A stretch of 64,000 nt of DNA from Actinoplanes xinjiangensis (GTDB lineage: Bacteria; Actinomycetota; Actinomycetes; Mycobacteriales; Micromonosporaceae), in NCBI RefSeq assembly GCF_003148685.1, contig NZ_QGGR01000013.1, positions 62,001-126,000 on the forward strand. Reading direction: 5' to 3'. The notes under the pieces are model-generated. The model saw nothing but the letters and a program-made list of their open reading frames with translations, had not been told where the DNA came from and did not search any database. The translations under genes and the position numbers were made by a program. Shown here piece by piece: positions 1 to 64,000 of this stretch (its first letter is position 1; each line of letters begins with the position of its first letter).

Positions 1-126
1 CCGCGTGTCGAAATACCCGTTGCGGACGAACAGGTCACGCGCGCTGTCGAGGATCGCCTGGCGGGTGAGCTGCGCGTACTCAGCGCGCCTGCCGCCTGCG
101 GCGGAACCGTTCCGTCCGGGTGCCAT
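1..126 (-). CDS. TetR family transcriptional regulator, N-terminal part
   Basis: The first 42 codons of a minus-strand gene that runs off the left edge. After a basic, Gly/Ala-rich start, the text TRQAILDSARDLFVRNGYFD is the typical first two helices of a TetR DNA-binding domain, where ILDSARDLF-x-RNGY is the family hallmark. The ATG at 126 is the natural start. The gene is divergent from the oxidoreductase at 203 and a perfect palindrome lies between them, so it probably represses itself and that neighbour. The ligand-binding domain is outside the window, so the inducer cannot be guessed. Confidence 0.85.
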   Translation of the reverse strand, partial: MAPGRNGSAAGGRRAEYAQLTRQAILDSARDLFVRNGYFDTR

Positions 127-149
127 GCCGCAGATCATAGCTGCTACGT

Positions 150-173
150 TTCAGTAGAGTGCACTCTACTGAA
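150..173. promoter_or_regulatory. perfect 24-bp palindrome, probable TetR operator
   Basis: The half-site TTCAGTAGAGTG is followed directly by its exact reverse complement, giving a gap-free 24-bp dyad. It sits 23 bp before the TetR start and 29 bp before the oxidoreductase start, where it would cover both promoters. TetR dimers bind dyads of this size. That this TetR binds it is inferred from position. Confidence 0.75.
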
Positions 174-202
174 CAGAGTGCCTCCTTTCGAAGGGTGGTC
201 TG

Positions 203-1159
203 GTGCGAGCGGTGTGGTTGAGGGAGTTCGGGTCGCCGACGGTTCTGCGGGTGGAGGACACCCCCGATCCGGTGGTGGCGGCCGGGCAGGTGCTCATCGG
301 TGTGGAGTTCGCCGGCATCACGTGGATCGAGACGTCGTTCCGCGCCTCCGGGTTCGGGCCGTTCCCGGCGCCGCCGATGATTCCGGGCAACGGGATCGGC
401 GGGACCGTGCTGGCCGCCGCCGATCCCGCGGACCGGCACTGGGTCGGCAGGCGTGTGGTCACCGGCACCGGCGGATCCGGTGGGTATGCCGAGAAGGCGA
501 CCGTCGACGCCGGCTCACTGATCGGGGTGCCCGCCGGTGTGGCGATCGACGACGCGGTCGCTCTACTGGCCGACGGGCGTACCGCGTTGATGATCATGGC
601 GGCGGCGGGCGCCCGGCCCGGTGACCGGGTCCTGGTAGAGGCGGCCGCCGGAGGCGTCGGGTCGCTGCTGGTGCAGCTGGCGGCCGCTGCCGGCGCCCGG
701 GTCGTGGCCGCCGCCGGCGGGACCCGCAAGCTCGCCGTGGCCCGCGGCCTCGGCGCGCACACCACCGTCGACTACCGCGATCCCGCCTGGGCCGAGGCGG
801 TGCGCGGGGCCGCCGGTGGTGTCGACGTCGTCCTGGACGGCGTCGGTGGTGACATCGCCACCACCGCCTTCGGGCTGCTCGCCGACGGCGGCCGCATGAT
901 CAGCTTCGGGTTCAGCGCGGCGGCCGGATGGCCGGACGTCTCCGACGAGGCTGCCGCACGACGCGGGATCCGCGTGCAGCGCGGCGTCTTCGGTGCGCCC
1001 GACGAGCAGACCCGCCGTACCACCGAGGCCCTGGCCCTGGCCGCATCCGGACGACTGCGGCCGGTCATCGGTCAGCGACTTCCGCTCGAGCGGGCCGCTG
1101 ACGCCCACGCCGCGATGGAGACCCGCGCGGTGATCGGCAAAACCCTTCTGGCCGTCTGA
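203..1159 (+). CDS. zinc-less medium-chain dehydrogenase, NADPH:quinone oxidoreductase-like
   Basis: The product has 318 residues, the usual length for the quinone oxidoreductase branch of the medium-chain dehydrogenase superfamily. The N-terminal GroES-like fold begins MRAVWLREFGSP. The Rossmann half carries AAAGGVGSLLVQLA (about residue 150), the AxxGGVG nucleotide-binding loop of NADPH-dependent members. No cysteine-rich zinc loop is seen. The family reduces quinones or activated alkenes with NADPH. The GTG start follows an AAGGG ribosome-binding site. The divergent TetR gene and shared palindrome suggest an inducible detoxification role. The substrate is unknown. Confidence 0.85.
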   Translation: MRAVWLREFGSPTVLRVEDTPDPVVAAGQVLIGVEFAGITWIETSFRASGFGPFPAPPMIPGNGIGGTVLAAADPADRHWVGRRVVTGTGGSGGYAEKATVDAGSLIGVPAGVAIDDAVALLADGRTALMIMAAAGARPGDRVLVEAAAGGVGSLLVQLAAAAGARVVAAAGGTRKLAVARGLGAHTTVDYRDPAWAEAVRGAAGGVDVVLDGVGGDIATTAFGLLADGGRMISFGFSAAAGWPDVSDEAAARRGIRVQRGVFGAPDEQTRRTTEALALAASGRLRPVIGQRLPLERAADAHAAMETRAVIGKTLLAV

Positions 1160-1295
1160 CCGGGGCGCAGAGCCGGCTGACCGGTCCGGGCCGGCCATCG
1201 CAGTCACCAGCCGTTCCAGGGCACCGTGACCGGTTCCGGTGCGGTCGGCCCGGCGGCGTGCGGCACCGTTCCCGGGCTGACCAGCCGGTAGGGCC

Positions 1296-1314
1296 GGCCA
1301 CCCGGTGGGTGGCC
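1296..1314. terminator. hairpin between convergent genes
   Basis: GGCCACCC, a GGT loop and GGGTGGCC form a perfect 8-bp stem between the ends of the convergent genes at 203-1159 and 1327-2961. There is no T-tract, which is usual for GC-rich actinobacterial terminators. Confidence 0.5.
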
Positions 1315-1326
1315 CGAGGGTGCCGT

Positions 1327-2961
1327 TCAGTGCCGGAAACTGCCGACCAGGGTGGTCAGGTCGTTGGCGAGCCGGGTGAGGTCGCCGGCCGCCTGCTGGG
1401 TCGCTTTCGCGCCGTCGGCGGTGGCGTTGGCGACTTCCGCGACGCCGGAGACGGTACGGGCGACGTCGGCACTGCTGGACGCGGCTTCGGCCACCGACCG
1501 GCTCATCTCCCCGGTGGTCGCGGTCTGCTCCTCGACGGCCGAGGCGATGGTGGTGGTGTAGTCCCCGATCTGGCGGATCACGTCGGTGATCTCCTCGATG
1601 GCCGTGGCCGCGGTACCGCTGGAGGCCTGGATGTTGGCGATCCGGCCGGTGATCTCCTCGGTGGCCTTCGCGGTCTGCTGGGCCAGCTCCTTCACCTCGC
1701 CGGCGACCACCGCGAAGCCCTTGCCGAGTTCACCGGCGCGGGCGGCCTCGATGGTGGCGTTCAGGGCCAGCAGATTGGTCTGCTCCGCGATGCTGGTGAT
1801 CAGGCGGACGACGTCGCCGATCTCGGCGCTCGCCGCGCCGAGGGCGGCGACCTGGTCGGTGGTGCGCTCGGCGACGGTCATTCCGGACTGCGCGACCTCG
1901 GCCGCCTTGCCGGCGTTCGATGCGATCTCGGTGATGGAGGCGCTCATCTGTTCCGCCCCGGCGGCGATCGACTGCACTCCGGCGTTGACCTCTTCACTCG
2001 CGGCCGTCGCGGTGGTGGCCCGCTGTGCCGCGTCCGCGGCGCCGGACTGGAGTTGGGTGCTCACCGCGGACAGCTCTTCCGATGCGCCGGCCAGGGTCAC
2101 GGCTGATCCGCCGATGCTGGTGACCGCCTGGCGCAGTGACGTGACGGCGGCGTCCAGGGCGCGGCCCATCTGCCCGGGCTCGTCCTGCGAGGTCAGCCCG
2201 GTGGTACGGGTCAGGTCGTTGGCGGCCAGAGCGTCGCAGACGGCCTTCACCTTGTGCAGCGACCGCACGATGGCACGGGCGACGAACACGCCGAGGCCGA
2301 GCGCGAGCAGCAATCCGATGACGAGCAGCAGGATCGACTGGATGCGGCTGGACTCGTAGCCCGATTGCGCATTCGCGGCACTGGCGGCGGCGTCGGCGTC
2401 CTCCGCCGCGGTCAGGGCGGCGATGTCCTTGTTCATCTGTGCCACGAGCGGCAGGATCTCGGCGTTGCGGGTCTGCTCCCAGGTGGCGATGTCCTTACGC
2501 TGCCCGGCGGGTATCTGTTGGGTCTTCACGACCTGCTCGTACGCCTGCCGTTGCGATTCCAGGTCGTCGATCAGAGCCGGGTCGCCGCTGGGGTTGCTGC
2601 CCCGGTAGGCGGCGAGCGCCGTGTCGAAGGCGTCGAGGTCCGCGGTGAACGCGTCGGTGTACTTCCGGGTGTCGGCAGGCCTCTGCGAGATCAGCTGGAA
2701 GGCGGTGTCGAGCCGAGCCTGCACCAGCGCCTTGTCGAGGACGCCGATGGCTTTGACGGAGGCGAGGTTGCTGCGGTAGATCTGCTGCGCGGATCCGCTC
2801 GCCTCGCTGAGCGCGGAAAGCCCCAGGACACCGACGAGCAGCGCGACCAGCGCGGCGAGCGCCACGGCGGTCAGGATCTTGATGTTGACGCTCAGGTCGG
2901 CGAACGATCGCCGGCCCCGGGTCACCGGCTCCAGGGCAACGGCACCTGCATAGGTGTTCAT
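1327..2961 (-). CDS. methyl-accepting chemotaxis protein
   Basis: A 544-residue transducer with classical order: a short cytoplasmic start, TM1 (about 28-50), an extracytoplasmic four-helix-type sensor (about 51-205), TM2 (about 207-230, [18 protein letters not shown]), a HAMP region, and a long coiled-coil signalling domain. The signalling tip contains [19 protein letters not shown] (about residue 392), the near-invariant hairpin that contacts CheA and CheW. The last residues (TLVGSFRH) carry no CheR-binding pentapeptide. No other chemotaxis gene is in the window, so it must feed a kinase elsewhere. It lies beside the sugar locus, but a sensory link to those sugars is only a guess. The ligand is unknown. 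Confidence 0.93.
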
Positions 2962-3244
2962 GGTCTCTCCTCGGCACTTGCCAGAAAGGCCCGGCCAGGG
3001 GCGACCGGGAACCTCCTGCGGTCACGCACTCGCCGGCCGCACTACTCCCGTTCGGCAACCGTCCGGGCCCGCTGAGTCGCAACCTCGGGCGGACACCGGC
3101 CGTACGACGATGGGTCGGTACCCACGTTCGGCGAGTCGCCGTGGGCCCGGACCAGGCCGGCGGCGGCCTACCGGTCGCGGAGGCCGATGCGGAGGGGGAT
3201 CCCACCGTGCGGCCCGGCGATCCGCCGGTCCTCGAGCGTGCGGG

Positions 3245-4273
3245 TCATCGGGCCGCGGTGGTGCGCCGGATGACCAGCGTCGGTGACAGCTTGATCTGAG
3301 CGGTCCGGCGGTCACGCTGATCGATGCGGTCGATCAGCAGGCGGGCGGCGTTCACGCCCATCTGCCGGCCGTCCTGGTCGACGCTGGTCAGCGAGATCGG
3401 CCCGAACGCGGCGAGGGCGCTGTTGTCGTAGCCGGCCACCGAGATGTCCCCGGGCACCGACAGGCCGGCCTCGGCGATCGCTTCGAGCGCGCCGAGCGCG
3501 ACGACGTCGGCGCCGGCGAAGATCGCGGTGGGCCGCACCGGGCGATCGAGCAGCTGCCGGGCACCCAGGTAGCCGCCGGCCTGGGTGTAGCTCGTCGACG
3601 CGATGTCGATCTGGTCCTCGAGTCCGTGGGCGATCATGGCTTCCCGGTAGCCGTGGGCGCGTTGCGCGTTGGGCATCTCGGCGAGCCGTACCCGGTCGGT
3701 CTCGTGGTGCTCGATGTGGGCGATGCGGCGGTGGCCGAGGCCGGCGAGATGCTCGACGACCAGGGCGGCGCCGGCGATGTCGTCGTCGGTGACGCTGTCG
3801 TAGGCCGGCGAGGAGCCGTGCCGGCCGACGACCACGGTGGGTACGCTGCGGGCGACCTCGTTGAGGCGGCTCTTGGCCGACACCGGGGCGATCAGGACCA
3901 GCCCGTCCATGCTGCGGTCGATCATCGCGTCGATGACCCGGGCCTCGGCCTTCTCGCCGTTGCAGCCGGGGGCGAGCAGCACCTGGTAGTCGCTGTCGCC
4001 GAGTTGGGCGGTGATGCCGTCGAGGATGTCGGCGAAGAACAGGTTGCGCAGTTCCGGCAGCATCACGCCGATGGTGTACGTCTGTCCCCGCAGGCCCCGG
4101 GCCGCGGCGGACGGCCGGTAGCCGAGGTCGGCGATCGCCTGCTGCACCTTGGTACGCATGGCGGGGCTGGCGCCGTACGCGTTGCGCAGCACCTTGGAGA
4201 CGGCGGTGGTGGACACCTGGGCGTGGCGCGCGACGTCGACGATGGTGACGCGACGGGGCGCGGGCTTGTCCAC
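3245..4273 (-). CDS. LacI family repressor (copy A)
   Basis: The product has 342 residues. The N-terminal helix-turn-helix reads RVTIVDVARHAQVSTTAVSK, followed by the hinge helix region (GYRPSAAARGLRGQ) and a periplasmic-binding-protein-like sugar domain with the LacI/GalR motifs FAGADVVALGALEA and PGDISVAGYDN. The start is GTG with GAGGAGA 8 bases upstream. It lies 43 bp behind the second LacI gene on the same strand and probably shares its transcript. The two are about two-thirds identical by eye and have the same recognition helix (VSTTAVSKVLRNAYG), so they likely see the same operator. The effector is presumably a rhamnose- or glucose-containing sugar (inference from the neighbouring genes). 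Confidence 0.93.
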   Translation of the reverse strand: MDKPAPRRVTIVDVARHAQVSTTAVSKVLRNAYGASPAMRTKVQQAIADLGYRPSAAARGLRGQTYTIGVMLPELRNLFFADILDGITAQLGDSDYQVLLAPGCNGEKAEARVIDAMIDRSMDGLVLIAPVSAKSRLNEVARSVPTVVVGRHGSSPAYDSVTDDDIAGAALVVEHLAGLGHRRIAHIEHHETDRVRLAEMPNAQRAHGYREAMIAHGLEDQIDIASTSYTQAGGYLGARQLLDRPVRPTAIFAGADVVALGALEAIAEAGLSVPGDISVAGYDNSALAAFGPISLTSVDQDGRQMGVNAARLLIDRIDQRDRRTAQIKLSPTLVIRRTTAAR

Positions 4274-4316
4274 CTGGGTTCTCCTCTGTGGCCGGGGGTT
4301 GAGGAAAGCGTACTGA

Positions 4317-5354
4317 TCAGCGTGGTGGACCGGTCGTGCCCCGTACGACGGGGGTGGGGGTCAGCTTGACGTGCGCCGCGGGGCGCCCCGGTTCGGTGAT
4401 GCGGTCGAGCAGCAGGCCGGCCGCCGTGACGCCGATGTGGTGGCCGGCCTGGTCCACGGTCGTCAGGGAGATCGTCCGGAAGGCGGCCAGGGTGATGTCG
4501 TCGTATCCGGCGACGGAGATGTCGCCGGGTGCGGACAGCCCGGCCTCGGTGAGGGCGTCGAGCACGCCGAGGGCGACGACGTCGGCGCCCGCGAAGATGG
4601 CGGTGGGCGGGTCGGGCCGGGCGAGCAGGAGCCGGGCGCCGAGGTGGCCGCCGTCGCGGGTGTAGGTGGTCGAGGCGATGTCGATGTGCTCGCCGAGGCC
4701 GTGCGCGCGCATGGCGTGGCGGTACCCGTCGGCGCGTAGCGCGTTGGGCATCTCGGCGAGCCGTACCCGGTCGGTCTCGTGCTGCTCGATGTGCGCGATG
4801 CGGCGATGGCCGAGGCCGGCGAGGTGCGCCACGACGAGTCCGGCGCCGGTGAAGTCGTCGTCGTTGACGGTGTCGTACCGGGCCGAGTGGCTGTGCCGGC
4901 CGATGACCACGGTCGGCACGGTTCGCGCGATGCCGTCGAGGTGCGCGGGGGAGGAGACCGGTGCGATGAGGATGAGGCCGTCCATGCTGCGGTCGATCAT
5001 CGCCTCGGTGACCCGGGCCTCGCTCGTGGCGTCGTTGCCGCCGCAGGTCATCAGCAGCTGGTATTCGGTGTCGTCGAGGTGTTCGGCGACGCCGTCGAGG
5101 ATGTCGGCGAAGAACGGATTGCGTACGTCCGGCAGCATCACGCCGACGGTCCAGGTGCGCCCGCGCAGTGCCCGGGCGGTGGCCGAGGGCCGGTAACCGA
5201 GCCGGTCCACCGCGGCGCGGACCCGGCTGCGCATCTGCGGGCTGGTGCCGTAGGCGTTGCGCAGCACCTTGGACACCGCGGTGGTCGACACCCCCGCGTG
5301 CCGGGCCACCTCCACGATCGTCACCCTTCGGGCGGCTGTCCGGGGTTGGGGCAT
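4317..5354 (-). CDS. LacI family repressor (copy B)
   Basis: A 345-residue LacI/GalR regulator divergent from the ABC-transporter operon. The helix-turn-helix is RVTIVEVARHAGVSTTAVSK, and the sugar-binding core has FAGADVVALGVLDA and PGDISVAGYDDI. An ATG with GGGAG 5 bases upstream starts it. Its own upstream region holds GTGAAACGTTAC, and a near copy lies at the ABC promoter, which fits a repressor that controls both itself and the importer. It and the downstream LacI gene are clearly a tandem duplication that has diverged mainly in the effector domain and C-terminal tail. Confidence 0.94.
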   Translation of the reverse strand: MPQPRTAARRVTIVEVARHAGVSTTAVSKVLRNAYGTSPQMRSRVRAAVDRLGYRPSATARALRGRTWTVGVMLPDVRNPFFADILDGVAEHLDDTEYQLLMTCGGNDATSEARVTEAMIDRSMDGLILIAPVSSPAHLDGIARTVPTVVIGRHSHSARYDTVNDDDFTGAGLVVAHLAGLGHRRIAHIEQHETDRVRLAEMPNALRADGYRHAMRAHGLGEHIDIASTTYTRDGGHLGARLLLARPDPPTAIFAGADVVALGVLDALTEAGLSAPGDISVAGYDDITLAAFRTISLTTVDQAGHHIGVTAAGLLLDRITEPGRPAAHVKLTPTPVVRGTTGPPR

Positions 5355-5370
5355 GCGCTCTCCCTGTTTA

Positions 5371-5382
5371 GTGAAACGTTAC
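5371..5382. promoter_or_regulatory. LacI-type operator, AACGTT core
   Basis: GTGAAACGTTAC lies 17 bp before the LacI copy B start. The CG centre flanked by AAA and TT is typical of LacI/GalR operators, and near-identical boxes lie at 5515, 16723, 16867 and 16945. Binding is inferred. Confidence 0.6.
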
Positions 5383-5471
5383 CCACCATAGAGATCATCC
5401 CGAGGGTGCGGAAGCGTGGATCGTCGAGCGGTCATCGCCAGCGGTTACCGAGATTGTTGACGTGGAACCCC

Positions 5472-5501
5472 TTGACGCTGTTCGGCACGCGCTCGTAAGG
5501 T
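5472..5501 (+). promoter_or_regulatory. promoter of the ABC/rhamnosidase operon
   Basis: TTGACG (5472-5477), an 18-bp spacer and TAAGGT (5496-5501) make a good vegetative actinobacterial promoter. A LacI-type box begins 12 bp after the -10 box, close to the expected transcription start, where a bound repressor would block initiation. Confidence 0.6.
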
Positions 5502-5513
5502 CGGCGAAACATT

Positions 5514-5529
5514 TGGAAAACGTTACCCA
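5514..5529. promoter_or_regulatory. LacI-type operator over the transcription start
   Basis: TGGAAAACGTTACCCA shares the run AAACGTTACCCA with the LacI copy B upstream box. Its AACGTT core is at 5519-5524, just downstream of the TTGACG/TAAGGT promoter. Confidence 0.6.
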
Positions 5530-5595
5530 CATCACTCCCGGCGCTGTGGTGGCCGCCTCGACCCGGCGTCGGCGCCGCGGCCGTCCACCTGTCTA

Positions 5596-5607
5596 TGAAA
5601 CGATTCA
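5596..5607. promoter_or_regulatory. third, near-palindromic LacI-type box in the ABC leader
   Basis: TGAAACGATTCA matches the TGAAACG-TTCA dyad in 11 of 12 positions and lies 16 bp before the permease start. It may be an auxiliary operator that allows looping with the site at 5514. Confidence 0.4.
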
Positions 5608-5623
5608 GCAAGGTGGCTTCCCC

Positions 5624-6559
5624 GTGACGACCAATCTGCAGGAACGCATCCCGCACCGGGCCCCGGCGACGGTCCGTCCCCATCGGCGGGGGCGCGTCGC
5701 GCCACCCTGGTGGTTCACCGCCCCGGCTCTGGTGCTGTTCGCCTTCGTGGTGCTCGTCCCGAGCGCTCGCGGCGTCTACTACGCCTTCACCGACTGGGAC
5801 GGCCTCGACCCGAACCTCAGCTTCATCGGCCTGGACAACTTTCGGGCCATGGCCGACGACCCCGACGCGCTCCAGGCCATCGGGCACACCCTGCTGATCG
5901 CGGTGGCCATCACGCTCATCCAGAACGGGCTCGGCCTGCTGTTGGCGCTCGGCGTCAACACCATGATCAAGAGCCGGAACCTCCTGCGGGCCCTGCTGTT
6001 CGCCCCCGCCGTGGTCACCCCGATCGTCACCGCCTACCTCTGGCGTAACCTGCTCGGCCCGGACGGCGCGGTCAACAGCCTGCTCGGCGCGGTCGGCCTG
6101 GACTCGTGGCGGCAGAACTGGCTCGGCGACCCCGACCTGGCCCTCTGGATGATCGTGCTGGTCGTGGTCTGGCAGTTCGCCGGCTACTCCATGGTGATCT
6201 TCCTGGCCGGCCTGCAATCGGTGCCCAGGGAGATCTACGAGGCCGCGGCCATCGACGGCAGCGGGCCGGTCCGCCGCTTCTGGTCGATCGTCCGGCCGCT
6301 GCTCGCGCCGGCCATCACGATCAACCTGATGCTGTCGATCATCGGGGGGATCAAACTCTTCGACCAGGTGTACGCCCTCACCGGCGGCGGACCCGGGCAC
6401 GCCACCGACACCATCTCCACGCTGATCTACAAGGACGCGTTCACCCTCGGCGAGTTCGGCTACAGCATCGCCCTCGCGGTCGTGCTGACCGCCATCGTCG
6501 CGCTCGCCTCCGCCGGCCAGTACGCCGTGCTGTCCCGCAACGAGAAGGCGGCGTCATGA
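5624..6559 (+). CDS. ABC sugar transporter permease (MalF/LacF type)
   Basis: The first inner-membrane subunit of a carbohydrate importer of the CUT1 type, about 311 residues and six membrane spans. The EAA loop that docks the ATPase is visible as EIYEAAAIDGSGPVRRFWSI (about residues 205-225). The GTG at 5624 (VTTNLQERIP) was chosen because it follows AGGTGG. The open frame extends back to 5462, but that stretch contains the promoter and operators and reads as non-protein. It overlaps the next permease by 4 bp. No ATPase gene is present, which is usual in actinomycetes where a shared MsiK-type ATPase serves many importers. Confidence 0.93.
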   Translation: MTTNLQERIPHRAPATVRPHRRGRVAPPWWFTAPALVLFAFVVLVPSARGVYYAFTDWDGLDPNLSFIGLDNFRAMADDPDALQAIGHTLLIAVAITLIQNGLGLLLALGVNTMIKSRNLLRALLFAPAVVTPIVTAYLWRNLLGPDGAVNSLLGAVGLDSWRQNWLGDPDLALWMIVLVVVWQFAGYSMVIFLAGLQSVPREIYEAAAIDGSGPVRRFWSIVRPLLAPAITINLMLSIIGGIKLFDQVYALTGGGPGHATDTISTLIYKDAFTLGEFGYSIALAVVLTAIVALASAGQYAVLSRNEKAAS

Positions 6560-7377
6560 ACCGCTACACCCGGCGTACCCTCGCGCTCGAAATGCTCATG
6601 ATCGCGGTGGCGATCGTCTTCGCCTTCCCGGTCTACGTGCTGGTCAACCTCGCGATCCGGGCACCGTCGGACACCTCGTCACCGATCAGCCCCACCCTCT
6701 CGCCCACCCTGGACAACTTCACCCAGGCCTGGCAGGAGGGCGGACTCGGCGGCGCCCTGATCAACAGCGTGCTCGTCACCGCCGTCAGCGTCCTGATCGT
6801 GCTCGCCGTGTCGTCGCTGGCGGCCTATCCCCTCGCGAGAAGCACCGCACACTGGTCCCGCGGCACCTTCCTGCTGATCCTGCTCGGACTGGTCCTGCCG
6901 TTCCAGCTGGCCGCCCTGCCGCTCTACCAGACCATCCGCGATCTCGGACTGCTCGGCTCGGTCTGGTCACTGGTGCTGTTCTACGCCGGCCTGCAGGTGC
7001 CCTTCACCACGTTCCTCTACGTCGGGTTCCTCCGCGCGCTGCCCCGCGACTTCGAGGAGGCCGCCACCATCGACGGCTGCGGCCCGCTGACCGCGTTCCG
7101 TTACGTCGTCCTGCCGATGCTCAAACCGATCACCGTCACCGCACTGGTGCTCAACACCGTCAGCGTCTGGAACGACTTCTTCACCCCACTGCTCTACCTG
7201 TCCGGCAGCGACCAGCAGACCATGCCCGTCGCGGTCGCCGGCTTCGTCGGCCAGTTCGTCTCCGACTGGAACCTCATCTTCGCCGCGCTGCTGATCAGCA
7301 TCGTCCCGGTCCTCGCCGTGTACCTGGCTCTGCAGCGCAGCATCATCAACGGATTCGCGGGAGGGCTGAAGGGATGA
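6556..7377 (+). CDS. ABC sugar transporter permease (MalG/LacG type)
   Basis: The second permease subunit, 273 residues, starting MNRYTRRTLALEMLM at an ATG that overlaps the previous stop (ATGA). Six hydrophobic segments are visible. The EAA loop reads DFEEAATIDGCGPLTAFRYV (about residues 175-195). It pairs with the upstream permease to form the channel. It overlaps the following alpha-L-rhamnosidase gene by 4 bp, which ties import directly to intracellular rhamnoside hydrolysis. Confidence 0.94.
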   Translation: MNRYTRRTLALEMLMIAVAIVFAFPVYVLVNLAIRAPSDTSSPISPTLSPTLDNFTQAWQEGGLGGALINSVLVTAVSVLIVLAVSSLAAYPLARSTAHWSRGTFLLILLGLVLPFQLAALPLYQTIRDLGLLGSVWSLVLFYAGLQVPFTTFLYVGFLRALPRDFEEAATIDGCGPLTAFRYVVLPMLKPITVTALVLNTVSVWNDFFTPLLYLSGSDQQTMPVAVAGFVGQFVSDWNLIFAALLISIVPVLAVYLALQRSIINGFAGGLKG

Positions 7378-10055
7378 CCCCCTACGGCTTGCAGACCGAA
7401 CAGCGCACCCAACCCCTCGGGCTCGGCGAACCGCGGCCCCGGTTGTCGTGGAAGCTCCGCGGCGACCGGCGTGGCGCGGCACAGAGTGCCTACCGCATCA
7501 CCGCCACCGCCGACGGCGAGACGGTCTGGGACACCGGACGCCGGGAGTCCGCCGACACCATCCTGATCTCCTGGGACGGTGCCGCGTTGCGATCGGCGAC
7601 CCGCTACCGGTGGCGCGTCGAGATCTGGGACGAGACTGGTACGCCCACCGGCGCCGCCGAGACCTGGTTCGAGACCGGCCTGCTGCACCCCGGGGACTGG
7701 ACGGCGGTGTGGATCGGCCGCGACCCGGTGGCCCTGCCGCCGGTCGACCCGCCGACCGACGACGACCTGCTCGCACCCGGCCCGGCGGAGGCGCCGCTGT
7801 ACCTGCGGCGCGAGTTCCGGCTGGCTCAGCGCCCGGTTCGGGCCCGGCTGTACGCCACCGCCCGCGGCGTCTATGAGCCGGAGCTCAACGGTGAGCGCGT
7901 CGGCGACCGGGAACTCGCGCCGGGCTGGACCGAGTACCACCACCGGATCCAGTATCAGACCTACGACGTCACCGATCACGTGCGAGCCGGCGACAACACT
8001 CTCGCGGCGGTCGTCGCCGACGGCTGGTGGAGCGGCTACGTCGGCTTCGACCTGCGCCGCCCGGCCCGCCACTACGGCGACGCGCCCGCCTTCCTCGCCC
8101 AGCTGGTGGTGGACTTCCCGGACGGCTCCCGGCAGGTCGTCGCCACCGACGGTGACTGGACCGAGAGCGACGGCCCGATCCGGTCCGCCGATCTGATGAT
8201 GGGCCAGTACGTCGACGCCCGCCGGGCCGTGTCGGGGAATCGGCCGGTCGCCGTGCTCGATACCGGCACCGGGCCGCTGGTCGCCGAACCCGACGAGCCG
8301 ATCCGGGTGGTGGCCGAGCTGCCGGCTGTCGCGGTGGACCACCGCGGCCCGGACCGATACGTCGTCGACTTCGGGCAGAATCTGGTCGGCCGGCTGCGGC
8401 TACGGGTCCGTGGCGCTGCGACCGGGCAGCGGATCGTCGTGCGGCACGCCGAGGTCCGGGCCGATGGCGAGCTCTACACCGAGAACCTGCGCCGGGCCGC
8501 CGCCACCGACACCTTCGTCAGCGCCGGCGGCGACACCGAGCTCTTCGAACCGCGGTTCACCTTCCACGGCTTCCGCTACGCCGAGATCACCGGCTGTTCG
8601 GGAGAGCTCGCCCCGGGCGACGTCACCGCGCGGGTCCTGCACAGCGACACACCGTGGACCGGCCGGTTCGAGTGCTCCGACCCGATCGTGAACCAGCTGC
8701 ACGCCAACATCGGCTGGGGCCAGCGCGGCAACTTCGTCGCGGTACCGACCGACTGCCCGCAGCGCGACGAGCGGCTCGGCTGGCTCGCCGACGCCCAGGT
8801 GTTCGCACCGACCGCGACCCGCAACGCCGACGTGTCCGCGTTCTTCGCGCGGTGGATGCGTGACGTCGTCGACGGCCAGAACGACGAGGGCGCGTTCCGC
8901 GACGTCTCCCCGATCATCGCCTTCGAACGCGAAGGCGCCCCGGCCTGGGGCGACGGCGGCGTCATCATCCCGTGGCTGCTCTGGCGGACCTACGGCGACC
9001 GGCGAGCGCTCGAGCACAGCTTCGACGCGATGGCCCGGTGGGTCGAGCACATCCACCGGCACAACCCCGGCCTGCTCTGGGAGAACCGCACCGGCAACTC
9101 CTACGGCGACTGGCTGCAGGTCGACGCCGACACCCCACGCGACGTCCTCGCTACCGCGTACTTCGCGCGCAGCACGCAGCTCGTCGCGGACGCGGCAGAC
9201 GTGCTCGGTCGCCCCGCCGCCGGCTACCGGGCTCTGCACGCCGCGATCACCACGGCGTTCCAGGACGCGTTCGTCGGTGACGACGGCAGCGTCAAGGGCG
9301 GCACCCAGACCGCGTACCTGCTGGCACTCGCTTTCGGCCTGCTCCCGGACACCATGGTCGATGCGGCCGCCGGTCACCTGGCCGCCGACATCGAGAAGCG
9401 CGGCAACCGGCTGACCACCGGCTTCGTCGGGGTGTCGCTGTTGTGCCCGGTGCTGTCCGAGCACGGCCGGGCCGATCTGGCCTACGCGCTGCTGCACCAG
9501 GAGGAATATCCGTCCTGGGGCTACTCGATCCGGCACGGCGCGACCACGATCTGGGAGCGCTGGGACGGCTGGACCGAGCACGGCGGCTTCCAGTCCGCGG
9601 CGATGAACTCGTTCAACCACTACAGCCTGGGCAGCGTCGGCGACTGGCTCTACGGCCGGGTCGCCGGCATCGACCAGACACCGGACTCGGTCGCCTACTC
9701 CGAGCTGCTGCTGCGTCCCACCCCCGACCCCACCGGCCGGCTCACCTGGGCCCGCGCCGAACAGGAGACCGCCCGTGGCCTGGTGGCCTGCGGCTGGTCC
9801 CGCGAAGACGACCGGCTCACCGTGACCGCCACGGTGCCGCCGGGCAGCACCGCCGTACTGCAGATGGCGACGCCCGACCCCGGCAGCGTGCGCGAGAACG
9901 ACGTGCCCGCCGCCGAGACACCCGGGGTCGTCCGGGTCGATCCGTCCGCCGCCGGGCTCACCCTGTGGCTGACGTCCGGCCGCTACACCTTCACCGCTTC
10001 CACCACCCCCCGTCTGATTCATCTCCACAGTGGGAGAACGCATGCGCACTCGTAG
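7374..10055 (+). CDS. GH78 alpha-L-rhamnosidase, cytoplasmic
   Basis: An 893-residue enzyme that hydrolyses terminal alpha-L-rhamnose by inversion. It begins directly with the GH78 N-terminal beta-sandwich (GLGEPRPRLSWKLRG) and has no signal peptide, so it should act inside the cell on imported rhamnosides. The catalytic (alpha/alpha)6 barrel shows TDCPQRDERLGWLADAQ (about residues 457-473), holding the conserved acidic catalytic residues, and TIWERWDGW (about 724). Near the C-terminus are GSVGDWLYG and the closing beta-sandwich ending in SGRYTFTAS. It overlaps the upstream permease by 4 bp and the downstream binding-protein gene by 14 bp. Confidence 0.95.
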   Translation: MTPYGLQTEQRTQPLGLGEPRPRLSWKLRGDRRGAAQSAYRITATADGETVWDTGRRESADTILISWDGAALRSATRYRWRVEIWDETGTPTGAAETWFETGLLHPGDWTAVWIGRDPVALPPVDPPTDDDLLAPGPAEAPLYLRREFRLAQRPVRARLYATARGVYEPELNGERVGDRELAPGWTEYHHRIQYQTYDVTDHVRAGDNTLAAVVADGWWSGYVGFDLRRPARHYGDAPAFLAQLVVDFPDGSRQVVATDGDWTESDGPIRSADLMMGQYVDARRAVSGNRPVAVLDTGTGPLVAEPDEPIRVVAELPAVAVDHRGPDRYVVDFGQNLVGRLRLRVRGAATGQRIVVRHAEVRADGELYTENLRRAAATDTFVSAGGDTELFEPRFTFHGFRYAEITGCSGELAPGDVTARVLHSDTPWTGRFECSDPIVNQLHANIGWGQRGNFVAVPTDCPQRDERLGWLADAQVFAPTATRNADVSAFFARWMRDVVDGQNDEGAFRDVSPIIAFEREGAPAWGDGGVIIPWLLWRTYGDRRALEHSFDAMARWVEHIHRHNPGLLWENRTGNSYGDWLQVDADTPRDVLATAYFARSTQLVADAADVLGRPAAGYRALHAAITTAFQDAFVGDDGSVKGGTQTAYLLALAFGLLPDTMVDAAAGHLAADIEKRGNRLTTGFVGVSLLCPVLSEHGRADLAYALLHQEEYPSWGYSIRHGATTIWERWDGWTEHGGFQSAAMNSFNHYSLGSVGDWLYGRVAGIDQTPDSVAYSELLLRPTPDPTGRLTWARAEQETARGLVACGWSREDDRLTVTATVPPGSTAVLQMATPDPGSVRENDVPAAETPGVVRVDPSAAGLTLWLTSGRYTFTASTTPRLIHLHSGRTHAHS

Positions 10056-11307
10056 ACTGACGGCCGTCGCCGCCGCGATGACCGCCGCCACCTTGCTCGC
10101 CGCCTGCTCCAGCGGCACCAACTCCGCCGGCGGCGGTGGTGACAACCAGACGCTGACCATCGCCTCGGTCGACCAGGGCTCGATCGAGAAGGTCGTCGAC
10201 GCGTTCAAGGCCGCCAACCCCGGCGTCACCGTCAACCTCACCACCAGCGGCGCCGACCAGTACCAGCAGCAGATCCGCACCCAGCTGTCGTCCGGCACCG
10301 CCCCCGACGTGATGACCGTGTGGCCCGGCAACGGCAACCCCGGCGCCACCTTTGTGATCGCCAAGCCCGGTTACCTGCTCGACCTGTCCGACCAGCCGTG
10401 GGCCGGGCAACTGCCGGAGGCGTTCAAGAAGGTCGCCCAGTACGAGGGCAGAACCTACAACGCGCTGTTCGGGCTCAACGGCATCGGCGCCGTCTACAAC
10501 GACGAAGCCATGACGAAAGCCGGCCTCACCGCGCCGGGCACGTGGACCGGCCTGATCGAGTTCTGCAAGGACGCCGCCGGTAAGGGCACCCCGGCGTTCG
10601 CCCTCGGCATCCAGGACAACTGGGTCACCCAGATCGCCCTGTACGCGCTGACGGCCACCACCGTCTACGGCACCGACAAGGACTTCGACACGAGGATGGC
10701 GGCCGGGCAGGCCACCTTCGCCGGCTCACCGTGGACCACCGCGATGGCCAAGTACCAGGAGATGAACAGCGCCGGCTGCTTCCAGAAGGACCCCCTGGGA
10801 ACCAGCTACGAGGCCAGCCAGACCCTGGCCGCGACCGGGAAGACGCTCGGCATCATCCAGGGCAACTGGATCATCGGACTGCTCAAGCAGAAGAACCCCG
10901 GCGGCAAGTTCACCATGAAGGCGCTGCCGGCCACCGACAACCCGGCCGAGTTCGTCATGCCCGCGGCCGTCGGCGCCGGGTACGGCATCAACGCCAAGGC
11001 CAAGAACAAGGACCTCGCCCTGAAGTTCGTCACCTTCGTGATGTCCCCAGCAGGCATGAAGGTCTTCAACGAGGCGCAGGGCAGCCTGCCGACCCTGCCG
11101 GACGCCGGCACCACCGTCGACCCCGGCCTGACCGACCTCACCACGTTCGTCAAGGACAACCGCACCGTGCCGTTCATGGACCAGCTCTGGCCGAACGCGA
11201 AGGTCCAGCAGACCATGCTCAGCGGCCTGCAGGAGGTCTTCAGCAACCAGGCGACCGCTGACGAGGTCCTGAAGGACATGGACACCGACTACAAGGCGGG
11301 ATCGTGA
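10042..11307 (+). CDS. ABC sugar-binding lipoprotein
   Basis: The solute-binding subunit of the importer, 421 residues. MRTRRLTAVAAAMTAATLLA followed by AC is a lipoprotein signal with lipobox LLAAC, so the mature protein is anchored outside the membrane by a lipidated cysteine. The rest is a family 1 extracellular sugar-binding fold (VVDAFKAANPGVTVN near the start, NNPAEFV-type loops and a C-terminal VLKDMDTDYKAGS). The ATG at 10042 follows GGGAGA. A GTG 12 bases earlier is possible but would leave no ribosome-binding site. It overlaps both neighbouring GH78 genes. The binding protein placed after the enzyme gene is an unusual order for a CUT1 operon. Confidence 0.93.
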   Translation: MRTRRLTAVAAAMTAATLLAACSSGTNSAGGGGDNQTLTIASVDQGSIEKVVDAFKAANPGVTVNLTTSGADQYQQQIRTQLSSGTAPDVMTVWPGNGNPGATFVIAKPGYLLDLSDQPWAGQLPEAFKKVAQYEGRTYNALFGLNGIGAVYNDEAMTKAGLTAPGTWTGLIEFCKDAAGKGTPAFALGIQDNWVTQIALYALTATTVYGTDKDFDTRMAAGQATFAGSPWTTAMAKYQEMNSAGCFQKDPLGTSYEASQTLAATGKTLGIIQGNWIIGLLKQKNPGGKFTMKALPATDNPAEFVMPAAVGAGYGINAKAKNKDLALKFVTFVMSPAGMKVFNEAQGSLPTLPDAGTTVDPGLTDLTTFVKDNRTVPFMDQLWPNAKVQQTMLSGLQEVFSNQATADEVLKDMDTDYKAGS

Positions 11308-14300
11308 AACGACGTACGGCACTCGGACTGTCCCTCGCCGTCCCCTCCGCGACCTTGCTGACCGGCGGCCCCGCCGAGGCGACCGGCGCCAGCCATAGCC
11401 CTGACCTGCGCGTCGTCGGCCTGCGCGTCGACGGCCGCCCCGATCGGCCCCTCGGACTCGACAGCCCCAGCCCGGTGCTGAGCTGGCGGTTCGCCGAGAC
11501 CTCATCCGCTGCCGCCGACCGGCAGACCGCGTACCAGATCCGGGTCTGGGACGCCGGTCGTGACCGGTTGCTCTGGGACTCCGGCAAGGTCGGCTCGCCG
11601 GTCCAGTCCGGAGTCCGCTACGGCGGCGAACCGCTCACCTCCCGGCAGCGACTGAGCTGGCAGGTCCGCGCCTGGGGCGCCGACCGGCACGCCACCGGCT
11701 GGAGCACCCCGTCGACCTGGGAGGTGGGGCTGCTCCACCAGACCGACTGGGGCGCGGCACGGTGGATCGAGTACCCCGGCCGCACCGAGACCCAGCCGAT
11801 GCCGATCTTCGCCCGGCAGTTCACCGCCGACCCGCGCCGCAAGGTCACCCGGGCGCGGCTCTACCTCTCCGGCGTCGGCATGCACCTGGCCACCGTCAAC
11901 GGCCGCGGGCTGACCGACGAGGTGCTGGCGCCCGGCTACGCCAACTACCAGCTGTCCAGCGAGTACCGCGTCTACGACATCACCGGCCGGATCCACCGGG
12001 GCGCCAACACCGTCGGGGTACGGCTGGGCAACGGTCCCGCCTACGTCCGGCGCAGTGTCACCAACCCGGCGGTGGGGCGGACCTCGCCGTACTCCTGGTG
12101 GCAGAGCCAGCTCAAGGGCAGCGGCACGCTGACCGCCGACGTCGAGGCCGGTGCCACCACTGTCACGCTGAGCGCCGTCACCGGCTACCACGTCGGCGGC
12201 ACGATCAACATCGACACCGGCGACGGCGGCGACAACCTGGAATCCCGGGTCATCGCCGCGATCGGCGCCGACAGCACCACCTTCACCCCGGGCCTGTCGA
12301 AGCCGCACCCGGCCGGAGCGACGGTGACCGGCTCCGGCAACAACATCGCCGCCGGCGATGCCAGCGCCGGAGCGGCCGTCACGCCTCGGTTCATCGCGCG
12401 CCTGGAGATCACGTACGCCGACGGCCAGGAGACGGTGATCGTCTCGGACCGGGAGTGGCGCGCCGCGCTCGGCCCCCTGCAGACCGACGCGTGGTATTCG
12501 GGATCGGACTTCGACGCCCGCCGTGAGCAGCCCGGGTGGGATCAGCCCGGTGCCGACCTGTCGGCAGCCGCGCAGCGGCGTGACGGCACCCCCACCGGGT
12601 GGATCGCCGCAGGGATCGCCCCGCCGCCGAATCTCGCCACCAGGCTGGTCGGCCGCACCGCACCGCCGATGACGATCGCCGACCGGTACGAACCGGTGGA
12701 GATCACCAACCCGGTACCGGGCACGTGGGTGTTCGACTTCGGCCAGAACATCGTCGGGTTCCCCATGCTCAGGCTGAAGGCCGGCGTGCCGGCCGGCACC
12801 ACGATCCGCATCGCACCGGCCGAGTCCCTCGCCGCCGACGGCACCGTCGACCAGGCATCACTCAAGGGCGGTGGCGGTAGCCGCGGTGTCGACCTGTTCA
12901 ACACGTACACCACGGCCGGGCTGCGCGGTGGGGAGAGCTGGCGGCCGGACTTCAACTACTTCGGCATGCAGTGGGTGCAGGTCACCGGCCTGCCCGCGGA
13001 CTACGTGCCCACCAGGGAGACCGTCACCGGGCTGCGGGTGCAGGCCGAGACGCCGATCGCCGGCGCGGTCACCACGTCCGACGCGCGGGTCAACCGGATC
13101 CACAAGATGGCCTGGTACTCGTTCGCCGGCAACATCATGAGCGTCTTCACCGACTGCCCGGGCCGGGAGAAGCTGTCGTATCCGGCGGATTACACGATGC
13201 CGATGGGCTCGATCCACCGGGACTTCGACCTGTCCGCCTACCTTCGCACGCACCAGCGGCACCTCGTCGAGGGCCAGTCGGTGGCCGACACCCCGATGGC
13301 CGGCAACGTCGCCCTCAAGACACCGGTCTACGACTGGGGTTACACCGGCCGCTTCGGCGACGAGATCAACTGGGGTGACGCGATCATCCTGGTGCCCGGC
13401 TTCCTGCGGCAGCTCTACGGCGACACCGAGACCGCGGCCCGCTACTACGAGCCGATGGTGCGCTTCGCCGACTACATCGCCCGGCAGAAGGCCGTCGGCA
13501 ACATCGTCGACGCCGCCCTGGCCGACTGGGTGTCGGCCGAGCCGGTCTCCGGCCGGATCACCGGCACCTGGGGCTACTACCTGATGGTCAGGGAGCTGGC
13601 CGAACTGGCCCGCCTGACCGGACATCAGGCGGACAGCGCCCGATACTCCGCCCTGGCCGTGGACATCAGGACGGCGTTCCACACCACTTTCTGGGATCCG
13701 GCCCGCCGGCTCTACGCGGACAACGGCGCCGTCTCCCAGTCGGCGCAGGCGCTTGCGCTCGACGCCGGTCTGGTGCCCGAATCCGAGCGGAAGGCTGTCC
13801 TCGACGCTCTGGTGGAAATGATCTACGCGTTCCACCCGAACGGCGACGGCCCGCATTTCAGCGGCGGCACCATCGGCATGGCCCCGATCGTGCGGGCGCT
13901 GTCCGCCGGCGGCCGCGACGACGTGCTCTGGGATCTGATCCACGAGGACGAACAGCCCAGCTACGGCTACTTCATGGAGTCCACCGTCGCCAACCCGGGC
14001 GGCATGACGACCATGGGGGAGCGCTGGAACCGCGGCGACTCCAAGAACCACATGATCCTCGCCCAGATCGAGGAGTGGTTCCACGCCGGCCTCGCCGGGA
14101 TCCGGGCCGCCGAGGGCACCACCGCCTACCGCGACCTCGTCGTCCAGCCCAAGATCGTCGGTGACCTGACCTTCGTCAAGGGCCACTACACGACGCCGCA
14201 GGGCACCGCCCGCTCCGAGTGGAAGCGCGAGGGGAACCGGCTCCGGCTGACCGTCACCGTCCCGCCGAACACCACCGCTCTCGTCCAGGTGCCGACGTTG

Positions 14301-14408
14301 GGCGGCCGGGTCACCGGCACCCCGCGCCGTGCGAGATTCCTGCGCACCGCCGGCGGCTACGCCGAATACCAGGTGCCGTCCGGCACCTACACCTTCACCA
14401 CCCGATGA
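11304..14408 (+). CDS. GH78 alpha-L-rhamnosidase, Tat-exported, with an inserted module
   Basis: A 1034-residue secreted rhamnosidase. MKRRTALGLSLAVPSATLLT carries an RR motif, so export is probably by the Tat system. The GH78 beta-sandwich follows (SPSPVLSWRF, about residue 50). A module at about residues 268-352, rich in Gly, Thr and Val, interrupts the N-terminal region. The barrel carries TDCPGREKLSYPAD (about 615) where most GH78 enzymes have CPQRDERLGW, and GERWNRGDSKNHM (about 905). It starts at a GTG overlapping the previous stop (GTGA). It probably strips rhamnose outside the cell, while the upstream GH78 acts on imported material. Confidence 0.92.
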   Translation: MKRRTALGLSLAVPSATLLTGGPAEATGASHSPDLRVVGLRVDGRPDRPLGLDSPSPVLSWRFAETSSAAADRQTAYQIRVWDAGRDRLLWDSGKVGSPVQSGVRYGGEPLTSRQRLSWQVRAWGADRHATGWSTPSTWEVGLLHQTDWGAARWIEYPGRTETQPMPIFARQFTADPRRKVTRARLYLSGVGMHLATVNGRGLTDEVLAPGYANYQLSSEYRVYDITGRIHRGANTVGVRLGNGPAYVRRSVTNPAVGRTSPYSWWQSQLKGSGTLTADVEAGATTVTLSAVTGYHVGGTINIDTGDGGDNLESRVIAAIGADSTTFTPGLSKPHPAGATVTGSGNNIAAGDASAGAAVTPRFIARLEITYADGQETVIVSDREWRAALGPLQTDAWYSGSDFDARREQPGWDQPGADLSAAAQRRDGTPTGWIAAGIAPPPNLATRLVGRTAPPMTIADRYEPVEITNPVPGTWVFDFGQNIVGFPMLRLKAGVPAGTTIRIAPAESLAADGTVDQASLKGGGGSRGVDLFNTYTTAGLRGGESWRPDFNYFGMQWVQVTGLPADYVPTRETVTGLRVQAETPIAGAVTTSDARVNRIHKMAWYSFAGNIMSVFTDCPGREKLSYPADYTMPMGSIHRDFDLSAYLRTHQRHLVEGQSVADTPMAGNVALKTPVYDWGYTGRFGDEINWGDAIILVPGFLRQLYGDTETAARYYEPMVRFADYIARQKAVGNIVDAALADWVSAEPVSGRITGTWGYYLMVRELAELARLTGHQADSARYSALAVDIRTAFHTTFWDPARRLYADNGAVSQSAQALALDAGLVPESERKAVLDALVEMIYAFHPNGDGPHFSGGTIGMAPIVRALSAGGRDDVLWDLIHEDEQPSYGYFMESTVANPGGMTTMGERWNRGDSKNHMILAQIEEWFHAGLAGIRAAEGTTAYRDLVVQPKIVGDLTFVKGHYTTPQGTARSEWKREGNRLRLTVTVPPNTTALVQVPTLGGRVTGTPRRARFLRTAGGYAEYQVPSGTYTFTTR

Positions 14409-14470
14409 GCCCCGGCCCGGCCTCCGCACCTCACGGCGGAGGCCGGGCCGACCACGGCGAGAGGCACCAC

Positions 14471-15685
14471 GTGGACTTCCCCGACGACTTCCTCTGGGGC
14501 AGCGCCACCTCGGCCCACCAGGTCGAGGGCGGCAACACCAACAACGACTGGTGGGACTTCGAACACGACCCCGCGTCACTGGCGCGGGAGTCGTCCGGTG
14601 ACGGCATCGATCATTTCCACCGGTACGCCGACGACTTCGCGCTGCTGGCCTCGCTGGGGCACAACACCCACCGGCTGTCGATGGAATGGTCGCGTATCGA
14701 ACCCGCACCCGGCGAGTTCAGCCGTGCCGCGCTTCTGCACTACCGGCGCGTCCTGACGGCGTTGCGCGACACCGGCATGACCGCGTTCGTCACCCTGCAC
14801 CACTTCACGCTGCCGCGCTGGTTCGCCTCCCGTGGCGGCTGGCTCGCCCCGGACGCGGTCGCCGTCTTCGCCCGCTACTGCCGCCACGTGACCGCCGAAC
14901 TGGGCGAGCTCATGCCGTTCGTCTGCACCGTCAACGAACCGCAGATGGTCGCCCTGCACGGCTACCTGGAGGGCTGTCACCCACCCGGCATCACCAATCC
15001 GATGAAATGGCGACGTGTCGGCGAGGTGCTAGTCGACGCCCACTTCGCGGCCGTCCGTGCGGTCCGCGCCACCAGCGACGCGCGGGTGGGGCTCGCCGTC
15101 CAGCTACCCCTGCTGGTACCCGCCGACGCGGGACCCGAGTCGGCCGGCTTCCGGGCCGTCCGGTACGAGATCGTCGACCGCCACCTCGACGAACTGACCG
15201 GACCCGACACCGGCGACTGGCTCGGTGTGCAGTACTACCGCAAACAGTGGGTCGATCCGGCGTCGCCCGCCCTGTTCGTCCCACCGCCGCCGGGCACGCC
15301 GCTGACCCAGATGGGCTGGGCCGTACACCCCGACGGTCTGCGCCGGATGCTGCACCGGGCCGCGCGGACCGGACTGCCGCTCTACGTCACCGAGAACGGC
15401 ATCGCCACCGGCGACGACACCGAGCGCCTCGACTACCTCGCCACCCACCTGGCCGCTCTGGCCCGGGCCCGTGCCGAGGGCGTCGACGTGCGCGGATACC
15501 TGCACTGGTCCGCCTTCGACAACTTCGAGTGGAGCGAGGGCTACCGGCCCCGATTCGGGCTCATCGCCGTCGGTGACGACTTCGTCCGTACGCCCAGACC
15601 CAGCGCCCACGCCTTCGCCCGCCTCGCCCGCACCGGACGTCTCGACGCGCTGCACGAGCCCGGCGAACGGACGCCATCACCGTGA
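14471..15685 (+). CDS. GH1 family beta-glycosidase
   Basis: About 404 residues with the GH1 start FPDDFLWGSATSAHQVEGG. The acid/base glutamate lies in TVNEPQ and the nucleophile glutamate in YVTENG, the two retaining-mechanism signatures, and the C-terminal HWSAFDNFEWSEGY shapes the sugar site. There is no signal peptide. The GTG at 14471 with GAGAGG 6 bases before it gives the canonical family start. An ATG at 14405 overlapping the previous stop (ATGA) is an alternative that adds 22 residues. Likely role: remove the beta-linked glucose left after rhamnose removal from rutinoside- or neohesperidoside-type plant glycosides (inference). It is somewhat short for the family. Confidence 0.92.
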   Translation: MDFPDDFLWGSATSAHQVEGGNTNNDWWDFEHDPASLARESSGDGIDHFHRYADDFALLASLGHNTHRLSMEWSRIEPAPGEFSRAALLHYRRVLTALRDTGMTAFVTLHHFTLPRWFASRGGWLAPDAVAVFARYCRHVTAELGELMPFVCTVNEPQMVALHGYLEGCHPPGITNPMKWRRVGEVLVDAHFAAVRAVRATSDARVGLAVQLPLLVPADAGPESAGFRAVRYEIVDRHLDELTGPDTGDWLGVQYYRKQWVDPASPALFVPPPPGTPLTQMGWAVHPDGLRRMLHRAARTGLPLYVTENGIATGDDTERLDYLATHLAALARARAEGVDVRGYLHWSAFDNFEWSEGYRPRFGLIAVGDDFVRTPRPSAHAFARLARTGRLDALHEPGERTPSP

Positions 15686-15714
15686 CGCTCCGATCGCCGG
15701 GCGGACTGGAGCAG

Positions 15715-16650
15715 TCACCCCGCCGCGGCCGCCAGGGCGCGGGCCGTGGCCGGCACCAGGGGGCAACTGCTCTGGTACTGCCGGATGCCGGACTGGTCGG
15801 CCAGCGGGCAGAGGAACTGGCTGAACCGGGTGTCGTCGTCAACGAAGATCTTCAGCCAGGGGATCATCGTCCGGGCGAGGATGGTGCTCGGCTGGCCGAT
15901 GTAGTTGTGACCGGCACCGGTGATCTCGAAATAGGCGCGCTCCGTCGTGGCCGGGATCGTGTTGTACAGGCTGGTGAGCCGGGACGGCGGCACGAGGGTG
16001 TCGTTCTGCATCGCGTAGATCAGGGTCGGCACCCGGTCTCCGGCCAGAGTGTTCGAGGGCAGATGGGGCGCGTTGCCGATGGCCGCCTTGAGGGCGGGAC
16101 GCCGCAGGGCCGCGTCGAGTGCGCCGCCGCCACCCATGGAATGTCCCGCGACGGCGAGTCTGCCGGGGTCCAACCGGCTGCGCACCGAGCTGCGCTGCGT
16201 CAGGTAGTCCAGCGCGGCGAGCAACTGCGTACCACGGCTGGTGGGGCTGTCGTTGATGCTGTTGGTCTCGATCCCGAACACGATGAAGCCCTGACTGGCC
16301 AGTCTCGGGCCCAGCCAGGCGATGCCGGGCCAGGTGCCGTTGAGGCCGGGCGAGATCGCGACGCCGCCGAAGGTTCCCTGGCTGGTGTCGGTCGGGTAAT
16401 AGATGACACCGCCGCCGAAGCCGTTGCCGCGCGGCACGCTGACCGACGCGGTGGCGAACGGACCGGTCACCGCTGCCACGCTCGATGCGGTCGGGGCAGG
16501 GCCTCGCTGGTACGGGTTCGCAGCGGCGGAGGCGGGTGGCGCCGCCGTGGCCACCATCCCGGCGGCGAGGGCGATCGCGGCCAGCGCCCGTCGGACGACC
16601 TTGATCGATGAACGGCGGCCGGCGGGCGTCATGCGGTCCGGATCTGACAT
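15715..16650 (-). CDS. secreted cutinase-like polyester hydrolase
   Basis: A 311-residue secreted alpha/beta hydrolase with a signal peptide ending ASAA (about residue 43). The mature start ANPYQRGPAPT and segments GFGGGVIYYP, AISPGLNG, SRLDPGRLAVAGHSMGGGG, FVDDDTRFSQFLCP line up closely with the Thermobifida cutinase (TfCut2) group that hydrolyses cutin and PET. The triad is read as Ser171 (GHSMGG), Asp217 (QNDTLVPP) and His248 (GAGH), with Cys281 and Cys296 as the family disulfide. Two aromatic substrate-cleft positions differ: the oxyanion Tyr is Leu103 and the cleft Trp is His196. The ribosome-binding site is GAGGAG. It is divergent from the type B carboxylesterase. Confidence 0.93.
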   Translation of the reverse strand: MSDPDRMTPAGRRSSIKVVRRALAAIALAAGMVATAAPPASAAANPYQRGPAPTASSVAAVTGPFATASVSVPRGNGFGGGVIYYPTDTSQGTFGGVAISPGLNGTWPGIAWLGPRLASQGFIVFGIETNSINDSPTSRGTQLLAALDYLTQRSSVRSRLDPGRLAVAGHSMGGGGALDAALRRPALKAAIGNAPHLPSNTLAGDRVPTLIYAMQNDTLVPPSRLTSLYNTIPATTERAYFEITGAGHNYIGQPSTILARTMIPWLKIFVDDDTRFSQFLCPLADQSGIRQYQSSCPLVPATARALAAAAG

Positions 16651-16699
16651 CGGGCTCCTCCTCAGGCGGCTGCATCAACTGGCCAGCCACGACTCAACG

Positions 16700-16707
16700 A
16701 CGTTTCA
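16700..16707. promoter_or_regulatory. weak half of a LacI-type box near the cutinase
   Basis: ACGTTTCA resembles half of TGAAACGTTTCA and lies 50 bp before the cutinase start. On its own it is weak. It gains weight only from the three better boxes in the same 354-bp intergenic region. Confidence 0.3.
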
Positions 16708-16721
16708 TCGAAGATGCTGAA

Positions 16722-16734
16722 TGAAAAACGTTAT
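16722..16734. promoter_or_regulatory. LacI-type operator (esterase intergenic, left)
   Basis: TGAAAAACGTTAT matches the reverse complement of the site at 16867 in 12 of 13 positions and shares AAACGTTA with the sites at 5371 and 5515. It is placed to act on the cutinase gene. Confidence 0.5.
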
Positions 16735-16866
16735 CCAAGTCAAGCGGTACGAACGTATGCAGTAACCGGCTCCGTGCAGAGGTCGGCAGAAGTTCAGCGG
16801 AACGCTGGCAGGTAAGACCTGATTGACCACCAGGTCATCGGTGTCTATGTTCGGCGCAACTCGTGA

Positions 16867-16879
16867 GTAACGTTTTTCA
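16867..16879. promoter_or_regulatory. LacI-type operator (esterase intergenic, centre)
   Basis: GTAACGTTTTTCA is the inverted twin of the site at 16722. The pair, 145 bp apart, could serve the two divergent promoters or hold a repression loop. Confidence 0.5.
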
Positions 16880-16944
16880 AATAGGCACGATCTAACTGAT
16901 CCTGTCAGCTCGGCTTTCAGTGGTGCCTCGCCGCGCTGCATGCA

Positions 16945-16957
16945 GTGAAACGTTGCA
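16945..16957. promoter_or_regulatory. LacI-type operator before the carboxylesterase
   Basis: GTGAAACGTTGCA differs by one base over 12 positions from the LacI copy B upstream box (GTGAAACGTTAC). It lies 47 bp before the esterase start. Confidence 0.55.
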
Positions 16958-17004
16958 AGTCGGCCCGATGGCCGGCTCGATCCCGGAAGGAAAGAGGTCT
17001 GATC

Positions 17005-18612
17005 ATGGATGCGTCTCTGACCCGTAGAGCCCTGATCGGCGGATCGCTGTCCGTGGCCGCCACGGTGGGCATGCCGGCGGCGGCACACGCCCACCGTGCA
17101 CCACGGGACGTGGCGGCCACCCGGTACGGCCACGTCCGCGGGCGGCGCGAGGACGGCATCGTCAAGTTCCTCGGCGTTCCCTACGCGACCCCGCCACTCG
17201 GCGAACTGCGCTTCCGGGCTCCGAAACCGCCCCGGCCGTGGTCCGGCGTGCGTGACACGGTGGACTTCCCCAGCCCCGCCTTCCAGGCCCCGGGCGGCGA
17301 GATGGGCCCGAACGGCAACGGCCGGATGCCCGCACCGTCCGAGGACTGCCTCTACCTCAACATCTGGACCCCGGCCGCCGACCGCCGGCGCCGGCCGGTG
17401 ATGTTCTACCACCACGGCGGCGGCTACATGATCGGCTCCGGCTCCGCCACCGGGCAGGACGGCAGCCGCCTGGCCAAGCTTTACGACGTGGTGGTCGTCG
17501 AGTCCAACCACCGGCTCGGCCTGCTCGGCTACCTGTTCCTCGACGACCTCACCCACGCCGACTACGCCGCCAACCAGGGCATGCTCGACATCCTCGCCGC
17601 GCTGCGCTGGACGGCCGAGAACATCGACGAATTCGGCGGCGACCCGGACGACATCATGGTCTGGGGTGAGAGCGGCGGCGGCGCCAAGACCGCCGCCGTC
17701 TACACCATGCCGTCCGCCACACGGTTGTTCCACAAGGCGTCGATCGAGAGCGCCGCGCCGCTCCGGTTTCCGACGCGTGACGGTGCCACCGCGCGCGCCG
17801 ACCGTACCCTGCATCTGCTGGGCCTGACCCGCGCCGACGTCACCGCGCTGCACGACATCCCGGCCGCCCGGCTGCTGGAGATCCAGCAGTCCGAGGCCGC
17901 CAACGGGGTCGCCCCGTGGGGCGACCCGGACCCACTGCCCGGCTTCGGTGCCTTCGTCGACGGCCACGTCATCCCCCGGCACCCGTTCGCCGACGGCGCC
18001 GCCCCGTGGTCGGCCGGGAAGCCGCTGATGGTCGGCACCACCCGCGACGAGACCGTGTTCTTCAGCCTGTTCGGACCGCCCGACATCTTCCGCATCGACG
18101 AGGCCGGCCTGCGCAGCCGACTGGGCGGCACCTACCAGGGCGCCGAACTGGACCGGATCATCGCCACCTTCCGCCGGTCCCGGCCGCACGCCACCCCGGC
18201 CCAGCTCTACTTCGCCATCACCACGTCACCGATCTGGCGTGACGCCATCAAGATCGCCGAGGCCAAGGCGGCACAACACCGGGCGCCGGTGTACATGTAC
18301 CACCTCGCCTACCGGGACCCGACGCCCGTACCCGGCACCGATTTCCCGATCGGTGCGCCGCACGCCGCCGACATCCCGCTCAAGTTCGCCAACACGCCCG
18401 GCGACCGGCCGGCGGGGGAGCGGGCGACAGCGCGGAACATGAGCGCGCTATGGGCCGGCTTCGCCCATGACGGTCACCCGAACGCGCCAGGCCTGCCGCG
18501 GTGGCCCGCCTACACCCGCCGGGACCGGGCCACCATGTGGATCGACGCCACCTGCAGGATCGTCAACGACCTGGACCGCAGCGAACGGCTGTTCTGGGAG
18601 GACCGCGCCTGA
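17005..18612 (+). CDS. secreted type B carboxylesterase
   Basis: A 535-residue esterase of the carboxylesterase/lipase type B family. It begins MDASLTRRALIGGSLSVAA, a Tat-type signal with RR, with cleavage likely near AAAHA. Family marks are VKFLGVPYATPP, EDCLYLNIW, a nucleophile elbow GESGGGAKT and HHGGGYMIGSGS for the oxyanion hole, with a histidine in GAPHAADIPL as candidate catalytic base. The ATG at 17005 follows GGAAGGAAAGAGG. It is divergent from the cutinase across a region with several AACGTT boxes. It probably cleaves acyl or phenolic esters of plant material. The substrate is not determinable here. Confidence 0.92.
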   Translation: MDASLTRRALIGGSLSVAATVGMPAAAHAHRAPRDVAATRYGHVRGRREDGIVKFLGVPYATPPLGELRFRAPKPPRPWSGVRDTVDFPSPAFQAPGGEMGPNGNGRMPAPSEDCLYLNIWTPAADRRRRPVMFYHHGGGYMIGSGSATGQDGSRLAKLYDVVVVESNHRLGLLGYLFLDDLTHADYAANQGMLDILAALRWTAENIDEFGGDPDDIMVWGESGGGAKTAAVYTMPSATRLFHKASIESAAPLRFPTRDGATARADRTLHLLGLTRADVTALHDIPAARLLEIQQSEAANGVAPWGDPDPLPGFGAFVDGHVIPRHPFADGAAPWSAGKPLMVGTTRDETVFFSLFGPPDIFRIDEAGLRSRLGGTYQGAELDRIIATFRRSRPHATPAQLYFAITTSPIWRDAIKIAEAKAAQHRAPVYMYHLAYRDPTPVPGTDFPIGAPHAADIPLKFANTPGDRPAGERATARNMSALWAGFAHDGHPNAPGLPRWPAYTRRDRATMWIDATCRIVNDLDRSERLFWEDRA

Positions 18613-18744
18613 CGTCCGCCGCCGGTCCCTGATGAACGCGGGTACCCGGAGGCCCCCGGGTACCCGCGAGATCGTGGAGCGGCAGCGTTCCCCGTGGACG
18701 CCGCCGCGGAGTACCCGGCCGCACCGCGCATATTCACCTTTCTC

Positions 18745-18807
18745 GGTCACAGGCTTGTCGGGCAGGTGGAACGGCTTGACCAGGTAGTCGTCGGCGCCGG
18801 CGATCCG
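18745..18807 (-). pseudogene. fragment of a response regulator receiver domain
   Basis: Immediately after the efflux-pump stop codon and in the same frame, the minus strand reads RIAGADDYLVKPFHLPDKPV. AGADDYLVKPF is the signature around the conserved lysine of receiver domains (usually GADDYLxKPFxLxEL). Nothing before or after continues a receiver domain, so this is about 20 codons of a lost response-regulator gene, probably OmpR-like. The remaining 195-bp gap (18613-18807) contains no other recognisable coding sequence. Confidence 0.6.
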
Positions 18808-20052
18808 TCAGTTCGGTGCGGTGGGAGCTGCGGCCGGCCGGGCCAGCACCAGGCCGGCCACGGACAGCACCGTGCAGCCGATCATGAGCAGCGCCATGGG
18901 TACGGCGGTGTCCTGCCCACCGAGACCCGCGATCGGCGCGATCACACCGGCGGCCACCCACGTGACGAATCCGAGCATCGCCGAGCCGGTGCCCGGATGT
19001 TCGGGCACCTCAGCCGAGGCCAGCGCGCCCCCGTTGGGGCCGATCAGTCCCTGCGCGCTCATCAGCACGAAGAAACAGACGATCACCAGTGGCAGCGGCG
19101 TGCCGAACCACAGCGCACCCACCAGCATCGTCACCCCGGCGCCCAGCGCGGCGATCTGCCCGGCCGCGATGACCGTGCGGGTGGCGACCCGGCCCGCGAG
19201 CCGGGCAGCGACCAGCGACGCGACCGTCATGCCGGCGGCGTTGGCGGCGAAGTCCATCGAGTACGCCACCGGTGACAGACCGTTCATCGACTGCAACACG
19301 AACGCCGACGTCGCCACGTACGCGAAGATCGCACCCATTCCCGAACCGCTGACCAGCACGTATCCGACGTATCGTCGCCGGGTGAGGACCTGACGGCCGG
19401 CGATCGCGAACGTGCGCAGGCCACCGCCGTGCCGGCGCCGCGGCGGCAGCGACTCGGGCACCGCGACCAGCACCGCCACCACCATCGCCACGCCGAGGGC
19501 CGCCACCGCCCAGAACGACATCCGCCAGCCGGAGACCTGCAGGATGACCGCGCCGAGCAGCGGCCCGGCGATCGGCGCGATCCCGCCCACACCGGCGATC
19601 ACGTTGAGCACCCGGACCAGCCGGGCGCCCTGGGCGAGGTCGACGATCACCGCCCGGCCGATCACCATCGCCCAGCCGCCGGCGAAGCCCTGGGCGAACC
19701 GGGCGGCCATCATGACGCCGATCGACGGGGTCAGGGCGCACACCACCGAGGCGATGGTCATCACGACCACCGCGGCCAGCAGCAGCCGGCGCCGGCCGTA
19801 CCGGTCCGAGACCGGCCCGCCGATCAGCTGGCCCAGCGCCATGCCGACGAAGAACGTGGTCAGGGTGAGCTGCACCTGCGTGGCCGTCGCCGACAGGTCA
19901 CCGGCGACACCCGGGAACGCCGGAACGTACATGTCGGTGGCCAGTGGCGCGATCCCGGTCAGCAGGATCACCGTGGCGATCAGGGCGGTGGTGAGCCGGG
20001 CCTGCCGCCGTACCCGATCCGGTTTCCGCTGTTCGGCGAGAGTCGCAGTCAT
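18808..20052 (-). CDS. Bcr/CflA-type MFS drug efflux transporter
   Basis: A 414-residue, 12-span major facilitator protein. TDMYVPAFPGVAGDLSAT after the first helix and GQLIGGPVSDRYGRRRLLL (motif A, between helices 2 and 3) are typical of the Bcr/CflA drug-resistance group (DHA1), which exports compounds in exchange for protons. The ATG is preceded by CTGGAGG. The neighbouring divergent XRE/MmyB-type regulator likely controls it across a 101-bp gap holding a small dyad. The substrate is unknown. Confidence 0.9.
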   Translation of the reverse strand: MTATLAEQRKPDRVRRQARLTTALIATVILLTGIAPLATDMYVPAFPGVAGDLSATATQVQLTLTTFFVGMALGQLIGGPVSDRYGRRRLLLAAVVVMTIASVVCALTPSIGVMMAARFAQGFAGGWAMVIGRAVIVDLAQGARLVRVLNVIAGVGGIAPIAGPLLGAVILQVSGWRMSFWAVAALGVAMVVAVLVAVPESLPPRRRHGGGLRTFAIAGRQVLTRRRYVGYVLVSGSGMGAIFAYVATSAFVLQSMNGLSPVAYSMDFAANAAGMTVASLVAARLAGRVATRTVIAAGQIAALGAGVTMLVGALWFGTPLPLVIVCFFVLMSAQGLIGPNGGALASAEVPEHPGTGSAMLGFVTWVAAGVIAPIAGLGGQDTAVPMALLMIGCTVLSVAGLVLARPAAAPTAPN

Positions 20053-20102
20053 GCCTCCAGCACACCCGCGGCGGGCGCGGGGAGGAAGTCATCGCCGAGG
20101 GG

Positions 20103-20117
20103 TGTACCAGCAGTACA
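20103..20117. promoter_or_regulatory. dyad between efflux pump and its regulator
   Basis: TGTAC-N5-GTACA is a perfect short inverted repeat, 37 bp before the regulator start and 51 bp before the pump start. It is a plausible operator for the MmyB-like regulator. Confidence 0.4.
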
Positions 20118-20153
20118 TCCCAGGTCAGCGGTCCGCGCCGTACCGTCGAGGAC

Positions 20154-21029
20154 ATGAGCAACCGAGCCGAGGTCCACGACTTCCTCACCACGCGCCGCGC
20201 GAAGATCACCCCCGAACAGGCGGGCCTGCCCGTCGCCGGACAGCGCCGTGTGCCCGGACTGCGCCGCAGTGAGGTCGCCGCCCTGGCCGGCATGAGTGTG
20301 GAGTACTACGCCAAGCTGGAACGCGGTGCGCTGGCCGGCGTCTCCGCCGGGGTGCTCGAGGCGATCGCCCGCGCCCTGCAACTCGACGACGCCGAACGCG
20401 CCCATCTCATGCGCCTGGCGCAGGAGGCCAGCGGCACCAGCGCTCTGGTACGGCCCAGCCGCCGCCCCAGGCAGTGGACCGTACGGCCCAGCCTGCAATG
20501 GACGCTGGACACGATCACCGCACCGGCCATCGTGGTGAACAACCGGCAGGACCTGCTCGCCGCCAACCTGCTCGGCCGCGCCATGTACAGCGACGTCTAC
20601 GCGGGCGCCGACGGTGTGCCCAACTTCGGGCGGTACACCTTCCTGGACAGCACCGCCCACCGCTTCTATCCCGACTGGGACCTCGCCGCGGACATGACCG
20701 TGGCGAACCTGCGCACCGCCGCCGGCAAGGACCCGCACGACAAGGGACTGCACGACCTGGTCGGTGAACTGTCCACCCGCAGCGAGGACTTCCGTCGCCG
20801 GTGGAGCGCCCACAACGTCCGTATCCACGGCACCGGCCGCAAGACCTTCCACCACCAGGTCGTCGGCTCCCTCGAACTGGCCTACGAGACCATGGACCTG
20901 CGCGCCGACGACGGTGCCGCCATGACCCTCTACGCCGCGCAGCCGGGTTCACCGACCGCACAGGCACTTACCCTGCTCGCCTCCTGGGCCGCCACCAGCG
21001 AGAACAGCCCTGCCGCGTCGCAGCGTTAG
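20154..21029 (+). CDS. XRE-type regulator with MmyB-like ligand domain
   Basis: A 291-residue regulator. The N-terminal helix-turn-helix (VPGLRRSEVAALAGMSVEYY, about residues 32-51) is followed by a C-terminal PAS-like domain of the MmyB family (TPAIVVNNRQDLLAAN-like core, FLDSTAHRFYPDWD, HHQVVGSLELAYE). MmyB-type regulators bind a fatty-acid-like ligand and often sit divergent from an oxidoreductase or MFS pump, as here. Regulation of the adjacent pump is inferred from that layout. Confidence 0.9.
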   Translation: MSNRAEVHDFLTTRRAKITPEQAGLPVAGQRRVPGLRRSEVAALAGMSVEYYAKLERGALAGVSAGVLEAIARALQLDDAERAHLMRLAQEASGTSALVRPSRRPRQWTVRPSLQWTLDTITAPAIVVNNRQDLLAANLLGRAMYSDVYAGADGVPNFGRYTFLDSTAHRFYPDWDLAADMTVANLRTAAGKDPHDKGLHDLVGELSTRSEDFRRRWSAHNVRIHGTGRKTFHHQVVGSLELAYETMDLRADDGAAMTLYAAQPGSPTAQALTLLASWAATSENSPAASQR

Positions 21030-21351
21030 CCCGTTCCGGCCGCCCTGCGCCCGCAGCAACGGTTGCAGGCCATGACTCCCGACGCGGGCGCAACCTCATC
21101 GGCCAGCGCCTGACGCGCGTCTTCAGTATCACGGGCTACCCGGCTGGTCCTGACGCCGACGGACCCGGCAGAAGGCCGGCGCGTCACCTACCGGCGCTTC
21201 TGATCGCAGCAGGACCGGCGGGGCGCTCTACCTGTGGGCACGCTCGCGGCGGACGTGAGAGCGCTGCGGCCTCCTCTCCCGGCTCGAGGACGGCCCGCTC
21301 GCCGAAGCCGTCCGTGGCACGGCCACCTCTCGTCTGCTTCAGCAGGAGCTT
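21030..21351. other. non-coding gap with a possible short remnant
   Basis: The 322 bp between the MmyB-like regulator and the VOC gene hold no convincing gene or hairpin. A short plus-strand stretch near 21150-21201 reads RLVLTPTDPAEGRRVTYRRF then stop, which is vaguely like the end of a winged-helix regulator. It is too short to name. Confidence 0.4.
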
Positions 21352-21870
21352 TCAGCCGGTCAGCGGGCGGCTGACGGTGCTGTCGGTCCTGCCGCTCAAC
21401 TCCCTGTCGAGGGTCTCCTGCGCGTCACGCATCGCCTCGGCATACTCGGGTTCGGCGAGCCGGCGCATGCCGACCTCGGGCGCGACCGCCTCGACCACCG
21501 TGCTGATCCACCAGATGTTGCCGAACGGGTCACGCACCCGGCCACCTCGCTGACCGAACGCGTGGGTCGCCGGTGCGGTGATCACACGGGCCCCGGCGGT
21601 GGCGGCCCGCTCGATCGTCGCGTCCGCATCGGCAACGAAGACGCGCAACAGCGAAGGCATCGCGGGCCAGCCCGGTCTCTGATCGAACGCGAGCAGAACG
21701 GTGTCCCCGACACGAATCTCGGCGTGGCCGATGGTCCCGTCCTCCAGCCGCACGCGGCCCGACTCGACTCCATCGAAGACGGCGGCGATGAAGTCCAGCA
21801 ATCGCCCGGTGTCGGGGGTGACGATCCACGGCGCGACGGTCGTGTACCCGGCCGGCTGGGTGCTTGACAT
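21352..21870 (-). CDS. VOC (glyoxalase/PhnB-like) family protein
   Basis: About 172 residues. The PhnB-like arrangement is visible: GYTTVAPWIVTPDTGRLLDF near the start, GHAEIRVGDTVLLAFD, then RVFVADADATIERA and DPFGNIWWIST in the second beta-alpha-beta-beta-beta unit. VOC proteins bind a metal or small molecule and include isomerases, dioxygenases and resistance proteins, so function cannot be set from sequence. The ATG at 21870 was chosen for its CGAGGAGAG. The frame is open 34 codons further upstream without a ribosome-binding site. The C-terminal 40 residues are acidic and helical and exceed the usual VOC core. Confidence 0.8.
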   Translation of the reverse strand: MSSTQPAGYTTVAPWIVTPDTGRLLDFIAAVFDGVESGRVRLEDGTIGHAEIRVGDTVLLAFDQRPGWPAMPSLLRVFVADADATIERAATAGARVITAPATHAFGQRGGRVRDPFGNIWWISTVVEAVAPEVGMRRLAEPEYAEAMRDAQETLDRELSGRTDSTVSRPLTG

Positions 21871-22560
21871 GGCAACTCTCCTCGGGACGACGCTGATGCG
21901 GCTCACCGTAGAGCCCATACAGGTCAACAACTGTCCTGATGAGTCGAGGCCGTGGCGCCCGAGATCGTCCATCCGAACGCCGTCGGCTGCCGACGCGCCG
22001 GCTGAATCCCCGCCCGAACAGAGCCGGGCCGTTCGGAGTGCGGCGTTCGAACGGTCACTTGATCGATCGGCTGTGGGTTACGGCTGCTTCCCGGCCCAGG
22101 AAGCAGCCGTAACCCACAGGTGGCCTCTCAGATCGGCCGAAGATGATCGTCCGCCTATGCGAAACTGCTTCAACCCGCCGGCTTCGCCTTCACGCGAAGA
22201 AGGCGGACTGCCTCAACTGGCCGCTGTCCGCGTGCATCGGCAACCTGTTCCGTGTGCAGTGAGACGACTCGGATCTCGCGAGAGATCAGTCCGAATGCGG
22301 CCTGGACCAGATCAAGGACGGCGCTGTTCCCCAGCGTCGATGACGATCCATACAAGTTCTCGCCATTCTCATCCGGCAGCTCAGCTGCTTTCCTGCGCCT
22401 CAGCGGGCGAACCATGGCATGCGAGGAGGCGGCGTGCGGAACTTCGGAGTGATCCTGGCGCCAGGGTACGAGGACGTGTGGCAGGACGAATCGCTTCTCG
22501 AGCCCTGACCGGCGAGCTGGACCAAGGCGCTCACCTGCCGCGTTCCCCCAGTGGCTGCGG
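21871..22560. other. 690-bp gap with a strong hairpin
   Basis: No gene is supported between the VOC start and the small membrane protein. Its one clear element is the perfect inverted repeat at 22071-22119. Base composition is lower in GC than the surroundings, and short open frames on both strands show neither a family motif nor usual codon use. A 24-codon frame at 22434-22508 has a strong GAGGAGG before it but no recognisable product. Confidence 0.45.
22071..22119. repeat. perfect 20-bp inverted repeat, 9-nt loop
   Basis: CTGTGGGTTACGGCTGCTTC at 22071-22090 is exactly complementary to 22100-22119. The loop is CCGGCCCAG. The transcript would form a very stable stem. It lies about 200 bp upstream of the VOC start and is far from any gene end, so it may be a terminator of a lost gene, a processed RNA structure or a small mobile-element relic. 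Confidence 0.7.
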
Positions 22561-22860
22561 TTACTGCGTCGGGAGGCGCCGGCGTGGGCGGAACGCGATG
22601 AACGCGACCAGGAGCAGCGTCACCGGCAGGCCGAGGAGCCACAGGGCGAGGCCGCGGTCGATCCATCCTGCCGTGCGGGCGATGTCCACCAGCGCTCCGG
22701 TCAATATGGCGCCGCCGAACGTGAAGCAGAATGAGATCGCCTCCTGCTGGGTGCGCCAATCCGCCCGGGAGCCTTTCATCACGATCGGGGTTTCGGTCAC
22801 CAGTGCCCATACGCCGCCACCGATGAGGAACGCGGCCGCCGCCAGTGCCAGGACATTCAT
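22561..22860 (-). CDS. small membrane protein of unknown function
   Basis: 99 residues from an ATG at 22860. Three hydrophobic segments are seen: MNVLALAAAAFLIGGGVWAL, a central FCFTFGGAILTGALVDIA and LALWLLGLPVTLLLVAFIAF, with a basic tail RPRRRLPTQ. No family was recognised. The frame stays open upstream, but the hydrophobic start at 22860 looks natural. Coding use of GC at third positions is weaker than in neighbours, so it is a moderate call. Confidence 0.55.
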   Translation of the reverse strand: MNVLALAAAAFLIGGGVWALVTETPIVMKGSRADWRTQQEAISFCFTFGGAILTGALVDIARTAGWIDRGLALWLLGLPVTLLLVAFIAFRPRRRLPTQ

Positions 22861-22988
22861 GATCACGCCAGGCAACCTATCCGTGGTCGTGGTCGACGGG
22901 GACCGGGTATCCAGGGGAAGGGCCTCAGCCGTTCGTCGCGGATGTCTTGAACGGCCCTGCCCCGGCACCGATCTTTAGGATTGCGGGC

Positions 22989-23248
22989 GTGCACACCACA
23001 CCGCCCGGGCCGATCGACGTGCCGCGGGAGTTTCCCGCCGTCGTACCGTATGTGACGCACGGCGCTGGATTCCGGTCGAGGACCGTCCGGCGATGGTCGG
23101 CTGGGGCTGGGATGCTCCTGACGATCATCCGTGGCGCGACCTGCAGAGCCCGACAGGGTTGATGCTCGGAGATGCGGGCGGGATCTACCTGTTCGTCTGC
23201 ACCGAGTGCCCGGCCCGACCATTCGACTACCGATTCGACTGCGGATGA
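22989..23248 (+). pseudogene. frameshifted fragment, C-terminus of a hypothetical protein
   Basis: The frame from GTG 22989 gives VHTTPPGPIDVPREFPAVVP and then fails. In another frame the text continues WIPVEDRPAMVGWGWDAP, then SPTGLMLGDAGGIYLFVC and TECPARPFDYRFDCG up to TGA at 23248. LMLGDAGGIYLFVC-x-x-CP with a closing FDC resembles the end of YwqG/DUF1963-like proteins (tentative). The shift lies near 23060. Between N-terminal and C-terminal parts most of the domain is missing, so this is a decayed gene unless the shift is a sequencing error. Confidence 0.45.
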
Positions 23249-23285
23249 ACGGGACCAGCGGTCCCCGTACGTCTGCAGCGGACGA

Positions 23286-23322
23286 CAACGGCCCGTCATC
23301 GGTCGACGGTGACGGGCCGTTG
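23286..23322 (-). terminator. terminator of the DUF6209/FN3 gene
   Basis: CAACGGCCCGTCA and TGACGGGCCGTTG form a perfect 13-bp stem around an 11-nt loop, 37-73 bp after the stop codon at 23359. Confidence 0.65.
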
Positions 23323-23358
23323 GTGCTCATCGCAGGCGATGAGCCGCCGGTGTACTGG

Positions 23359-24432
23359 TCACACCGTCTGGTAGATGTAGTTGCGGCCGTGGTCGGAGTC
23401 GTACGCGGTGCAACGGCTGACCTGACCGTAGACGCGGAACCAGATCTCCACCCGGCTGGTGCTGGGCTGCAGGTCGATGGTCGCCGGCAGTGCCTCGCCG
23501 TCGTGGTCGGTCAGCCGCTTGGCGAGCGTGGGACCGTCGTCGAGGCGGTAGAAGACGTCGATGTGCCAGCCCGGCATGCCTCTGAGTGTCTCCCGGCACT
23601 GGGGGAGCCGGGCGACGTCGTACCGCACGGTGAGGGTCTGGTCCTTGCGGACCTGGCCGGTCAGGGACTCGGACCAGTCGGCGTTGAACGAGACGACCGT
23701 GGGCTGTTCGATGGTGTAGCGGTAGTTCGCGCCGAACCGCGAGTCGTACTCGGTGCAGCCGGTGATGTCACCGGAGACGAACCACAGCTCCAGGTTGCGG
23801 GCGCCGAGCGGCAGGCTCAGCGGGGCCAGCGCCGTGACCTGCCTGCGGTCGTCGTTCAGCCGCGTGGCCGGTTGGCTCTGCACCGGCCCACCGTCGACAC
23901 GGTATTCGACGTTGATGCTCCAGGCGTCGCCGCCGGCGTACCGGCTCCGGCACTTCGGCAGCCGGTCGGTGGCGAAGTCGACGAGCACCGGCCTGCTCGC
24001 CTCCAGGACGCCTTCGACCCTGTCATCGCGATCGGCGGGGAATCGCAGCAGTGGCGCGGACTTGAGCGGCTGGAGAGTGGTGGTCGGCGAGGTGTTGCCC
24101 GCCGCGTCGACCGCCTGCACGCCGTAGGTGTACCAGGTGTTCCCGGTCAGTGCGTGGTCGTGGTAGCTGTTGGCGTCGGCGGGCACGGTAGCGATCTGAC
24201 GGCCGTTACGAAACACCCGGTAGGCGGTGACGTCATCGTCGTCCACAGCGGTGGCCCAGTAGACGCTGAGCGGGCCGGCCCCTTCCGCGGACGCGTCCGG
24301 GGCGGTGGGTGCCGTGGTGTCAGCCGCGGAGACGGGCGCCGCGGCGCCGAACAGAGCGGCCGACGCGGCGAGCAGGAGAACACTCACTCGCCGGATGACG
24401 GACGCCGTGGTGGGGGTCGAATTGTGCTGCAT
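23359..24432 (-). CDS. secreted FN3 protein with two DUF6209-like repeats
   Basis: A 357-residue exported protein. The signal peptide ends near PVSAA (about residue 36). A fibronectin type III domain follows (about 38-125: PLSVYWATAVDDDDVTAYRV, TYGVQAVDAAGN). Then come two copies of one module, about 130-240 and 245-357, each with a hydrophobic start, RLPxCR and a late CTxYDSxxGxNY. I believe this module is DUF6209, function unknown. Conserved cysteines in each module suggest a disulfide. It is divergent from a paralogue at 24968 made of the same two modules. FN3 domains often accompany secreted polysaccharide-binding proteins. Binding rather than catalysis is a guess. Confidence 0.85.
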   Translation of the reverse strand: MQHNSTPTTASVIRRVSVLLLAASAALFGAAAPVSAADTTAPTAPDASAEGAGPLSVYWATAVDDDDVTAYRVFRNGRQIATVPADANSYHDHALTGNTWYTYGVQAVDAAGNTSPTTTLQPLKSAPLLRFPADRDDRVEGVLEASRPVLVDFATDRLPKCRSRYAGGDAWSINVEYRVDGGPVQSQPATRLNDDRRQVTALAPLSLPLGARNLELWFVSGDITGCTEYDSRFGANYRYTIEQPTVVSFNADWSESLTGQVRKDQTLTVRYDVARLPQCRETLRGMPGWHIDVFYRLDDGPTLAKRLTDHDGEALPATIDLQPSTSRVEIWFRVYGQVSRCTAYDSDHGRNYIYQTV

Positions 24433-24967
24433 CGTTTCCCTTACGGAGATGGAGGAGGCACGCTTTCGTCCGTCGTGACAGGACGGATGCAAGGCATCTC
24501 GAATCCTGCAAGTTCTTACAGCGACAGTCAAGAAATCAATTACCAAAGCTACGGTACGACCCCTCGCTGCGATTCTCGACCTAGGCGTGCCCCCTGCTCA
24601 TGCCGCTGTCAGGTTGCCTCTTGTGTCGCCGGTCACCCTGCCGCTGAAGTATGGGCAGCTCCCGGGTGTGCGGCCGGTGGCGCCTGGTCCGCCCTGGTTG
24701 AGCCAGCGTAGTGATGACGGAGTGTCCACCGTCTCATCAAGGCGAAGTCGACGCGGGAATCGCTGGCCATGGCGCCCCGGCCCGGTCCATGGATCGCTGA
24801 TCTTGAATACAGCCACATGACGTTAACTAGCAAGAAATGAAAGAACTTGCGTCGGGTGACGGTAACTCCACTATGGTCAACCGCCGTACCGGACATCGCC
24901 GTCCACCCGTGACGCCGCGGCAGTACCGCCAGATTCCGGAGGTGCTCGCCGCCAGGAAGGACAGTCC
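24433..24967. promoter_or_regulatory. divergent promoter region of the two DUF6209-like genes
   Basis: 535 bp between the paralogues. It contains AT-richer patches near 24510-24550 and 24815-24845. The decamer AAGAACTTGC occurs twice, on the minus strand at 24508-24517 and on the plus strand at 24841-24850, so that each gene has it upstream in the same relative orientation (75 and 117 bp before the starts). This suggests shared control. No coding sequence is supported. Confidence 0.45.
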
Positions 24968-25795
24968 ATGACCGTGTCCCGCATGCTGCGTAGTGTGCTG
25001 ATGATGGCTCCCGCGCTCATCGCCGCTCTAGGAATCGCCGCCGCCCCGGCCGCCGCCGCCCCGCCTCCGGCCGGCACGGGTACGCCGGTGCTGCACTTCA
25101 ACGCCGACGGAAGCACGTCGATCGAGGGAACCATCGAGTCCGGTCATCCGGTCCACATCGACTTCGATCCGGCTCGCCTACCCGACTGCCGCGGCACGGA
25201 CGAGTACGGAGACTCCTGGGGCATCTCCGTCCACTACCGCATCGACGGTGGCGAGGTGCGGGCGTACCCGGTGACCGAAAGAGTGACAGCCGGGGGCAAG
25301 GACAGCACGATCAGGGGCCTCGCCACCGTGCAGTTGCGCCCGGACACCCGGCACCTGCAGATGTGGTTCGTCGCCGAGGACCGCGCCGGCTGCCACGAGG
25401 AGGACACCGACCACGGCGCGACCTACCGCTTCGACATCGCTCAGCCGCCCGTGCTGGCCCGCGCCACCTACCACGCCGACTGGTCCGAGACCCTGACCGG
25501 GACGCTGCGCAAGGGCGGCGCCCTGGTGATCAACTACGATCCGGCCCGGCTCCCGCAGTGCCGCACCACCTACCGCGGCTACCCCGCCTGGGCAATCGCC
25601 GCCTTCTACCGCTTCGACGGCGGCCCGGTGCAGTCCACGACGGTGAACCAGGGAGCCGAGGTCATCCCGGTCCGCATCGACATCCCGGCGAACGCCCAGA
25701 AGATCGAAACGTGGTTCGCGATCTCCAATTACCACGCTCAATGCTCGGCGTACGACTCGGACTACGGCAGGAACTACACCTTCTCCATCAACTGA
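24968..25795 (+). CDS. secreted protein with two DUF6209-like repeats
   Basis: A 275-residue exported protein: signal peptide to about residue 37 (APAAAA), then two modules of the same kind as in the divergent gene. The first has FNADGSTSIEGTIESG, RLPDCRG and CHEEDTDHGATYRF. The second has YHADWSETLTGTLRKGG, YDPARLPQCRTTY and CSAYDSDYGRNYTF. A paired cysteine per module is kept. It lacks the FN3 domain of its partner. The ATG follows AAGGACAG. Function is unknown. The divergent, co-oriented promoter decamer suggests the two proteins are made together. Confidence 0.85.
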   Translation: MTVSRMLRSVLMMAPALIAALGIAAAPAAAAPPPAGTGTPVLHFNADGSTSIEGTIESGHPVHIDFDPARLPDCRGTDEYGDSWGISVHYRIDGGEVRAYPVTERVTAGGKDSTIRGLATVQLRPDTRHLQMWFVAEDRAGCHEEDTDHGATYRFDIAQPPVLARATYHADWSETLTGTLRKGGALVINYDPARLPQCRTTYRGYPAWAIAAFYRFDGGPVQSTTVNQGAEVIPVRIDIPANAQKIETWFAISNYHAQCSAYDSDYGRNYTFSIN

Positions 25796-25803
25796 CACGA
25801 GTA

Positions 25804-25832
25804 CGGGCCAGGCAGCTCAGCCGCCTGGCCCG
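25804..25832 (+). terminator. terminator after the DUF6209-like gene
   Basis: CGGGCCAGGC and GCCTGGCCCG form a perfect 10-bp stem around a 9-nt loop, 8 bp after the stop codon. Confidence 0.65.
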
Positions 25833-25886
25833 GGTGCCGCTCGTGGGCGCTGGCTCGGCGCTGCCGACATGCCGGGAGGGCAGCCC

Positions 25887-26075
25887 TCACCCCTCGGGGT
25901 CGTCGTCAGTAGCGGGCGGGACGTCCTGCGACGCGTACGGCTTCAGGCCCGCCGCGACACGTTCGCGCTCCACGCGTACCGCCAGCCCGTCGTCGCTTGG
26001 ACGCGCGGCGCCGCCGTGGGCGCTCCGGTCCCGAGGCTGGGGCGGTACTTCGATGTCCATCGGTTCGCTGGTCAT
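25887..26075 (-). CDS. small hydrophilic protein
   Basis: 62 residues starting MTSEPMDIEVPPQPRDRSA. Charged, proline-containing and probably disordered, with a middle helix (LAVRVERERVAAG) and an acidic end (ATDDDPEG). An ATG with CGGAGGG 3-9 bases upstream makes translation credible despite the size. No family recognised. It is one of three small acidic proteins on the same strand within 1.1 kb. Confidence 0.5.
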   Translation of the reverse strand: MTSEPMDIEVPPQPRDRSAHGGAARPSDDGLAVRVERERVAAGLKPYASQDVPPATDDDPEG

Positions 26076-26222
26076 GGTCCCTCCGTTTCGTCGGTGTCCG
26101 GCCCTGTTCCGGCCGCCGACGCGCATACCCCAGGGTGTGGCGGCATACTCGGGTTCGATGCGGGTCGGAGGGGCCAGAACCCGCTGCGCGCCGGCGCCGC
26201 AACCGCGGCGAGATGCTTCTCG

Positions 26223-26528
26223 TCAGGTACGCGGATACGTCGGCGGCTGACTCCACTGCCGGGTCGGCACCGTCGTGTCGTGACGTTCGGGCAGGCGAGG
26301 CAGGCTGGTCGCGCCGGCAACCCTGTCGAGGGTCGCCACAATGGTGGCGCCGATCGCGAGAGTGATCAGAGCGGTGGCGATCTTCGCGCCCGCCTGATCA
26401 GCGAGCGTCAACGGCGTGATGACCGCGATGAGCGTCACCAGCGCCATGATCCATCGGAAGAAGCGACGTGGTTCGGCCACCGTCAGCGTGAGCAGGTGCA
26501 GCAGACCTGCGGCCAGCACCGTCGCCAC
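26223..26528 (-). CDS. membrane protein, DUF6069-like, possibly truncated
   Basis: About 101 residues from a GTG at 26528, which is an uncertain start. Three hydrophobic segments are present: TVLAAGLLHLLTLTVA, WIMALVTLIAVITPLTLA and ATALITLAIGATIVATL, followed by LDRVAGATS and a polar tail. The second half resembles the C-terminal half of DUF6069 membrane proteins, whose usual first two spans are missing or altered here. It has no clear ribosome-binding site. It starts just after the small gene at 26542-26712, so it may be translationally coupled or a remnant. Confidence 0.45.
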   Translation of the reverse strand: MATVLAAGLLHLLTLTVAEPRRFFRWIMALVTLIAVITPLTLADQAGAKIATALITLAIGATIVATLDRVAGATSLPRLPERHDTTVPTRQWSQPPTYPRT

Positions 26529-26541
26529 CGCGGCACGCCGC

Positions 26542-26712
26542 CTACAGCGGGTCCTGGCCGCGGGGCCGATGCGCCTCGTCGGGACTCTCCGGCCCGGCCG
26601 GTTCCCGTGCCGGCGCCCGCGCATCGGAGCGTGGGTCGTCGGCGTTGGCGTCCCGGAGGTACTCGTCAGCCTCCTCGGGCGGGTCACCGAGGGCTTCGGG
26701 GTTCACGCTCAT
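26542..26712 (-). CDS. small acidic protein
   Basis: 56 residues: MSVNPEALGDPPEEADEYLR and then an Asp/Glu/Pro/Ala-rich, probably disordered tail ending HRPRGQDPL. AAAGGA sits 8 bases before the ATG. No family recognised. The composition matches the small polar proteins common in Micromonosporaceae genomes. Confidence 0.5.
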   Translation of the reverse strand: MSVNPEALGDPPEEADEYLRDANADDPRSDARAPAREPAGPESPDEAHRPRGQDPL

Positions 26713-26732
26713 CTGCGTGTCCTTTCGGTCGT

Positions 26733-26957
26733 CTACCGGACGGCGTCGGGGTGGCCCGGCATGCCGGATCCGCCGCCACTGCCGCCCGAGGAGCCGCCTG
26801 AAGCACCGGAGCCATCGGGCTCGGTGACGCTGTCCGCCTCCGGAAGGCCGTCGACCGGCCGTCCGGGCTCCGTCTGATCGACAGGGGCGCCCTCCTCGCC
26901 CTTGGAGGCCGGGTCGATAGGCAGTTCGCCGGTGCGGGGTCGGTCAGTGTGAGTCAT
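26733..26957 (-). CDS. small acidic protein with a Gly/Ser-rich end
   Basis: 74 residues starting MTHTDRPRTGELPIDPASKG. It is acidic in the middle and ends in a run of Gly and Ser (SGASGGSSGGSGGGSG) before MPGHPDAVR. It looks disordered. No strong ribosome-binding site is seen and no family recognised. It is 20 bp from the next small gene on the same strand, so they may be one transcript. Confidence 0.4.
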   Translation of the reverse strand: MTHTDRPRTGELPIDPASKGEEGAPVDQTEPGRPVDGLPEADSVTEPDGSGASGGSSGGSGGGSGMPGHPDAVR

Positions 26958-27581
26958 TCGGCGCGCATACCCGTCCGAGACCGACTCATGCCCGCGGGTA
27001 CGGACGGACCGCCACTCCTCCGACACCCGGAGGCGAATCCGGGGTACGGAAATCGTATGAGCGGAATAGCCGAGACCGCGAGTATGGACCCCGGTGGTGA
27101 TCGTCGGCGTCGCGATGATCAAGAAACGTATTCTGGCCGGGCCGTGCTGGCCACCGATGACGGTGCGTTCGGCCTCCACATCCAGAGCGGTGCCGCCGCG
27201 GCAACGAATACGGATTCGAACTGCTCACAGAAAACCTTGCGTCGAAGCGCGGCTCTCAGCGGGCCGGAAATCGCCGTGAGAAGACTTCTCCGGGCGGGCG
27301 TTGTCATGTCCTCAACAGGTGTCCAGGTATTTGTCGGGCGTATCCGGTCTTTGGTGGCCGTCAATACGGGGCGTCACCTCGGTGAGTCCCGGATTGTCCT
27401 TGTCGGGCGACATCGCCGAGCTAATCGACAAGGCGGTTCTGAATTGGCGCCATGCCCGTCAGTGGGTACACGGAACTTCGGATCGGGGATCCACCGGGAC
27501 GGCAGGCGTGCCGTGGCGCTCATGACAGCGGCACGGGGGTTGGTGCCGAGGACGCGGGATCGGGCGTTGGCGGCAAGCGAC
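26958..27581. other. gap without a supported gene
   Basis: 624 bp of lower-GC sequence. Short open frames exist on both strands (for example minus 27119-27364) but none has a recognisable motif, ribosome-binding site or the expected codon bias. I see no repeat or hairpin apart from the terminator that begins at 27582. Confidence 0.4.
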
Positions 27582-27619
27582 GATCAACGGCGGCCGGATC
27601 AGCCCGGCCGCCGTTGATC
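27582..27619 (-). terminator. terminator of the Gly/Thr-repeat gene
   Basis: GATCAACGGCGGCCGG, loop ATCAGC, CCGGCCGCCGTTGATC: a perfect 16-bp stem 8 bp downstream of the stop codon at 27627. Confidence 0.75.
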
Positions 27620-27626
27620 ATAGAGT

Positions 27627-28439
27627 TCAACTCCCGATCGTCGGGTTGCTGCCGCTGATGCCCGTCACGGTGAGCGCGGTGCTGGCGCCACCCCCGGGAC
27701 CTGTTACGCCGCCCGAAGCCGCCCCGCCGCCAGTGCCCGCGTCCGTGCCACCGGCGGTGCCGGTGCCGCCCGCGGCGGTGTCGCCGGTGCCGGTGTCCGT
27801 GCCGCCGGTCGTGTCGGTGCCGGTGCCGGGTGTGGTTCCGCCGGTGCCGGTGTCCGTGCCGCCGGTCGTGTCGGTGCCGGTGCCGGGTGTGGTTCCGCCG
27901 GTGCCGGCGTCTGTGCCGCCGGTCGTGTCAGTGCCGCCGCCGGTGTTCCCGGGCGTGGTTCCGCCGGTGCCGGTGTCCGTGCCACCCGTGTTGTCTGTGC
28001 CGCCGCCGGTGTTGCCGGGCGCAGTCCCGCCGGTCCCGGTACCTGGCGCAGTCCCGCCGGTGGTGGTGTCGCCGGTGTTGCCGGGCGCAGTTCCGGTGCT
28101 GGGCGTACCGCCGGTATCAGGTGTGCTCCCCGCGCCCGGAGAACCGCCCTGCGATGGTTGCGGGAACGGTCCGTGCTCGCGGTATTCCACCATGAGGATG
28201 GAGATACTCCGCGTCGCGCCGGTGGTGGCTGCGCAGTTGTGAGACGTCCAGAGGCCGAGCTGTGAGCCGAGGTCGTTCATCGCCTCACAGGCACCACCGC
28301 CACCCAATTGTCCGATCATATCCGTCGGGTTGTCGGGAGGCGGATTGTGGAGGGCCGCATTGGCGGGTCCCATTCCGAATGCTGCCCCGGCCAGCATTCC
28401 GATTCCGGCAGTGGTCAGCCTCCGTGTTGCCTTGCTCAT
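27627..28439 (-). CDS. secreted Gly/Thr-rich repeat protein
   Basis: 270 residues. MSKATRRLTTAGIGMLAGAA begins a signal peptide cleaved near ANAA (about residue 28). A short folded head (about 29-90) has two cysteines, in GACEAMND and SHNCAATT, which could form a disulfide. From about 97 to 245 the chain is low-complexity repeats of GGTDTGTGGTTPG type, then an ordinary end GGASTALTVTGISGSNPTIG. There is no LPXTG sorting signal or chaplin domain. AAAGGT precedes the ATG. Possibly a cell-surface or matrix spacer protein. The repeats are also repeated at DNA level, so length may vary between strains. Confidence 0.7.
   Translation of the reverse strand: MSKATRRLTTAGIGMLAGAAFGMGPANAALHNPPPDNPTDMIGQLGGGGACEAMNDLGSQLGLWTSHNCAATTGATRSISILMVEYREHGPFPQPSQGGSPGAGSTPDTGGTPSTGTAPGNTGDTTTGGTAPGTGTGGTAPGNTGGGTDNTGGTDTGTGGTTPGNTGGGTDTTGGTDAGTGGTTPGTGTDTTGGTDTGTGGTTPGTGTDTTGGTDTGTGDTAAGGTGTAGGTDAGTGGGAASGGVTGPGGGASTALTVTGISGSNPTIGS
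27784..27897. repeat. exact 57-bp tandem duplication inside the Gly/Thr-repeat gene
   Basis: 27784-27840 and 27841-27897 are identical. Degenerate copies extend to about 28090. Each unit encodes 19 residues, so copy changes keep the frame. Confidence 0.85.
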
Positions 28440-28919
28440 GTCATACCTTTCTCGACGCTTCCGATGACTCGAATAGCTGAGCATGGGGCCGGATGATCGG
28501 TCTTCCTAATCAGCGAAACAGGCGCAGCCGGCCAAGATTCGGCCCTCTGGGGCAAAGGGCGTGGAAGAACGATGTGACGAGCAGGTTTATCCGGCGGCGA
28601 TGTTGGTATACGCGCTGGACCGGGCGCCGTGTGCGGCAGGTGGGTCACGCATTGTGTCGCGCCGGCTACGCGCATTTCCATGGCCGCCGATCGGTGCAGG
28701 GAATGCTCGGCTAGATCATTTCATCGGCAGGTCTTGGACCGATCCGGCTCGTGCGACCGGGGAAACGTGACGCGGGTATGTACGGATTCGCACTGCGCCG
28801 GCCGGCACCGACGTCATGGCTCACGCCCGGACGACTCGACGATGCATGTGGTCGGGGTGTCATACGACTTCGAGGCGCGATAGCGCACAGAACGGCAGTC
28901 GGGCCGCGGAAAAATCTGC
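28440..28919. other. intergenic region between the repeat gene and the DUF3224 gene
   Basis: 480 bp upstream of two divergent genes. No coding sequence, strong dyad or repeat was recognised. It presumably carries both promoters. Confidence 0.4.
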
Positions 28920-29327
28920 TTGGGTGGTGTGGTGGATGCCAGGTTGCTTGCCGAAGGGCGCATCGTTGTCGATTTCGATCCGCTCCCGGCTCATGATGAC
29001 GCGATCAGCCGGATGGCTGTGGAGAGGACTTTCACGGGGGGTCTGACGGGGAAAAGCGCCGGTCAGCTTCTCTCCGTCGGGACGAGCATCGAAGGGTCGT
29101 CCGCCTTCGTGGCCTTGGAGGTGTTCACGGGCACCTTGGGGAGTCGTGCCGGCACCTTCACGCTCCAATATGCCGGTTCGATGCGCCGCGGATTCGAAGA
29201 ACGCGTCATCACCGTGGTGCCGGACTCGGGCACCGAAGAGTTGATAGGTCTGAGTGGCGTGCTCACGGTGGTCAACCATGCCACCGAACACACGTACACC
29301 CTTCAGTACTCCCTGGAGAACGGCTGA
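28920..29327 (+). CDS. DUF3224 family protein
   Basis: 135 residues if the TTG at 28920 is used. GTG codons at 28929 and 28932 are equally possible and no clear ribosome-binding site decides. The single-domain beta-barrel-like DUF3224 pattern is seen: AVERTFTGGLTGKSAGQLLS, SAFVALEVFTGTLGSRAG, FTLQYAGSM and VVPDSGTEELIGLSGVLTV. Members are small cytoplasmic proteins of unknown biochemical role, structurally like allene oxide cyclase-type barrels. It stands alone before the cellulase promoter. Confidence 0.8.
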   Translation: MGGVVDARLLAEGRIVVDFDPLPAHDDAISRMAVERTFTGGLTGKSAGQLLSVGTSIEGSSAFVALEVFTGTLGSRAGTFTLQYAGSMRRGFEERVITVVPDSGTEELIGLSGVLTVVNHATEHTYTLQYSLENG

Positions 29328-29397
29328 TCGCTGCACCGACCTGTCTCCTCCAGGTGTGACGCGGAGTCGCCGGTCCGGCGCTGCCGGGCCGGACCGA

Positions 29398-29426
29398 TTG
29401 ACAGAGGTTAATTTGCTGGTAACAAT
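29398..29426 (+). promoter_or_regulatory. promoter of the GH9 cellulase
   Basis: TTGACA (29398-29403), 17-bp spacer, AACAAT (29421-29426). The predicted start of transcription lies next to the CebR-type box at 29437. Confidence 0.6.
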
Positions 29427-29436
29427 CGGACTCGTC

Positions 29437-29450
29437 TGGGAGCGCTCCCA
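29437..29450. promoter_or_regulatory. CebR-type operator
   Basis: TGGGAGCGCTCCCA is a perfect 14-bp palindrome and identical to the published CebR consensus of Streptomyces, where the LacI-family CebR represses cellulase and cellobiose genes and is released by cello-oligosaccharides. It lies between the promoter and the GTG of the cellulase. The CebR gene itself is not in the window. Confidence 0.85.
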
Positions 29451-29483
29451 GGCCTGGTCGGTGATGTCACCGGAAGGATCTCT

Positions 29484-32400
29484 GTGAATCCACATCGACG
29501 GCGCCGGGTCACCACCTCGCTCGCGGCAGGTACCGCGGCCACCCTCGCGCTGACTCTTCTGACCGCTGCGGCCGCCTCCGCCGAGCCGGTCCAGCACATC
29601 CCCAACGGCACCTTCACCTCCGGCACCACCGGCTGGTGGTCCACCGAGAACGCGCCCATATCGGTGGTCGACGGCCGGCTCTGCGCGCAGGTCCCCGGCG
29701 GGACCGCGAACGCCTGGGACGTCAGCCTCGGCCACAACGGCGTCCCGCTGATCGACGGGGCCGCCTACGCCCTCAGCTTCCGCGCGTCGGCCAGTGCGGA
29801 GGTCAGCATCCGGGCCAACGTCCAGCTCAACGAGGAGCCGTACACCACGGCGCTGTCGCGTGCCGTCGCCCTCACCACCGAGGCGCAGACCTTCGAGTAC
29901 GAGTTCACCGCCGGCATGGACTCGCCCAACGGCACGCTGACCTTCCAGCTCGGCGGCAGCGCCGACCCCTTCACCTTCTGCCTGGACGACGTCAGCCTGA
30001 CCAGCGACGACGCCGTGTCGCCGCCGGACGGGCCGGAGCAGATCCAGAACGGGGACTTCGCCGACGGCATGACGGACTGGTACTCGTACGGCACCACGTC
30101 CGCCGGGGTGGACGACGGGCGGCTGTGCTCGGCGGTGCCGGCCGGGCTGAGCAACCCGTGGGACGCCGGGATCGGGCAGAACGGGGTCCCACTGGTGGCG
30201 GGTTCGTCGTACACGTTCGCGTTCGACGCCTCCGCCACGCCGGGAGCCACCATCCGGGCGAATGTGCAGCTCGGCGCCGAGCCGTACACCTCGTTCCTGT
30301 CCCGTGACGTCGTGCTGACCGCGAGCTCGCAGCGTTTCGAGTACACCTTCACCGCCTCGGCGGACACCACCGCGGGCCAGGTCGCCTTCCAGCTGGGCGG
30401 CAGCGCGGCGGCGTACACGATCTGCCTGGACAACGTCTCCCTGGTCGGCGGCGCGGAGGATCCGCCCTATGTGCCGGACACCGGGCCGCGTGTGCGGGTG
30501 AACCAGGTCGGTTACCTGCCCGCCGGGCCGAAGAACGCGACAGTCGTCACCGAGGCCACCGCGGCCCTCGGCTGGCAGCTGAAGAACGCCGCCGGCGACG
30601 TGGTCGCCGACGGGAACAGCACACCCCGCGGTGTGGACGCGGCGTCGGGGCAGAACGTGCACAGCATCGACTTCGGTTCCTTCCGTACCGCCGGCACCGG
30701 GTACACGCTGGTGGCCGACGGGCAGACCAGCCACCCGTTCGAGATCTCCGGCACCGTCTACCAGCAGCTGCGTTCCGATGCCCTCCAGTTCTTCTACATC
30801 CAGCGCAGTGGCATCGAGATCGACGGTGACCTGGTCGGTGAGGAGTACGCCCGCCCCGCCGGGCATGTCGGCGTCGCGCCGAACCGCGGCGACACCGACG
30901 TGCCCTGCCGTGCCGCCAGCTGCGACTACCGGCTGGACGTCCGCGGAGGCTGGTACGACGCGGGTGACCACGGCAAATACGTGGTCAACGGTGGCATCGC
31001 CGTGCAGCAGCTGATGAGCACCTTCGAGCGCACCAAGACGGCGGCCACGGCCGGGCACGGCGCCGCGCTGGCGGACAGCACGCTGCGGGTGCCCGAGCGC
31101 GGCAACAAGGTGCCGGACATCCTCGACGAGGCCCGCTGGGAGATCGAGTTCCTGATGCGGATGCAGGTGCCGGCCGGCCGGCAGTTCGCCGGGATGGCGC
31201 ACCACAAGATGCACGACGCCAACTGGACCGGCATCCCGATGCAGCCCGAGGACGACCCCGAGCAGCGCGAACTCCACCCGGTGTCGACGGCGGCCACGCT
31301 CAACCTGGCGGCCACCACGGCACAGTGCGCCCGGCTGTTCGCTCCCTACGACGCGGCGTTCGCCGGCCGGTGCCTGAGTGTGGCGCGCACGGCATACACC
31401 GCGGCGAAGGCGAACCCCGCCAGGATCGCGCAGGACCTCGGCGGCGGTGGCGGCGGGTACGGCGACAACGACGTCAGTGACGAGTTCTACTGGGCCGCCG
31501 CCGAGCTGTACCTGAGCACCGCCGAGCAGGCGTTCCTGAACGATCTCACGGCCAGCCCGCACCACACCGGCGACGTCTTCGCCGCCACCGGCTTCGGCTG
31601 GGGCAGCACCGCGGCTCTGGGCCGGCTCGACCTGGCCACGGTGCCCAACCTGCTTCCGCAGGCCGACCGGCAGCGCGTGCGGCAGTCGGTCGCCGACGCC
31701 GCCGACCGCTACCTGGCCACCCTGAAGGCCCAGGCGTACGGGCTGCCCATGCCGGGCAACGCGGGCAGCTACTTCTGGGGCGCGAACAGCAACATCCTCA
31801 ACAACGTCCAGGTGCTGGCCACCGCGTACGACCTGACCGGTGACGTGAAGTACCGGGACGGGGCGCTGCAGGGCGTCGACTACATCTTCGGGCGCAATGC
31901 GCTGAACCAGTCGTACGTGACCGGTTGGGGCGAGAAGTCCTCGCAGAACCAGCACAGCCGGATCTTCGCCCACCAGGCGGACGCCGGTACGCCGCATCCG
32001 CCGGCCGGCTCGCTCGCCGGTGGTGCCAACGCGGGCCTCGACGATCCGTACGCCAAGGATCTGTTGGAAGGCTGCAAGCCGATGTTCTGCTACGTCGACC
32101 ACATCGAGTCGTACGCGACGAACGAGGTGGCGATCAACTGGAACTCGGCGCTCACCTGGGTGTCGTCGTTCCTCGCCGATCAGGGCACCGGCCAGCAGGC
32201 CGCCGGGGTGTCCTGCGACGCGACCTACACCGACTACGGCTCCTGGCAGGGCAACGGCGGCTTCACCGCCCAGGTCACCCTGACCAACACCGGTACCACG
32301 GTGATCGACGGGTGGACCGCGCGGTTCGCGTTCCTCGGCGGCCAGCGGGTGCGGGAGGCGTGGTCGGTGGTGGCGACGCAGGAGGGCGCGACGGTGTCGG

Positions 32401-32531
32401 CCACGAACAACAGCACCAACCGGCGGATCCAGCCGGGGCAGACCGTGTATTTCGGGTTCAACGCCACGACGCCCGGCGGCCCGAACCCGGCGCCGGAGCT
32501 GATCACCGTGAACGGATCCGCCTGCCGCTGA
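29484..32531 (+). CDS. secreted multidomain GH9 cellulase
   Basis: A 1015-residue exported endo- or processive glucanase acting on cellulose by inversion. Order: signal peptide to about residue 34, two CBM4/9-type modules (about 36-175 and 185-325, each with NGxF near the start and FxLGGS near the end), an Ig-like cellulase N-domain (about 333-420, [19 protein letters not shown]), the GH9 barrel with DAGDHGKY (about 491, catalytic base) and [13 protein letters not shown] (about 880, catalytic acid), and a C-terminal CBM2 (about 905-1015, Cys near each end). GGAAGGATC precedes the GTG. Control by cello-oligosaccharides through the CebR box is likely. Confidence 0.96.
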
Positions 32532-32537
32532 AAAGGT

Positions 32538-32577
32538 GACATCGGCCGGGCCGGCATGAGCCGGCCCGGCCGATGTC
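32538..32577 (+). terminator. terminator of the GH9 gene
   Basis: An 18-bp perfect stem beginning GACATCGGCCGGGCCGGC with loop ATGA, 7 bp after the stop codon. It separates the cellulase from the two-component genes. Confidence 0.75.
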
Positions 32578-32609
32578 GTCGCTGTTCGGTCGGCCAGCGG
32601 ACCCCGGCC

Positions 32610-32615
32610 TAAGGT
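32610..32615 (+). promoter_or_regulatory. -10 box for a leaderless kinase transcript
   Basis: TAAGGT ends 6 bp before the GTG at 32622, the spacing of actinobacterial leaderless genes whose transcript starts at the start codon. No ribosome-binding site is needed or seen. Confidence 0.5.
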
Positions 32616-32621
32616 AGGCGC

Positions 32622-33785
32622 GTGAAAGATCGGGGAACGCTGTTCTGCGCGGCGGTGGCGGTCGGCGTGCTGGTCTCCGGCGGCCTCGAGTACGCGATGC
32701 AGGACGGGCTGCGCGAGTCCGATCGCGGGCCGCTCATCGCGCTGGTCGTCCTGGGCACCGCACTGGCCGTGGCCCTGGTGCGCCGGGTCCCCTCGGCCTC
32801 GCTGGTGCTGGTGTGGCTGATCGCGATCAGCCAGGCGGCGACCGCGACCCCGTTCGTGCTCACCCAGGCGGCCTGGGCGTTCATCGCGTTCGGGCTGGCA
32901 CGCTGGGGTGCCCGGGCGGTCCTCTGGGCGAGCGTCACGTCGATCGCGGTCGGACCGGTGATCGCGGTCGGGCTGATCGGCAGGGACCTGGTGTGGATGG
33001 ACCTTCCGTACGCCTCGCGGAATCTGTTCCACGTCACCGTCTACGAGCTCGGTCTCGGCCGGCAGATCGGCGCCGGAGTGCTGGTCGCGGTGCTGCTCGG
33101 CATGCCGTGGCTGGGCGGGCTGACCCTGCGGATCCTCAGCCGGGCCCGGATCGACCTGGACCTCGCTTCCCGGGAACGTGCACGGGCCGAGGAGATCGCC
33201 CGCGCGCGGGAAGCCCAGACCCGGCTGGCCCGCGACGTGCACGACGTGGTCGGGCATTCCCTGGCCGTGATCCTGGCGCAGGCCGAATCCGGGAGGTATC
33301 TGCCCGACGACGATCCCAGCGCCCTCAAGTCGGCGCTCGCGACGATCGCGACGTCGGCCCGGGCATCGCTGGGCGACGTGCGGGAGGTTCTCAGCGCGAC
33401 CGGGGACACCACCGACGATCTCGATAAACTGATCGACAACCTGCGTGCCGGCGGTCACGAGGTGGTGACCGGCCATGACGGCAGACCACGGCCACTGCCG
33501 GAGGCGCAGCGGGCCGTCGCCTACCGGGTGCTCCAGGAGATGCTGACCAACGCGATCCGGCACGGCCTGCGGGGAGGGGCTTTGACGGTACGCCGGACGT
33601 GGTCCCCCGACGCCCTCGGGATCGAGGTCCGCAACGGGATCGAACCGGCTCCCGGCGACCGGCCGGCGGCACCGGGGTCGGGGCTGGACGGTATGCGTGA
33701 GCGGCTGGCCACGGTCGGCGGCACCCTGTCGGCCGGGGTGCGCGCCGAGGTGTTCGTCGCGACGGCGCGGATCCCGCTGCCATGA
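32622..33785 (+). CDS. NarL-type sensor histidine kinase
   Basis: A 387-residue membrane kinase. Five or so hydrophobic segments fill residues 1-175, then a coiled coil and HisKA_3 dimerisation/phosphoacceptor domain with TRLARDVHDVVGHSLAVILA (about 202-221; the first His is phosphorylated). The ATPase part has an N-box EMLTNAIRHG and a GSGLDGMRERL G-box. No periplasmic sensor domain is obvious, so the signal may be in or at the membrane. It overlaps the response regulator by 4 bp and they form one two-component system. Signal unknown. Confidence 0.94.
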   Translation: MKDRGTLFCAAVAVGVLVSGGLEYAMQDGLRESDRGPLIALVVLGTALAVALVRRVPSASLVLVWLIAISQAATATPFVLTQAAWAFIAFGLARWGARAVLWASVTSIAVGPVIAVGLIGRDLVWMDLPYASRNLFHVTVYELGLGRQIGAGVLVAVLLGMPWLGGLTLRILSRARIDLDLASRERARAEEIARAREAQTRLARDVHDVVGHSLAVILAQAESGRYLPDDDPSALKSALATIATSARASLGDVREVLSATGDTTDDLDKLIDNLRAGGHEVVTGHDGRPRPLPEAQRAVAYRVLQEMLTNAIRHGLRGGALTVRRTWSPDALGIEVRNGIEPAPGDRPAAPGSGLDGMRERLATVGGTLSAGVRAEVFVATARIPLP

Positions 33786-34432
33786 ACGACATCACCGTGC
33801 TGGTCGTCGACGACCAGGAGCTGTTCCGGGCCGGGGTGGCGGTCATCCTCGACGCGCAGCCGGGGATCACCGTGGTCGGCGAGGCGGGCAACGGTGCCGA
33901 CGCGGTGCGCCTGGTGAAGGAGTTGCGGCCGGACGTCGTACTCATGGATCTGCGGATGCCGGTGATGGACGGTGTCGAAGCGACCCGGCAGATCTATGCC
34001 GCCGCGGCCTCCCCGCCGGTGCGTGTCCTGGTGCTCACCACCTTCAACCTCGACGACCGGGCGGCCACCGCGATCCGGCACGGCGCGAGCGGCTTCCTGC
34101 TGAAGGACACCACGCCCGCCCAGTTGACCGATGCGGTCCGCAGCGTCCACGCGGGCAACGCGGTGCTCGCCCCCGCCGACCTCTCGGCCCTGCTGACCAG
34201 CCAGTTCCCCGCGCCGAAACCGGTGCCGGACGCCTATCTCACCCTGACCGACAAGGAGCGGGCCGTCTTTCGGGCCGTGGCCCGCGGCCTGTCCAACGCG
34301 GAGATCGCCGCCGAGATCTTCGCGGGGGAGTCGACGGTGAAGACGCACGTCGGAGCGATCCTGCGCAAGTTGTCGCTGCGCGATCGGGTGCAGATCGCGG
34401 TGTTCGCCCACGAGCACGGCCTGCTGTCCTGA
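33782..34432 (+). CDS. NarL/LuxR-type response regulator
   Basis: 216 residues, partner of the upstream kinase (ATGA overlap). The receiver has VDDQELFRAG, the phospho-Asp in DVVLMDLRMPVMDG and the lysine in GFLLKDTTP. The C-terminal LuxR helix-turn-helix reads LTDKERAVFRAVARGLSNAE and then EIFAGESTVKTHVGAILRKL. The target genes are unknown. The direct repeats just downstream (34449-34480) precede the acyltransferase and are candidate binding sites. Confidence 0.94.
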   Translation: MNDITVLVVDDQELFRAGVAVILDAQPGITVVGEAGNGADAVRLVKELRPDVVLMDLRMPVMDGVEATRQIYAAAASPPVRVLVLTTFNLDDRAATAIRHGASGFLLKDTTPAQLTDAVRSVHAGNAVLAPADLSALLTSQFPAPKPVPDAYLTLTDKERAVFRAVARGLSNAEIAAEIFAGESTVKTHVGAILRKLSLRDRVQIAVFAHEHGLLS

Positions 34433-34448
34433 ACGGCTCCGCGCTCGT

Positions 34449-34480
34449 CGGTACCTGAGGCCATCGCCGCGGTACCTGAG
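34449..34480. repeat. two direct repeats 21 bp apart
   Basis: CGGTACCTGAG occurs at 34449-34459 and 34470-34480, exactly two helical turns apart, in the 195-bp gap between the response regulator and the acyltransferase. Same-face spacing suggests a regulator binding site. Confidence 0.4.
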
Positions 34481-34627
34481 AGCGATGAAAGCAGCGGCCC
34501 ATCTGGGTGATCTTTCTTCCCGGGCCTGTCGGGTGACCCCGGTACGGCGGCGGATCGGCTGCCGCGCACCCCCGGGCCCGGTGGGTCGGTCCGGACGGCG
34601 GCTCACCTGTGGACAGGAGTCTCGCTG

Positions 34628-35767
34628 ATGACGGCAGCCGTCGACGACCAGGTGGCGATCACGAACACGGCACGGCCGGTGCCGTCCCGTTCCGTGCGGC
34701 TGTATGCGCTCGACGCTCTGCGGCTGGCCTGCGCACTGGCGGTGGTGGGATACCACCTCGGCACGTCGTGGCGGTTGGACGGCGTACATCCGCCCGGGTA
34801 TTTCCTGCCCGGTGCCGCGCCGGTGCTGATCTACGGCTTCCTCGGCGTCGAGGTCTTCTTCCTGATCAGCGGGTTCGTGATCAGCATGAGCGGATGGGGC
34901 CGGACCGTCCGCGAATTCGCCGCCTCCCGGGCGGCCCGGCTGTACCCCGCCTTCTGGGCCGGGGTGCTGATCACGGCCGTCGTGGTCACCGTGCTGCCGG
35001 TGACCGACGGGGTGCCGGTCAGCGGCGTGCCGAGCCTGGGCGACGTCGCGATCAACCTGACCATGCTGGCCGAGCCGTTCCGCGTGCCGCTGGTCGACAC
35101 GGTGTACTGGACGCTGTGGGTGGAGCTGCGGTTCTACCTGATCATCGCCTGCCTGATCGCGGTCGGGCTGATGACCGGCCGCGGGATGCGGGTGCTGGGC
35201 ACGGGATGGCTGATCACGGTGGTGCTCGCGCCCGCGCTGCCGTCCACACTGATGGAGACCGTCGTCATGCCCGGCTTCGCGCCGTACTTCATCGCCGGGA
35301 TGACGATGTTCCTGCTGCGCCGGGATCGCCGGGACCGCTGGTCGTGGGTGCTGCTGGCCGGCTGCTGGCTGGTCAGCCTGCACCACGTCGAGCTTCGGGT
35401 CCTCGATCTGCGACCCGGCTTCGCCGTGCCGGTCTGGCCGGCCACGGTGCTGATCACGCTCGCGTACGCCGTGCTGCTGGCCGTCGCCCTGGGCGTGACC
35501 GACCGGCTGGCGTGGCGCCGGCTCGGTGCCGCGGGCGCTCTGACCTACCCGTTCTATCTCCTGCACCAGCGCATCGGTTACAGCCTGATGCGTACCGTCC
35601 ACGACCACACCGGATGGCCGGCCTGGCTGCTGCTCACCGGAACCGTGATCGTCCTGCTGGCAGCTTCCTGGCTGGTGTACCGGCTGGTCGAACGCCCGCT
35701 GTCGCCACGGATGAGGCGCCGGCTCCTCGGCCGCGGGCGGGCACCCGGCACACCGCGGCATCCCTGA
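34628..35767 (+). CDS. acyltransferase 3 family membrane protein
   Basis: 379 residues with about ten membrane spans. The family start is YALDALRLACALAVVGYHLG, with the catalytic-site histidine in that first helix, followed by FLGVEVFFLISGFVISMSGW and SRAARLYPAFW. The end VYRLVERPLSPRMRRRL with its ERP motif is also typical. Members transfer acetyl or other acyl groups to sugars, lipids or antibiotics at the membrane. CAGGAG lies before the ATG. The acceptor is unknown. It follows a two-component system that may control it. Confidence 0.93.
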   Translation: MTAAVDDQVAITNTARPVPSRSVRLYALDALRLACALAVVGYHLGTSWRLDGVHPPGYFLPGAAPVLIYGFLGVEVFFLISGFVISMSGWGRTVREFAASRAARLYPAFWAGVLITAVVVTVLPVTDGVPVSGVPSLGDVAINLTMLAEPFRVPLVDTVYWTLWVELRFYLIIACLIAVGLMTGRGMRVLGTGWLITVVLAPALPSTLMETVVMPGFAPYFIAGMTMFLLRRDRRDRWSWVLLAGCWLVSLHHVELRVLDLRPGFAVPVWPATVLITLAYAVLLAVALGVTDRLAWRRLGAAGALTYPFYLLHQRIGYSLMRTVHDHTGWPAWLLLTGTVIVLLAASWLVYRLVERPLSPRMRRRLLGRGRAPGTPRHP

Positions 35768-35788
35768 ACGGGCGTCCGCCTCCCCGGA

Positions 35789-36505
35789 TCACGGCTGCCG
35801 GGGGCGGTGTGCGTTCTCCACCAGCGCCGAGGCGACGTCGCGAAGTTTGCGGTTGGAGTCCTGGGACAGTTTGGCGAGGATGGCGAAGGCCTGCTCGGCG
35901 GTGCACCGGCGGTCGCCCATGATGATGCCTTTGGCCTGTTCGATGACTGCCCGGTTGTCCATCGCCTTCTGCATGTGCCCGGCCAGCGTGGCCTGGGTCT
36001 CGTACAGGTGGGCGTTGGCCAGGCCGACGGCGGCGAACCCGGCGAAGGTCTGAGCGATCGCCACCGCGTCGTCGTCGAAGGCGTCCGGGACGGTGGCGTA
36101 GATGTTCAGCGCACCGGTGACGTGCTCGTGCACGGGCAGGCCGATCGAGAGGGAGCTGTACGCGTCGGCCTTCTCCGCGTCGGCGGCCCAGTCGGGCCAC
36201 CGCTGCTCGCTGGTGGTGTCGGGCACCAGCTGAGTGGTGGTGGTGTCGGCGGCATCCAGGCACGGGCCGTAGCCACGTTGGTACTGCTTCTCGTCGAGAG
36301 CACGGGCGAGTTCACCGGTGAACGCGGCGGTCTGAGGACTGTCGCCGTGCAGCAGGGTGACGCTGACCTCATCGGCGCCGGGGATGGTGCTCTTGGCCAA
36401 CTGCGCGATCTTGTTCAGCAGGGCGTCGATGTCGATGTCGGCGAGCCGGATGCGGCCGAGTTCGGCGAACGCCTGGTGCGGGTCCATCGTTTCGAGGTGC
36501 GTCAT
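35789..36505 (-). CDS. GAF-ANTAR regulator 1
   Basis: 238 residues. The N-terminal two-thirds is a GAF sensor fold (ADEVSVTLLHGDSPQTAAFT, YGPCLDA, SSLSIGLPVHEHVTGALNIY). The C-terminal ANTAR domain reads AVIEQAKGIIMGDRRCTAEQ followed by AFAILAKLSQDSNRKLRDVA, the RNA-binding signature of transcription antiterminators. ANTAR proteins bind paired small hairpins in leader RNAs. The start ATG at 36505 aligns with those of two paralogues (36920, 40721), and all three carry the same leader box 96-98 nt upstream. The GAF ligand is unknown. It is divergent from regulator 2. Confidence 0.93.
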   Translation of the reverse strand: MTHLETMDPHQAFAELGRIRLADIDIDALLNKIAQLAKSTIPGADEVSVTLLHGDSPQTAAFTGELARALDEKQYQRGYGPCLDAADTTTTQLVPDTTSEQRWPDWAADAEKADAYSSLSIGLPVHEHVTGALNIYATVPDAFDDDAVAIAQTFAGFAAVGLANAHLYETQATLAGHMQKAMDNRAVIEQAKGIIMGDRRCTAEQAFAILAKLSQDSNRKLRDVASALVENAHRPRQP

Positions 36506-36568
36506 GAGAAGCGTCCTTGACGAGGGCGCGTACCACCACCAGGGGTCTGGAGTGGGGTGCGCGGATCG

Positions 36569-36617
36569 CTGCAGGCCTCCTGATCCGGGGGCCGGGATCC
36601 GCGCCGCTTCTTGACGC
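36569..36617 (-). promoter_or_regulatory. conserved GAF-ANTAR leader element A
   Basis: The 16-mer GCGTCAAGAAGCGGCG runs from 36617 down to 36602, then 26 nt, then CCTGCAG (36575-36569). 96 nt separate the box from the start codon of regulator 1. The stretch between can fold: outer stem GCGCGGATC with GATCCGCGC (9 bp) and inner GGCC pairing. A smaller hairpin, CGCCC with GGGCG, precedes the box. Confidence 0.65.
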
Positions 36618-36805
36618 CGGTCTCGCAGACGCCCATCGGGGGCGACATGCCGCAGGTCTCCAGCATATCGGTGCGCGGACATCGACTGTCGCTTACGTTC
36701 CGCGCGCCGGCCGCGTGGTCCCGCGAAGCCGTTGAGGTGGCGATACGTCGAGGTCCGGGTAAGGTGGAGCCCTGTAGTCGACGCCTTCAACCGTCGACCG
36801 AGCCA

Positions 36806-36857
36806 GCGTCAAGAAGCGGCGTGGGTCTAGGACCCCCCCCCGAGCGGGGGCCTGCAG
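36806..36857 (+). promoter_or_regulatory. conserved GAF-ANTAR leader element B
   Basis: The same 16-mer at 36806-36821, then 29 nt including a run of nine C and a CCCCC/GGGGG hairpin, then CCTGCAG at 36851-36857. 98 nt separate the box from the start of regulator 2. Upstream, GTCGACG pairs with CGTCGAC. Confidence 0.65.
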
Positions 36858-36919
36858 TGGCCTATGCACAGCGCACCCGTCGAGGTGTCAGCTGATGTGC
36901 CCTTTCTCAGGACATGCCG

Positions 36920-37636
36920 ATGACGTACAGCCCGTTCATGGACCCCGGTGACGCTTTCGCGCAGCTCGGCCGGATCAGACCCCGGGAGACCAGCCTTCAC
37001 GACGTGTTTCAGCGCGTCGTCGACCTCGCCGGACTCAGCATCCACGGGGTGACCGAGGTATCCCTCACCATGGTGCGGGACCGAGGCGCCCACACGCCCG
37101 CCTCCACCGGTGGCCTCGCCTCGACCCTGGACGAGTTGCAGTACGAACTGGGCTACGGCCCCTGCCTACAGGCCGCGAACTCCACCACCGTCGAGTCCGT
37201 CGTCGACATGGCGGCCGAGACCCGATGGCCGGACTGGACCACCGGCGCGCTGCGGGCGGGAGCCCGGAGTTCGCTGTCCATCGGGCTGCCGGGCCATGCC
37301 ACGGTCGGCGGGGCACTCAACCTCTACGCCACCGAGCCCCACGTCTTCGACGACGACGCGATCATCGTGGCGCAGGCCTTCGCCGGTTTCGCCGGCGTCG
37401 CCATGGCCAACGAGTTCCTCAACGAAGCCCAGGCGGCCCTGTTGCGTCGCGTGGAGGCCGCCATGGACAGGGGCGCCGTCATCGAGCAGGCCAAGGGGAT
37501 CCTCATCAACGACCGGCGCTGCACCCCGGCGCAGGCCTTCACCGTCCTGACGACGATGGCGCAGGACACCGACCGCACCGTCCGTGCCGTCGCCCAGGAA
37601 ATGGTGAACCGCACCGCCGAAGGTCCACCGGGGTAG
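36920..37636 (+). CDS. GAF-ANTAR regulator 2
   Basis: 238 residues, the same length as regulator 1. The GAF region has VTEVSLTMVRDRGAHTPAST, YGPCLQA and SSLSIGLPGHATVGGALNLY. The ANTAR end is AVIEQAKGILINDRRCTPAQ followed by AFTVLTTMAQDTDRTVRAVA. The ATG at 36920 was preferred over the one at 36914 because CAGGAC is then 7 bases away and the start aligns with regulator 1 (MTYSPFMDP against MTHLETMDP). It is divergent from regulator 1, with both leader elements between them. The final ANTAR residues differ from the usual NxKLRDVA, so RNA preference may differ. Confidence 0.93.
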   Translation: MTYSPFMDPGDAFAQLGRIRPRETSLHDVFQRVVDLAGLSIHGVTEVSLTMVRDRGAHTPASTGGLASTLDELQYELGYGPCLQAANSTTVESVVDMAAETRWPDWTTGALRAGARSSLSIGLPGHATVGGALNLYATEPHVFDDDAIIVAQAFAGFAGVAMANEFLNEAQAALLRRVEAAMDRGAVIEQAKGILINDRRCTPAQAFTVLTTMAQDTDRTVRAVAQEMVNRTAEGPPG

Positions 37637-37735
37637 CGATGGTCGCACCCGGCGACGCATACCGCACCTGTTCGGGGGTAGCCAGGCCCGGACGGCAGGC
37701 GCAGTGGCCCGGGTGGGGCGGATGGGGGATCAGCA

Positions 37736-39115
37736 GTGACCACGAAGGTGCGGGACTTCCTGGCCGGGCATCGCGATGCCATGGTCGCCGAGCTGGCCGA
37801 GTGGGTTCGGATACCGTCGATCGCCGGCGTTCCCGAGCACCTGGTCGATCTGCGGCGATCGGCGAACTGGCTGGCCGCGGCCCTGCGCGAGACCGGCTTC
37901 CCGTCGGTGGAGGTGTGGGACACCGAGGACGGGCCGGCGGTGTACGCCGCATGGTGTGCCGAGCCGGGCGCCCCCACGGTTCTGATCTACAGCCACCACG
38001 ACGTCCGCGCCGCGAAGGACGAGGAGTGGGACGAGACCGCGCCGTTCGAGCCGAAGGTCCGTGACGGGTACCTCTACGGGCGGGGCGCGTCGGACGCCAA
38101 GGGGCAGGCTCTCGCACACGTGTGGGCGGTCCGGGCCCATCTGGCCGCCACCGGCCGCGAGAAGCCCGCGGTGAACCTCAAGGTGCTGGTGGAGGGGGAG
38201 GAGGAGACCGGGTCGGCGCACCTGCGGCAGCTGCTGCAGGACAACCGCGACCGGGTCGGTGCCGATCTGATCGTCTTCTCCGACACGCTGATGTGGCGTG
38301 CCGACCATCCGGCGGTGTGCGTCAGCATGCGCGGCACCATGCTCGCCCAGCTGGAGATCATGGGGCCGTTGCAGGACGTGCACAGCGGAGCGGTGTCCGG
38401 GCCCGCCCCGAATCCGGTCCTGGAGATGAGCCGGCTGCTCGCCCAGCTGCACGACGACAAGGGGCGGATCACCGTGCCCGGTTTCTACGACAGTGTGGTG
38501 GAGCCGTCGCAGCGGTTCCGCGAGGAGCTGGCCGCGCTGCCGTACAGCGACGCCGACTGGCTGGAGCGGTCGCTGACCCGCAGCGTGGGTGGTGAGGCCG
38601 GATACAGCGTGCTGGAACGTCTGTGGACCCGGCCGGCGATCGAGGTGACCAGCATGATCGCCGGTGATCCGATCGGGCCGTCCCGGGCGGCTGTGCCGTC
38701 GGTCGTCACCGCCGACCTGAGCATCCGCTACGTCTGCGACCAGACCGGCACCGAGATCGCCGAGCAGTTGCGGCGGTGGGTCGCCGACACCGTCGGCGAC
38801 CGGTTCGGCCACCGGCTCACCGTGTCGCCGGAGAGCGCGCAGGACCCGTACCGGACGCCGGAGGACCTTCCCGCGGTCGCGGCCCTGGCCGAGGCCATGG
38901 GGGAGGGCTTCGGGCGTCCCGCCGGGCGGATGGGCAACGCCGGCGGCGGCCCCGCGGTGTGGCTGACGGAGAGCGTCGGTGCGCCGGTGGTGTATTTCGG
39001 CACCGGCCTGCCCGAGGACCACTGGCATGACAGCAACGAACGGGTCTCGATCGACGTGCTGCTCGCCGGTGCGGCCACCCTTGCCGCCTTCTGGGACCGA
39101 CTGCCGTCGGTCTGA
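37736..39115 (+). CDS. M20 family dipeptidase/deacylase
   Basis: A 459-residue cytoplasmic metallohydrolase. Metal ligands are recognisable: YSHHDV (about residue 86), GASDAKGQ (bridging Asp), EGEEETGS with the catalytic Glu and a ligand Glu, and a late His in GTGLPEDHWHDSNERV. The lid domain (about 210-320) starts MRGTMLAQLEIMGP. These match the M20/ArgE/DapE group annotated as dipeptidases. Substrate preference cannot be read. The start is a GTG without a strong ribosome-binding site. Confidence 0.92.
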   Translation: MTTKVRDFLAGHRDAMVAELAEWVRIPSIAGVPEHLVDLRRSANWLAAALRETGFPSVEVWDTEDGPAVYAAWCAEPGAPTVLIYSHHDVRAAKDEEWDETAPFEPKVRDGYLYGRGASDAKGQALAHVWAVRAHLAATGREKPAVNLKVLVEGEEETGSAHLRQLLQDNRDRVGADLIVFSDTLMWRADHPAVCVSMRGTMLAQLEIMGPLQDVHSGAVSGPAPNPVLEMSRLLAQLHDDKGRITVPGFYDSVVEPSQRFREELAALPYSDADWLERSLTRSVGGEAGYSVLERLWTRPAIEVTSMIAGDPIGPSRAAVPSVVTADLSIRYVCDQTGTEIAEQLRRWVADTVGDRFGHRLTVSPESAQDPYRTPEDLPAVAALAEAMGEGFGRPAGRMGNAGGGPAVWLTESVGAPVVYFGTGLPEDHWHDSNERVSIDVLLAGAATLAAFWDRLPSV

Positions 39116-39218
39116 ACTCTTCGGCCGTCTGCGGGCGGGCGTCGCAAGTCGGCGCATAGATGTCCGGGGTCGGGGTAGACGCCGCCGCATCGACGCGACG
39201 ACATGAGTGGAGAAGGCG

Positions 39219-40520
39219 ATGATCGCGGACCGCAGGTTGTCAGCCGCTGTCCTGGCCGTGCTGCTCACCGCGGTGGCGGGGTGCGTGTCGGTACGCGAAT
39301 CGGCCGAACCGGATGCCGGTGTCCCGGCGGACGACGTGGTGACCCGATCGGTGAAGGACGTCGAACGCTTCTGGGCGGACCGGTATCCGGAGCTGAGCGG
39401 CGGCGCCGCCTTCGAGCCCATCCAGGGTGGCCTTCATCCCTACACCGAGACGACACCGCCGCCCGCGTGTGGCGACCAGCAGAGCGCGTACCAGCCGAAC
39501 GCGTTCTACTGCCCCGCCGGTGACTTCATCGGCTGGGACGCCCAGACGCTGATCCCGCAGTTGCAGGAGCAGTTCGGTCCGCTGCTGGTCGGCGTGGTGT
39601 TCGCCCACGAGTACGGACACGCCGTGCAGGCCAGGCTCGGCGCCGTCGACCAGCCGACCGTCGTGCTCGAGCAGCAGGCCGACTGCTATGCCGGGGCCTG
39701 GATGGCCGACGCGCTGGCCGGACGGTCCGAGGCGTTCACCGGTGTCACGCCGGCCCAGCTCGACAACACGGTTGCCGGGTTGCTGCTGCTGCGCGATCAG
39801 CCGGGGACACCGGCACAGGCCGCGGAGGCGCACGGCAACGCCTTCGATCGCATCCGGGCCCTGCAGGACGGTGTGGAGAAGGGCGCCGCGGTCTGTGCCG
39901 CGTACCGTGCGGACAACCTCCCGGTCACCGAGGTGCCGTTCACCAGCCCGCTGGATGCCGCCACGGGCGGTGACCTGCCGTACGCGGAGGCGGTGACCTC
40001 CCTGGCCGAAGACGCGCAGGGATACTGGTCGCGTGCCTATCCGGATCTTGCCGGCGAGCCGTGGCAGGCCCTGCCGGTCCAGCCGTTCACCGGCACGCCG
40101 CCGTCGTGCACCGCCCCGGACCCGGCCGCCGGCGGTTCCGCGTTCTACTGCAAGGCGGGCGACTTCGTGACCTTCGACAACGGCCGGCTCGGCCCCCGGC
40201 TCCACCAGAACATCGGCGACAACGCCGTCGGCATGCTGCTCGGTGACCTGTTCGCCCGGGCCGCGCAGAATCGCCGCGGCGAGAGCACGTCCGACCGGGC
40301 GGGACAACTCGCGGTGGACTGCCTGGCCGGGGCGTGGACCAACGATCAGCTGAAACGCCGGCCGGGCCAGGGACTGACCCTCTCCCCGGGAGACCTGGAC
40401 GAGGCCGTGGCGGCGCTACTGGCGTTCGGGCGCGCGGGTGAGGTGACCGGCATCAGTGCCTTCGACCGCATCGCCTCGTACCGCAGCGGGGTTCTCCAGG
40501 GTCTGGGCGCCTGCACCTGA
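39219..40520 (+). CDS. zinc metallopeptidase lipoprotein with a degenerate second half
   Basis: 433 residues. MIADRRLSAAVLAVLLTAV then AGC is a lipoprotein signal. The first half is a neutral zinc metallopeptidase (YpfJ-like) domain with FYCPAGDFIGWD, FAHEYGHAVQAR (HEXXH) and EQQADCYAGAW (third ligand Glu). The second half repeats the domain (FYCKAGDFVTFD, QLAVDCLAGAW), but the HEXXH place reads GDLFARAAQ, so it cannot bind zinc in that way. GAGAAGG precedes the ATG. A GTG 12 bases upstream is possible. It may be a protease whose inactive copy binds a substrate or partner. Confidence 0.85.
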   Translation: MIADRRLSAAVLAVLLTAVAGCVSVRESAEPDAGVPADDVVTRSVKDVERFWADRYPELSGGAAFEPIQGGLHPYTETTPPPACGDQQSAYQPNAFYCPAGDFIGWDAQTLIPQLQEQFGPLLVGVVFAHEYGHAVQARLGAVDQPTVVLEQQADCYAGAWMADALAGRSEAFTGVTPAQLDNTVAGLLLLRDQPGTPAQAAEAHGNAFDRIRALQDGVEKGAAVCAAYRADNLPVTEVPFTSPLDAATGGDLPYAEAVTSLAEDAQGYWSRAYPDLAGEPWQALPVQPFTGTPPSCTAPDPAAGGSAFYCKAGDFVTFDNGRLGPRLHQNIGDNAVGMLLGDLFARAAQNRRGESTSDRAGQLAVDCLAGAWTNDQLKRRPGQGLTLSPGDLDEAVAALLAFGRAGEVTGISAFDRIASYRSGVLQGLGACT

Positions 40521-40607
40521 GCGCATGCCGAGACGTCCGGAGGGTTTCGGAGGCGGCGAGCCGGGCATCCGTGCCCTCTGCGGCCGGCGCGCAGCGCCGG
40601 CGAGGCG

Positions 40608-40656
40608 GCGTCAAGAAGCGGCGCGGTCCCGGACCGGAACCATCACGGTCCTGCAG
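40608..40656 (+). promoter_or_regulatory. conserved GAF-ANTAR leader element C
   Basis: GCGTCAAGAAGCGGCG at 40608-40623, 26 nt, then CCTGCAG at 40650-40656. 97 nt separate the box from the start of regulator 3. The interval folds as GGACCG with CGGTCC, inside GCGGTCC with GGCCCGC (one mismatch). Before the box, GCCGGCGC pairs with GCGCCGGC. Confidence 0.65.
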
Positions 40657-40702
40657 CGGCCCGCACGCTTCGCCCCGCATCCCTGGTCCGGTGCGGAGGC
40701 AT

Positions 40703-40719
40703 GAAGGAGGGACTCCTTC
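40703..40719 (+). promoter_or_regulatory. ribosome-binding site inside a start-site hairpin
   Basis: GAAGGAG, loop GGA, CTCCTTC: a perfect 7-bp stem that buries the AAGGAGG ribosome-binding site immediately before the ATG at 40721. Translation should depend on opening it. Confidence 0.6.
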
Positions 40720-40720
40720 C

Positions 40721-41434
40721 ATGACAGACCCGCAGATCAAGCACACCGACGCGTACGCCGAACTCGGGCGCATGGATTTCAGCCGGACGGACGTCGCGAC
40801 GGCCCTGGCCAGGGTGGCGGACGTGACCCGGCGCAGCATCCCGGGAGCCGACGACGTGTCGATCGTCCTCGTCGGCCCCGAGGGTGCGCACACCGCCGCC
40901 TGCACCGGCCGGCCGGCCATGATCGTCGACGAGTGGCAGTACCAGCTTGGCCACGGCCCGTGCCTGGCGGCGGCCGCCGCCTACCTCACCGTCACCGTGC
41001 CGGACATGGCCGGGGAGAGCCGGTGGCCGGACTGGGCGGACCGGGCCATCGACGCCGGGATGCACAGCTCGGTGTCCGTCGGACTGCCGCTGCGCGAATC
41101 GGTCGGCGGCGCGCTCAACGTGTACGCCCGTGGCCCGCACGCCTTCGACGAGGACGCGGTCATCCTCGCCGAGACGTTCGCCGGGTTCGCCGCGGTCGCC
41201 CTGGCCAATGCGCACCGGTACGACGGGTCCGCCAGCCTGACCGGCTACACGCGGGCCGCGATGGACCGCCGCGCCGTGATCGAGCAGGCCAAGGGCATCA
41301 TCATGGCCGACCGTCGCTGCACCGCCGACGAGGCGTTCGCCGCCCTGACGAGCCTCGCCGAGGGCTCCCACCGTGAACTCCGTGACGTGGCCGCCGGGCT
41401 GACCGCCGAGGTCGTGCATACCCGGGCCCGGTGA
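40721..41434 (+). CDS. GAF-ANTAR regulator 3
   Basis: 237 residues. GAF part: ADDVSIVLVGPEGAHTAACT, HGPCLAAAAAYLTVTVPDMA, SSVSVGLPLRESVGGALNVY. ANTAR part: AVIEQAKGIIMADRRCTADE followed by AFAALTSLAEGSHRELRDVA. The ATG at 40721 aligns with its paralogues. The ribosome-binding site is in a hairpin. The same leader box lies 97 nt upstream. The three paralogues differ mostly in the GAF pocket, suggesting different signals acting on a shared RNA target type. Confidence 0.93.
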   Translation: MTDPQIKHTDAYAELGRMDFSRTDVATALARVADVTRRSIPGADDVSIVLVGPEGAHTAACTGRPAMIVDEWQYQLGHGPCLAAAAAYLTVTVPDMAGESRWPDWADRAIDAGMHSSVSVGLPLRESVGGALNVYARGPHAFDEDAVILAETFAGFAAVALANAHRYDGSASLTGYTRAAMDRRAVIEQAKGIIMADRRCTADEAFAALTSLAEGSHRELRDVAAGLTAEVVHTRAR

Positions 41435-41486
41435 GCGACGTCCGCTCCGGCGCGGAAGCGTCCGTGGAACCCGGTCGGCCCGAAGT

Positions 41487-41873
41487 TCAGCTCAGCGGGG
41501 CGATGCAGAACGGATGGCCGGCGGGGTCCAGCAGAACCCTCCGCTCGTCGGGCTGTGGCTGCACCGAGGGTTCCACGGCGCCCAGTGCCAGCAACCGTGC
41601 CTGGCCGGCGTCCAGGTCCTCGACCCCCAGCTCCAGGTGGATCTGCTTGCCCTGGGCGGGGTCCGGCCAGGTCGGAGGCCGGTAGTCGGCGACCCGGATG
41701 AAACCCAGTCCGGGTGCACCGTCCCTGCCGAGCAGGATGAAGTCGTCGCTGGAGTAGACGACGGGCAGGTCGAGGGCTGTGCCGTAGAAGCGGGCCATCT
41801 CGGCGGGGTCCGAACAGTCGAAGTCGACGGACACCAGGCGGATCGTGGATGCGGATGTGGTCTCGCTACTCAT
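41487..41873 (-). CDS. VOC family protein, glyoxalase-like
   Basis: 128 residues, two VOC half-domains: LVSVDFDCSDPAEMARFYGT, then KQIHLELGVEDLDAGQARLL and RVLLDPAGHPFCIAP. A TAGCGT -10 box (41881-41886) stands 7 nt before the ATG, so the transcript is probably leaderless. The perfect dyad at 41893-41917 covers the promoter. It is divergent from a WYL-domain regulator, which likely controls it. Substrate unknown; it may be a small-molecule binding or resistance protein. Confidence 0.85.
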   Translation of the reverse strand: MSSETTSASTIRLVSVDFDCSDPAEMARFYGTALDLPVVYSSDDFILLGRDGAPGLGFIRVADYRPPTWPDPAQGKQIHLELGVEDLDAGQARLLALGAVEPSVQPQPDERRVLLDPAGHPFCIAPLS

Positions 41874-41892
41874 GGGCGGGACGCTATGACGG

Positions 41893-41917
41893 GACCAGGA
41901 CAGTTCCTGTCCTGGTC
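41893..41917. promoter_or_regulatory. perfect 11-bp inverted repeat operator
   Basis: GACCAGGACAG, TTC, CTGTCCTGGTC. It lies just upstream of the VOC -10 box and 12 bp before the regulator start, ideal for a divergent repressor/activator. Binding by the WYL protein is inferred. Confidence 0.7.
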
Positions 41918-41928
41918 GTAGGGAACAC

Positions 41929-42903
41929 TTGGCGGATGTGATCAGCGCCTCCGCCCGCCTGCTGCGACTGGTCTCGTTGCTGTCCACCCGGCCGGCATGG
42001 ACCTGCCGCGAGCTGGGGGAGCGGCTGGCGGTCACCGACCGCACGGTCCGACGTGACATCGCCCGGCTGCGCGAGCTCGGCTACGGCATCGAGTCCGATC
42101 CCGGGCCGTGGGGCGGCTACCGCCTCGGCGGCGGCACCCGGATGCCGCCACTGGTCCTCGACGACGAGGAGGCGCTCGCCGTGGCCGTCGCACTGCGCGA
42201 GGTCGCACTCAGCGGTGTCCTGGGTGGCGACCAGGCCGCGCTGTCGGCGCTGTTGAAGCTGCGCCAGGTCCTGCCGCCCCGGGTCGCGGACCGGCTGGAG
42301 GACATGAACGCCACCGTCGTCCACACTCCCCGGAGCCAGGGCCGTCAGATCCCGCCCGGCATGCTGCTGGACCTGGCCACCGCCTGCCGCCGGGGTGAAC
42401 GCACCCGGCTGTCGTACCGCGATCATGCGGGGAACACCACGGTCCGCGACGTCGACCCCTACCGCCTGGTGCATACCGGTCTCCGCTGGTACTTCGTCGC
42501 CCGGGACGTGGCCCGGGACCAGTGGCGGACGTTCCGGGCCGACCGGGTGGCACGAATACAGTCGACCGGGCATCCGGTCGAACTGGGCGACCCGCCCGAT
42601 CCGGCGCTGCTCGTCTCCCGTGGCATCGCGGCCGTCGTGTACCCGCTCTACGTGACGATCCGGTTGCCGCACCCCATGGACCGGGCGCTGCGGCTGATCC
42701 CGCCCACGATCGGCACCCACCACCCGGACGGTCCCGATGCCACCATCGTCGAGATCGGAGGCAACGACGAGGATCAGCTCGCGACATACCTCCTCGGCCT
42801 GGGCACCACGCTGCGGGTCCTGTCGCCGGATGGGGTCCGGGATGCGGTACTGCGCCGTGCCCGGAACCTGGTCGAGGACAACGAGCACGCCGGGTCCCGG
42901 TAG
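41929..42903 (+). CDS. WYL-domain (YafY/DeoR-type) transcriptional regulator
   Basis: 324 residues. The winged helix-turn-helix (LLSTRPAWTCRELGERLAVT, DRTVRRDIARLRELGYGIES) is followed by a WYL sensor domain (SYRDHAGNTTVRDVDPYRLV, RWYFVARDVARDQWRTFRAD) and a C-terminal extension. WYL domains bind nucleotides, nucleic acid or small ligands. The start may be the TTG at 41929 or the GTG at 41938; no ribosome-binding site decides. Divergence from the VOC gene across a perfect dyad suggests local control. Confidence 0.9.
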   Translation: MADVISASARLLRLVSLLSTRPAWTCRELGERLAVTDRTVRRDIARLRELGYGIESDPGPWGGYRLGGGTRMPPLVLDDEEALAVAVALREVALSGVLGGDQAALSALLKLRQVLPPRVADRLEDMNATVVHTPRSQGRQIPPGMLLDLATACRRGERTRLSYRDHAGNTTVRDVDPYRLVHTGLRWYFVARDVARDQWRTFRADRVARIQSTGHPVELGDPPDPALLVSRGIAAVVYPLYVTIRLPHPMDRALRLIPPTIGTHHPDGPDATIVEIGGNDEDQLATYLLGLGTTLRVLSPDGVRDAVLRRARNLVEDNEHAGSR

Positions 42904-43000
42904 AGGTGTCGCGGCCGGGTACGAGGCCGGCCGTCGCGTTTGCCACCCCGGCGCCCGGGTACGCGTTCTGCGTCCCCAAGCCCCACCCTAGGAGTGCCTC

Positions 43001-44539
43001 GTGGCCGACCACCGTACGCTGCCCGGCACCGACGAGTCCTACTGGATGGACACCACCCCGGTGACCACCTATCCGTCGTTGACCGCGGACGTCGAGGTCG
43101 ACGTGGTGGTGATCGGTGGTGGCATCGCCGGGCTGTGCACGGCGTGGGAACTGACCGAGGCCGGCCGCAGCGTGGCACTGCTGGAGGCCGACCGGATCGT
43201 GGCCGGTGTCACCGGATACACCACGGCGAAACTGTCGGTGCTGCACACGCTGATCTACGACAAGGTGCGCACCTCGTTCGGCGCCGAGTCGGCACGGCTC
43301 TACGCCGAGTCCCAGCAGGCGGCGGTGGAGCGGGTGGCCGAGATCGCGTCCCGGCTGAACATCGACTGCGAACTGGAACGGGTGCCGGCCTTCACGTACG
43401 TCGAATCCCCGGACGGTCTGGACCGGATCCGCGCCGAGGCCGACGCCGCGGCCGCAGCCGGGCTGCCCGCCTCCTTCGTCACCGAGACGGGCCTGCCGTT
43501 CCCGGTCGCCGGCGCCGTCCGGGTCGAGAACCAGGCGCAGTTCCACCCCCGTAGGTACCTGCTCGCCCTGGCCGACGACCTCACCCGGCGCGGTGGGCGG
43601 ATCTTCGAACGGACCCGTGCCACCGGACTGGACGAAGGGCATCCCTGCACCGTGACCACCGAGGGCGGGCACACGGTCACCGCCCGGCAGGTCGTGGTCG
43701 CCACCCACTATCCGGTCTTCGACCGGGCGCTGATGTTCGCCCGCCTGGAACCCCGCCGGGAACTGGTGGTCGCCGCCGCGATCGCCGCCGACCGCGACCC
43801 CGGCGGCGTGTATCTGACCCCCGAGCAGAACACCCGATCGGTACGCACCGCGCCGTACCGCGACGGGCAGCGTCTGCTCATCGTCACCGGCGAGCACTTC
43901 ACCCCGGGTGCGGGCGAGGCCACCGAGCAGTGGCAGAAGCTGATCGACTGGACCCGGGAGAGGTTCCCCGGTACGCAGATCGCCTACCGCTGGGCGACCC
44001 AGGACAACACCAGCACCGACCAGGTCCCGTTCATCGGCCGTTTCCATCCCGGCACCGAGAACGTCTACGTCGCCACCGGGTTCGGTGGCTGGGGGATGAG
44101 CACCGGTGTGCTCGCGGGCCGGCTGCTCGCCGCCCGGATCACCGGAACCGAACCGCCCTGGTCCGGCCTCTACGACCCGCTCCGGCTCAACCCGGTGCGG
44201 GAGGCCGGCACGATGCTGAAGCTGGGCGCCAAGGTCGCCGCTCACTTCGTCGGTGACCGGGTACGACCGTCGCATGTCGACTCGATCGACGACATCGAAC
44301 CGGGCACCGGCGCCGTCGTGCGTGTACGCGGCCGGCAGTGTGCGGCCTACCGCGACGACACCGGCCAGATCCACGCCGTGTCGGCGCGATGCACCCACCT
44401 CGGTTGCATCGTGCAGTTCAACGACGCCGAAACCGCCTGGGAGTGCCCGTGCCACGGCTCCCGTTTCGGGATCGACGGCTCCGTCGTCCAGGGTCCGGCC
44501 AACCGGCCCCTGGAAATGGAGGACGTCGCGGGCGGATGA
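43001..44539 (+). CDS. FAD-dependent oxidoreductase with C-terminal Rieske domain
   Basis: 512 residues. The Rossmann FAD site is VVVIGGGIAGLCTAWEL (about 35-51) with the closing E-A-D of the ribose-binding strand. The DAO-type substrate domain runs to about 400, ending GTENVYVATGFGGWGMSTG. The C-terminal Rieske [2Fe-2S] domain has CTHLGC (about 463) and CPCHGSRF (about 482), both cluster-binding Cys-His pairs present. The fusion is a known flavoprotein type. Substrate is undetermined. TAGGAG lies before the GTG. Confidence 0.93.
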   Translation: MADHRTLPGTDESYWMDTTPVTTYPSLTADVEVDVVVIGGGIAGLCTAWELTEAGRSVALLEADRIVAGVTGYTTAKLSVLHTLIYDKVRTSFGAESARLYAESQQAAVERVAEIASRLNIDCELERVPAFTYVESPDGLDRIRAEADAAAAAGLPASFVTETGLPFPVAGAVRVENQAQFHPRRYLLALADDLTRRGGRIFERTRATGLDEGHPCTVTTEGGHTVTARQVVVATHYPVFDRALMFARLEPRRELVVAAAIAADRDPGGVYLTPEQNTRSVRTAPYRDGQRLLIVTGEHFTPGAGEATEQWQKLIDWTRERFPGTQIAYRWATQDNTSTDQVPFIGRFHPGTENVYVATGFGGWGMSTGVLAGRLLAARITGTEPPWSGLYDPLRLNPVREAGTMLKLGAKVAAHFVGDRVRPSHVDSIDDIEPGTGAVVRVRGRQCAAYRDDTGQIHAVSARCTHLGCIVQFNDAETAWECPCHGSRFGIDGSVVQGPANRPLEMEDVAGG

Positions 44540-44556
44540 ACCGGGCATCCGATTGA

Positions 44557-44604
44557 CTTGTCGCAAGTCTTGTCTCAGCATAGTGAGACAAGACTTGCGA
44601 CAAG
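44557..44604. promoter_or_regulatory. 48-bp inverted repeat (21-bp perfect arms), probable GntR operator
   Basis: The left arm 44557-44577 begins CTTGTCGCAAGTCTTG and the right arm 44584-44604 is its exact complement. The spacer is GCATAG. A TTGACT (44554-44559) and CATAGT (44579-44584) frame it with a 19-bp spacing, so the dyad occupies the promoter of the following membrane-protein/GntR operon. Confidence 0.8.
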
Positions 44605-44618
44605 CTGGGGAGGCCGCC

Positions 44619-45428
44619 ATGTCGAGGAAGGTACGTCCGGCAGAGCTGGAGATGGCCCGCCTGTGGTTGGCCGGGCGCGGCCTGGCCGACGTCGCGCCGA
44701 CACCGATGCTGGCGGCGCGCCTGGCGGTCCGGCGACGGGCGCGGGTGGTCGCCGCCATCCTGCCGGCCGCGTTCCTCATCGCTGCCGCCCTCGTCTACGT
44801 CTCCGCCCTGCCGATCCGTCCCGCGGATGACGGATTCGGCACGCAGCGGCGCTGGGCGCTGGTGGTGCTGGCGGTGCTGGTGGCCGGGCTGGTGGCCGGC
44901 CTGTCGCTGCTGGACCGGTGGGTGCGGCGGGTCGATCAGCAGGCCGGCGCGGAGTTGCAGCGACGGGCGACCCACTCCGTCCGGCCCGGCTGGCGGACCG
45001 TGCTCGGTGTGCCGCGGGTCGCCTTGCTGGCGGTCACGTACGCGGGTGCGGCCGTGCTGGCGATCGCGGCCCTGACCATCCGGGACGGCGCCGCGAGGTA
45101 TGCCGCGGTCATCCTGCTCATCGGGCTGTGCGGGGTCGCCGTCGGTACGGCCGTCCAACTGCGTCATGTGCTCACCCACCCGGTGGTGGCCGACGGCGAG
45201 GGCTCACTGAAGGCCGACCTCCTCATGCGTGTCGAGGACGCCCGCGAGGTGGCCGTACCGACGGTGGTGTGGTCTCTGCCGGTCGTGTCGGTATTCGACA
45301 CCGGGCTCGATCCGTGGAACACGGGCTGGCTCATCTTCATGATCCTCAGCGTCATCGCGCTCGCCCTGATCACGGCCGGGGACGCGCGGAGCGCCCTGGC
45401 GGCCCAGCATGGGCCCACCGCCCGGTGA
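44619..45428 (+). CDS. multispanning membrane protein of unknown function
   Basis: 269 residues from the ATG at 44619 with GGGGAGG 5 bases upstream. A soluble start (MSRKVRPAELEMARLWLAGR) is followed by five or six hydrophobic segments: VVAAILPAAFLIAAALVYVS, WALVVLAVLVAGLVAGLSLL, VALLAVTYAGAAVLAIAAL, AVILLIGLCGVAVGTAVQL and TGWLIFMILSVIALALI. No family was recognised. It overlaps a YtrA-type GntR regulator by 4 bp, a pairing seen in small cell-envelope stress operons that respond to antibiotics. A role there is a guess. Confidence 0.7.
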   Translation: MSRKVRPAELEMARLWLAGRGLADVAPTPMLAARLAVRRRARVVAAILPAAFLIAAALVYVSALPIRPADDGFGTQRRWALVVLAVLVAGLVAGLSLLDRWVRRVDQQAGAELQRRATHSVRPGWRTVLGVPRVALLAVTYAGAAVLAIAALTIRDGAARYAAVILLIGLCGVAVGTAVQLRHVLTHPVVADGEGSLKADLLMRVEDAREVAVPTVVWSLPVVSVFDTGLDPWNTGWLIFMILSVIALALITAGDARSALAAQHGPTAR

Positions 45429-45805
45429 ACCGCATGATCGTCATCGACTCGGCCTCGCCCGTCCCGCCGTTCGAGCAGCTCCGCGCCCAGCTCGCCGGCC
45501 AGATCCAGGACCGCACACTGGCCGTGGGCACCCGGCTGCCGACCATCCGCCGCCTGGCCGCGGACCTCGGCCTGGCGGTCAACACGGTCGGCCGGGCCTA
45601 CCGGGGACTGGAGGAGGCCGGGCTGATCGAGACCCGCGGCCCGGCCGGCTCGTTCGTGTCCGCAGCCGGCGAGCAGGGCCGCGAACGGGCCCGCCGCGCC
45701 GCCGCCGAGTACGCCGACGTCATCGCCGGCCTCGGCATCGACACCACCGAGGCCATCCACATCGTCCAGGCGGCGCTGACCCAGCGCGTTCCCGAAGCCG
45801 GCTGA
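45425..45805 (+). CDS. GntR regulator, YtrA subfamily
   Basis: 126 residues. The winged helix-turn-helix (FEQLRAQLAGQIQDRTLAVG, LPTIRRLAADLGLAVNTVGR, AYRGLEEAGLIETRG) is followed only by a short two-helix tail, the mark of the YtrA subfamily. These usually repress their own operon. The start is GTG at 45425 overlapping the previous stop. An ATG at 45434 is also possible. The 48-bp repeat upstream of the operon is its likely operator. Confidence 0.9.
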   Translation: MNRMIVIDSASPVPPFEQLRAQLAGQIQDRTLAVGTRLPTIRRLAADLGLAVNTVGRAYRGLEEAGLIETRGPAGSFVSAAGEQGRERARRAAAEYADVIAGLGIDTTEAIHIVQAALTQRVPEAG

Positions 45806-45863
45806 GCGCCGGAAAGACCTACGGACCTGCCGGAGCTGTCGTCGTAGGTCTTTGCGGCGCTCA
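45801..45863 (+). terminator. long hairpin at the end of the GntR operon
   Basis: 45801-45822 and 45842-45863 pair over 22 bp with a single mismatch (arm text CTGAGCGCCG and GACCTACG ends), around a 19-nt loop. The hairpin includes the GntR stop codon. Confidence 0.65.
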
Positions 45864-45910
45864 GGACGGCTTTCGAGCCGGTATCCCCGCCGGCCGGTGT
45901 TCGCATGATC

Positions 45911-45976
45911 GCCGGGCCCGCCGCCGGTCAGTGCCGGGCACGCCGCCGGTCAGCGCCGGGCACGCCGCCGGTCAGC
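45911..45976. repeat. 22-bp tandem repeat, three copies
   Basis: Units at 45911, 45933 and 45955 read GCCGGGCACGCCGCCGGTCA plus two bases, with one or two changes in the first. There are no spacers, so this is not a CRISPR. Confidence 0.75.
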
Positions 45977-45994
45977 GCCGGGGGACGTCGAGCC

Positions 45995-46072
45995 GCGCAC
46001 ACGATCGCTCAACGTGTGCTTCCGCTTCGTCCTGGCACGGATAGGCGCACACGATAGGCCGATCGTGTGCGC
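45995..46072. promoter_or_regulatory. repeated GCGCACACGAT motif with an 11-bp dyad
   Basis: GCGCACACGAT occurs at 45995-46005 and 46045-46055, and its complement at 46062-46072 forms a perfect stem with the second copy around AGGCCG. Three copies in 78 bp suggest a regulator site or RNA structure upstream of the WGR gene. Confidence 0.45.
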
Positions 46073-46430
46073 TCAGCCAGGTCATAACGATGACGGAAGC
46101 CCGCACAAGCGTTGCGTGTGCTCCCATCGCTGCTCCGCCGGCCCGTCCCGGGGGCCGCGGCGATCACCGCGTCCGAAGGCGACCCTCAACTCCCACCACA
46201 AGATCATGGGGAGACACCCCAGTCGATGATCGCCATGTCAGGGGAACGGACCGGGCGCCAGGGGTCCCGGCCCGTCGGGCCGCAGGGGCCGCACCGGCCG
46301 CAAGGGCCGCACGGGCCGCAGCGCGATGCTCGCCGCGAGGAGACCCGCGCCGGCCGCCCTGTTCTTTGTCGTACCCCGTGGCTACCGTGTCGCCCGCCAC
46401 CAATTGATCGAGATCGAGGAGTTGGTCACG

Positions 46431-49400
46431 ATGCGCTGTTTCGAGCACCGGGGTACGGGTTCGGCGAAGTTCTGGTGGGTGTCGCGGGACGGTGCCGTGG
46501 TGACCGTCCGATTCGGACGCGCCGGCACCGCGGGGCAGACCCGGGTGAAGGAGCTGGCCGACGAGGCGGCAGCGATCGCACATGTGGAGGGGCTGGCCTC
46601 CGAGAAGGTGGCGAAGGGGTATGTGGAGGTGGCGGCCGGCGCCGCCGCGCCTGTTCCCGGCCCGGTTGTCTCCGGGCCGGACGTGCCTGCCGGCGGCGCG
46701 ACGGATGAGCCGGTCGTGCCGCGGGACGAGGATGTGCTGGTGCTGCCGGCCCAGTGGACGCGCAAGGTTCAGCCACGGCGTGGTGGTCGCGTGGGTGGTT
46801 CGTTACCGCGGCTCGCGGGTGCGGTGGCGAAGGCCGAGGCGCTCATGGAGGCCAAGCGCCCGGAGCGGGCGGAGGTGCTGGCGGCACCGAGGAGTGACGG
46901 CGAACTGGTGGCCGCGGCCGAGGGGTTCCTGGACGGCAGCCGGGTCACGCCGCTCGGCGCGGCGGCGGCCGTGGTGGCGTCGACGCACGCGTGTGAGCAC
47001 CGGGAGTTCGGGCAGTTGGCGGTTCTCGCCGACGGGTGGATCGCGGCCCACGGGCTGACGTTCGCGACCCGGGCCGTCGCGGAGGCCGCCGGTCTCGACG
47101 TCAGACGACGGGGCTACTCGTCCCCCGACAAGCAGGAGAACCTGCGCCGGGTGACGCCGGCGGACAGGGGTGGCCGGTGGAGTTTCGACCCGTGGCTGCC
47201 GCTGGCGGAGCGGGTGCGGGCCCGGCTCGCCGTGGCCGACGACGACGGGTATGAGCAGGCCCGGCAGGCGCTGGCCGGGTATCGCTCGACGGTGCAGCGC
47301 ACGATCACCACCTATCTGATGCCGACCGAGTCGCCGTGGGCCGACGAGGACTGTGGTGCTGATCTGTATCGCATCGAGCTGGTCGGGTTCGCGGTCTCGA
47401 CGCCTGAACAGTGGGATCGGTTGGCCGGGAAGATCGATGCGGCCGATCTGAGTCTGCGGGGCGGATTGCTGGCCACGCTCCTCGACGCGGTCGGGCCGGC
47501 GGTGACACCACACCTGATCGGGATTCTGAACAACCGGAACGCGTACACCGATCAGCGGCGGACGGTGATCGGTGCTCTGGCGCTGATTCCGACCGACGAG
47601 GCGTTCGGCGCGTTGTTGCTGCAGGCGGACGACAAGCCGGCCGCGGCCGGGCTCAGCGAGGCCATGCAGCGATTCCCGGTACGGGCGCTGCGCCTGCTGG
47701 GGACGGCAGCCGCCGACCCGGCCGGGAACCGTGGGCCGGCGGCCGAGTTGCTGCGCCGGCATGTGACGGCGAACCCGGAGGTGGCGGGTGCGGCCCTGCC
47801 GTCGTTGCCGGAGGTGGTCCGGTGGCAGGTGGAGCCGATTCTGGCGTCGCTGTCGACGGTGCCGCAGACGCCGGCGGGGTCGTTGCACCCGTTGCTGGTG
47901 ACGCCGCCGTGGACGCGTGCGCGGGCGGTCGCCGCGCCGGTGGTGGTGACGGGGCTGACCGCACCGGACGTGCCGCGGTTGTGCTGGGCTCCCGGGGAAC
48001 GCGAGGCGCTGGTGCCGCAGTTCGTGGAGCCCGGACCGGAGGACGCCGCCGGCCTCGAACGCTGGGAGCAGGAGGCGGCGAAGCTGCGCGAGGGCCGCAT
48101 GAGCCACGCCGCCGACGAGGAGAAGTTCTTCGTCGACGCACCACGGTCGCTGGCGCTGGAGCTGCTGCCCGGGTGGCGTCCGACGAGCTTCTGGTCGCCG
48201 GGTTGGACCCTGCCCCGTCTGCTTCTCCGGTTCGGTGCGGACGCGATACCGGTCGTGGTGCGGCGTAACCGTCAACGGGGATCGCTGGACGTCTACGGCC
48301 CCCTGCTGCTGCCCGCCGAGGGAGCCGAGGTCGCCGCGCTGATGGCCGACTGGCTGGACCGGCTGAAGGCGGTGCGCTGGATCGCGGTGAGCTGGCTCCG
48401 GCGGCACCCGCAGGCGGCGGCACGTGATCTCGTCCCGGCGGCGGTCGGTCCGGTCGGCGCGGAACGCCGTGCGGCGGAGCAGGCGCTTCGGGTGCTGGTG
48501 GCGGCCGGTCACGCCGACGTGGTGCGGGCGGCCGCCGCTGATCACGGCACGGCCGCGGCGTCCGCGGTGGAGCCGTTGCTGTCGGCCGATGCGGCGGAGG
48601 CCGTCCCGGCTCGGCTGCCGGACCTTCCTCCGTGGATCGACGACGCCGGTGCCCTGACGCCGGTGCTGTCGCGCGATCGCCGTCATGCGCTGCCGCCCGA
48701 GGCGGTACGGCATCTGTGCACGATGCTGGCGATGTCCCGCCTGGGCCTGCCGTACCCGGGTCTGGCCGCGGTCCGCGAGACGCTGGATCCGGTGGCGCTG
48801 GCGGAGTTCGGCTGGTCGTTGTTCACGGCCTGGGAGTCGGCGGGGTTCCCGCCGAAGCAGAGCTGGGTGCTGGAGGCGCTGGCGTTGATCGGCGACGACG
48901 ACACCGTGCGCCGGCTCAGCCCGGTCGTCCGTGCCTGGCCGGGCGTGGGCGGCCACGCGCGTGCCACGATCGGGCTCGACGTGCTCTACGCGATCGGCTC
49001 CGAACTCGCCCTCATCCACCTCCACGCCATCTCGCGGAAGGTCAGGTTCGAGGCGCTGAAGTACGGCGCGGACAGCCGGGTCCGGGCGGTCGCCGCGGAG
49101 CTGGGGCTGACCTCCGACCAATTGGCCGATCGGCTGGTCCCCGACTTCGGGCTGAACGATCGGAACACTCTCACCCTGGACTACGGTCCGCGGCGTTTCG
49201 TGGTGACCTTCGACGAGCAGCTCAAACCGTTGGTGATGGACGAGGACGGCAGGAGGCGCAAGGAGCTGCCCCGACCGGGTGCCAACGACGACGAGGCGCT
49301 CGCGACGGCGGCGTACCGGAGGTTCTCCGCATTGAAGAAGGACCTGCGTTCCGTGGCGGCCGATCAGGTTCGCCGGTTGGAGGAGGCGATGGTGACCCGG

Positions 49401-50048
49401 CGGCGGTGGACCGGTGCGGAGTTCCGGCGGCTGCTGGTCGGCCATCCGTTGATGGTGCATCTGGCACGGCGTCTGGTGTGGGTGACCTACCGCGCGGACG
49501 GGGCGGTGGGCACGGCGTTCCGGGTGGCCGAGGACGGCAGCCTGGCCGACGTCGACGACAAGGCGTTCACCCTGGCCGACGACGACGTGGCCGGTGTCGC
49601 CCATCCCGTGGACCTGGAAGCAGACCTGTCCGGGTGGACGGCGTTGTTCCTCGACTACGAGATCCTTCAGCCGTTCCCGCAGCTCCACCGGCCGGTGTGG
49701 CGGCTGACCGCGGAACAGGCCGCACAGCGGACGCTGCCCGAGTTCGTCGGCGTCGCCGTCCCGGTCGACCGGCTGATGAAACTGGAGCGTCGCGGATGGT
49801 GGGGGCGCAGCGTGCCGATGGACGCCGGCATCCAGACCACGATGGAGTGCGACCTGCCGGGGCCCGGTGGGCTGGACTTCCCGCTCGACCCGGGCATCTC
49901 GGTCAACGACGTCTACGACCAGTCCGGGCAGATCTTCCGTGACGCGCGGCTCACCGGGGTGGAGAACTTCGCCGCCCTCGATCCGGTGATCGTCTCGGAG
50001 CTGCTGTGCGACCTGCACTACCTGGTCGACGGCGGATCCCTGCGATGA
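46431..50048 (+). CDS. WGR and DUF4132 domain protein
   Basis: About 1205 residues. The WGR domain is at the start (MRCFEHRGTGSAKFWWVSRD, VTVRFGRAGTAGQTRVKELA). WGR domains bind nucleic acid ends in PARP and MolR-like proteins. A long helical, HEAT-like middle follows, then a C-terminal DUF4132 region (RVRRLEEAM-type helix, RRWTGAEFRRLLVGHPLMVH, LARRLVWVTYRADG). The ATG at 46431 follows CGAGGAG and starts exactly at the WGR fold. A related Escherichia coli protein is MolR, of uncertain role. No partner genes adjoin. Function unknown; nucleic-acid binding is inferred from WGR. Confidence 0.9.
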   Translation: MRCFEHRGTGSAKFWWVSRDGAVVTVRFGRAGTAGQTRVKELADEAAAIAHVEGLASEKVAKGYVEVAAGAAAPVPGPVVSGPDVPAGGATDEPVVPRDEDVLVLPAQWTRKVQPRRGGRVGGSLPRLAGAVAKAEALMEAKRPERAEVLAAPRSDGELVAAAEGFLDGSRVTPLGAAAAVVASTHACEHREFGQLAVLADGWIAAHGLTFATRAVAEAAGLDVRRRGYSSPDKQENLRRVTPADRGGRWSFDPWLPLAERVRARLAVADDDGYEQARQALAGYRSTVQRTITTYLMPTESPWADEDCGADLYRIELVGFAVSTPEQWDRLAGKIDAADLSLRGGLLATLLDAVGPAVTPHLIGILNNRNAYTDQRRTVIGALALIPTDEAFGALLLQADDKPAAAGLSEAMQRFPVRALRLLGTAAADPAGNRGPAAELLRRHVTANPEVAGAALPSLPEVVRWQVEPILASLSTVPQTPAGSLHPLLVTPPWTRARAVAAPVVVTGLTAPDVPRLCWAPGEREALVPQFVEPGPEDAAGLERWEQEAAKLREGRMSHAADEEKFFVDAPRSLALELLPGWRPTSFWSPGWTLPRLLLRFGADAIPVVVRRNRQRGSLDVYGPLLLPAEGAEVAALMADWLDRLKAVRWIAVSWLRRHPQAAARDLVPAAVGPVGAERRAAEQALRVLVAAGHADVVRAAAADHGTAAASAVEPLLSADAAEAVPARLPDLPPWIDDAGALTPVLSRDRRHALPPEAVRHLCTMLAMSRLGLPYPGLAAVRETLDPVALAEFGWSLFTAWESAGFPPKQSWVLEALALIGDDDTVRRLSPVVRAWPGVGGHARATIGLDVLYAIGSELALIHLHAISRKVRFEALKYGADSRVRAVAAELGLTSDQLADRLVPDFGLNDRNTLTLDYGPRRFVVTFDEQLKPLVMDEDGRRRKELPRPGANDDEALATAAYRRFSALKKDLRSVAADQVRRLEEAMVTRRRWTGAEFRRLLVGHPLMVHLARRLVWVTYRADGAVGTAFRVAEDGSLADVDDKAFTLADDDVAGVAHPVDLEADLSGWTALFLDYEILQPFPQLHRPVWRLTAEQAAQRTLPEFVGVAVPVDRLMKLERRGWWGRSVPMDAGIQTTMECDLPGPGGLDFPLDPGISVNDVYDQSGQIFRDARLTGVENFAALDPVIVSELLCDLHYLVDGGSLR

Positions 50049-50105
50049 CCGAACGGCCGGCCGGCCGCCTCGGCGCGCCGGCCGGTCACATCGGTGGCGG
50101 GCCGC

Positions 50106-50765
50106 TCAGGTCACCAGACCGCGGCGGTACGCGTACACCACGGCCTGCACCCGGTCGCGCAGGTCGAGCTTGGTGAGGATGCGGGACACGTACGTCTTGA
50201 CCGTCTCGTGGCTGATCACCAGGGCCGCGGCGATCTCGCTGTTGGAAAGGCCCTCCGCGATGAGCCGGAGCACCTCCAGCTCCCGCGGGGTCAGCGCGCC
50301 GCGGTCCGGGGCGTCTTCGGCCGGGCGGATGCGGGCCGCGTATCTGCCCACCAGCTGCCGGGTCACTTCCGGGGCCAGAAGCGCGGCACCCGTCGCCACG
50401 GTTCGGATGCCGCCCAGCAGCTGCGCCGGTGGGGCGTCCTTGAGCAGGAAACCGCTGGCGCCGGCGCGCAGCGCCTCGTAGACGTACTCGTCGAGGTTGA
50501 ACGTCGTCACCACGAGGACCTTCACCGGCTCGGGAACCCCGGCACCGGCGAGCAGGCGGGTCGCCCCGATGCCGTCGAGCACCGGCATCCGCACGTCCAT
50601 CACCACCACGTCCGGCCGGAGCCGGGCGGCCAGGTCGACCGCCGCGCGCCCGTCGCCGCACTCGCCGACGATCGCCATGTCGGGCTGGGCGTCGATGATC
50701 GTCGCGAAGCCGGCGCGGATCAGCTCCTGGTCGTCGCAGACCAGCACCCGGATCGGTGTGGTCAC
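50106..50765 (-). CDS. NarL/LuxR-type response regulator
   Basis: 219 residues. Receiver: CDDQELIRAG, phospho-Asp in DVVVMDVRMPVLDG, lysine in GFLLKDAPP. LuxR DNA-binding domain: LTPRELEVLRLIAEGLSNSE then AALVISHETVKTYVSRILTK. It is the last gene of a three-gene minus-strand operon and overlaps the kinase gene by 4 bp. Confidence 0.94.
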   Translation of the reverse strand: MTTPIRVLVCDDQELIRAGFATIIDAQPDMAIVGECGDGRAAVDLAARLRPDVVVMDVRMPVLDGIGATRLLAGAGVPEPVKVLVVTTFNLDEYVYEALRAGASGFLLKDAPPAQLLGGIRTVATGAALLAPEVTRQLVGRYAARIRPAEDAPDRGALTPRELEVLRLIAEGLSNSEIAAALVISHETVKTYVSRILTKLDLRDRVQAVVYAYRRGLVT

Positions 50766-51919
50766 GACGGGTTCCCCGCCGGGATCCGGGCCCGTACGAG
50801 AAAGCCACCGCCGGTCTGCACGCCCGCGGTGAATTCGCCACCGAGGACGGTGACCCGCTCGCGGAGCCCGGCGAGGCCACGCCCGCTGCCGCCGGGGGAT
50901 GCGCCGGCGGACCCGGAGCCGTCGGTGCTGACCTCCACGGTCGTCTCCCCTTCCCCGTGGTGGACGTGGACTCTGGTCCGGCTGCCGTGCGAGTACTTCA
51001 GTGCGTTAGTCAGCGCCTCCTGGACCACCCGGTACGCCGCCACCTCTGCGCTGTCGGTGGTCGCCGCCGGCCTGCCCTCCCGGACGAACTCGACCGGCTG
51101 CCCGGCCTGCCGGGAATGGTCGACGAGGGCGTCCAGGTCACCGACGGCGGGCGTAGGCGGTTCGTCGGTGCTGTGATCCGGGTTGAGCAGGTCGAGCAGC
51201 TGCCGCAGGTCGCCGACGGCCCGGCGGCCGGTGCCGGTGATCGCGGTCAAGGTCTGGTCCAGCCTGTCCGGGGCGCCCGTCAGGTAGCGTGCCGCCTCGG
51301 CCTGCACGACCATCGCCGTCACGTGGTGGGTGACGACGTCGTGCAGCTCCCGGGCGATGCGCTCGCGCTCCGCCGTCCGGGTGGCCCGCTCGACATGGCG
51401 GCGGCGTTCCGCCTCGGCGGCCCGGTTCTGGCGCAGCCACGCCCCGGTGCCCCACGCGAGCGCCAGCAGCAGGTAGAAGGTGGTGAACCCGGCGACGCCC
51501 TCGTCCGAGCCGAGCCGATCGAGGGAGATCACCAGGGCCACGTACGCCGCCGAGGCCAGACCCACGGCCGTCCAGCGGCGCCGTTCCAGGTAGGCGCCGG
51601 CGCTGATGAGCGCGAAGGCCAGTCCCGTACCGGCGACGGTGTGGTAGCCGCGGAACTGGTCGACCACGAAGCCGAGCGACACCAGCGCCAGGCAGACGGC
51701 CGGCCACCGACGGCGGACGGCCAGCGGCAGGCACTCCAGGGCGACGACACCGACGGTCAGCGCGTCGTACGGGCGGTCCGGGAGGTTGCCGACCTGCGTA
51801 CCCTGCCGTTCCAGGGCCGGCACCACCGCCGTGAGGGCGAGGGCCAGGGCGAGCGGGAGATCCCGGACCGTGACCGGCCACTGCCGCCACAGATCCGGGA
51901 GCCTCCGGAGCTTGATCAC
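50762..51919 (-). CDS. NarL-type sensor histidine kinase
   Basis: 385 residues. Four or five hydrophobic segments in the first 160 residues, then HisKA_3 with ERERIARELHDVVTHHVTAM (about 200, the first His phosphorylated), N-box EALTNALKYSHG and G-box GSGRGLAGLRERV. The GTG at 51919 overlaps the stop of the CPBP protease (GTGA), so the two are co-translated. Partner of the response regulator downstream. The signal is probably envelope-related, given the protease (inference). Confidence 0.93.
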   Translation of the reverse strand: MIKLRRLPDLWRQWPVTVRDLPLALALALTAVVPALERQGTQVGNLPDRPYDALTVGVVALECLPLAVRRRWPAVCLALVSLGFVVDQFRGYHTVAGTGLAFALISAGAYLERRRWTAVGLASAAYVALVISLDRLGSDEGVAGFTTFYLLLALAWGTGAWLRQNRAAEAERRRHVERATRTAERERIARELHDVVTHHVTAMVVQAEAARYLTGAPDRLDQTLTAITGTGRRAVGDLRQLLDLLNPDHSTDEPPTPAVGDLDALVDHSRQAGQPVEFVREGRPAATTDSAEVAAYRVVQEALTNALKYSHGSRTRVHVHHGEGETTVEVSTDGSGSAGASPGGSGRGLAGLRERVTVLGGEFTAGVQTGGGFLVRARIPAGNPS

Positions 51920-52746
51920 GGGGTGACTGTAGCGGTTGCCTCGGCCTGCGCCGTGCGGCGCGGGACGATGTGCCCACGGCGCTTGGCCAGCCACAGGAAC
52001 ACCACGGTCAGCACCACGCCGCCCAGCACCGCGTAGAGGCTGCCCTCCGGCCCGAAGGCGCCACCGCTCAGCGCGACCGGTCCCGACGTCGAGGCCTCGA
52101 GGATCCCCTTCGACTCGCCGTTGCCCGAGACCGCGACGCTGAAGATGCCGCCGGCGGCGAAGTTCCAGCCGAAGTGCAGACCGATCGGGACCCACAGGTT
52201 CCGGGTGGCGGCGTAGCAGGCGGCCAGCATGAACCCGGCCTCGATGGCGATGGCGGTGGCCCCCCACACGGTGGCGTCCGGGTTCGCCAGGTGCATCGCG
52301 CCGAACACCACGCCGGTCAGGGCCAGAGCGATCCAGGTGCCCGCACGCTCCTCGATGATCCGGAACAGCACCCCCCGGAACAGCAGCTCCTCGGTGACCG
52401 CGGCGGCCGCCATGAACCCGAGCAGGCCCAGCGCTCCCGTCGGTGAACCCCAGCCCGTGACGTCGTAACCGCCGAGGAACGCGATGTTGGCGATGACGGC
52501 CGCGAACATCGCCAAGCCGATCAGCGTCCCGCGGCCCAGCCTCCCGCCCCAGCCGTCCAGGCCCAGCTCGGCCGGCTCACGATGCTCGGTGCGCCGTACG
52601 ACCCACCGGTAGACGATCACGCCCAGCACCGCCGTCACGGCGCCGATCACCAGGGTGAGGAAGAAATTGCCCTCGACGGCGGCGGCACTCAGCCCGCCGA
52701 CGACGGTGACGGCGACGACAGCGAGAAGCTGTTTGACGAATCGCAT
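51916..52746 (-). CDS. CPBP-type intramembrane protease
   Basis: 276 residues with about eight spans. The CPBP/Rce1 motifs are present: TEELLFRGVLFR (motif 1, catalytic Glu pair), FGAMHLAN (motif 2 His) and HFGWNF (motif 3). These membrane metalloproteases cleave or protect peptides such as bacteriocins or sigma regulators. AAGGAG stands before the ATG at 52746. It is first in an operon with a histidine kinase and response regulator, linked by 4-bp overlaps. Confidence 0.92.
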   Translation of the reverse strand: MRFVKQLLAVVAVTVVGGLSAAAVEGNFFLTLVIGAVTAVLGVIVYRWVVRRTEHREPAELGLDGWGGRLGRGTLIGLAMFAAVIANIAFLGGYDVTGWGSPTGALGLLGFMAAAAVTEELLFRGVLFRIIEERAGTWIALALTGVVFGAMHLANPDATVWGATAIAIEAGFMLAACYAATRNLWVPIGLHFGWNFAAGGIFSVAVSGNGESKGILEASTSGPVALSGGAFGPEGSLYAVLGGVVLTVVFLWLAKRRGHIVPRRTAQAEATATVTP

Positions 52747-52946
52747 GATGACTCCTTCGCAGACCGCGACCGGAGCGCCGCGGACATGAAGAAACCTATG
52801 GATTTCCGCCGCCGCAATCGTCACCGTGCGGTGGACACTTGCAGGTAGCTCGCACGGGGGACAGGACCCTCGCCCGGAGTCGGGACGGGTCACGCCGGCC
52901 CGGCAAATCCGTTGACGGCGAGGAGAGCAGGCCCGATCGTTCGGTG

Positions 52947-53480
52947 ATGATGATTCGACGCGAAGGCTCCGACGATGTCGACGCGATCCACGCGGTCACG
53001 GCGGCCGCGTTCCGTGGCGTCGCGCACAGCGCACCGCCGGTGGAGCCGGGGGGTGATCCCGGCGAGGCGACGCTCGTCTCCTGGCTGCGCGACGATGCCG
53101 GGTGGATTCCGGAATTTTCGCTGGTCGCGATCGAGGATGATCAGGTCGTCGGCCACGTTCTCGCGACGCGGGCTCATGTGGCGGCCCGGCCGGTCCTGGG
53201 TCTGGGGCCGCTGAGTGTTCTCCCGCGCCGCCAGGGATCCGGGGTGGGTACCGCCCTGATGCACGCTGTCCTCGGCGCGGCCGACGCGCTCGGAGAGCCC
53301 CTGGTCGGACTGCTCGGTGACCCCTCCTACTACCGCCGGTTCGGCTTCGTTCCCGCGCAGCCGGCCGGGATAACCGCGCCGGACCCCGCCTGGGGTGACA
53401 ACTTCCAGGTCCGAACCCTCAGCCGGTACGACGGCCTGACCGGCCGTTTTCAGTACGCCGCACCGTTCGACCGGCTCTGA
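52947..53480 (+). CDS. GNAT family N-acetyltransferase
   Basis: 177 residues, one acetyl-CoA transferase domain: IRREGSDDVDAIHAVTAAAF, then LGPLSVLPRRQGSGVGTALM (the Q/R-x-x-G-x-G/A loop that holds acetyl-CoA) and GDPSYYRRFGFVPA near the end. The latter block matches the YhbS-like predicted acetyltransferases. The start is one of the two adjacent ATG codons at 52947. Acceptor unknown. Confidence 0.9.
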   Translation: MMIRREGSDDVDAIHAVTAAAFRGVAHSAPPVEPGGDPGEATLVSWLRDDAGWIPEFSLVAIEDDQVVGHVLATRAHVAARPVLGLGPLSVLPRRQGSGVGTALMHAVLGAADALGEPLVGLLGDPSYYRRFGFVPAQPAGITAPDPAWGDNFQVRTLSRYDGLTGRFQYAAPFDRL

Positions 53481-53517
53481 ACCGACGACCTCACGGCCAA
53501 GTGCGGTGAGGGCGGCG

Positions 53518-54039
53518 CTAGTCCAGGAGGTGGGGGAAGGTCCCGAAGGGGCCGACCGGCCCGCTGGTCATCGTCAGGTGGACGACTCCGGTGGGGACCT
53601 TCGTCAGCGGCGGCCGCGAGGGTGGAGCGGCGGTCATGCCCAAGGTGATGTGGGGGCGGTAGTCCTCGCCCACCAATCCCAACGGCTGGTGTCCGAGGCT
53701 CAGGAACTGCTGATGGAGGGCGTCCAGCACGGGACTGCGGATCACCTCCAGGCCGAAGTAGTAGCCGCCCGTCGGGACGTAGTAGTCGCCGGGCGGGACG
53801 ACCGAGTACAGCAGGCCGATGATCTTCGCGGGGAAGGTTCGTCCCCGGTGGGCTGCCGTCGCCGCGACGATGGCCGCCGCCTGGTCCTCGGAGCATTCGA
53901 CGTGCAGGACGGACACATGCGGTGGCGCGTCCTCGCCGAGGAGCATGAGCGGATCGTGGCCGTCGCCGACGGCATGGGACAGCTCGACCAGCGACCGTGA
54001 CGTCGCCGCGTCCGGTCGTAGCACCACGCCGTACGCCAT
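53518..54039 (-). CDS. 2H phosphoesterase, 2'-5' RNA ligase-like
   Basis: 173 residues. Two H-x-(S/T) motifs, PPHVSVLHVE (about 46) and YRPHITLGM (about 127), are the catalytic pair of the LigT/2H superfamily, which opens cyclic phosphates or 2'-5' bonds in RNA and nucleotides. AAAGGA precedes the ATG at 54039. The frame is open 13 codons further upstream. It stands alone; no RNA-repair neighbours. Confidence 0.8.
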   Translation of the reverse strand: MAYGVVLRPDAATSRSLVELSHAVGDGHDPLMLLGEDAPPHVSVLHVECSEDQAAAIVAATAAHRGRTFPAKIIGLLYSVVPPGDYYVPTGGYYFGLEVIRSPVLDALHQQFLSLGHQPLGLVGEDYRPHITLGMTAAPPSRPPLTKVPTGVVHLTMTSGPVGPFGTFPHLLD

Positions 54040-54188
54040 GGATCGGGTCCTTTCCGGCGTCGGTGTCGAGGCGCCCATTGTGCCAGCGGCCCCGCGGGGA
54101 TGATGCCGAGACGGCCGAACCTACCGGACAGGGGGCCGCGCCGGGCCCGGCGGATGCCGTGCCGTCGGTGCCGGTGCCCTGCCACGCC

Positions 54189-54194
54189 TATGCT
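54189..54194 (+). promoter_or_regulatory. -10 box for a leaderless phosphatase transcript
   Basis: TATGCT lies 7 nt before the GTG at 54202. This fits a leaderless start and helps decide between the several in-frame start codons. Confidence 0.4.
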
Positions 54195-54201
54195 GCGTCG
54201 C

Positions 54202-55455
54202 GTGACCGAGAGCGCGATGAGCGGTATGGATCTTGATGATGTGCTGCTCGCTGTCGAGAAGGCGGCGCCGGTCGACGCGGTCCGGGCGGTGACCCGCACC
54301 ATCGGCGTGCACCTGGGCGCCCTCTGGGTGTCGTTTCTGGTGGCGGACATGAGCGGTCGCGCCCTGGTCCGGCTGGTCCACAACACGATCGGTGAGGTGC
54401 CCGCCGGCCGACGGCAGGATCAGGACGTCGCTCTGGTGATGCCGTTCGACGGCGGCCCGCAGGAGCAGGCGCTGCGCGCGCAGCGGGTGCTGGTCGAGCA
54501 GATCGGTGACCGGTTCGTGGTGCGGGCTCCGGTCACCCAGCGAGGGGAGGCCATCGGGCTGCTGGAGATGGCGCTGCCGGCCCTGCCGAACGACGCCGCC
54601 GTACAACGGGTGTCGCGGGCCGCACACACCCTGGCCTTCGTGGTGATCGCCAATCGCCGGCACACCGACCTGTTCGAATGGGGCCAGCGGACGACGCCGT
54701 TCAACCTCGCGGCGGAGATCCAGCGGCGGCTGTTGCCGAGTTCGTTCACCTGTGAGGCCGACTCGTTCACCCTGTCGGCATGGCTGGAGCCGGCGGCCAG
54801 CATCGGTGGCGACACGTTCGACTACAGCGTGGCCCGTGACCTGTTGCACCTGAGTATCACCGACGCGGTGGGCCACGGCGTCGACAGCGCGCTCACCGCG
54901 ACTCTGTGCGTCAGCGGGCTGCGCAACGCCCGCCGTCGTGGTGCCGACCTGCTGGAGCAGGCGCTGGCCGCGAACCAGGCGATCCTGGACAACCCCCAGT
55001 CCGATTCGCTGTTCGCCACCGGACTGCTCGGCCGCCTCGACCTGACGACCGGAATCCTCGACATCCTGAACGCCGGGCACCCCGCCCCACTACTGGTGCG
55101 CGCCGGGGTCGTACAGCCCGTGGCATTGCCGGCCAACCGGCCCTTCGGGGTGCTGCCCCACAGGCCCTTCCGGCTGGCCCGGCTGGCGCTGGAGCCCGGC
55201 GACCGCCTGGTGCTGCTCACCGACGGCATGCTGGAACGGGGTGCCGCCGCCCTCGACCTGCCCGCGCGACTACCGGATCTGGTCCGGCTGCATCCGCGCG
55301 AGGTCGTCCGGGTGCTCGGGGACCTCGTCCTGGACGTCGCCGGTCCCACCCTGCCCGATGACGCCTGTCTGCTGGTCCTCGACTGGCACGGCGGCCACGG
55401 CGACACCCGTTCCACCACCGCGGGCGCCGACCCCCACCGGGCCACCGCGACCTGA
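54202..55455 (+). CDS. GAF-SpoIIE (PP2C) serine/threonine phosphatase
   Basis: About 417 residues. An N-terminal GAF-like domain (to about 165) is followed by RRHTDLFEWGQRTTPFNLAA and the SpoIIE phosphatase with ASIGGDTFDYSV, TDAVGHGVDSA, LNAGHPAPLL, LTDGMLERG and DDACLLVLDW carrying the acidic metal ligands. Such enzymes dephosphorylate anti-anti-sigma STAS proteins. The GTG at 54202 is supported by a leaderless -10. Starts at 54100 and 54190 are possible. No STAS gene adjoins; the partner may be the module at 61-64 kb. Confidence 0.88.
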   Translation: MTESAMSGMDLDDVLLAVEKAAPVDAVRAVTRTIGVHLGALWVSFLVADMSGRALVRLVHNTIGEVPAGRRQDQDVALVMPFDGGPQEQALRAQRVLVEQIGDRFVVRAPVTQRGEAIGLLEMALPALPNDAAVQRVSRAAHTLAFVVIANRRHTDLFEWGQRTTPFNLAAEIQRRLLPSSFTCEADSFTLSAWLEPAASIGGDTFDYSVARDLLHLSITDAVGHGVDSALTATLCVSGLRNARRRGADLLEQALAANQAILDNPQSDSLFATGLLGRLDLTTGILDILNAGHPAPLLVRAGVVQPVALPANRPFGVLPHRPFRLARLALEPGDRLVLLTDGMLERGAAALDLPARLPDLVRLHPREVVRVLGDLVLDVAGPTLPDDACLLVLDWHGGHGDTRSTTAGADPHRATAT

Positions 55456-55472
55456 GTACGTCGGTGCCGTGG

Positions 55473-56024
55473 TCAGCGGCCCTTCGGCAGGACGACGTCG
55501 GTGAGTTCGCGTCCGCCGATGTCGCGGGCGACGACTCGTGGAGGCTTGCGCGAGCCCCACACGACGACGAGATGACCATGTTCGGGCACGGTCAGTTCGC
55601 GACGACCGTCGACCACGATCGTGGCCACCTCAGGGCCGGCCAGTAGGCTCGCGGAGCTGACCCAGCGGGCGCCCCAGGGCAGCAGCCGGTCGCTGTCGCG
55701 CGTGGTCGCGCCGTGGCCCGGCGCCGTGACACATCCGGCCGGCAGCCGGTATCTGGCCTGTTCGAATTCGTCTGTCGACCACGGTCCGCCGGTACTGCCG
55801 CTGCCGCCACCCAGGAGCTTCCAGCCGTCACCGTCACGAGCCAGATGGTGGGTGTCGTCCCAGAAACAGCCGACCCCCCGGCGGACGAACCGGGTGCACG
55901 CGACGTCCTCGCTGACATCGACCGCCACCGCGGCGAAGCGCCGGCGCCGGCTCAGCCGCACCGGACCGTCCGGAGGCCCGTCGAGGATCAACCGCAGACT
56001 CTCGCCCAGAATGTCGTACGCCAC
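55473..56024 (-). CDS. hypothetical protein
   Basis: 183 residues beginning VAYDILGESLRLILDGPPDG. No family recognised. A pattern of short strands with Trp and Gly (GCFWDDTHHL, DGDGWKLLGGGSGS, LPWGARWVSSASLL) and an end rich in beta-type residues suggests a small beta-sandwich or barrel. TATGGT (56031-56036) lies 6 nt before the GTG, so it is probably leaderless. Cytoplasmic, no signal peptide. Confidence 0.65.
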   Translation of the reverse strand: MAYDILGESLRLILDGPPDGPVRLSRRRRFAAVAVDVSEDVACTRFVRRGVGCFWDDTHHLARDGDGWKLLGGGSGSTGGPWSTDEFEQARYRLPAGCVTAPGHGATTRDSDRLLPWGARWVSSASLLAGPEVATIVVDGRRELTVPEHGHLVVVWGSRKPPRVVARDIGGRELTDVVLPKGR

Positions 56025-56030
56025 CCGAGG

Positions 56031-56036
56031 ACCATA
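56031..56036 (-). promoter_or_regulatory. -10 box for a leaderless transcript
   Basis: TATGGT on the minus strand with a 6-nt gap to the GTG at 56024. Confidence 0.4.
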
Positions 56037-56194
56037 CGGTGGCCACGCCCGGGAACGGCCCGGACCGTGAGGACTGGCCACACGCCCTCGGTCATCGCAT
56101 GGACCGGCATCTGTGTAGGTTGCGATGACTTCGCCGGCGCGGCGCGGGCCCGCCGGCGGCTGTTTCCGTCCACCTTTGTCTACGGGGGAGCATT

Positions 56195-57871
56195 GTGGGC
56201 TTTCGCCATCTCAGCTCGATCTTCGCGGTGACCGTCGCGGTCGCCGGCCCTACTCTGGTCGCGCCGCGCCCGGCGGCCGCCGCCGTCTCCGTGCCGTTCC
56301 AGGATCCGGCCGGCAGCATGCCGCTGGGTTCGGGCGGCCTGGTCACCAGAATCGGGGCGGTGCAGACGCCTGTTCCCGGAGTGACCTACCGCAAGTACAC
56401 CCAGGGGAACGCCTCGTCGCGGTGGAGCGTCGCCCTCAACCTGCCGCAGAACCTCGGAATGCTGACCCGCAATTCCCAGGTGGCGTCGAACCACCAGGCG
56501 GCGCTGCGATCGCTCGGCATCGAGACCACCGTGGCCACCTATGACCCGCCCCTGCCGGCGGACCTCGGCTACCGGGCGCCGGCCGACGTCACCACCTTCC
56601 ACGGTCTGCATCTCGCGGAGACGTTCCCCGACCGGGCGTCGGCGGAGGCCGAACTGGCGGCGCTCACCCGGATCGCGGTGAACGGCGAGTTCATCAGCGG
56701 CGCCGTCCAGCACCAGGCGTTCCGGCAGGAGGAGAGCACCGGACCGTGGGAGGTACGCGTCATCGTCGTGGAGCCGGATGCGGCGGTGACCGTCGGCGGC
56801 GCGCACGGACCCGACCTGAGCAACGCGGACACGGTACGGGCCATCGCCCGCCACGCCGGTGCCTTCGCCGCGATTAACGGCAGCGAATTCGACATCAAGA
56901 GTGTGCACAACAAGGATTTCAACGGCTTCGACGGGGACCCGCTCGGCGTCTATGTGCAGAACAACAACCTGCTCAGTGAGGCGGTGAACGGGCGCACCGC
57001 CCTGTTGCTCGACGGGGCGGCCGGCGCACCGCGGATCACCGAGCTGACCACGACCACCACGGTCACGGCCGCCGACGGCGCGCAGTGGCAGATCGACGGC
57101 ATCCACCGTAAGCCGGGGAAGATCCTCAACTGCGGCGGGGTCGGCGGGGACCTACGGCCGGACGGCACGCCCGGCGACGGGGCATGGCGGTTCGAGGCGT
57201 GCACCGACCCGGACGAGGTCGTGGTGTTCCGTCCCGAATGGGGGTCGACGACGCCCGCCGGCCCGGCCGGCAGCGTCGACGTGGTCGTCGACGGCAACTG
57301 GGTGGCCAGGCAGCTGCGCAGCCCGGCCGGCGGTCCCATCCCGGCCGGCACGCGGGTGCTGCAGGGCATCGGCGCCGGCGCGGACTGGCTGCGGGCCCAC
57401 ACCGTCATCGGCGGGCGGTTCCAGCCCGGCACCCAGATTCTCGACCCGCAGGGGCAGCGGGTCAGCGGCCCGAACTTCACCGCGATCACCGGCGGGCCGG
57501 CACTGGTCCGCAACGGCGAGGTGTGGATCAACGGGGGCGCGAACGGCTGGCGGACCAGCGAGGGTTACCAGAGCCCGGTCTACTTCACCGACCGGCACCC
57601 GCGAACGCTGGTCGGGCTCACGGCCGCCGGCCAGATCCTGCTGGTGGTGGTCGACGGGCGACGGCCGGGAGTGAGCATCGGTGCGACCATTCCCGAGTCC
57701 GCCGCGGTGATGCGGTGGCTGGGCGCGGTCGACGCGATGATGCTGGGCGTCGGCGGGGACAGCACGCTGACCATCAACGACACCCTCTACAACCGGCCCA
57801 CCGACGACTGGGGTGACGAGGCGGCCATCGAACGCCGGGTCGGCAACGCGATCGTGCTGACCCGGAAGTGA
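56195..57871 (+). CDS. secreted phosphodiester glycosidase family protein
   Basis: 558 residues. Signal peptide to about residue 31 (PAAAA). A central region (about 85-160) looks like a SPOR-type or substrate-binding fold. The C-terminal half is the phosphodiester glycosidase (NAGPA/DUF2233) domain with FAAINGSEFD (about 226), TAITGGPALVRNGEVW, HPRTLVGLTAAGQILLVVVD, GRRPGVSIGATIPE and MLGVGGDSTLTIND. Such enzymes remove N-acetylglucosamine phosphodiester caps. Secretion here points to wall polymer or exopolysaccharide substrates. GGGGGAG precedes the GTG. Confidence 0.9.
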   Translation: MGFRHLSSIFAVTVAVAGPTLVAPRPAAAAVSVPFQDPAGSMPLGSGGLVTRIGAVQTPVPGVTYRKYTQGNASSRWSVALNLPQNLGMLTRNSQVASNHQAALRSLGIETTVATYDPPLPADLGYRAPADVTTFHGLHLAETFPDRASAEAELAALTRIAVNGEFISGAVQHQAFRQEESTGPWEVRVIVVEPDAAVTVGGAHGPDLSNADTVRAIARHAGAFAAINGSEFDIKSVHNKDFNGFDGDPLGVYVQNNNLLSEAVNGRTALLLDGAAGAPRITELTTTTTVTAADGAQWQIDGIHRKPGKILNCGGVGGDLRPDGTPGDGAWRFEACTDPDEVVVFRPEWGSTTPAGPAGSVDVVVDGNWVARQLRSPAGGPIPAGTRVLQGIGAGADWLRAHTVIGGRFQPGTQILDPQGQRVSGPNFTAITGGPALVRNGEVWINGGANGWRTSEGYQSPVYFTDRHPRTLVGLTAAGQILLVVVDGRRPGVSIGATIPESAAVMRWLGAVDAMMLGVGGDSTLTINDTLYNRPTDDWGDEAAIERRVGNAIVLTRK

Positions 57872-57890
57872 CGCGACCGGCGAGGTGAAG

Positions 57891-57921
57891 AGGGCCCGGC
57901 GCGCTCAGGCGGCCGGGCCCT
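57891..57921 (+). terminator. terminator after the phosphodiester glycosidase
   Basis: AGGGCCCGGC and GCCGGGCCCT form a perfect 10-bp stem around an 11-nt loop, 20 bp after the stop, followed by TCTCC. Confidence 0.65.
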
Positions 57922-57951
57922 TCTCCGGAATGCCGGCCGAACCAGGCCGGT

Positions 57952-58042
57952 GGCGGGAACGACCTGGAGCGCCGGTCGAACCGGGCCGACGGCGGGAACG
58001 ACCTGGAGCGCCGGTCGAGCCGGGCCGCCGGCGGGAACGACC
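57952..58042. repeat. 39-bp tandem repeat
   Basis: Two units (57952-57990 and 57991-58029) differing at two or three bases, starting GGCGGGAACGACC, then a 13-base partial unit. A degenerate unit precedes. Non-coding, between convergent genes; no spacers. Confidence 0.75.
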
Positions 58043-58059
58043 GTGGAATGCCGCCGCGC

Positions 58060-58230
58060 TCAGGACTTGCCGCCGCGGGGCGTCTCCTCGTGCTGCCGCT
58101 CCTGCTTGGTGTGGTGTTCGCGCTGCTTGGAGGCGCCCTGGCTGACGCCCGCCTCGCTGGCGCTCATGCCGTGGCGCTTCGCCTCCCGGATCGCCGCCTG
58201 CTGCTGTTCCTGATCGACACTCTTGGACAT
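58060..58230 (-). CDS. small hydrophilic stress-type protein
   Basis: 56 residues starting MSKSVDQEQQQAAIREAKRH. Highly charged, helical and soluble, with repeated Gln, Lys, His and Arg (SKQREHHTKQERQHEETPRG). GGAGG sits 4 bases before the ATG. Similar tiny proteins are common in actinobacteria and carry no proven role. It is 70 bp downstream of the DUF2795 gene on the same strand, so probably co-transcribed. Confidence 0.6.
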   Translation of the reverse strand: MSKSVDQEQQQAAIREAKRHGMSASEAGVSQGASKQREHHTKQERQHEETPRGGKS

Positions 58231-58300
58231 GGTTCCTCCGATTCGCTGCGGATGACGTTCGTCGTTGCGGCCGGTACCGGCCGGGTGGTGCCGCTGTGCC

Positions 58301-58516
58301 CTAGTCCGGCGTCTCGTCCGGCCTGAGGTCCACCGAACTACGGATCTCCGAGATGTTCCGGTAGGTCGCCAGCGGCATGCCGCGCAGAGCCCGGACCGCT
58401 GGCGAATCCGCCGGGGCACCCCGGCCGGTGGCATGCCGCACGATGTCGTCCTTGTCCGCCGGGAAGTCGAGATCCTCCAGCAGTTCCTGCACTTCGGCGA
58501 AGGTGTCTGTTCTCAT
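58301..58516 (-). CDS. DUF2795 family protein
   Basis: 71 residues, one DUF2795 domain: EVQELLEDLDFPADKDDIVR, a break with GAPAD, then VRALRGMPLATYRNISEIRS. The acidic, helical domain is of unknown function and is often found in small stress-related proteins. ATG start at 58516. It leads into the small protein at 58060. Confidence 0.8.
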   Translation of the reverse strand: MRTDTFAEVQELLEDLDFPADKDDIVRHATGRGAPADSPAVRALRGMPLATYRNISEIRSSVDLRPDETPD

Positions 58517-58604
58517 GCCGGCCGCATACCCCTGGACCGGGGAACCATTCCGGCCTCGGCGGCTGTGGTCGCGTACCGCTCCCCGGTCCGGCGCGGGGTG
58601 GTGA

Positions 58605-59885
58605 TCAGGCGGTCGAGCAGGGCATCCCGTTGAGGGTGACGGACGTGGGCCGGGCGGTGTCGCCGGTATGGGCGGCCTGGAAGCCGATGCCGACCGCGGC
58701 GCCGGCGGCGATGGTGGCGTTGTGGGCGACGTTCCTCGCCGTCACCCGTCCGGAGGTGGGGGAGTAGGTGGCGTTCCATCCGGAGGTGATGGCCTGCCCG
58801 CCGGGCAGGGTGAAGGCCAGGGTCCAGCCGTTGAGGGTGGTGGTGCCGGTGTTGGTGATGGTGACGCTCGTGGTGAGGCCGGTGTTCCAGGCGCTGACGG
58901 TGCTGGTGACCCGGCAGGTAGCGGCGGACGAAGGGCTGGTGCTCGGGCCGCCGGTGGTCAGGCCGAAGAAGGCGACGGCGTACGCGGCCATGCCGCTGGA
59001 CGGCAGGCTGTGCCCGGCGCCCTGGACGCTGTACGCCTCGACCTGGACGGTGCCGGAGGTGTCGGCGTAGCGGCGGCGGTTCCAGCCCGGCTGTGGGGTG
59101 TCGGTGCTCGTCGGGGTCTGGCCGAGCCCGAAGACGTCGGTCCACTGCTCGATGGATTCCTGCAGCAACGAGTACGGCACGAGGGTGTCGTTCGTGCCGT
59201 GCCACAGTTGGACGCGCGGGCGGGGGCCGGTGTGTCCGGGGTACGCCCGGCGGACGGCGTCGCCCCACTGCTGCGGTGTCCGGTTCATGGTGCCGCCGGT
59301 GCACCGGCTGCTGCCGGGCGGATAGTCGGCGGCGTTGGCGAAGCAGTCGAAGGGCACTCCCATGAAGGAGGCGCCCGCCTTGAAGACGTCGGGGTAGACG
59401 GCGAGCATGTGCTGGGTCATCATGCCGCCGGAGGAGCTGCCGGTGGCGTAGACCCGGTTCGGGTCGCCGCCGTACTGCCGCTGGGCGTAGGTCACCATCG
59501 AGACGATGGAGACGGGGTCGCTGCCGCCGCCGTGCCGCTTGGCGGCGTCCGACCAGGTGTCGAAGCACTTACCGAACCCGGCGTCCTGCTGTGCGCTCGG
59601 GTAGATCACGAGGAACCCGTACTGATCGGCGAGGCGGGCGAACTCGCTCTGCTGGTAGAAGCCCGGCCCGGAGCCGCCGCAGCCGTGCATGGCCACGACG
59701 ACGGCCGGGGCGGCCGGGCGGTTGTCCGGGACGTAGACGTGCATGCGCATACCGCCGGGGTTGGCGCCGAAACCGGTGACCTCGACGAGGGTGGCGGCAT
59801 ATGCGGGCCGCAACGACGGGACGACAAGACCGGCCGTGGCCAACGAGGCGGCCGCCGCGAGCAGTAACAGACGTCGGAATCTCAT
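58605..59885 (-). CDS. secreted LpqC/PHB-depolymerase-type esterase with CBM2
   Basis: 426 residues. Signal peptide to about residue 30 (PAYAA). Catalytic alpha/beta-hydrolase domain (about 32-310): MHGCGGSGPGFYQQSEFARL, VYATGSSSGGMM (GxSxG nucleophile), LWHGTNDTLVP (Asp) and QGAGHSLP (His), with three or four Cys. After a Ser/Thr-rich linker a C-terminal CBM2 (about 325-426, Cys at both ends) ends LNGMPCSTA. The PHB-depolymerase/CE1 fold includes acetyl-xylan and feruloyl esterases. The CBM2 favours plant-wall ester hydrolysis over PHB. AAGGGAG lies before the ATG. Confidence 0.93.
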   Translation of the reverse strand: MRFRRLLLLAAAASLATAGLVVPSLRPAYAATLVEVTGFGANPGGMRMHVYVPDNRPAAPAVVVAMHGCGGSGPGFYQQSEFARLADQYGFLVIYPSAQQDAGFGKCFDTWSDAAKRHGGGSDPVSIVSMVTYAQRQYGGDPNRVYATGSSSGGMMTQHMLAVYPDVFKAGASFMGVPFDCFANAADYPPGSSRCTGGTMNRTPQQWGDAVRRAYPGHTGPRPRVQLWHGTNDTLVPYSLLQESIEQWTDVFGLGQTPTSTDTPQPGWNRRRYADTSGTVQVEAYSVQGAGHSLPSSGMAAYAVAFFGLTTGGPSTSPSSAATCRVTSTVSAWNTGLTTSVTITNTGTTTLNGWTLAFTLPGGQAITSGWNATYSPTSGRVTARNVAHNATIAAGAAVGIGFQAAHTGDTARPTSVTLNGMPCSTA

Positions 59886-60169
59886 CTGTCGAACTCCCTT
59901 GGGTGCTGGGCGACAGCCGATTCGCGCCGATGTCCTCGTGCGAACGTGCCGCGCCCTGGGGACTGGGGGATGTCGGCCCGGGGGGTCGGTCGTGCGAGAA
60001 CGGGACCGGCGAGACCCTCGCATGCCACGTAGTTTCCCGCTGGGGCAGGTAAGTGTCAATCGACAGACCTGGATGCCACCAGGCGGGTTCGCCGGTGGCT
60101 GCGGTGCTGTTTCGGACAAGACGCGCAACGTGGCGAGGACGTGTGGATGCCGGCCCCGGGAGCGGTCTG

Positions 60170-61222
60170 TCAGGATCGTGCGGCCGTGTCGGAGCAGGCA
60201 CTCAGCTCCGTGACGGTGTGGGCCCGGATCCCCGGCGGTGAGTCACCGGCACACCGGGCGACGACCGCCCGGACGTGTTCCTGAGCCGGCTCGGCCAACC
60301 CGTCGTACACGGCGACGAACACCTCGCGGCCGCGTTCCCGCGGCCATCCCGGAGGTAACAGCCGGATGGGCAGCAGCGGATCGAGCACGGGGAAGCGCCG
60401 GTAGGTGTCCATCACCTCGGTACGGGCCCGGACCGCCTCGGCACCGGTCACCTTCCCGGACCGGATCCGGGGCAGCAACGGCTCCCAGTTGCGCACGAAG
60501 GCCCCGTACTGCCGGGCGACGGCGGCGACGTCCCAGGCGGCGATGGGATCGCGGCCGGCAGCCGCCCGCACGTCGACATGGTGTGCCCGGAACACGGTCA
60601 TCGCGCCGAGGCTGACGGCTGCCAGCTCGGCTTCCACCCTCGGTCCCGGCGCGTGCGGGGACACCCACAGCCCGTCGTACAACGGCGCATATCCCAGCCA
60701 GCGCAGCTGCCCCCGCAACGCCCGCCGGCGTGTGCCCTGATCCTTGGGCAGTGAGAAGGCCACCAGCGTCCAGGCGCCGTCCCACGAGTCGGCCGGCGCC
60801 GCGAACGCCGCGATGCGGGCCCCGCCGACCGACAGCGTGGTCGCGGCGGCCGGGGTCAGCCGGTAGGAGCTGTGCCGCCCGTGCCGACAGCCTTCCAGGA
60901 CCCCGCGCCGGGCCAGCCGGCTCACCGCCGTGCGGGCGCCGGCGCTGCTCACACCGGACTCCCCGAGCAACGCCACGATCGCCGCCGACGGCAACCAGGC
61001 CCGGGTGCTCAGCGTGTAGTCGGCCACCAGGGTGACCGCCAGGCCCTGCGGAGAACTGCCGGACTGCCTGCGGGGCAGCACCGATCCGGTCTCGACGTCG
61101 GGGAAGATCTCCTCGATGTCGAAGGGATCGACAGCCGGAACGCTCCCGGCGGGCAGGGGCACGGCCACGGATACGCACTGTAGTCGATGGGTGGGCGCCG
61201 TCGGGGGAGGCGCCGAGGTCAT
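60170..61222 (-). CDS. PaaX family transcriptional regulator
   Basis: 350 residues. The start MTSAPPPTAPTHRLQC is a linker. Then come DPFDIEEIFPD, the N-terminal winged helix (LLGESGVSSAGARTAVSRLA), a central domain (WLGYAPLYDGLWVSPHA) and the C-terminal domain (RRFPVLDPLLPIRLLPPGWP). PaaX-type regulators repress ring-hydroxylating and other catabolic genes and are released by acyl-CoA ligands. The ATG overlaps the stop of the RsbW-like gene (ATGA), tying it to a sigma-switch operon. This is an unusual partner for PaaX. A GTG start further in would be more typical. Confidence 0.88.
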   Translation of the reverse strand: MTSAPPPTAPTHRLQCVSVAVPLPAGSVPAVDPFDIEEIFPDVETGSVLPRRQSGSSPQGLAVTLVADYTLSTRAWLPSAAIVALLGESGVSSAGARTAVSRLARRGVLEGCRHGRHSSYRLTPAAATTLSVGGARIAAFAAPADSWDGAWTLVAFSLPKDQGTRRRALRGQLRWLGYAPLYDGLWVSPHAPGPRVEAELAAVSLGAMTVFRAHHVDVRAAAGRDPIAAWDVAAVARQYGAFVRNWEPLLPRIRSGKVTGAEAVRARTEVMDTYRRFPVLDPLLPIRLLPPGWPRERGREVFVAVYDGLAEPAQEHVRAVVARCAGDSPPGIRAHTVTELSACSDTAARS

Positions 61223-61623
61223 CCCGCCGCGAGTGCGAAGCGCAGTCTGACGACGGTGCCCTCAGCGCCCGCGACGGTGCTGACCTGGTCACAAAGGCGC
61301 TCGACGATCGCCAGGCCACGGCCGCGGTCGGCGTCGGCGGCGGGCATCGGGCCGCCGAAGGACCGCAGGGGCCCGCCGTCGACGACATCGCAGGCGAACT
61401 GATCGTTCTCGGCCCAGATCCGGACCAGGCCGCCGCCGCTGGTGTGCTGCAAGGTATTGGTCACCAGCTCACTGACGGCGATGACCAGCGACATGGTGCG
61501 TTCCGGGGTCAGTCCGAGCTGTTCGGCCTGCCGTTGCGCGAAGGCACGGACGGCCGGTAGGTGATCGGCTGTGCTGTAGGCCATCACCGCCGCCACGGGG
61601 GCATCCGTATCGGGCTCGGTCAT
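61219..61623 (-). CDS. RsbW-like anti-sigma ATP-binding kinase
   Basis: 134 residues, a single GHKL-type ATPase domain: SLVIAVSELVTNTLQHTSGG (N-box), CDVVDGGPLRSFGGP, ADRGRGLAIVERLCDQV (G-box) and GTVVRLRF. These kinases bind a sigma factor and phosphorylate a STAS antagonist. It overlaps the STAS gene at its start and PaaX at its end, each by 4 bp. No sigma factor gene is in the window. Confidence 0.92.
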   Translation of the reverse strand: MTEPDTDAPVAAVMAYSTADHLPAVRAFAQRQAEQLGLTPERTMSLVIAVSELVTNTLQHTSGGGLVRIWAENDQFACDVVDGGPLRSFGGPMPAADADRGRGLAIVERLCDQVSTVAGAEGTVVRLRFALAAG

Positions 61624-61973
61624 GCCGGCTGGTCCGGCCCAGCCGCTGCGCCGTCCACCGCTTGCGTGGGGTCCCGCAGCAGCTCCAGCACGCCGGTGAT
61701 CTCCAGGACGGTCGCCACGGTTCCGGTGGTGTTGACGACGTAGAGGCTGCCTGCCCGCTCCAGGGCGGCGTGGTGCGCGGTGACGAGCGCATGCAGGCCG
61801 CTGGAGTCGAGGAACCGGACCCCCGCCAGATCGACGATGACCATCTCGCTGGCCCGGACCGCCTCCAGCAGGGTCGCCGTCATCTCGTCGCGGCTGCGGA
61901 GGTCGCACTCGCCGGTCAGGGCCACGCGGACTCTGTCGGCGCCGTGGATCTTGCGCGCCTCGAAGTGGGACAT
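61620..61973 (-). CDS. STAS domain anti-anti-sigma factor
   Basis: About 117 residues. The STAS fold with VRVALTGECDLRSRDEMTAT and VIVDLAGVRFLDSSGLHALV. The DSSG serine is the phosphorylation site used by RsbW-like kinases. The ATG at 61973 is the likely start. Its end overlaps the kinase gene (ATGA). When dephosphorylated it should capture the kinase and free a sigma factor. Confidence 0.9.
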   Translation of the reverse strand: MSHFEARKIHGADRVRVALTGECDLRSRDEMTATLLEAVRASEMVIVDLAGVRFLDSSGLHALVTAHHAALERAGSLYVVNTTGTVATVLEITGVLELLRDPTQAVDGAAAGPDQPA

Positions 61974-62055
61974 GACCGTCTGCGGCGCCTTCTCGGAGTG
62001 GACAGCGGAAAAGCTCCACCAGCATGATCGTTGCCCGCTACAGGTGTCAACTTCC

Positions 62056-64000
62056 TCAGCGGGCCGCCGGCCTGTCGACCGCCGGGGCATCTCCACGCCA
62101 GGAGTACGGCTGTGCGTCGGCCGGGCCGGCGAACTGGATGCACAGGATGGCGGTGTCGTCGGCGCGTGCTTCGGCGCCGGCCATCCGGTCGAGGAGATGA
62201 CGGCACAGCGTCGCCGCGTCCGGCGCGGTGAGGTGGCCGGCGGCATCGGCGAGCCGCTGCATGTTCTCCGCGATGTGCTCGTCAGCCCGTTCGACGAGAC
62301 CGTCGGTGTACCAGACCAGGATGGCGTCGTGCGGCATGACCAGCTCGCCCTGACCGCGCGCCGCCCTGCCGACTCCGAGCGGCAGCGATCGGCCGCCCCA
62401 CAGGTACTCGGCGCCGGTTCCGGTGACCAGCAGGGGCGGCAGGTGCCCGGCGCAGGCGTACCGCAGCAGCCGGGTGGCCGGATCGTAGTCGGCGTATCCG
62501 ACGGTGGCCGTGCCCGCGTCGGGAATGAGGGTGCTCGCCCGGTCGAGAGCATCAAGGGCTCCGGCCGGCCCGGGCGCCGTCTGGGCCAGGATCCGCAACG
62601 CCGACTGCAGGCGCGCCATCGCCGCCGCCGCCGCGAGTTGATGCCCGACGACGTCACCGACGGCGAAACCGACCCGCCCGGCCGGGACGGCGAACACGTC
62701 GTACCAGTCACCACCCACCTGATGCGCCACGTCGGCCGGCCGATAGTCGGCACAGACCTGGATGCCGGGCAGGCCGCTGGCGAGTGTCGGCAACAACGCC
62801 TGCTGCAGTTCCCGCGTGGCGTCCCGCTCCCGCTCGTACATCTGCGCGCGGCGCAGCGCCTGCCCGCTGAGAGTCGCCAGAGCCACGGCGAAGGCGATGA
62901 CGCCGGCATCGGCGCCGTGCTCACGGTGGAAGCTGAAAGCCAGCGAACCCAGAGCACCGGCATCACCGTCGATCGGTACGCACATGCCGCTGTTGACGCC
63001 GAGCGTGCGATAGACGTCCTCCAGATGCGGATAGGCGGCCACCGCCTCGGTACGCGTCTGATGGATCACCGGTCGTCCGGTACGCATGACGTCGCTGTGC
63101 GGTGTCGCGGCACCGGCCGGAATCCCCCGATACCGGTCCGTCATGTCCGCGGGGCGGCCGTCGGTGGTCCACAGGACGAGCTCGGTGCTGCCGGCTGCGG
63201 CGAGCGCGACACTGCCGTGGTCGGCGATCAGCCCGATACCCTCGCGCACGATGGCCTGGGCGATCTCCTCCGAGGTCGCGGCCTTCGCCAGATCCGTGGT
63301 GAGGACCTGCAGGGCGTGCAGGCGCAACCGTGCGGCCCGTTCCACCGAGGTGTCCGAGCGGGCGCGATCACGTTCGGCCACCCCGACGGCGAGAGCCCAG
63401 GCGCCGAGGATGGTGGTGGCCAGAAACAGCTGGAGCGTCATGGTGATCAGCTGTTCCGAGGTGTCCAGAGCCGCCCACGGGCCGTGCCCGGTGCTGGTCA
63501 TCAGGTTGGCCGTCACCGTGGTCGCCAGGCCGGCGGTGAGCGTCGCGACGAGAGGCCGGCTGAACGCCAGCGCGAACAGCACCGGGATGGGCAGATAGAA
63601 CAGCGGCATGCCCTGCGGCCAGAAGCCGATCACCGTCGCCGCGACCGCCGACCCGACACTCAGGACCCACCCGAGCGGGCCTGACCGGCCGGGGCTGTAC
63701 CGCCAGGCCAACACACAACCGGCGACGGTGAGTACGCCTGTCGCGTCGCCGGCCCAGAACGAGACGAACGCCTGCGGCCACGGCACGGGGACACTCGCGA
63801 CGAGGGTCGTGGCACCGATGGCACCACCGACGATCGGCGCGGCGACGACACAACAGCCGAGGAACGCCAACAGGTCACGGCGGCGCCGCAGGTCCACCGG
63901 GCCGGGCACGTTCCTCCGCAGCAGCAGTGCTCCCACCAGCGGTTCTGCCGTGTTGGCGAGTGCGAAGCCCGACGCCGACCGGACGGACATGCCCTGTGAC
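62056..64000 (-). CDS. MASE1-GAF-SpoIIE phosphatase, N-terminus off window
   Basis: The frame is open to the right edge. An internal ATG at 63990 exists, but SGFALANTAEPLVGALLLRR is the middle of a MASE1 membrane sensor, so the true start lies outside. Several spans follow (to about 205 of the visible 648 residues), then a GAF domain (LHALQVLTTDLAKAATSEEI through LGVNSGMCVPIDGDAG) and a SpoIIE phosphatase with VGGDWYDVF, GDVVGHQLAAAAAM, CAGHLPPLLV, YTDGLVER and DDTAILCI. It should dephosphorylate the STAS protein encoded 82 bp downstream and so switch the module on. Confidence 0.9.
   Translation of the reverse strand, partial: SQGMSVRSASGFALANTAEPLVGALLLRRNVPGPVDLRRRRDLLAFLGCCVVAAPIVGGAIGATTLVASVPVPWPQAFVSFWAGDATGVLTVAGCVLAWRYSPGRSGPLGWVLSVGSAVAATVIGFWPQGMPLFYLPIPVLFALAFSRPLVATLTAGLATTVTANLMTSTGHGPWAALDTSEQLITMTLQLFLATTILGAWALAVGVAERDRARSDTSVERAARLRLHALQVLTTDLAKAATSEEIAQAIVREGIGLIADHGSVALAAAGSTELVLWTTDGRPADMTDRYRGIPAGAATPHSDVMRTGRPVIHQTRTEAVAAYPHLEDVYRTLGVNSGMCVPIDGDAGALGSLAFSFHREHGADAGVIAFAVALATLSGQALRRAQMYERERDATRELQQALLPTLASGLPGIQVCADYRPADVAHQVGGDWYDVFAVPAGRVGFAVGDVVGHQLAAAAAMARLQSALRILAQTAPGPAGALDALDRASTLIPDAGTATVGYADYDPATRLLRYACAGHLPPLLVTGTGAEYLWGGRSLPLGVGRAARGQGELVMPHDAILVWYTDGLVERADEHIAENMQRLADAAGHLTAPDAATLCRHLLDRMAGAEARADDTAILCIQFAGPADAQPYSWRGDAPAVDRPAAR

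Follow-up and report, generated by a model that had tools for sequence, protein, structure and literature searches.

The window analysed here, a stretch of 64,000 nt from Actinoplanes xinjiangensis, contains three genes whose products all match the GAF and ANTAR domains of Pfam, as had been proposed from the sequence: gene 1 (35789..36505, minus strand), gene 2 (36914..37636, plus strand, counted from its first in-frame ATG) and gene 3 (40721..41434, plus strand). Each of them is preceded by an exact copy of the 16-nt box GCGTCAAGAAGCGGCG, located at 36602..36617 on the minus strand before gene 1, and at 36806..36821 and 40608..40623 on the plus strand before genes 2 and 3. When up to three mismatches were allowed, four matches were detected in the window, a number that is not unusual, as 12 of 100 shuffles also reached four, but three of the four are these exact copies. 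The initial annotation had placed the end of the box at an almost fixed distance from the three start codons, which was reproduced for gene 1 (96 nt to the ATG at 36505) and gene 3 (97 nt to the ATG at 40721), whereas the 98 nt given for gene 2 held only for the second in-frame ATG (36920), the first one (36914) being at 92 nt. The sequence CCTGCAG follows the box after 26, 29 and 26 nt in genes 1, 2 and 3, respectively, also as described there.

Upstream of gene 1, all on the minus strand, a hexamer scan predicted a -10 hexamer, TATGCT (36662..36667), followed by a CTGCGG near the predicted transcript start (36650..36655) that could be a pseudoknot partner of CCTGCAG, and by the core of a hairpin, P1 (CGCCC/GGGCG, 36630..36644), which was identified by eye and corresponds to the P1 helix of alignment A3. 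A second hairpin, P2 (36559..36601, with CCTGCAG at 36569-36575), comes after the box, and its closing strand CGATCCGCGC (36559-36568) forms pairs both with the 3′ end of the box and with the bases that follow. A complement of the box is found at the start of the gene (36499..36513), composed of CGCTTC (36508-36513) and GACGC (36499-36503), which as RNA reads CGCUUC-UCAU-GACGC and has the ATG (36503-36505) inside it. The pairing calculated between the box and this region was strong, with a duplex z of -4.4 and a mean pairing probability of 0.95.

A similar arrangement was found on the plus strand before gene 2, with a -10 hexamer, TAAGGT, predicted by the same scan (36760..36765), a CTGTAG near the predicted transcript start (36772..36777), a P1 hairpin identified by eye (GTCGAC/GTCGAC, 36777..36798) and, after the box, a P2 hairpin extending to CCTGCAG (36822..36857, with CCTGCAG at 36851-36857). 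Before gene 3, also on the plus strand, the sequence GTTT-N15-GGGCAT (40544..40568), which resembles the promoters of general-stress sigma factors (SigB/SigF), is followed by CTGCGG (40578..40583), a P1 hairpin (GCCGGCGC-GCA-GCGCCGGC, 40583..40601), the box and a P2 hairpin (40624..40663, with CCTGCAG at 40650-40656), and a short complement of the box, CTTC plus GAC, surrounds the ATG at 40721 (40716..40725). The pairing of the box with the start region was weak in gene 2 (z -0.9, pairing probability 0.26) and in gene 3 (z -0.4, pairing probability 0.30), gene 1 being the only one in the window with strong pairing.

In the 10.8-Mb genome of the same organism, the pattern GCGTCAAGMAGCGGCG, in which position 9 is A or C, was found at seven places, compared with none for the reversed control, and all seven precede a GAF-family ORF. 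The 16-mer with at most one mismatch likewise gave seven places, and two mismatches gave nine more, the gene-association count covering the seven. An ANTAR match was detected in five of the seven genes. The other two are C5 (200 aa), which looks GAF-only, and C28 (851 aa), which reads as a GAF-PAS-PAS-GAF-histidine kinase, both as read from the sequence rather than from a domain scan. The genome has 27 ANTAR matches, 22 of them without an exact box.

Within the genus, GCGTCAAGMAGCGGCG was present in 34 of 67 genomes, a sample that includes Actinoplanes sandaracinus and Paractinoplanes maris, and close homologues of one of the box-gene proteins were present in 41 of the 67. A GAF-family ORF lies downstream at 39 of 40 places in the other species of the genus, this count combining 29 of 30 loci with a GAF ORF within 300 nt and ten places, all positive, reached by protein search or direct fetch. 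In the family Micromonosporaceae, where as in the other genome searches the exact pattern was used, so that diverged leaders elsewhere would escape, it was found in 82 of 354 genomes and 6 of 44 genera. Among the 39 of 49 pattern places outside the genus that were fetched, a GAF ORF follows 17 of 17 A-variant and 9 of 11 C-variant places in Micromonospora (g4) and the single place in genus g7, and none was found downstream at the seven places of g12, the two of g5 and the one of g43. A class-wide sample had the pattern in 9 of 394 genomes, and the seven matches outside the family, with no GAF-family ORF downstream, look like chance. A model of the leader (R1), built from 18 of 27 C-type leaders with L050 and L066 left out, detected under strict filters 8 of 121 family genomes, including that of A. 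xinjiangensis and one doubtful case (L086); in the former, window genes 1 and 2 were weakly found (E 0.6 and 0.7). The box thus recurs upstream of GAF-family genes in other Actinoplanes and in Micromonospora, which was the comparison on which the initial annotation had made its reading depend.

For the comparison of leaders, a set of 85 sequences was used, divided into classes C (n = 37), A (n = 14), Micromonospora A (M_A, n = 12), Micromonospora C (M_C, n = 9) and degenerate (n = 13); 12 of the degenerate boxes were chosen by eye from 51 protein-first regions and the remaining one (L181) came from the pattern search. The set leaves out places without a GAF ORF (L059, L182, L186, L204, L207-L214, L221, L224 and L226), L206, where the GAF ORF is 27 nt behind the box, L141, which is leader-like with its box lost, and the duplicates L178-L180, L192, L194, L195 and L202. 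Another 38 protein-first regions, which belong to GAF-ANTAR genes and are box-free, served as controls. As the leader sequences are related, the counts given below are not independent events.

A -10-like hexamer (T-A-n-n-n-T) was detected before the box in 71 of the 85 leaders, against 12% of shuffled regions, in a scan that covered 44-75 nt before the box and missed nearer hexamers. These hexamers start 44-55 nt before the box, with one at 66, and CTGY follows 6-8 nt behind in 9 of 9 A leaders with the hexamer, 12 of 13 degenerate and 22 of 30 C leaders, being rare in M_A. Five further leaders, including that of window gene 3, carry GTTT-N15-GGGYA, for which 0.13 occurrences would be expected in 85. 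From the positions of both elements, the transcript is predicted to start upstream of the box and the box to lie within the 5′ UTR, in agreement with the RNA leader envisaged in the initial annotation. The box sequence is highly constant and, in nearly every leader with such a hexamer, lies 44-55 nt from it, which would also be in favour of a site on the DNA, operator or promoter, that a transcription factor recognises, with the hairpins being incidental.

The hairpins were compared by counting the named structures on 18 C-type, 23 A-type and 21 Micromonospora leaders, with L131, L132, L167 and L190 excluded from alignment A3. Cells in which both sides of a pair had changed numbered 26, 44 and 14 in the C-type, A-type and Micromonospora sets, against 13.0, 23.0 and 3.5 in shuffles, and slid-structure controls gave at most 13, 17 and 5. 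The covariation score of P1 and P2, without correction for relatedness, was above both the shuffles and the slid controls in the three sets. Further pair types exceeded the shuffles in the C set only (38 against 32.2), the values being 37 against 34.7 in the A-type and 20 against 20.4 in the Micromonospora leaders. The double changes are located in P1, P2 and the third hairpin. In the A-type leaders the last three bases of the box pair within the closing stem of P2, and just outside the box this stem changes from G-C to A-U in five sequences and from A-U to G-C in seven. The hairpins described on both sides of the box are therefore backed by the comparison, whose A-type set includes the three window leaders, and a family-wide leader element is supported over a chance repeat by the presence of the box upstream of homologous genes in both Actinoplanes and Micromonospora, by the covarying hairpins and by a predicted transcript start that precedes the box. 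No family of Rfam 15 matched at the leaders, either in window positions 34000-43000 up to E 5 or at six related loci up to E 1.

Covariation of P1 and P2 disfavours the DNA operator, as does the participation of the three 3′-terminal bases of the box in the stem that closes P2; the distance from the box to the -10 hexamer varies within the 44-75 nt of the scan, and the sequence at the start codon tracks the box variant (see below), so that we regard this explanation as improbable. Shared descent alone, with recent duplicates whose old upstream sequence is yet to diverge, would be consistent with the homology of all the genes and with the degenerate box found in 12 of the 51 protein-first regions that lack an exact one. 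However, the paralogues in the A. xinjiangensis genome matched by the L065 protein share 45-82% identity with it, yet their box is identical and their stems change with pairing kept, which makes descent alone very improbable.

A pseudoknot between CUGYG and UGCAG was also considered, and it pairs in 98.2% of the cells of the 23 A-type leaders, in which single-sided changes keep the pairing (U-G in 15, C-G in 6 and U-A in 2 cases at one pair). Such a fold would suit a ligand riboswitch, in which pairing of the 5′ CUGYGG with the CCUGCAG located behind P2 would create a pseudoknot pocket and the box would relay the switch to the start. However, no pseudoknot pair showed a change on both sides in these 23 leaders, the C-type leaders L006, L062 and L065 have no GCAG partner, most M_A leaders lack CTGY at the expected place and the genes point to no ligand, and we consider a riboswitch of this kind unlikely to a marked degree. 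A local hairpin within the box, CGUC/GGCG, pairs in 115 of 115 cells of the same A-type leaders, with four of its five pairs invariant and shuffles giving equal values, so this counting neither supports nor excludes it. Leader L131, outside the 23 A-type sequences, has GACG opposite CGUC.

The complementarity between the box and the start region is a new point, missed by the initial annotation. When the 27 C-type leaders were analysed with RNAalifold, a stem formed by GCGUC/GACGU and GCAGCGG/CCGCUGC was predicted unprompted; with the mixed set of 36 and with 22 A-type leaders, the local box hairpin was predicted and not the long stem. In Micromonospora the start-side complement is CGCUUC-n-GACGU, and a like complement is present in some A-type leaders. 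The sequence CGCTGC was found at the start in 34 of 37 C leaders, in none of the A (14), M_A (12) and M_C (9) leaders, in 1 of 13 degenerate and in 1 of 38 box-free regions, whereas CGCTTC was found in 2 of 37 C, 3 of 14 A (8 of 14 when wobble was allowed) and 12 of 12 M_A leaders, and in none of the M_C (9), degenerate (13) and box-free (38) sequences. Pooling the A-box leaders (A plus M_A) gives 0 of 26 for CGCTGC and 15 of 26 for CGCTTC, the difference from C having a p of 4e-11 by Fisher's test, on related sequences that represent few independent events.

The mean z of the box-start duplex was -2.1 in A, -1.7 in C, -2.5 in M_A, -1.3 in M_C and -0.4 in degenerate leaders, compared with -0.4 and -0.5 in the 38 box-free GAF-ANTAR genes. 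By partition function, pairing with the native versus a scrambled box was 0.80 versus 0.26 in C (higher in 37 of 37), 0.41 versus 0.09 in A (13 of 14), 0.62 versus 0.16 in M_A (11 of 12), 0.18 versus 0.15 in M_C (4 of 9) and 0.22 versus 0.10 in degenerate leaders (7 of 13). When the A and C boxes were exchanged, the own box was better in 34 of 37 C, 12 of 12 M_A, 8 of 14 A and 2 of 9 M_C leaders, and the box was the best window of its own leader in 38 of 85. The box-start stem showed no change on both sides within the aligned sets, two pairs of the long stem are not formed in 9 of the 21 Micromonospora leaders, and scrambling the box did not significantly change the accessibility of the start site in silico (lower in 24 of 37 class C leaders, p 0.09). 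At the level of sequence, complementarity between box and start is supported in three of the five classes (C, A and M_A), and not in M_C or degenerate leaders.

The initial annotation had suggested that the paired hairpins could be the target of ANTAR proteins. According to PMC8164766, the RNA targets of actinobacterial ANTAR proteins consist of two stem-loops with hexaloops that carry A1/G4, joined by a linker of 2-25 nt, A1/G4 being kept in only a little over half of the published set; many of them extend over the RBS or start codon, and an effect on translation is proposed for these. This canonical motif, with stems of at least four pairs and strict A1/G4, occurred in none of the 85 leaders against a shuffled mean of 0.34, so that it is absent rather than depleted, and dual hexaloops regardless of loop letters were at chance (48 of 85 against a shuffled mean of 50.6). 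These counts, together with the two of seven box genes of the genome that have no ANTAR match, go against the suggestion in its canonical form.

A binding site of a non-canonical kind, at which a GAF-ANTAR protein would recognise P1, the box or P2 and thereby control the message of its own gene and those of sister genes, is compatible with the explanation preferred below, and we take it to be rather unlikely. The box precedes mostly GAF-ANTAR genes, ANTAR domains bind RNA, often in actinobacteria at targets overlapping the RBS or start (PMC8164766), and the box is kept in some paralogues without start pairing, which fits direct sequence recognition; on the other side stand the hexaloop counts, the two box genes without an ANTAR match and the 22 ANTAR matches without an exact box. 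The leaders resemble the RNAs published in PMC8164766 in being tied to ANTAR systems, in their predicted 5′ UTR position and in their complementarity to the start region, and differ from them in the lack of dual A1/G4 hexaloops, in the nearly fixed 16-nt box between hairpins and in that the box is found before the genes of the ANTAR proteins as well as before GAF genes that lack this domain. The terms Actinoplanes, Micromonospora and autoregulation do not occur in the main text of that paper. No such leader was described among the titles and abstract openings listed in the literature search, mostly outside subscription papers, which makes its novelty provisional, and no paper on the ANTAR domain in Micromonospora was found in that search.

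Translational riboswitches and RNA thermometers are leaders that sequester the RBS, through a strand complementary to the Shine-Dalgarno or start region and competing local folds. The leaders studied here share with them, in three of the five classes, the complementarity of the box to the Shine-Dalgarno/start region, together with predicted competing local folds. They differ in that part of the Shine-Dalgarno would be located in the loop that the proposed stem closes, and in that the in silico accessibility of the start site is independent of the box.

Comparison of the leader sequences shows the conservation of the box, its association with GAF genes, the covariation of P1 and P2 and, in three of five subfamilies, the complementarity of box and start. 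Because of the gene association, the covarying flanks and the position of the promoter, the box is very likely part of a transcribed leader RNA. Our preferred explanation, held with middling confidence, is that it forms the core of a structured 5′ leader before GAF-domain regulator genes in Micromonosporaceae, which most likely acts on translation and is switched. Among single mechanisms we favour one in which the box works as an anti-start strand, since the sequence at the start varies with the box variant; our confidence in the whole is lowered a little by the mixed and A-type RNAalifold results and by two of the window genes pairing weakly.

In the mechanism that we infer, covering the transcript start, the switching and the effect on translation, transcription would begin near CUGYGG, some 35-45 nt ahead of the box, and the folded leader would consist of P1, the box and P2, often with a third hairpin. 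In a first state, GCGUC would pair with GACGY around the start codon or the Shine-Dalgarno and GMAGCGG with CCGCUKC beside it, this long-range stem enclosing the start region in a loop. In a second state, the box strand would be held locally, either with its last three bases in the P2 closing stem or by the CGUC/GGCG hairpin in the box. A switch between both states would set expression, candidate triggers being an ANTAR protein, a ligand, temperature or another RNA. As the box is constant even where pairing is unsupported, a second reader of the box besides the start pairing is suggested, for which the GAF-ANTAR proteins are natural candidates, albeit with the canonical ANTAR motif absent.

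ANTAR proteins are many per actinobacterial genome (27 matches here) and their RNA partners are poorly known. A leader shared by these sensor genes provides a concrete RNA for binding and switching tests, by which the control of a large GAF-ANTAR family becomes testable. In these soil bacteria of the Actinoplanes/Micromonospora group, the transcripts of the sensor family appear to start with a folded leader, and the ability of its nearly fixed 16-nt box to pair, in many cases, with the start of the gene suggests a new RNA control element. A broader reading, which we put forward tentatively and with some doubt, is that it represents a new RNA class of the Micromonosporaceae, possibly pseudoknotted, whose shared box would let one signal switch the translation of many GAF and GAF-ANTAR sensors, perhaps through a GAF-ANTAR protein that reads a non-canonical fold, in which case the paralogues would constitute a cross-regulating RNA network.

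Window genes 1 and 2, both of which encode GAF-ANTAR proteins, are divergent, and the leaders of both, each with the box (a nearly fixed 16-nt sequence in a predicted RNA leader), share the single intergenic stretch of about 400 nt that lies between them (window 36499-36922). Between gene 2 and gene 3, the third GAF-ANTAR gene, there are two ORFs, named from their sequence alone as an M20-type peptidase-like protein (37736-39115) and a putative metallopeptidase (39207-40520), which contains an HEYGH motif and begins like a lipoprotein.

Across the organism's own genome, 27 ANTAR matches were detected, partly clustered at contig C40:21900-28000 and on contigs C54 and C5. Box leaders were also found upstream of an 851-aa protein (L235, contig C28) and a 200-aa protein (L238, contig C5), read as a GAF-PAS-PAS-GAF-histidine kinase and a GAF-only protein, respectively; the ANTAR search of this genome revealed no match in either.

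The pattern GTTT-N15-GGGYA, which resembles SigB/SigF general-stress promoters, was counted upstream of 5 of the 85 box leaders compared, against 0.13 expected: before gene 3 (window 40544-40568) and at leaders L001, L005, L046 and L172. Its presence there suggests that a stress sigma factor may control part of the paralogues.
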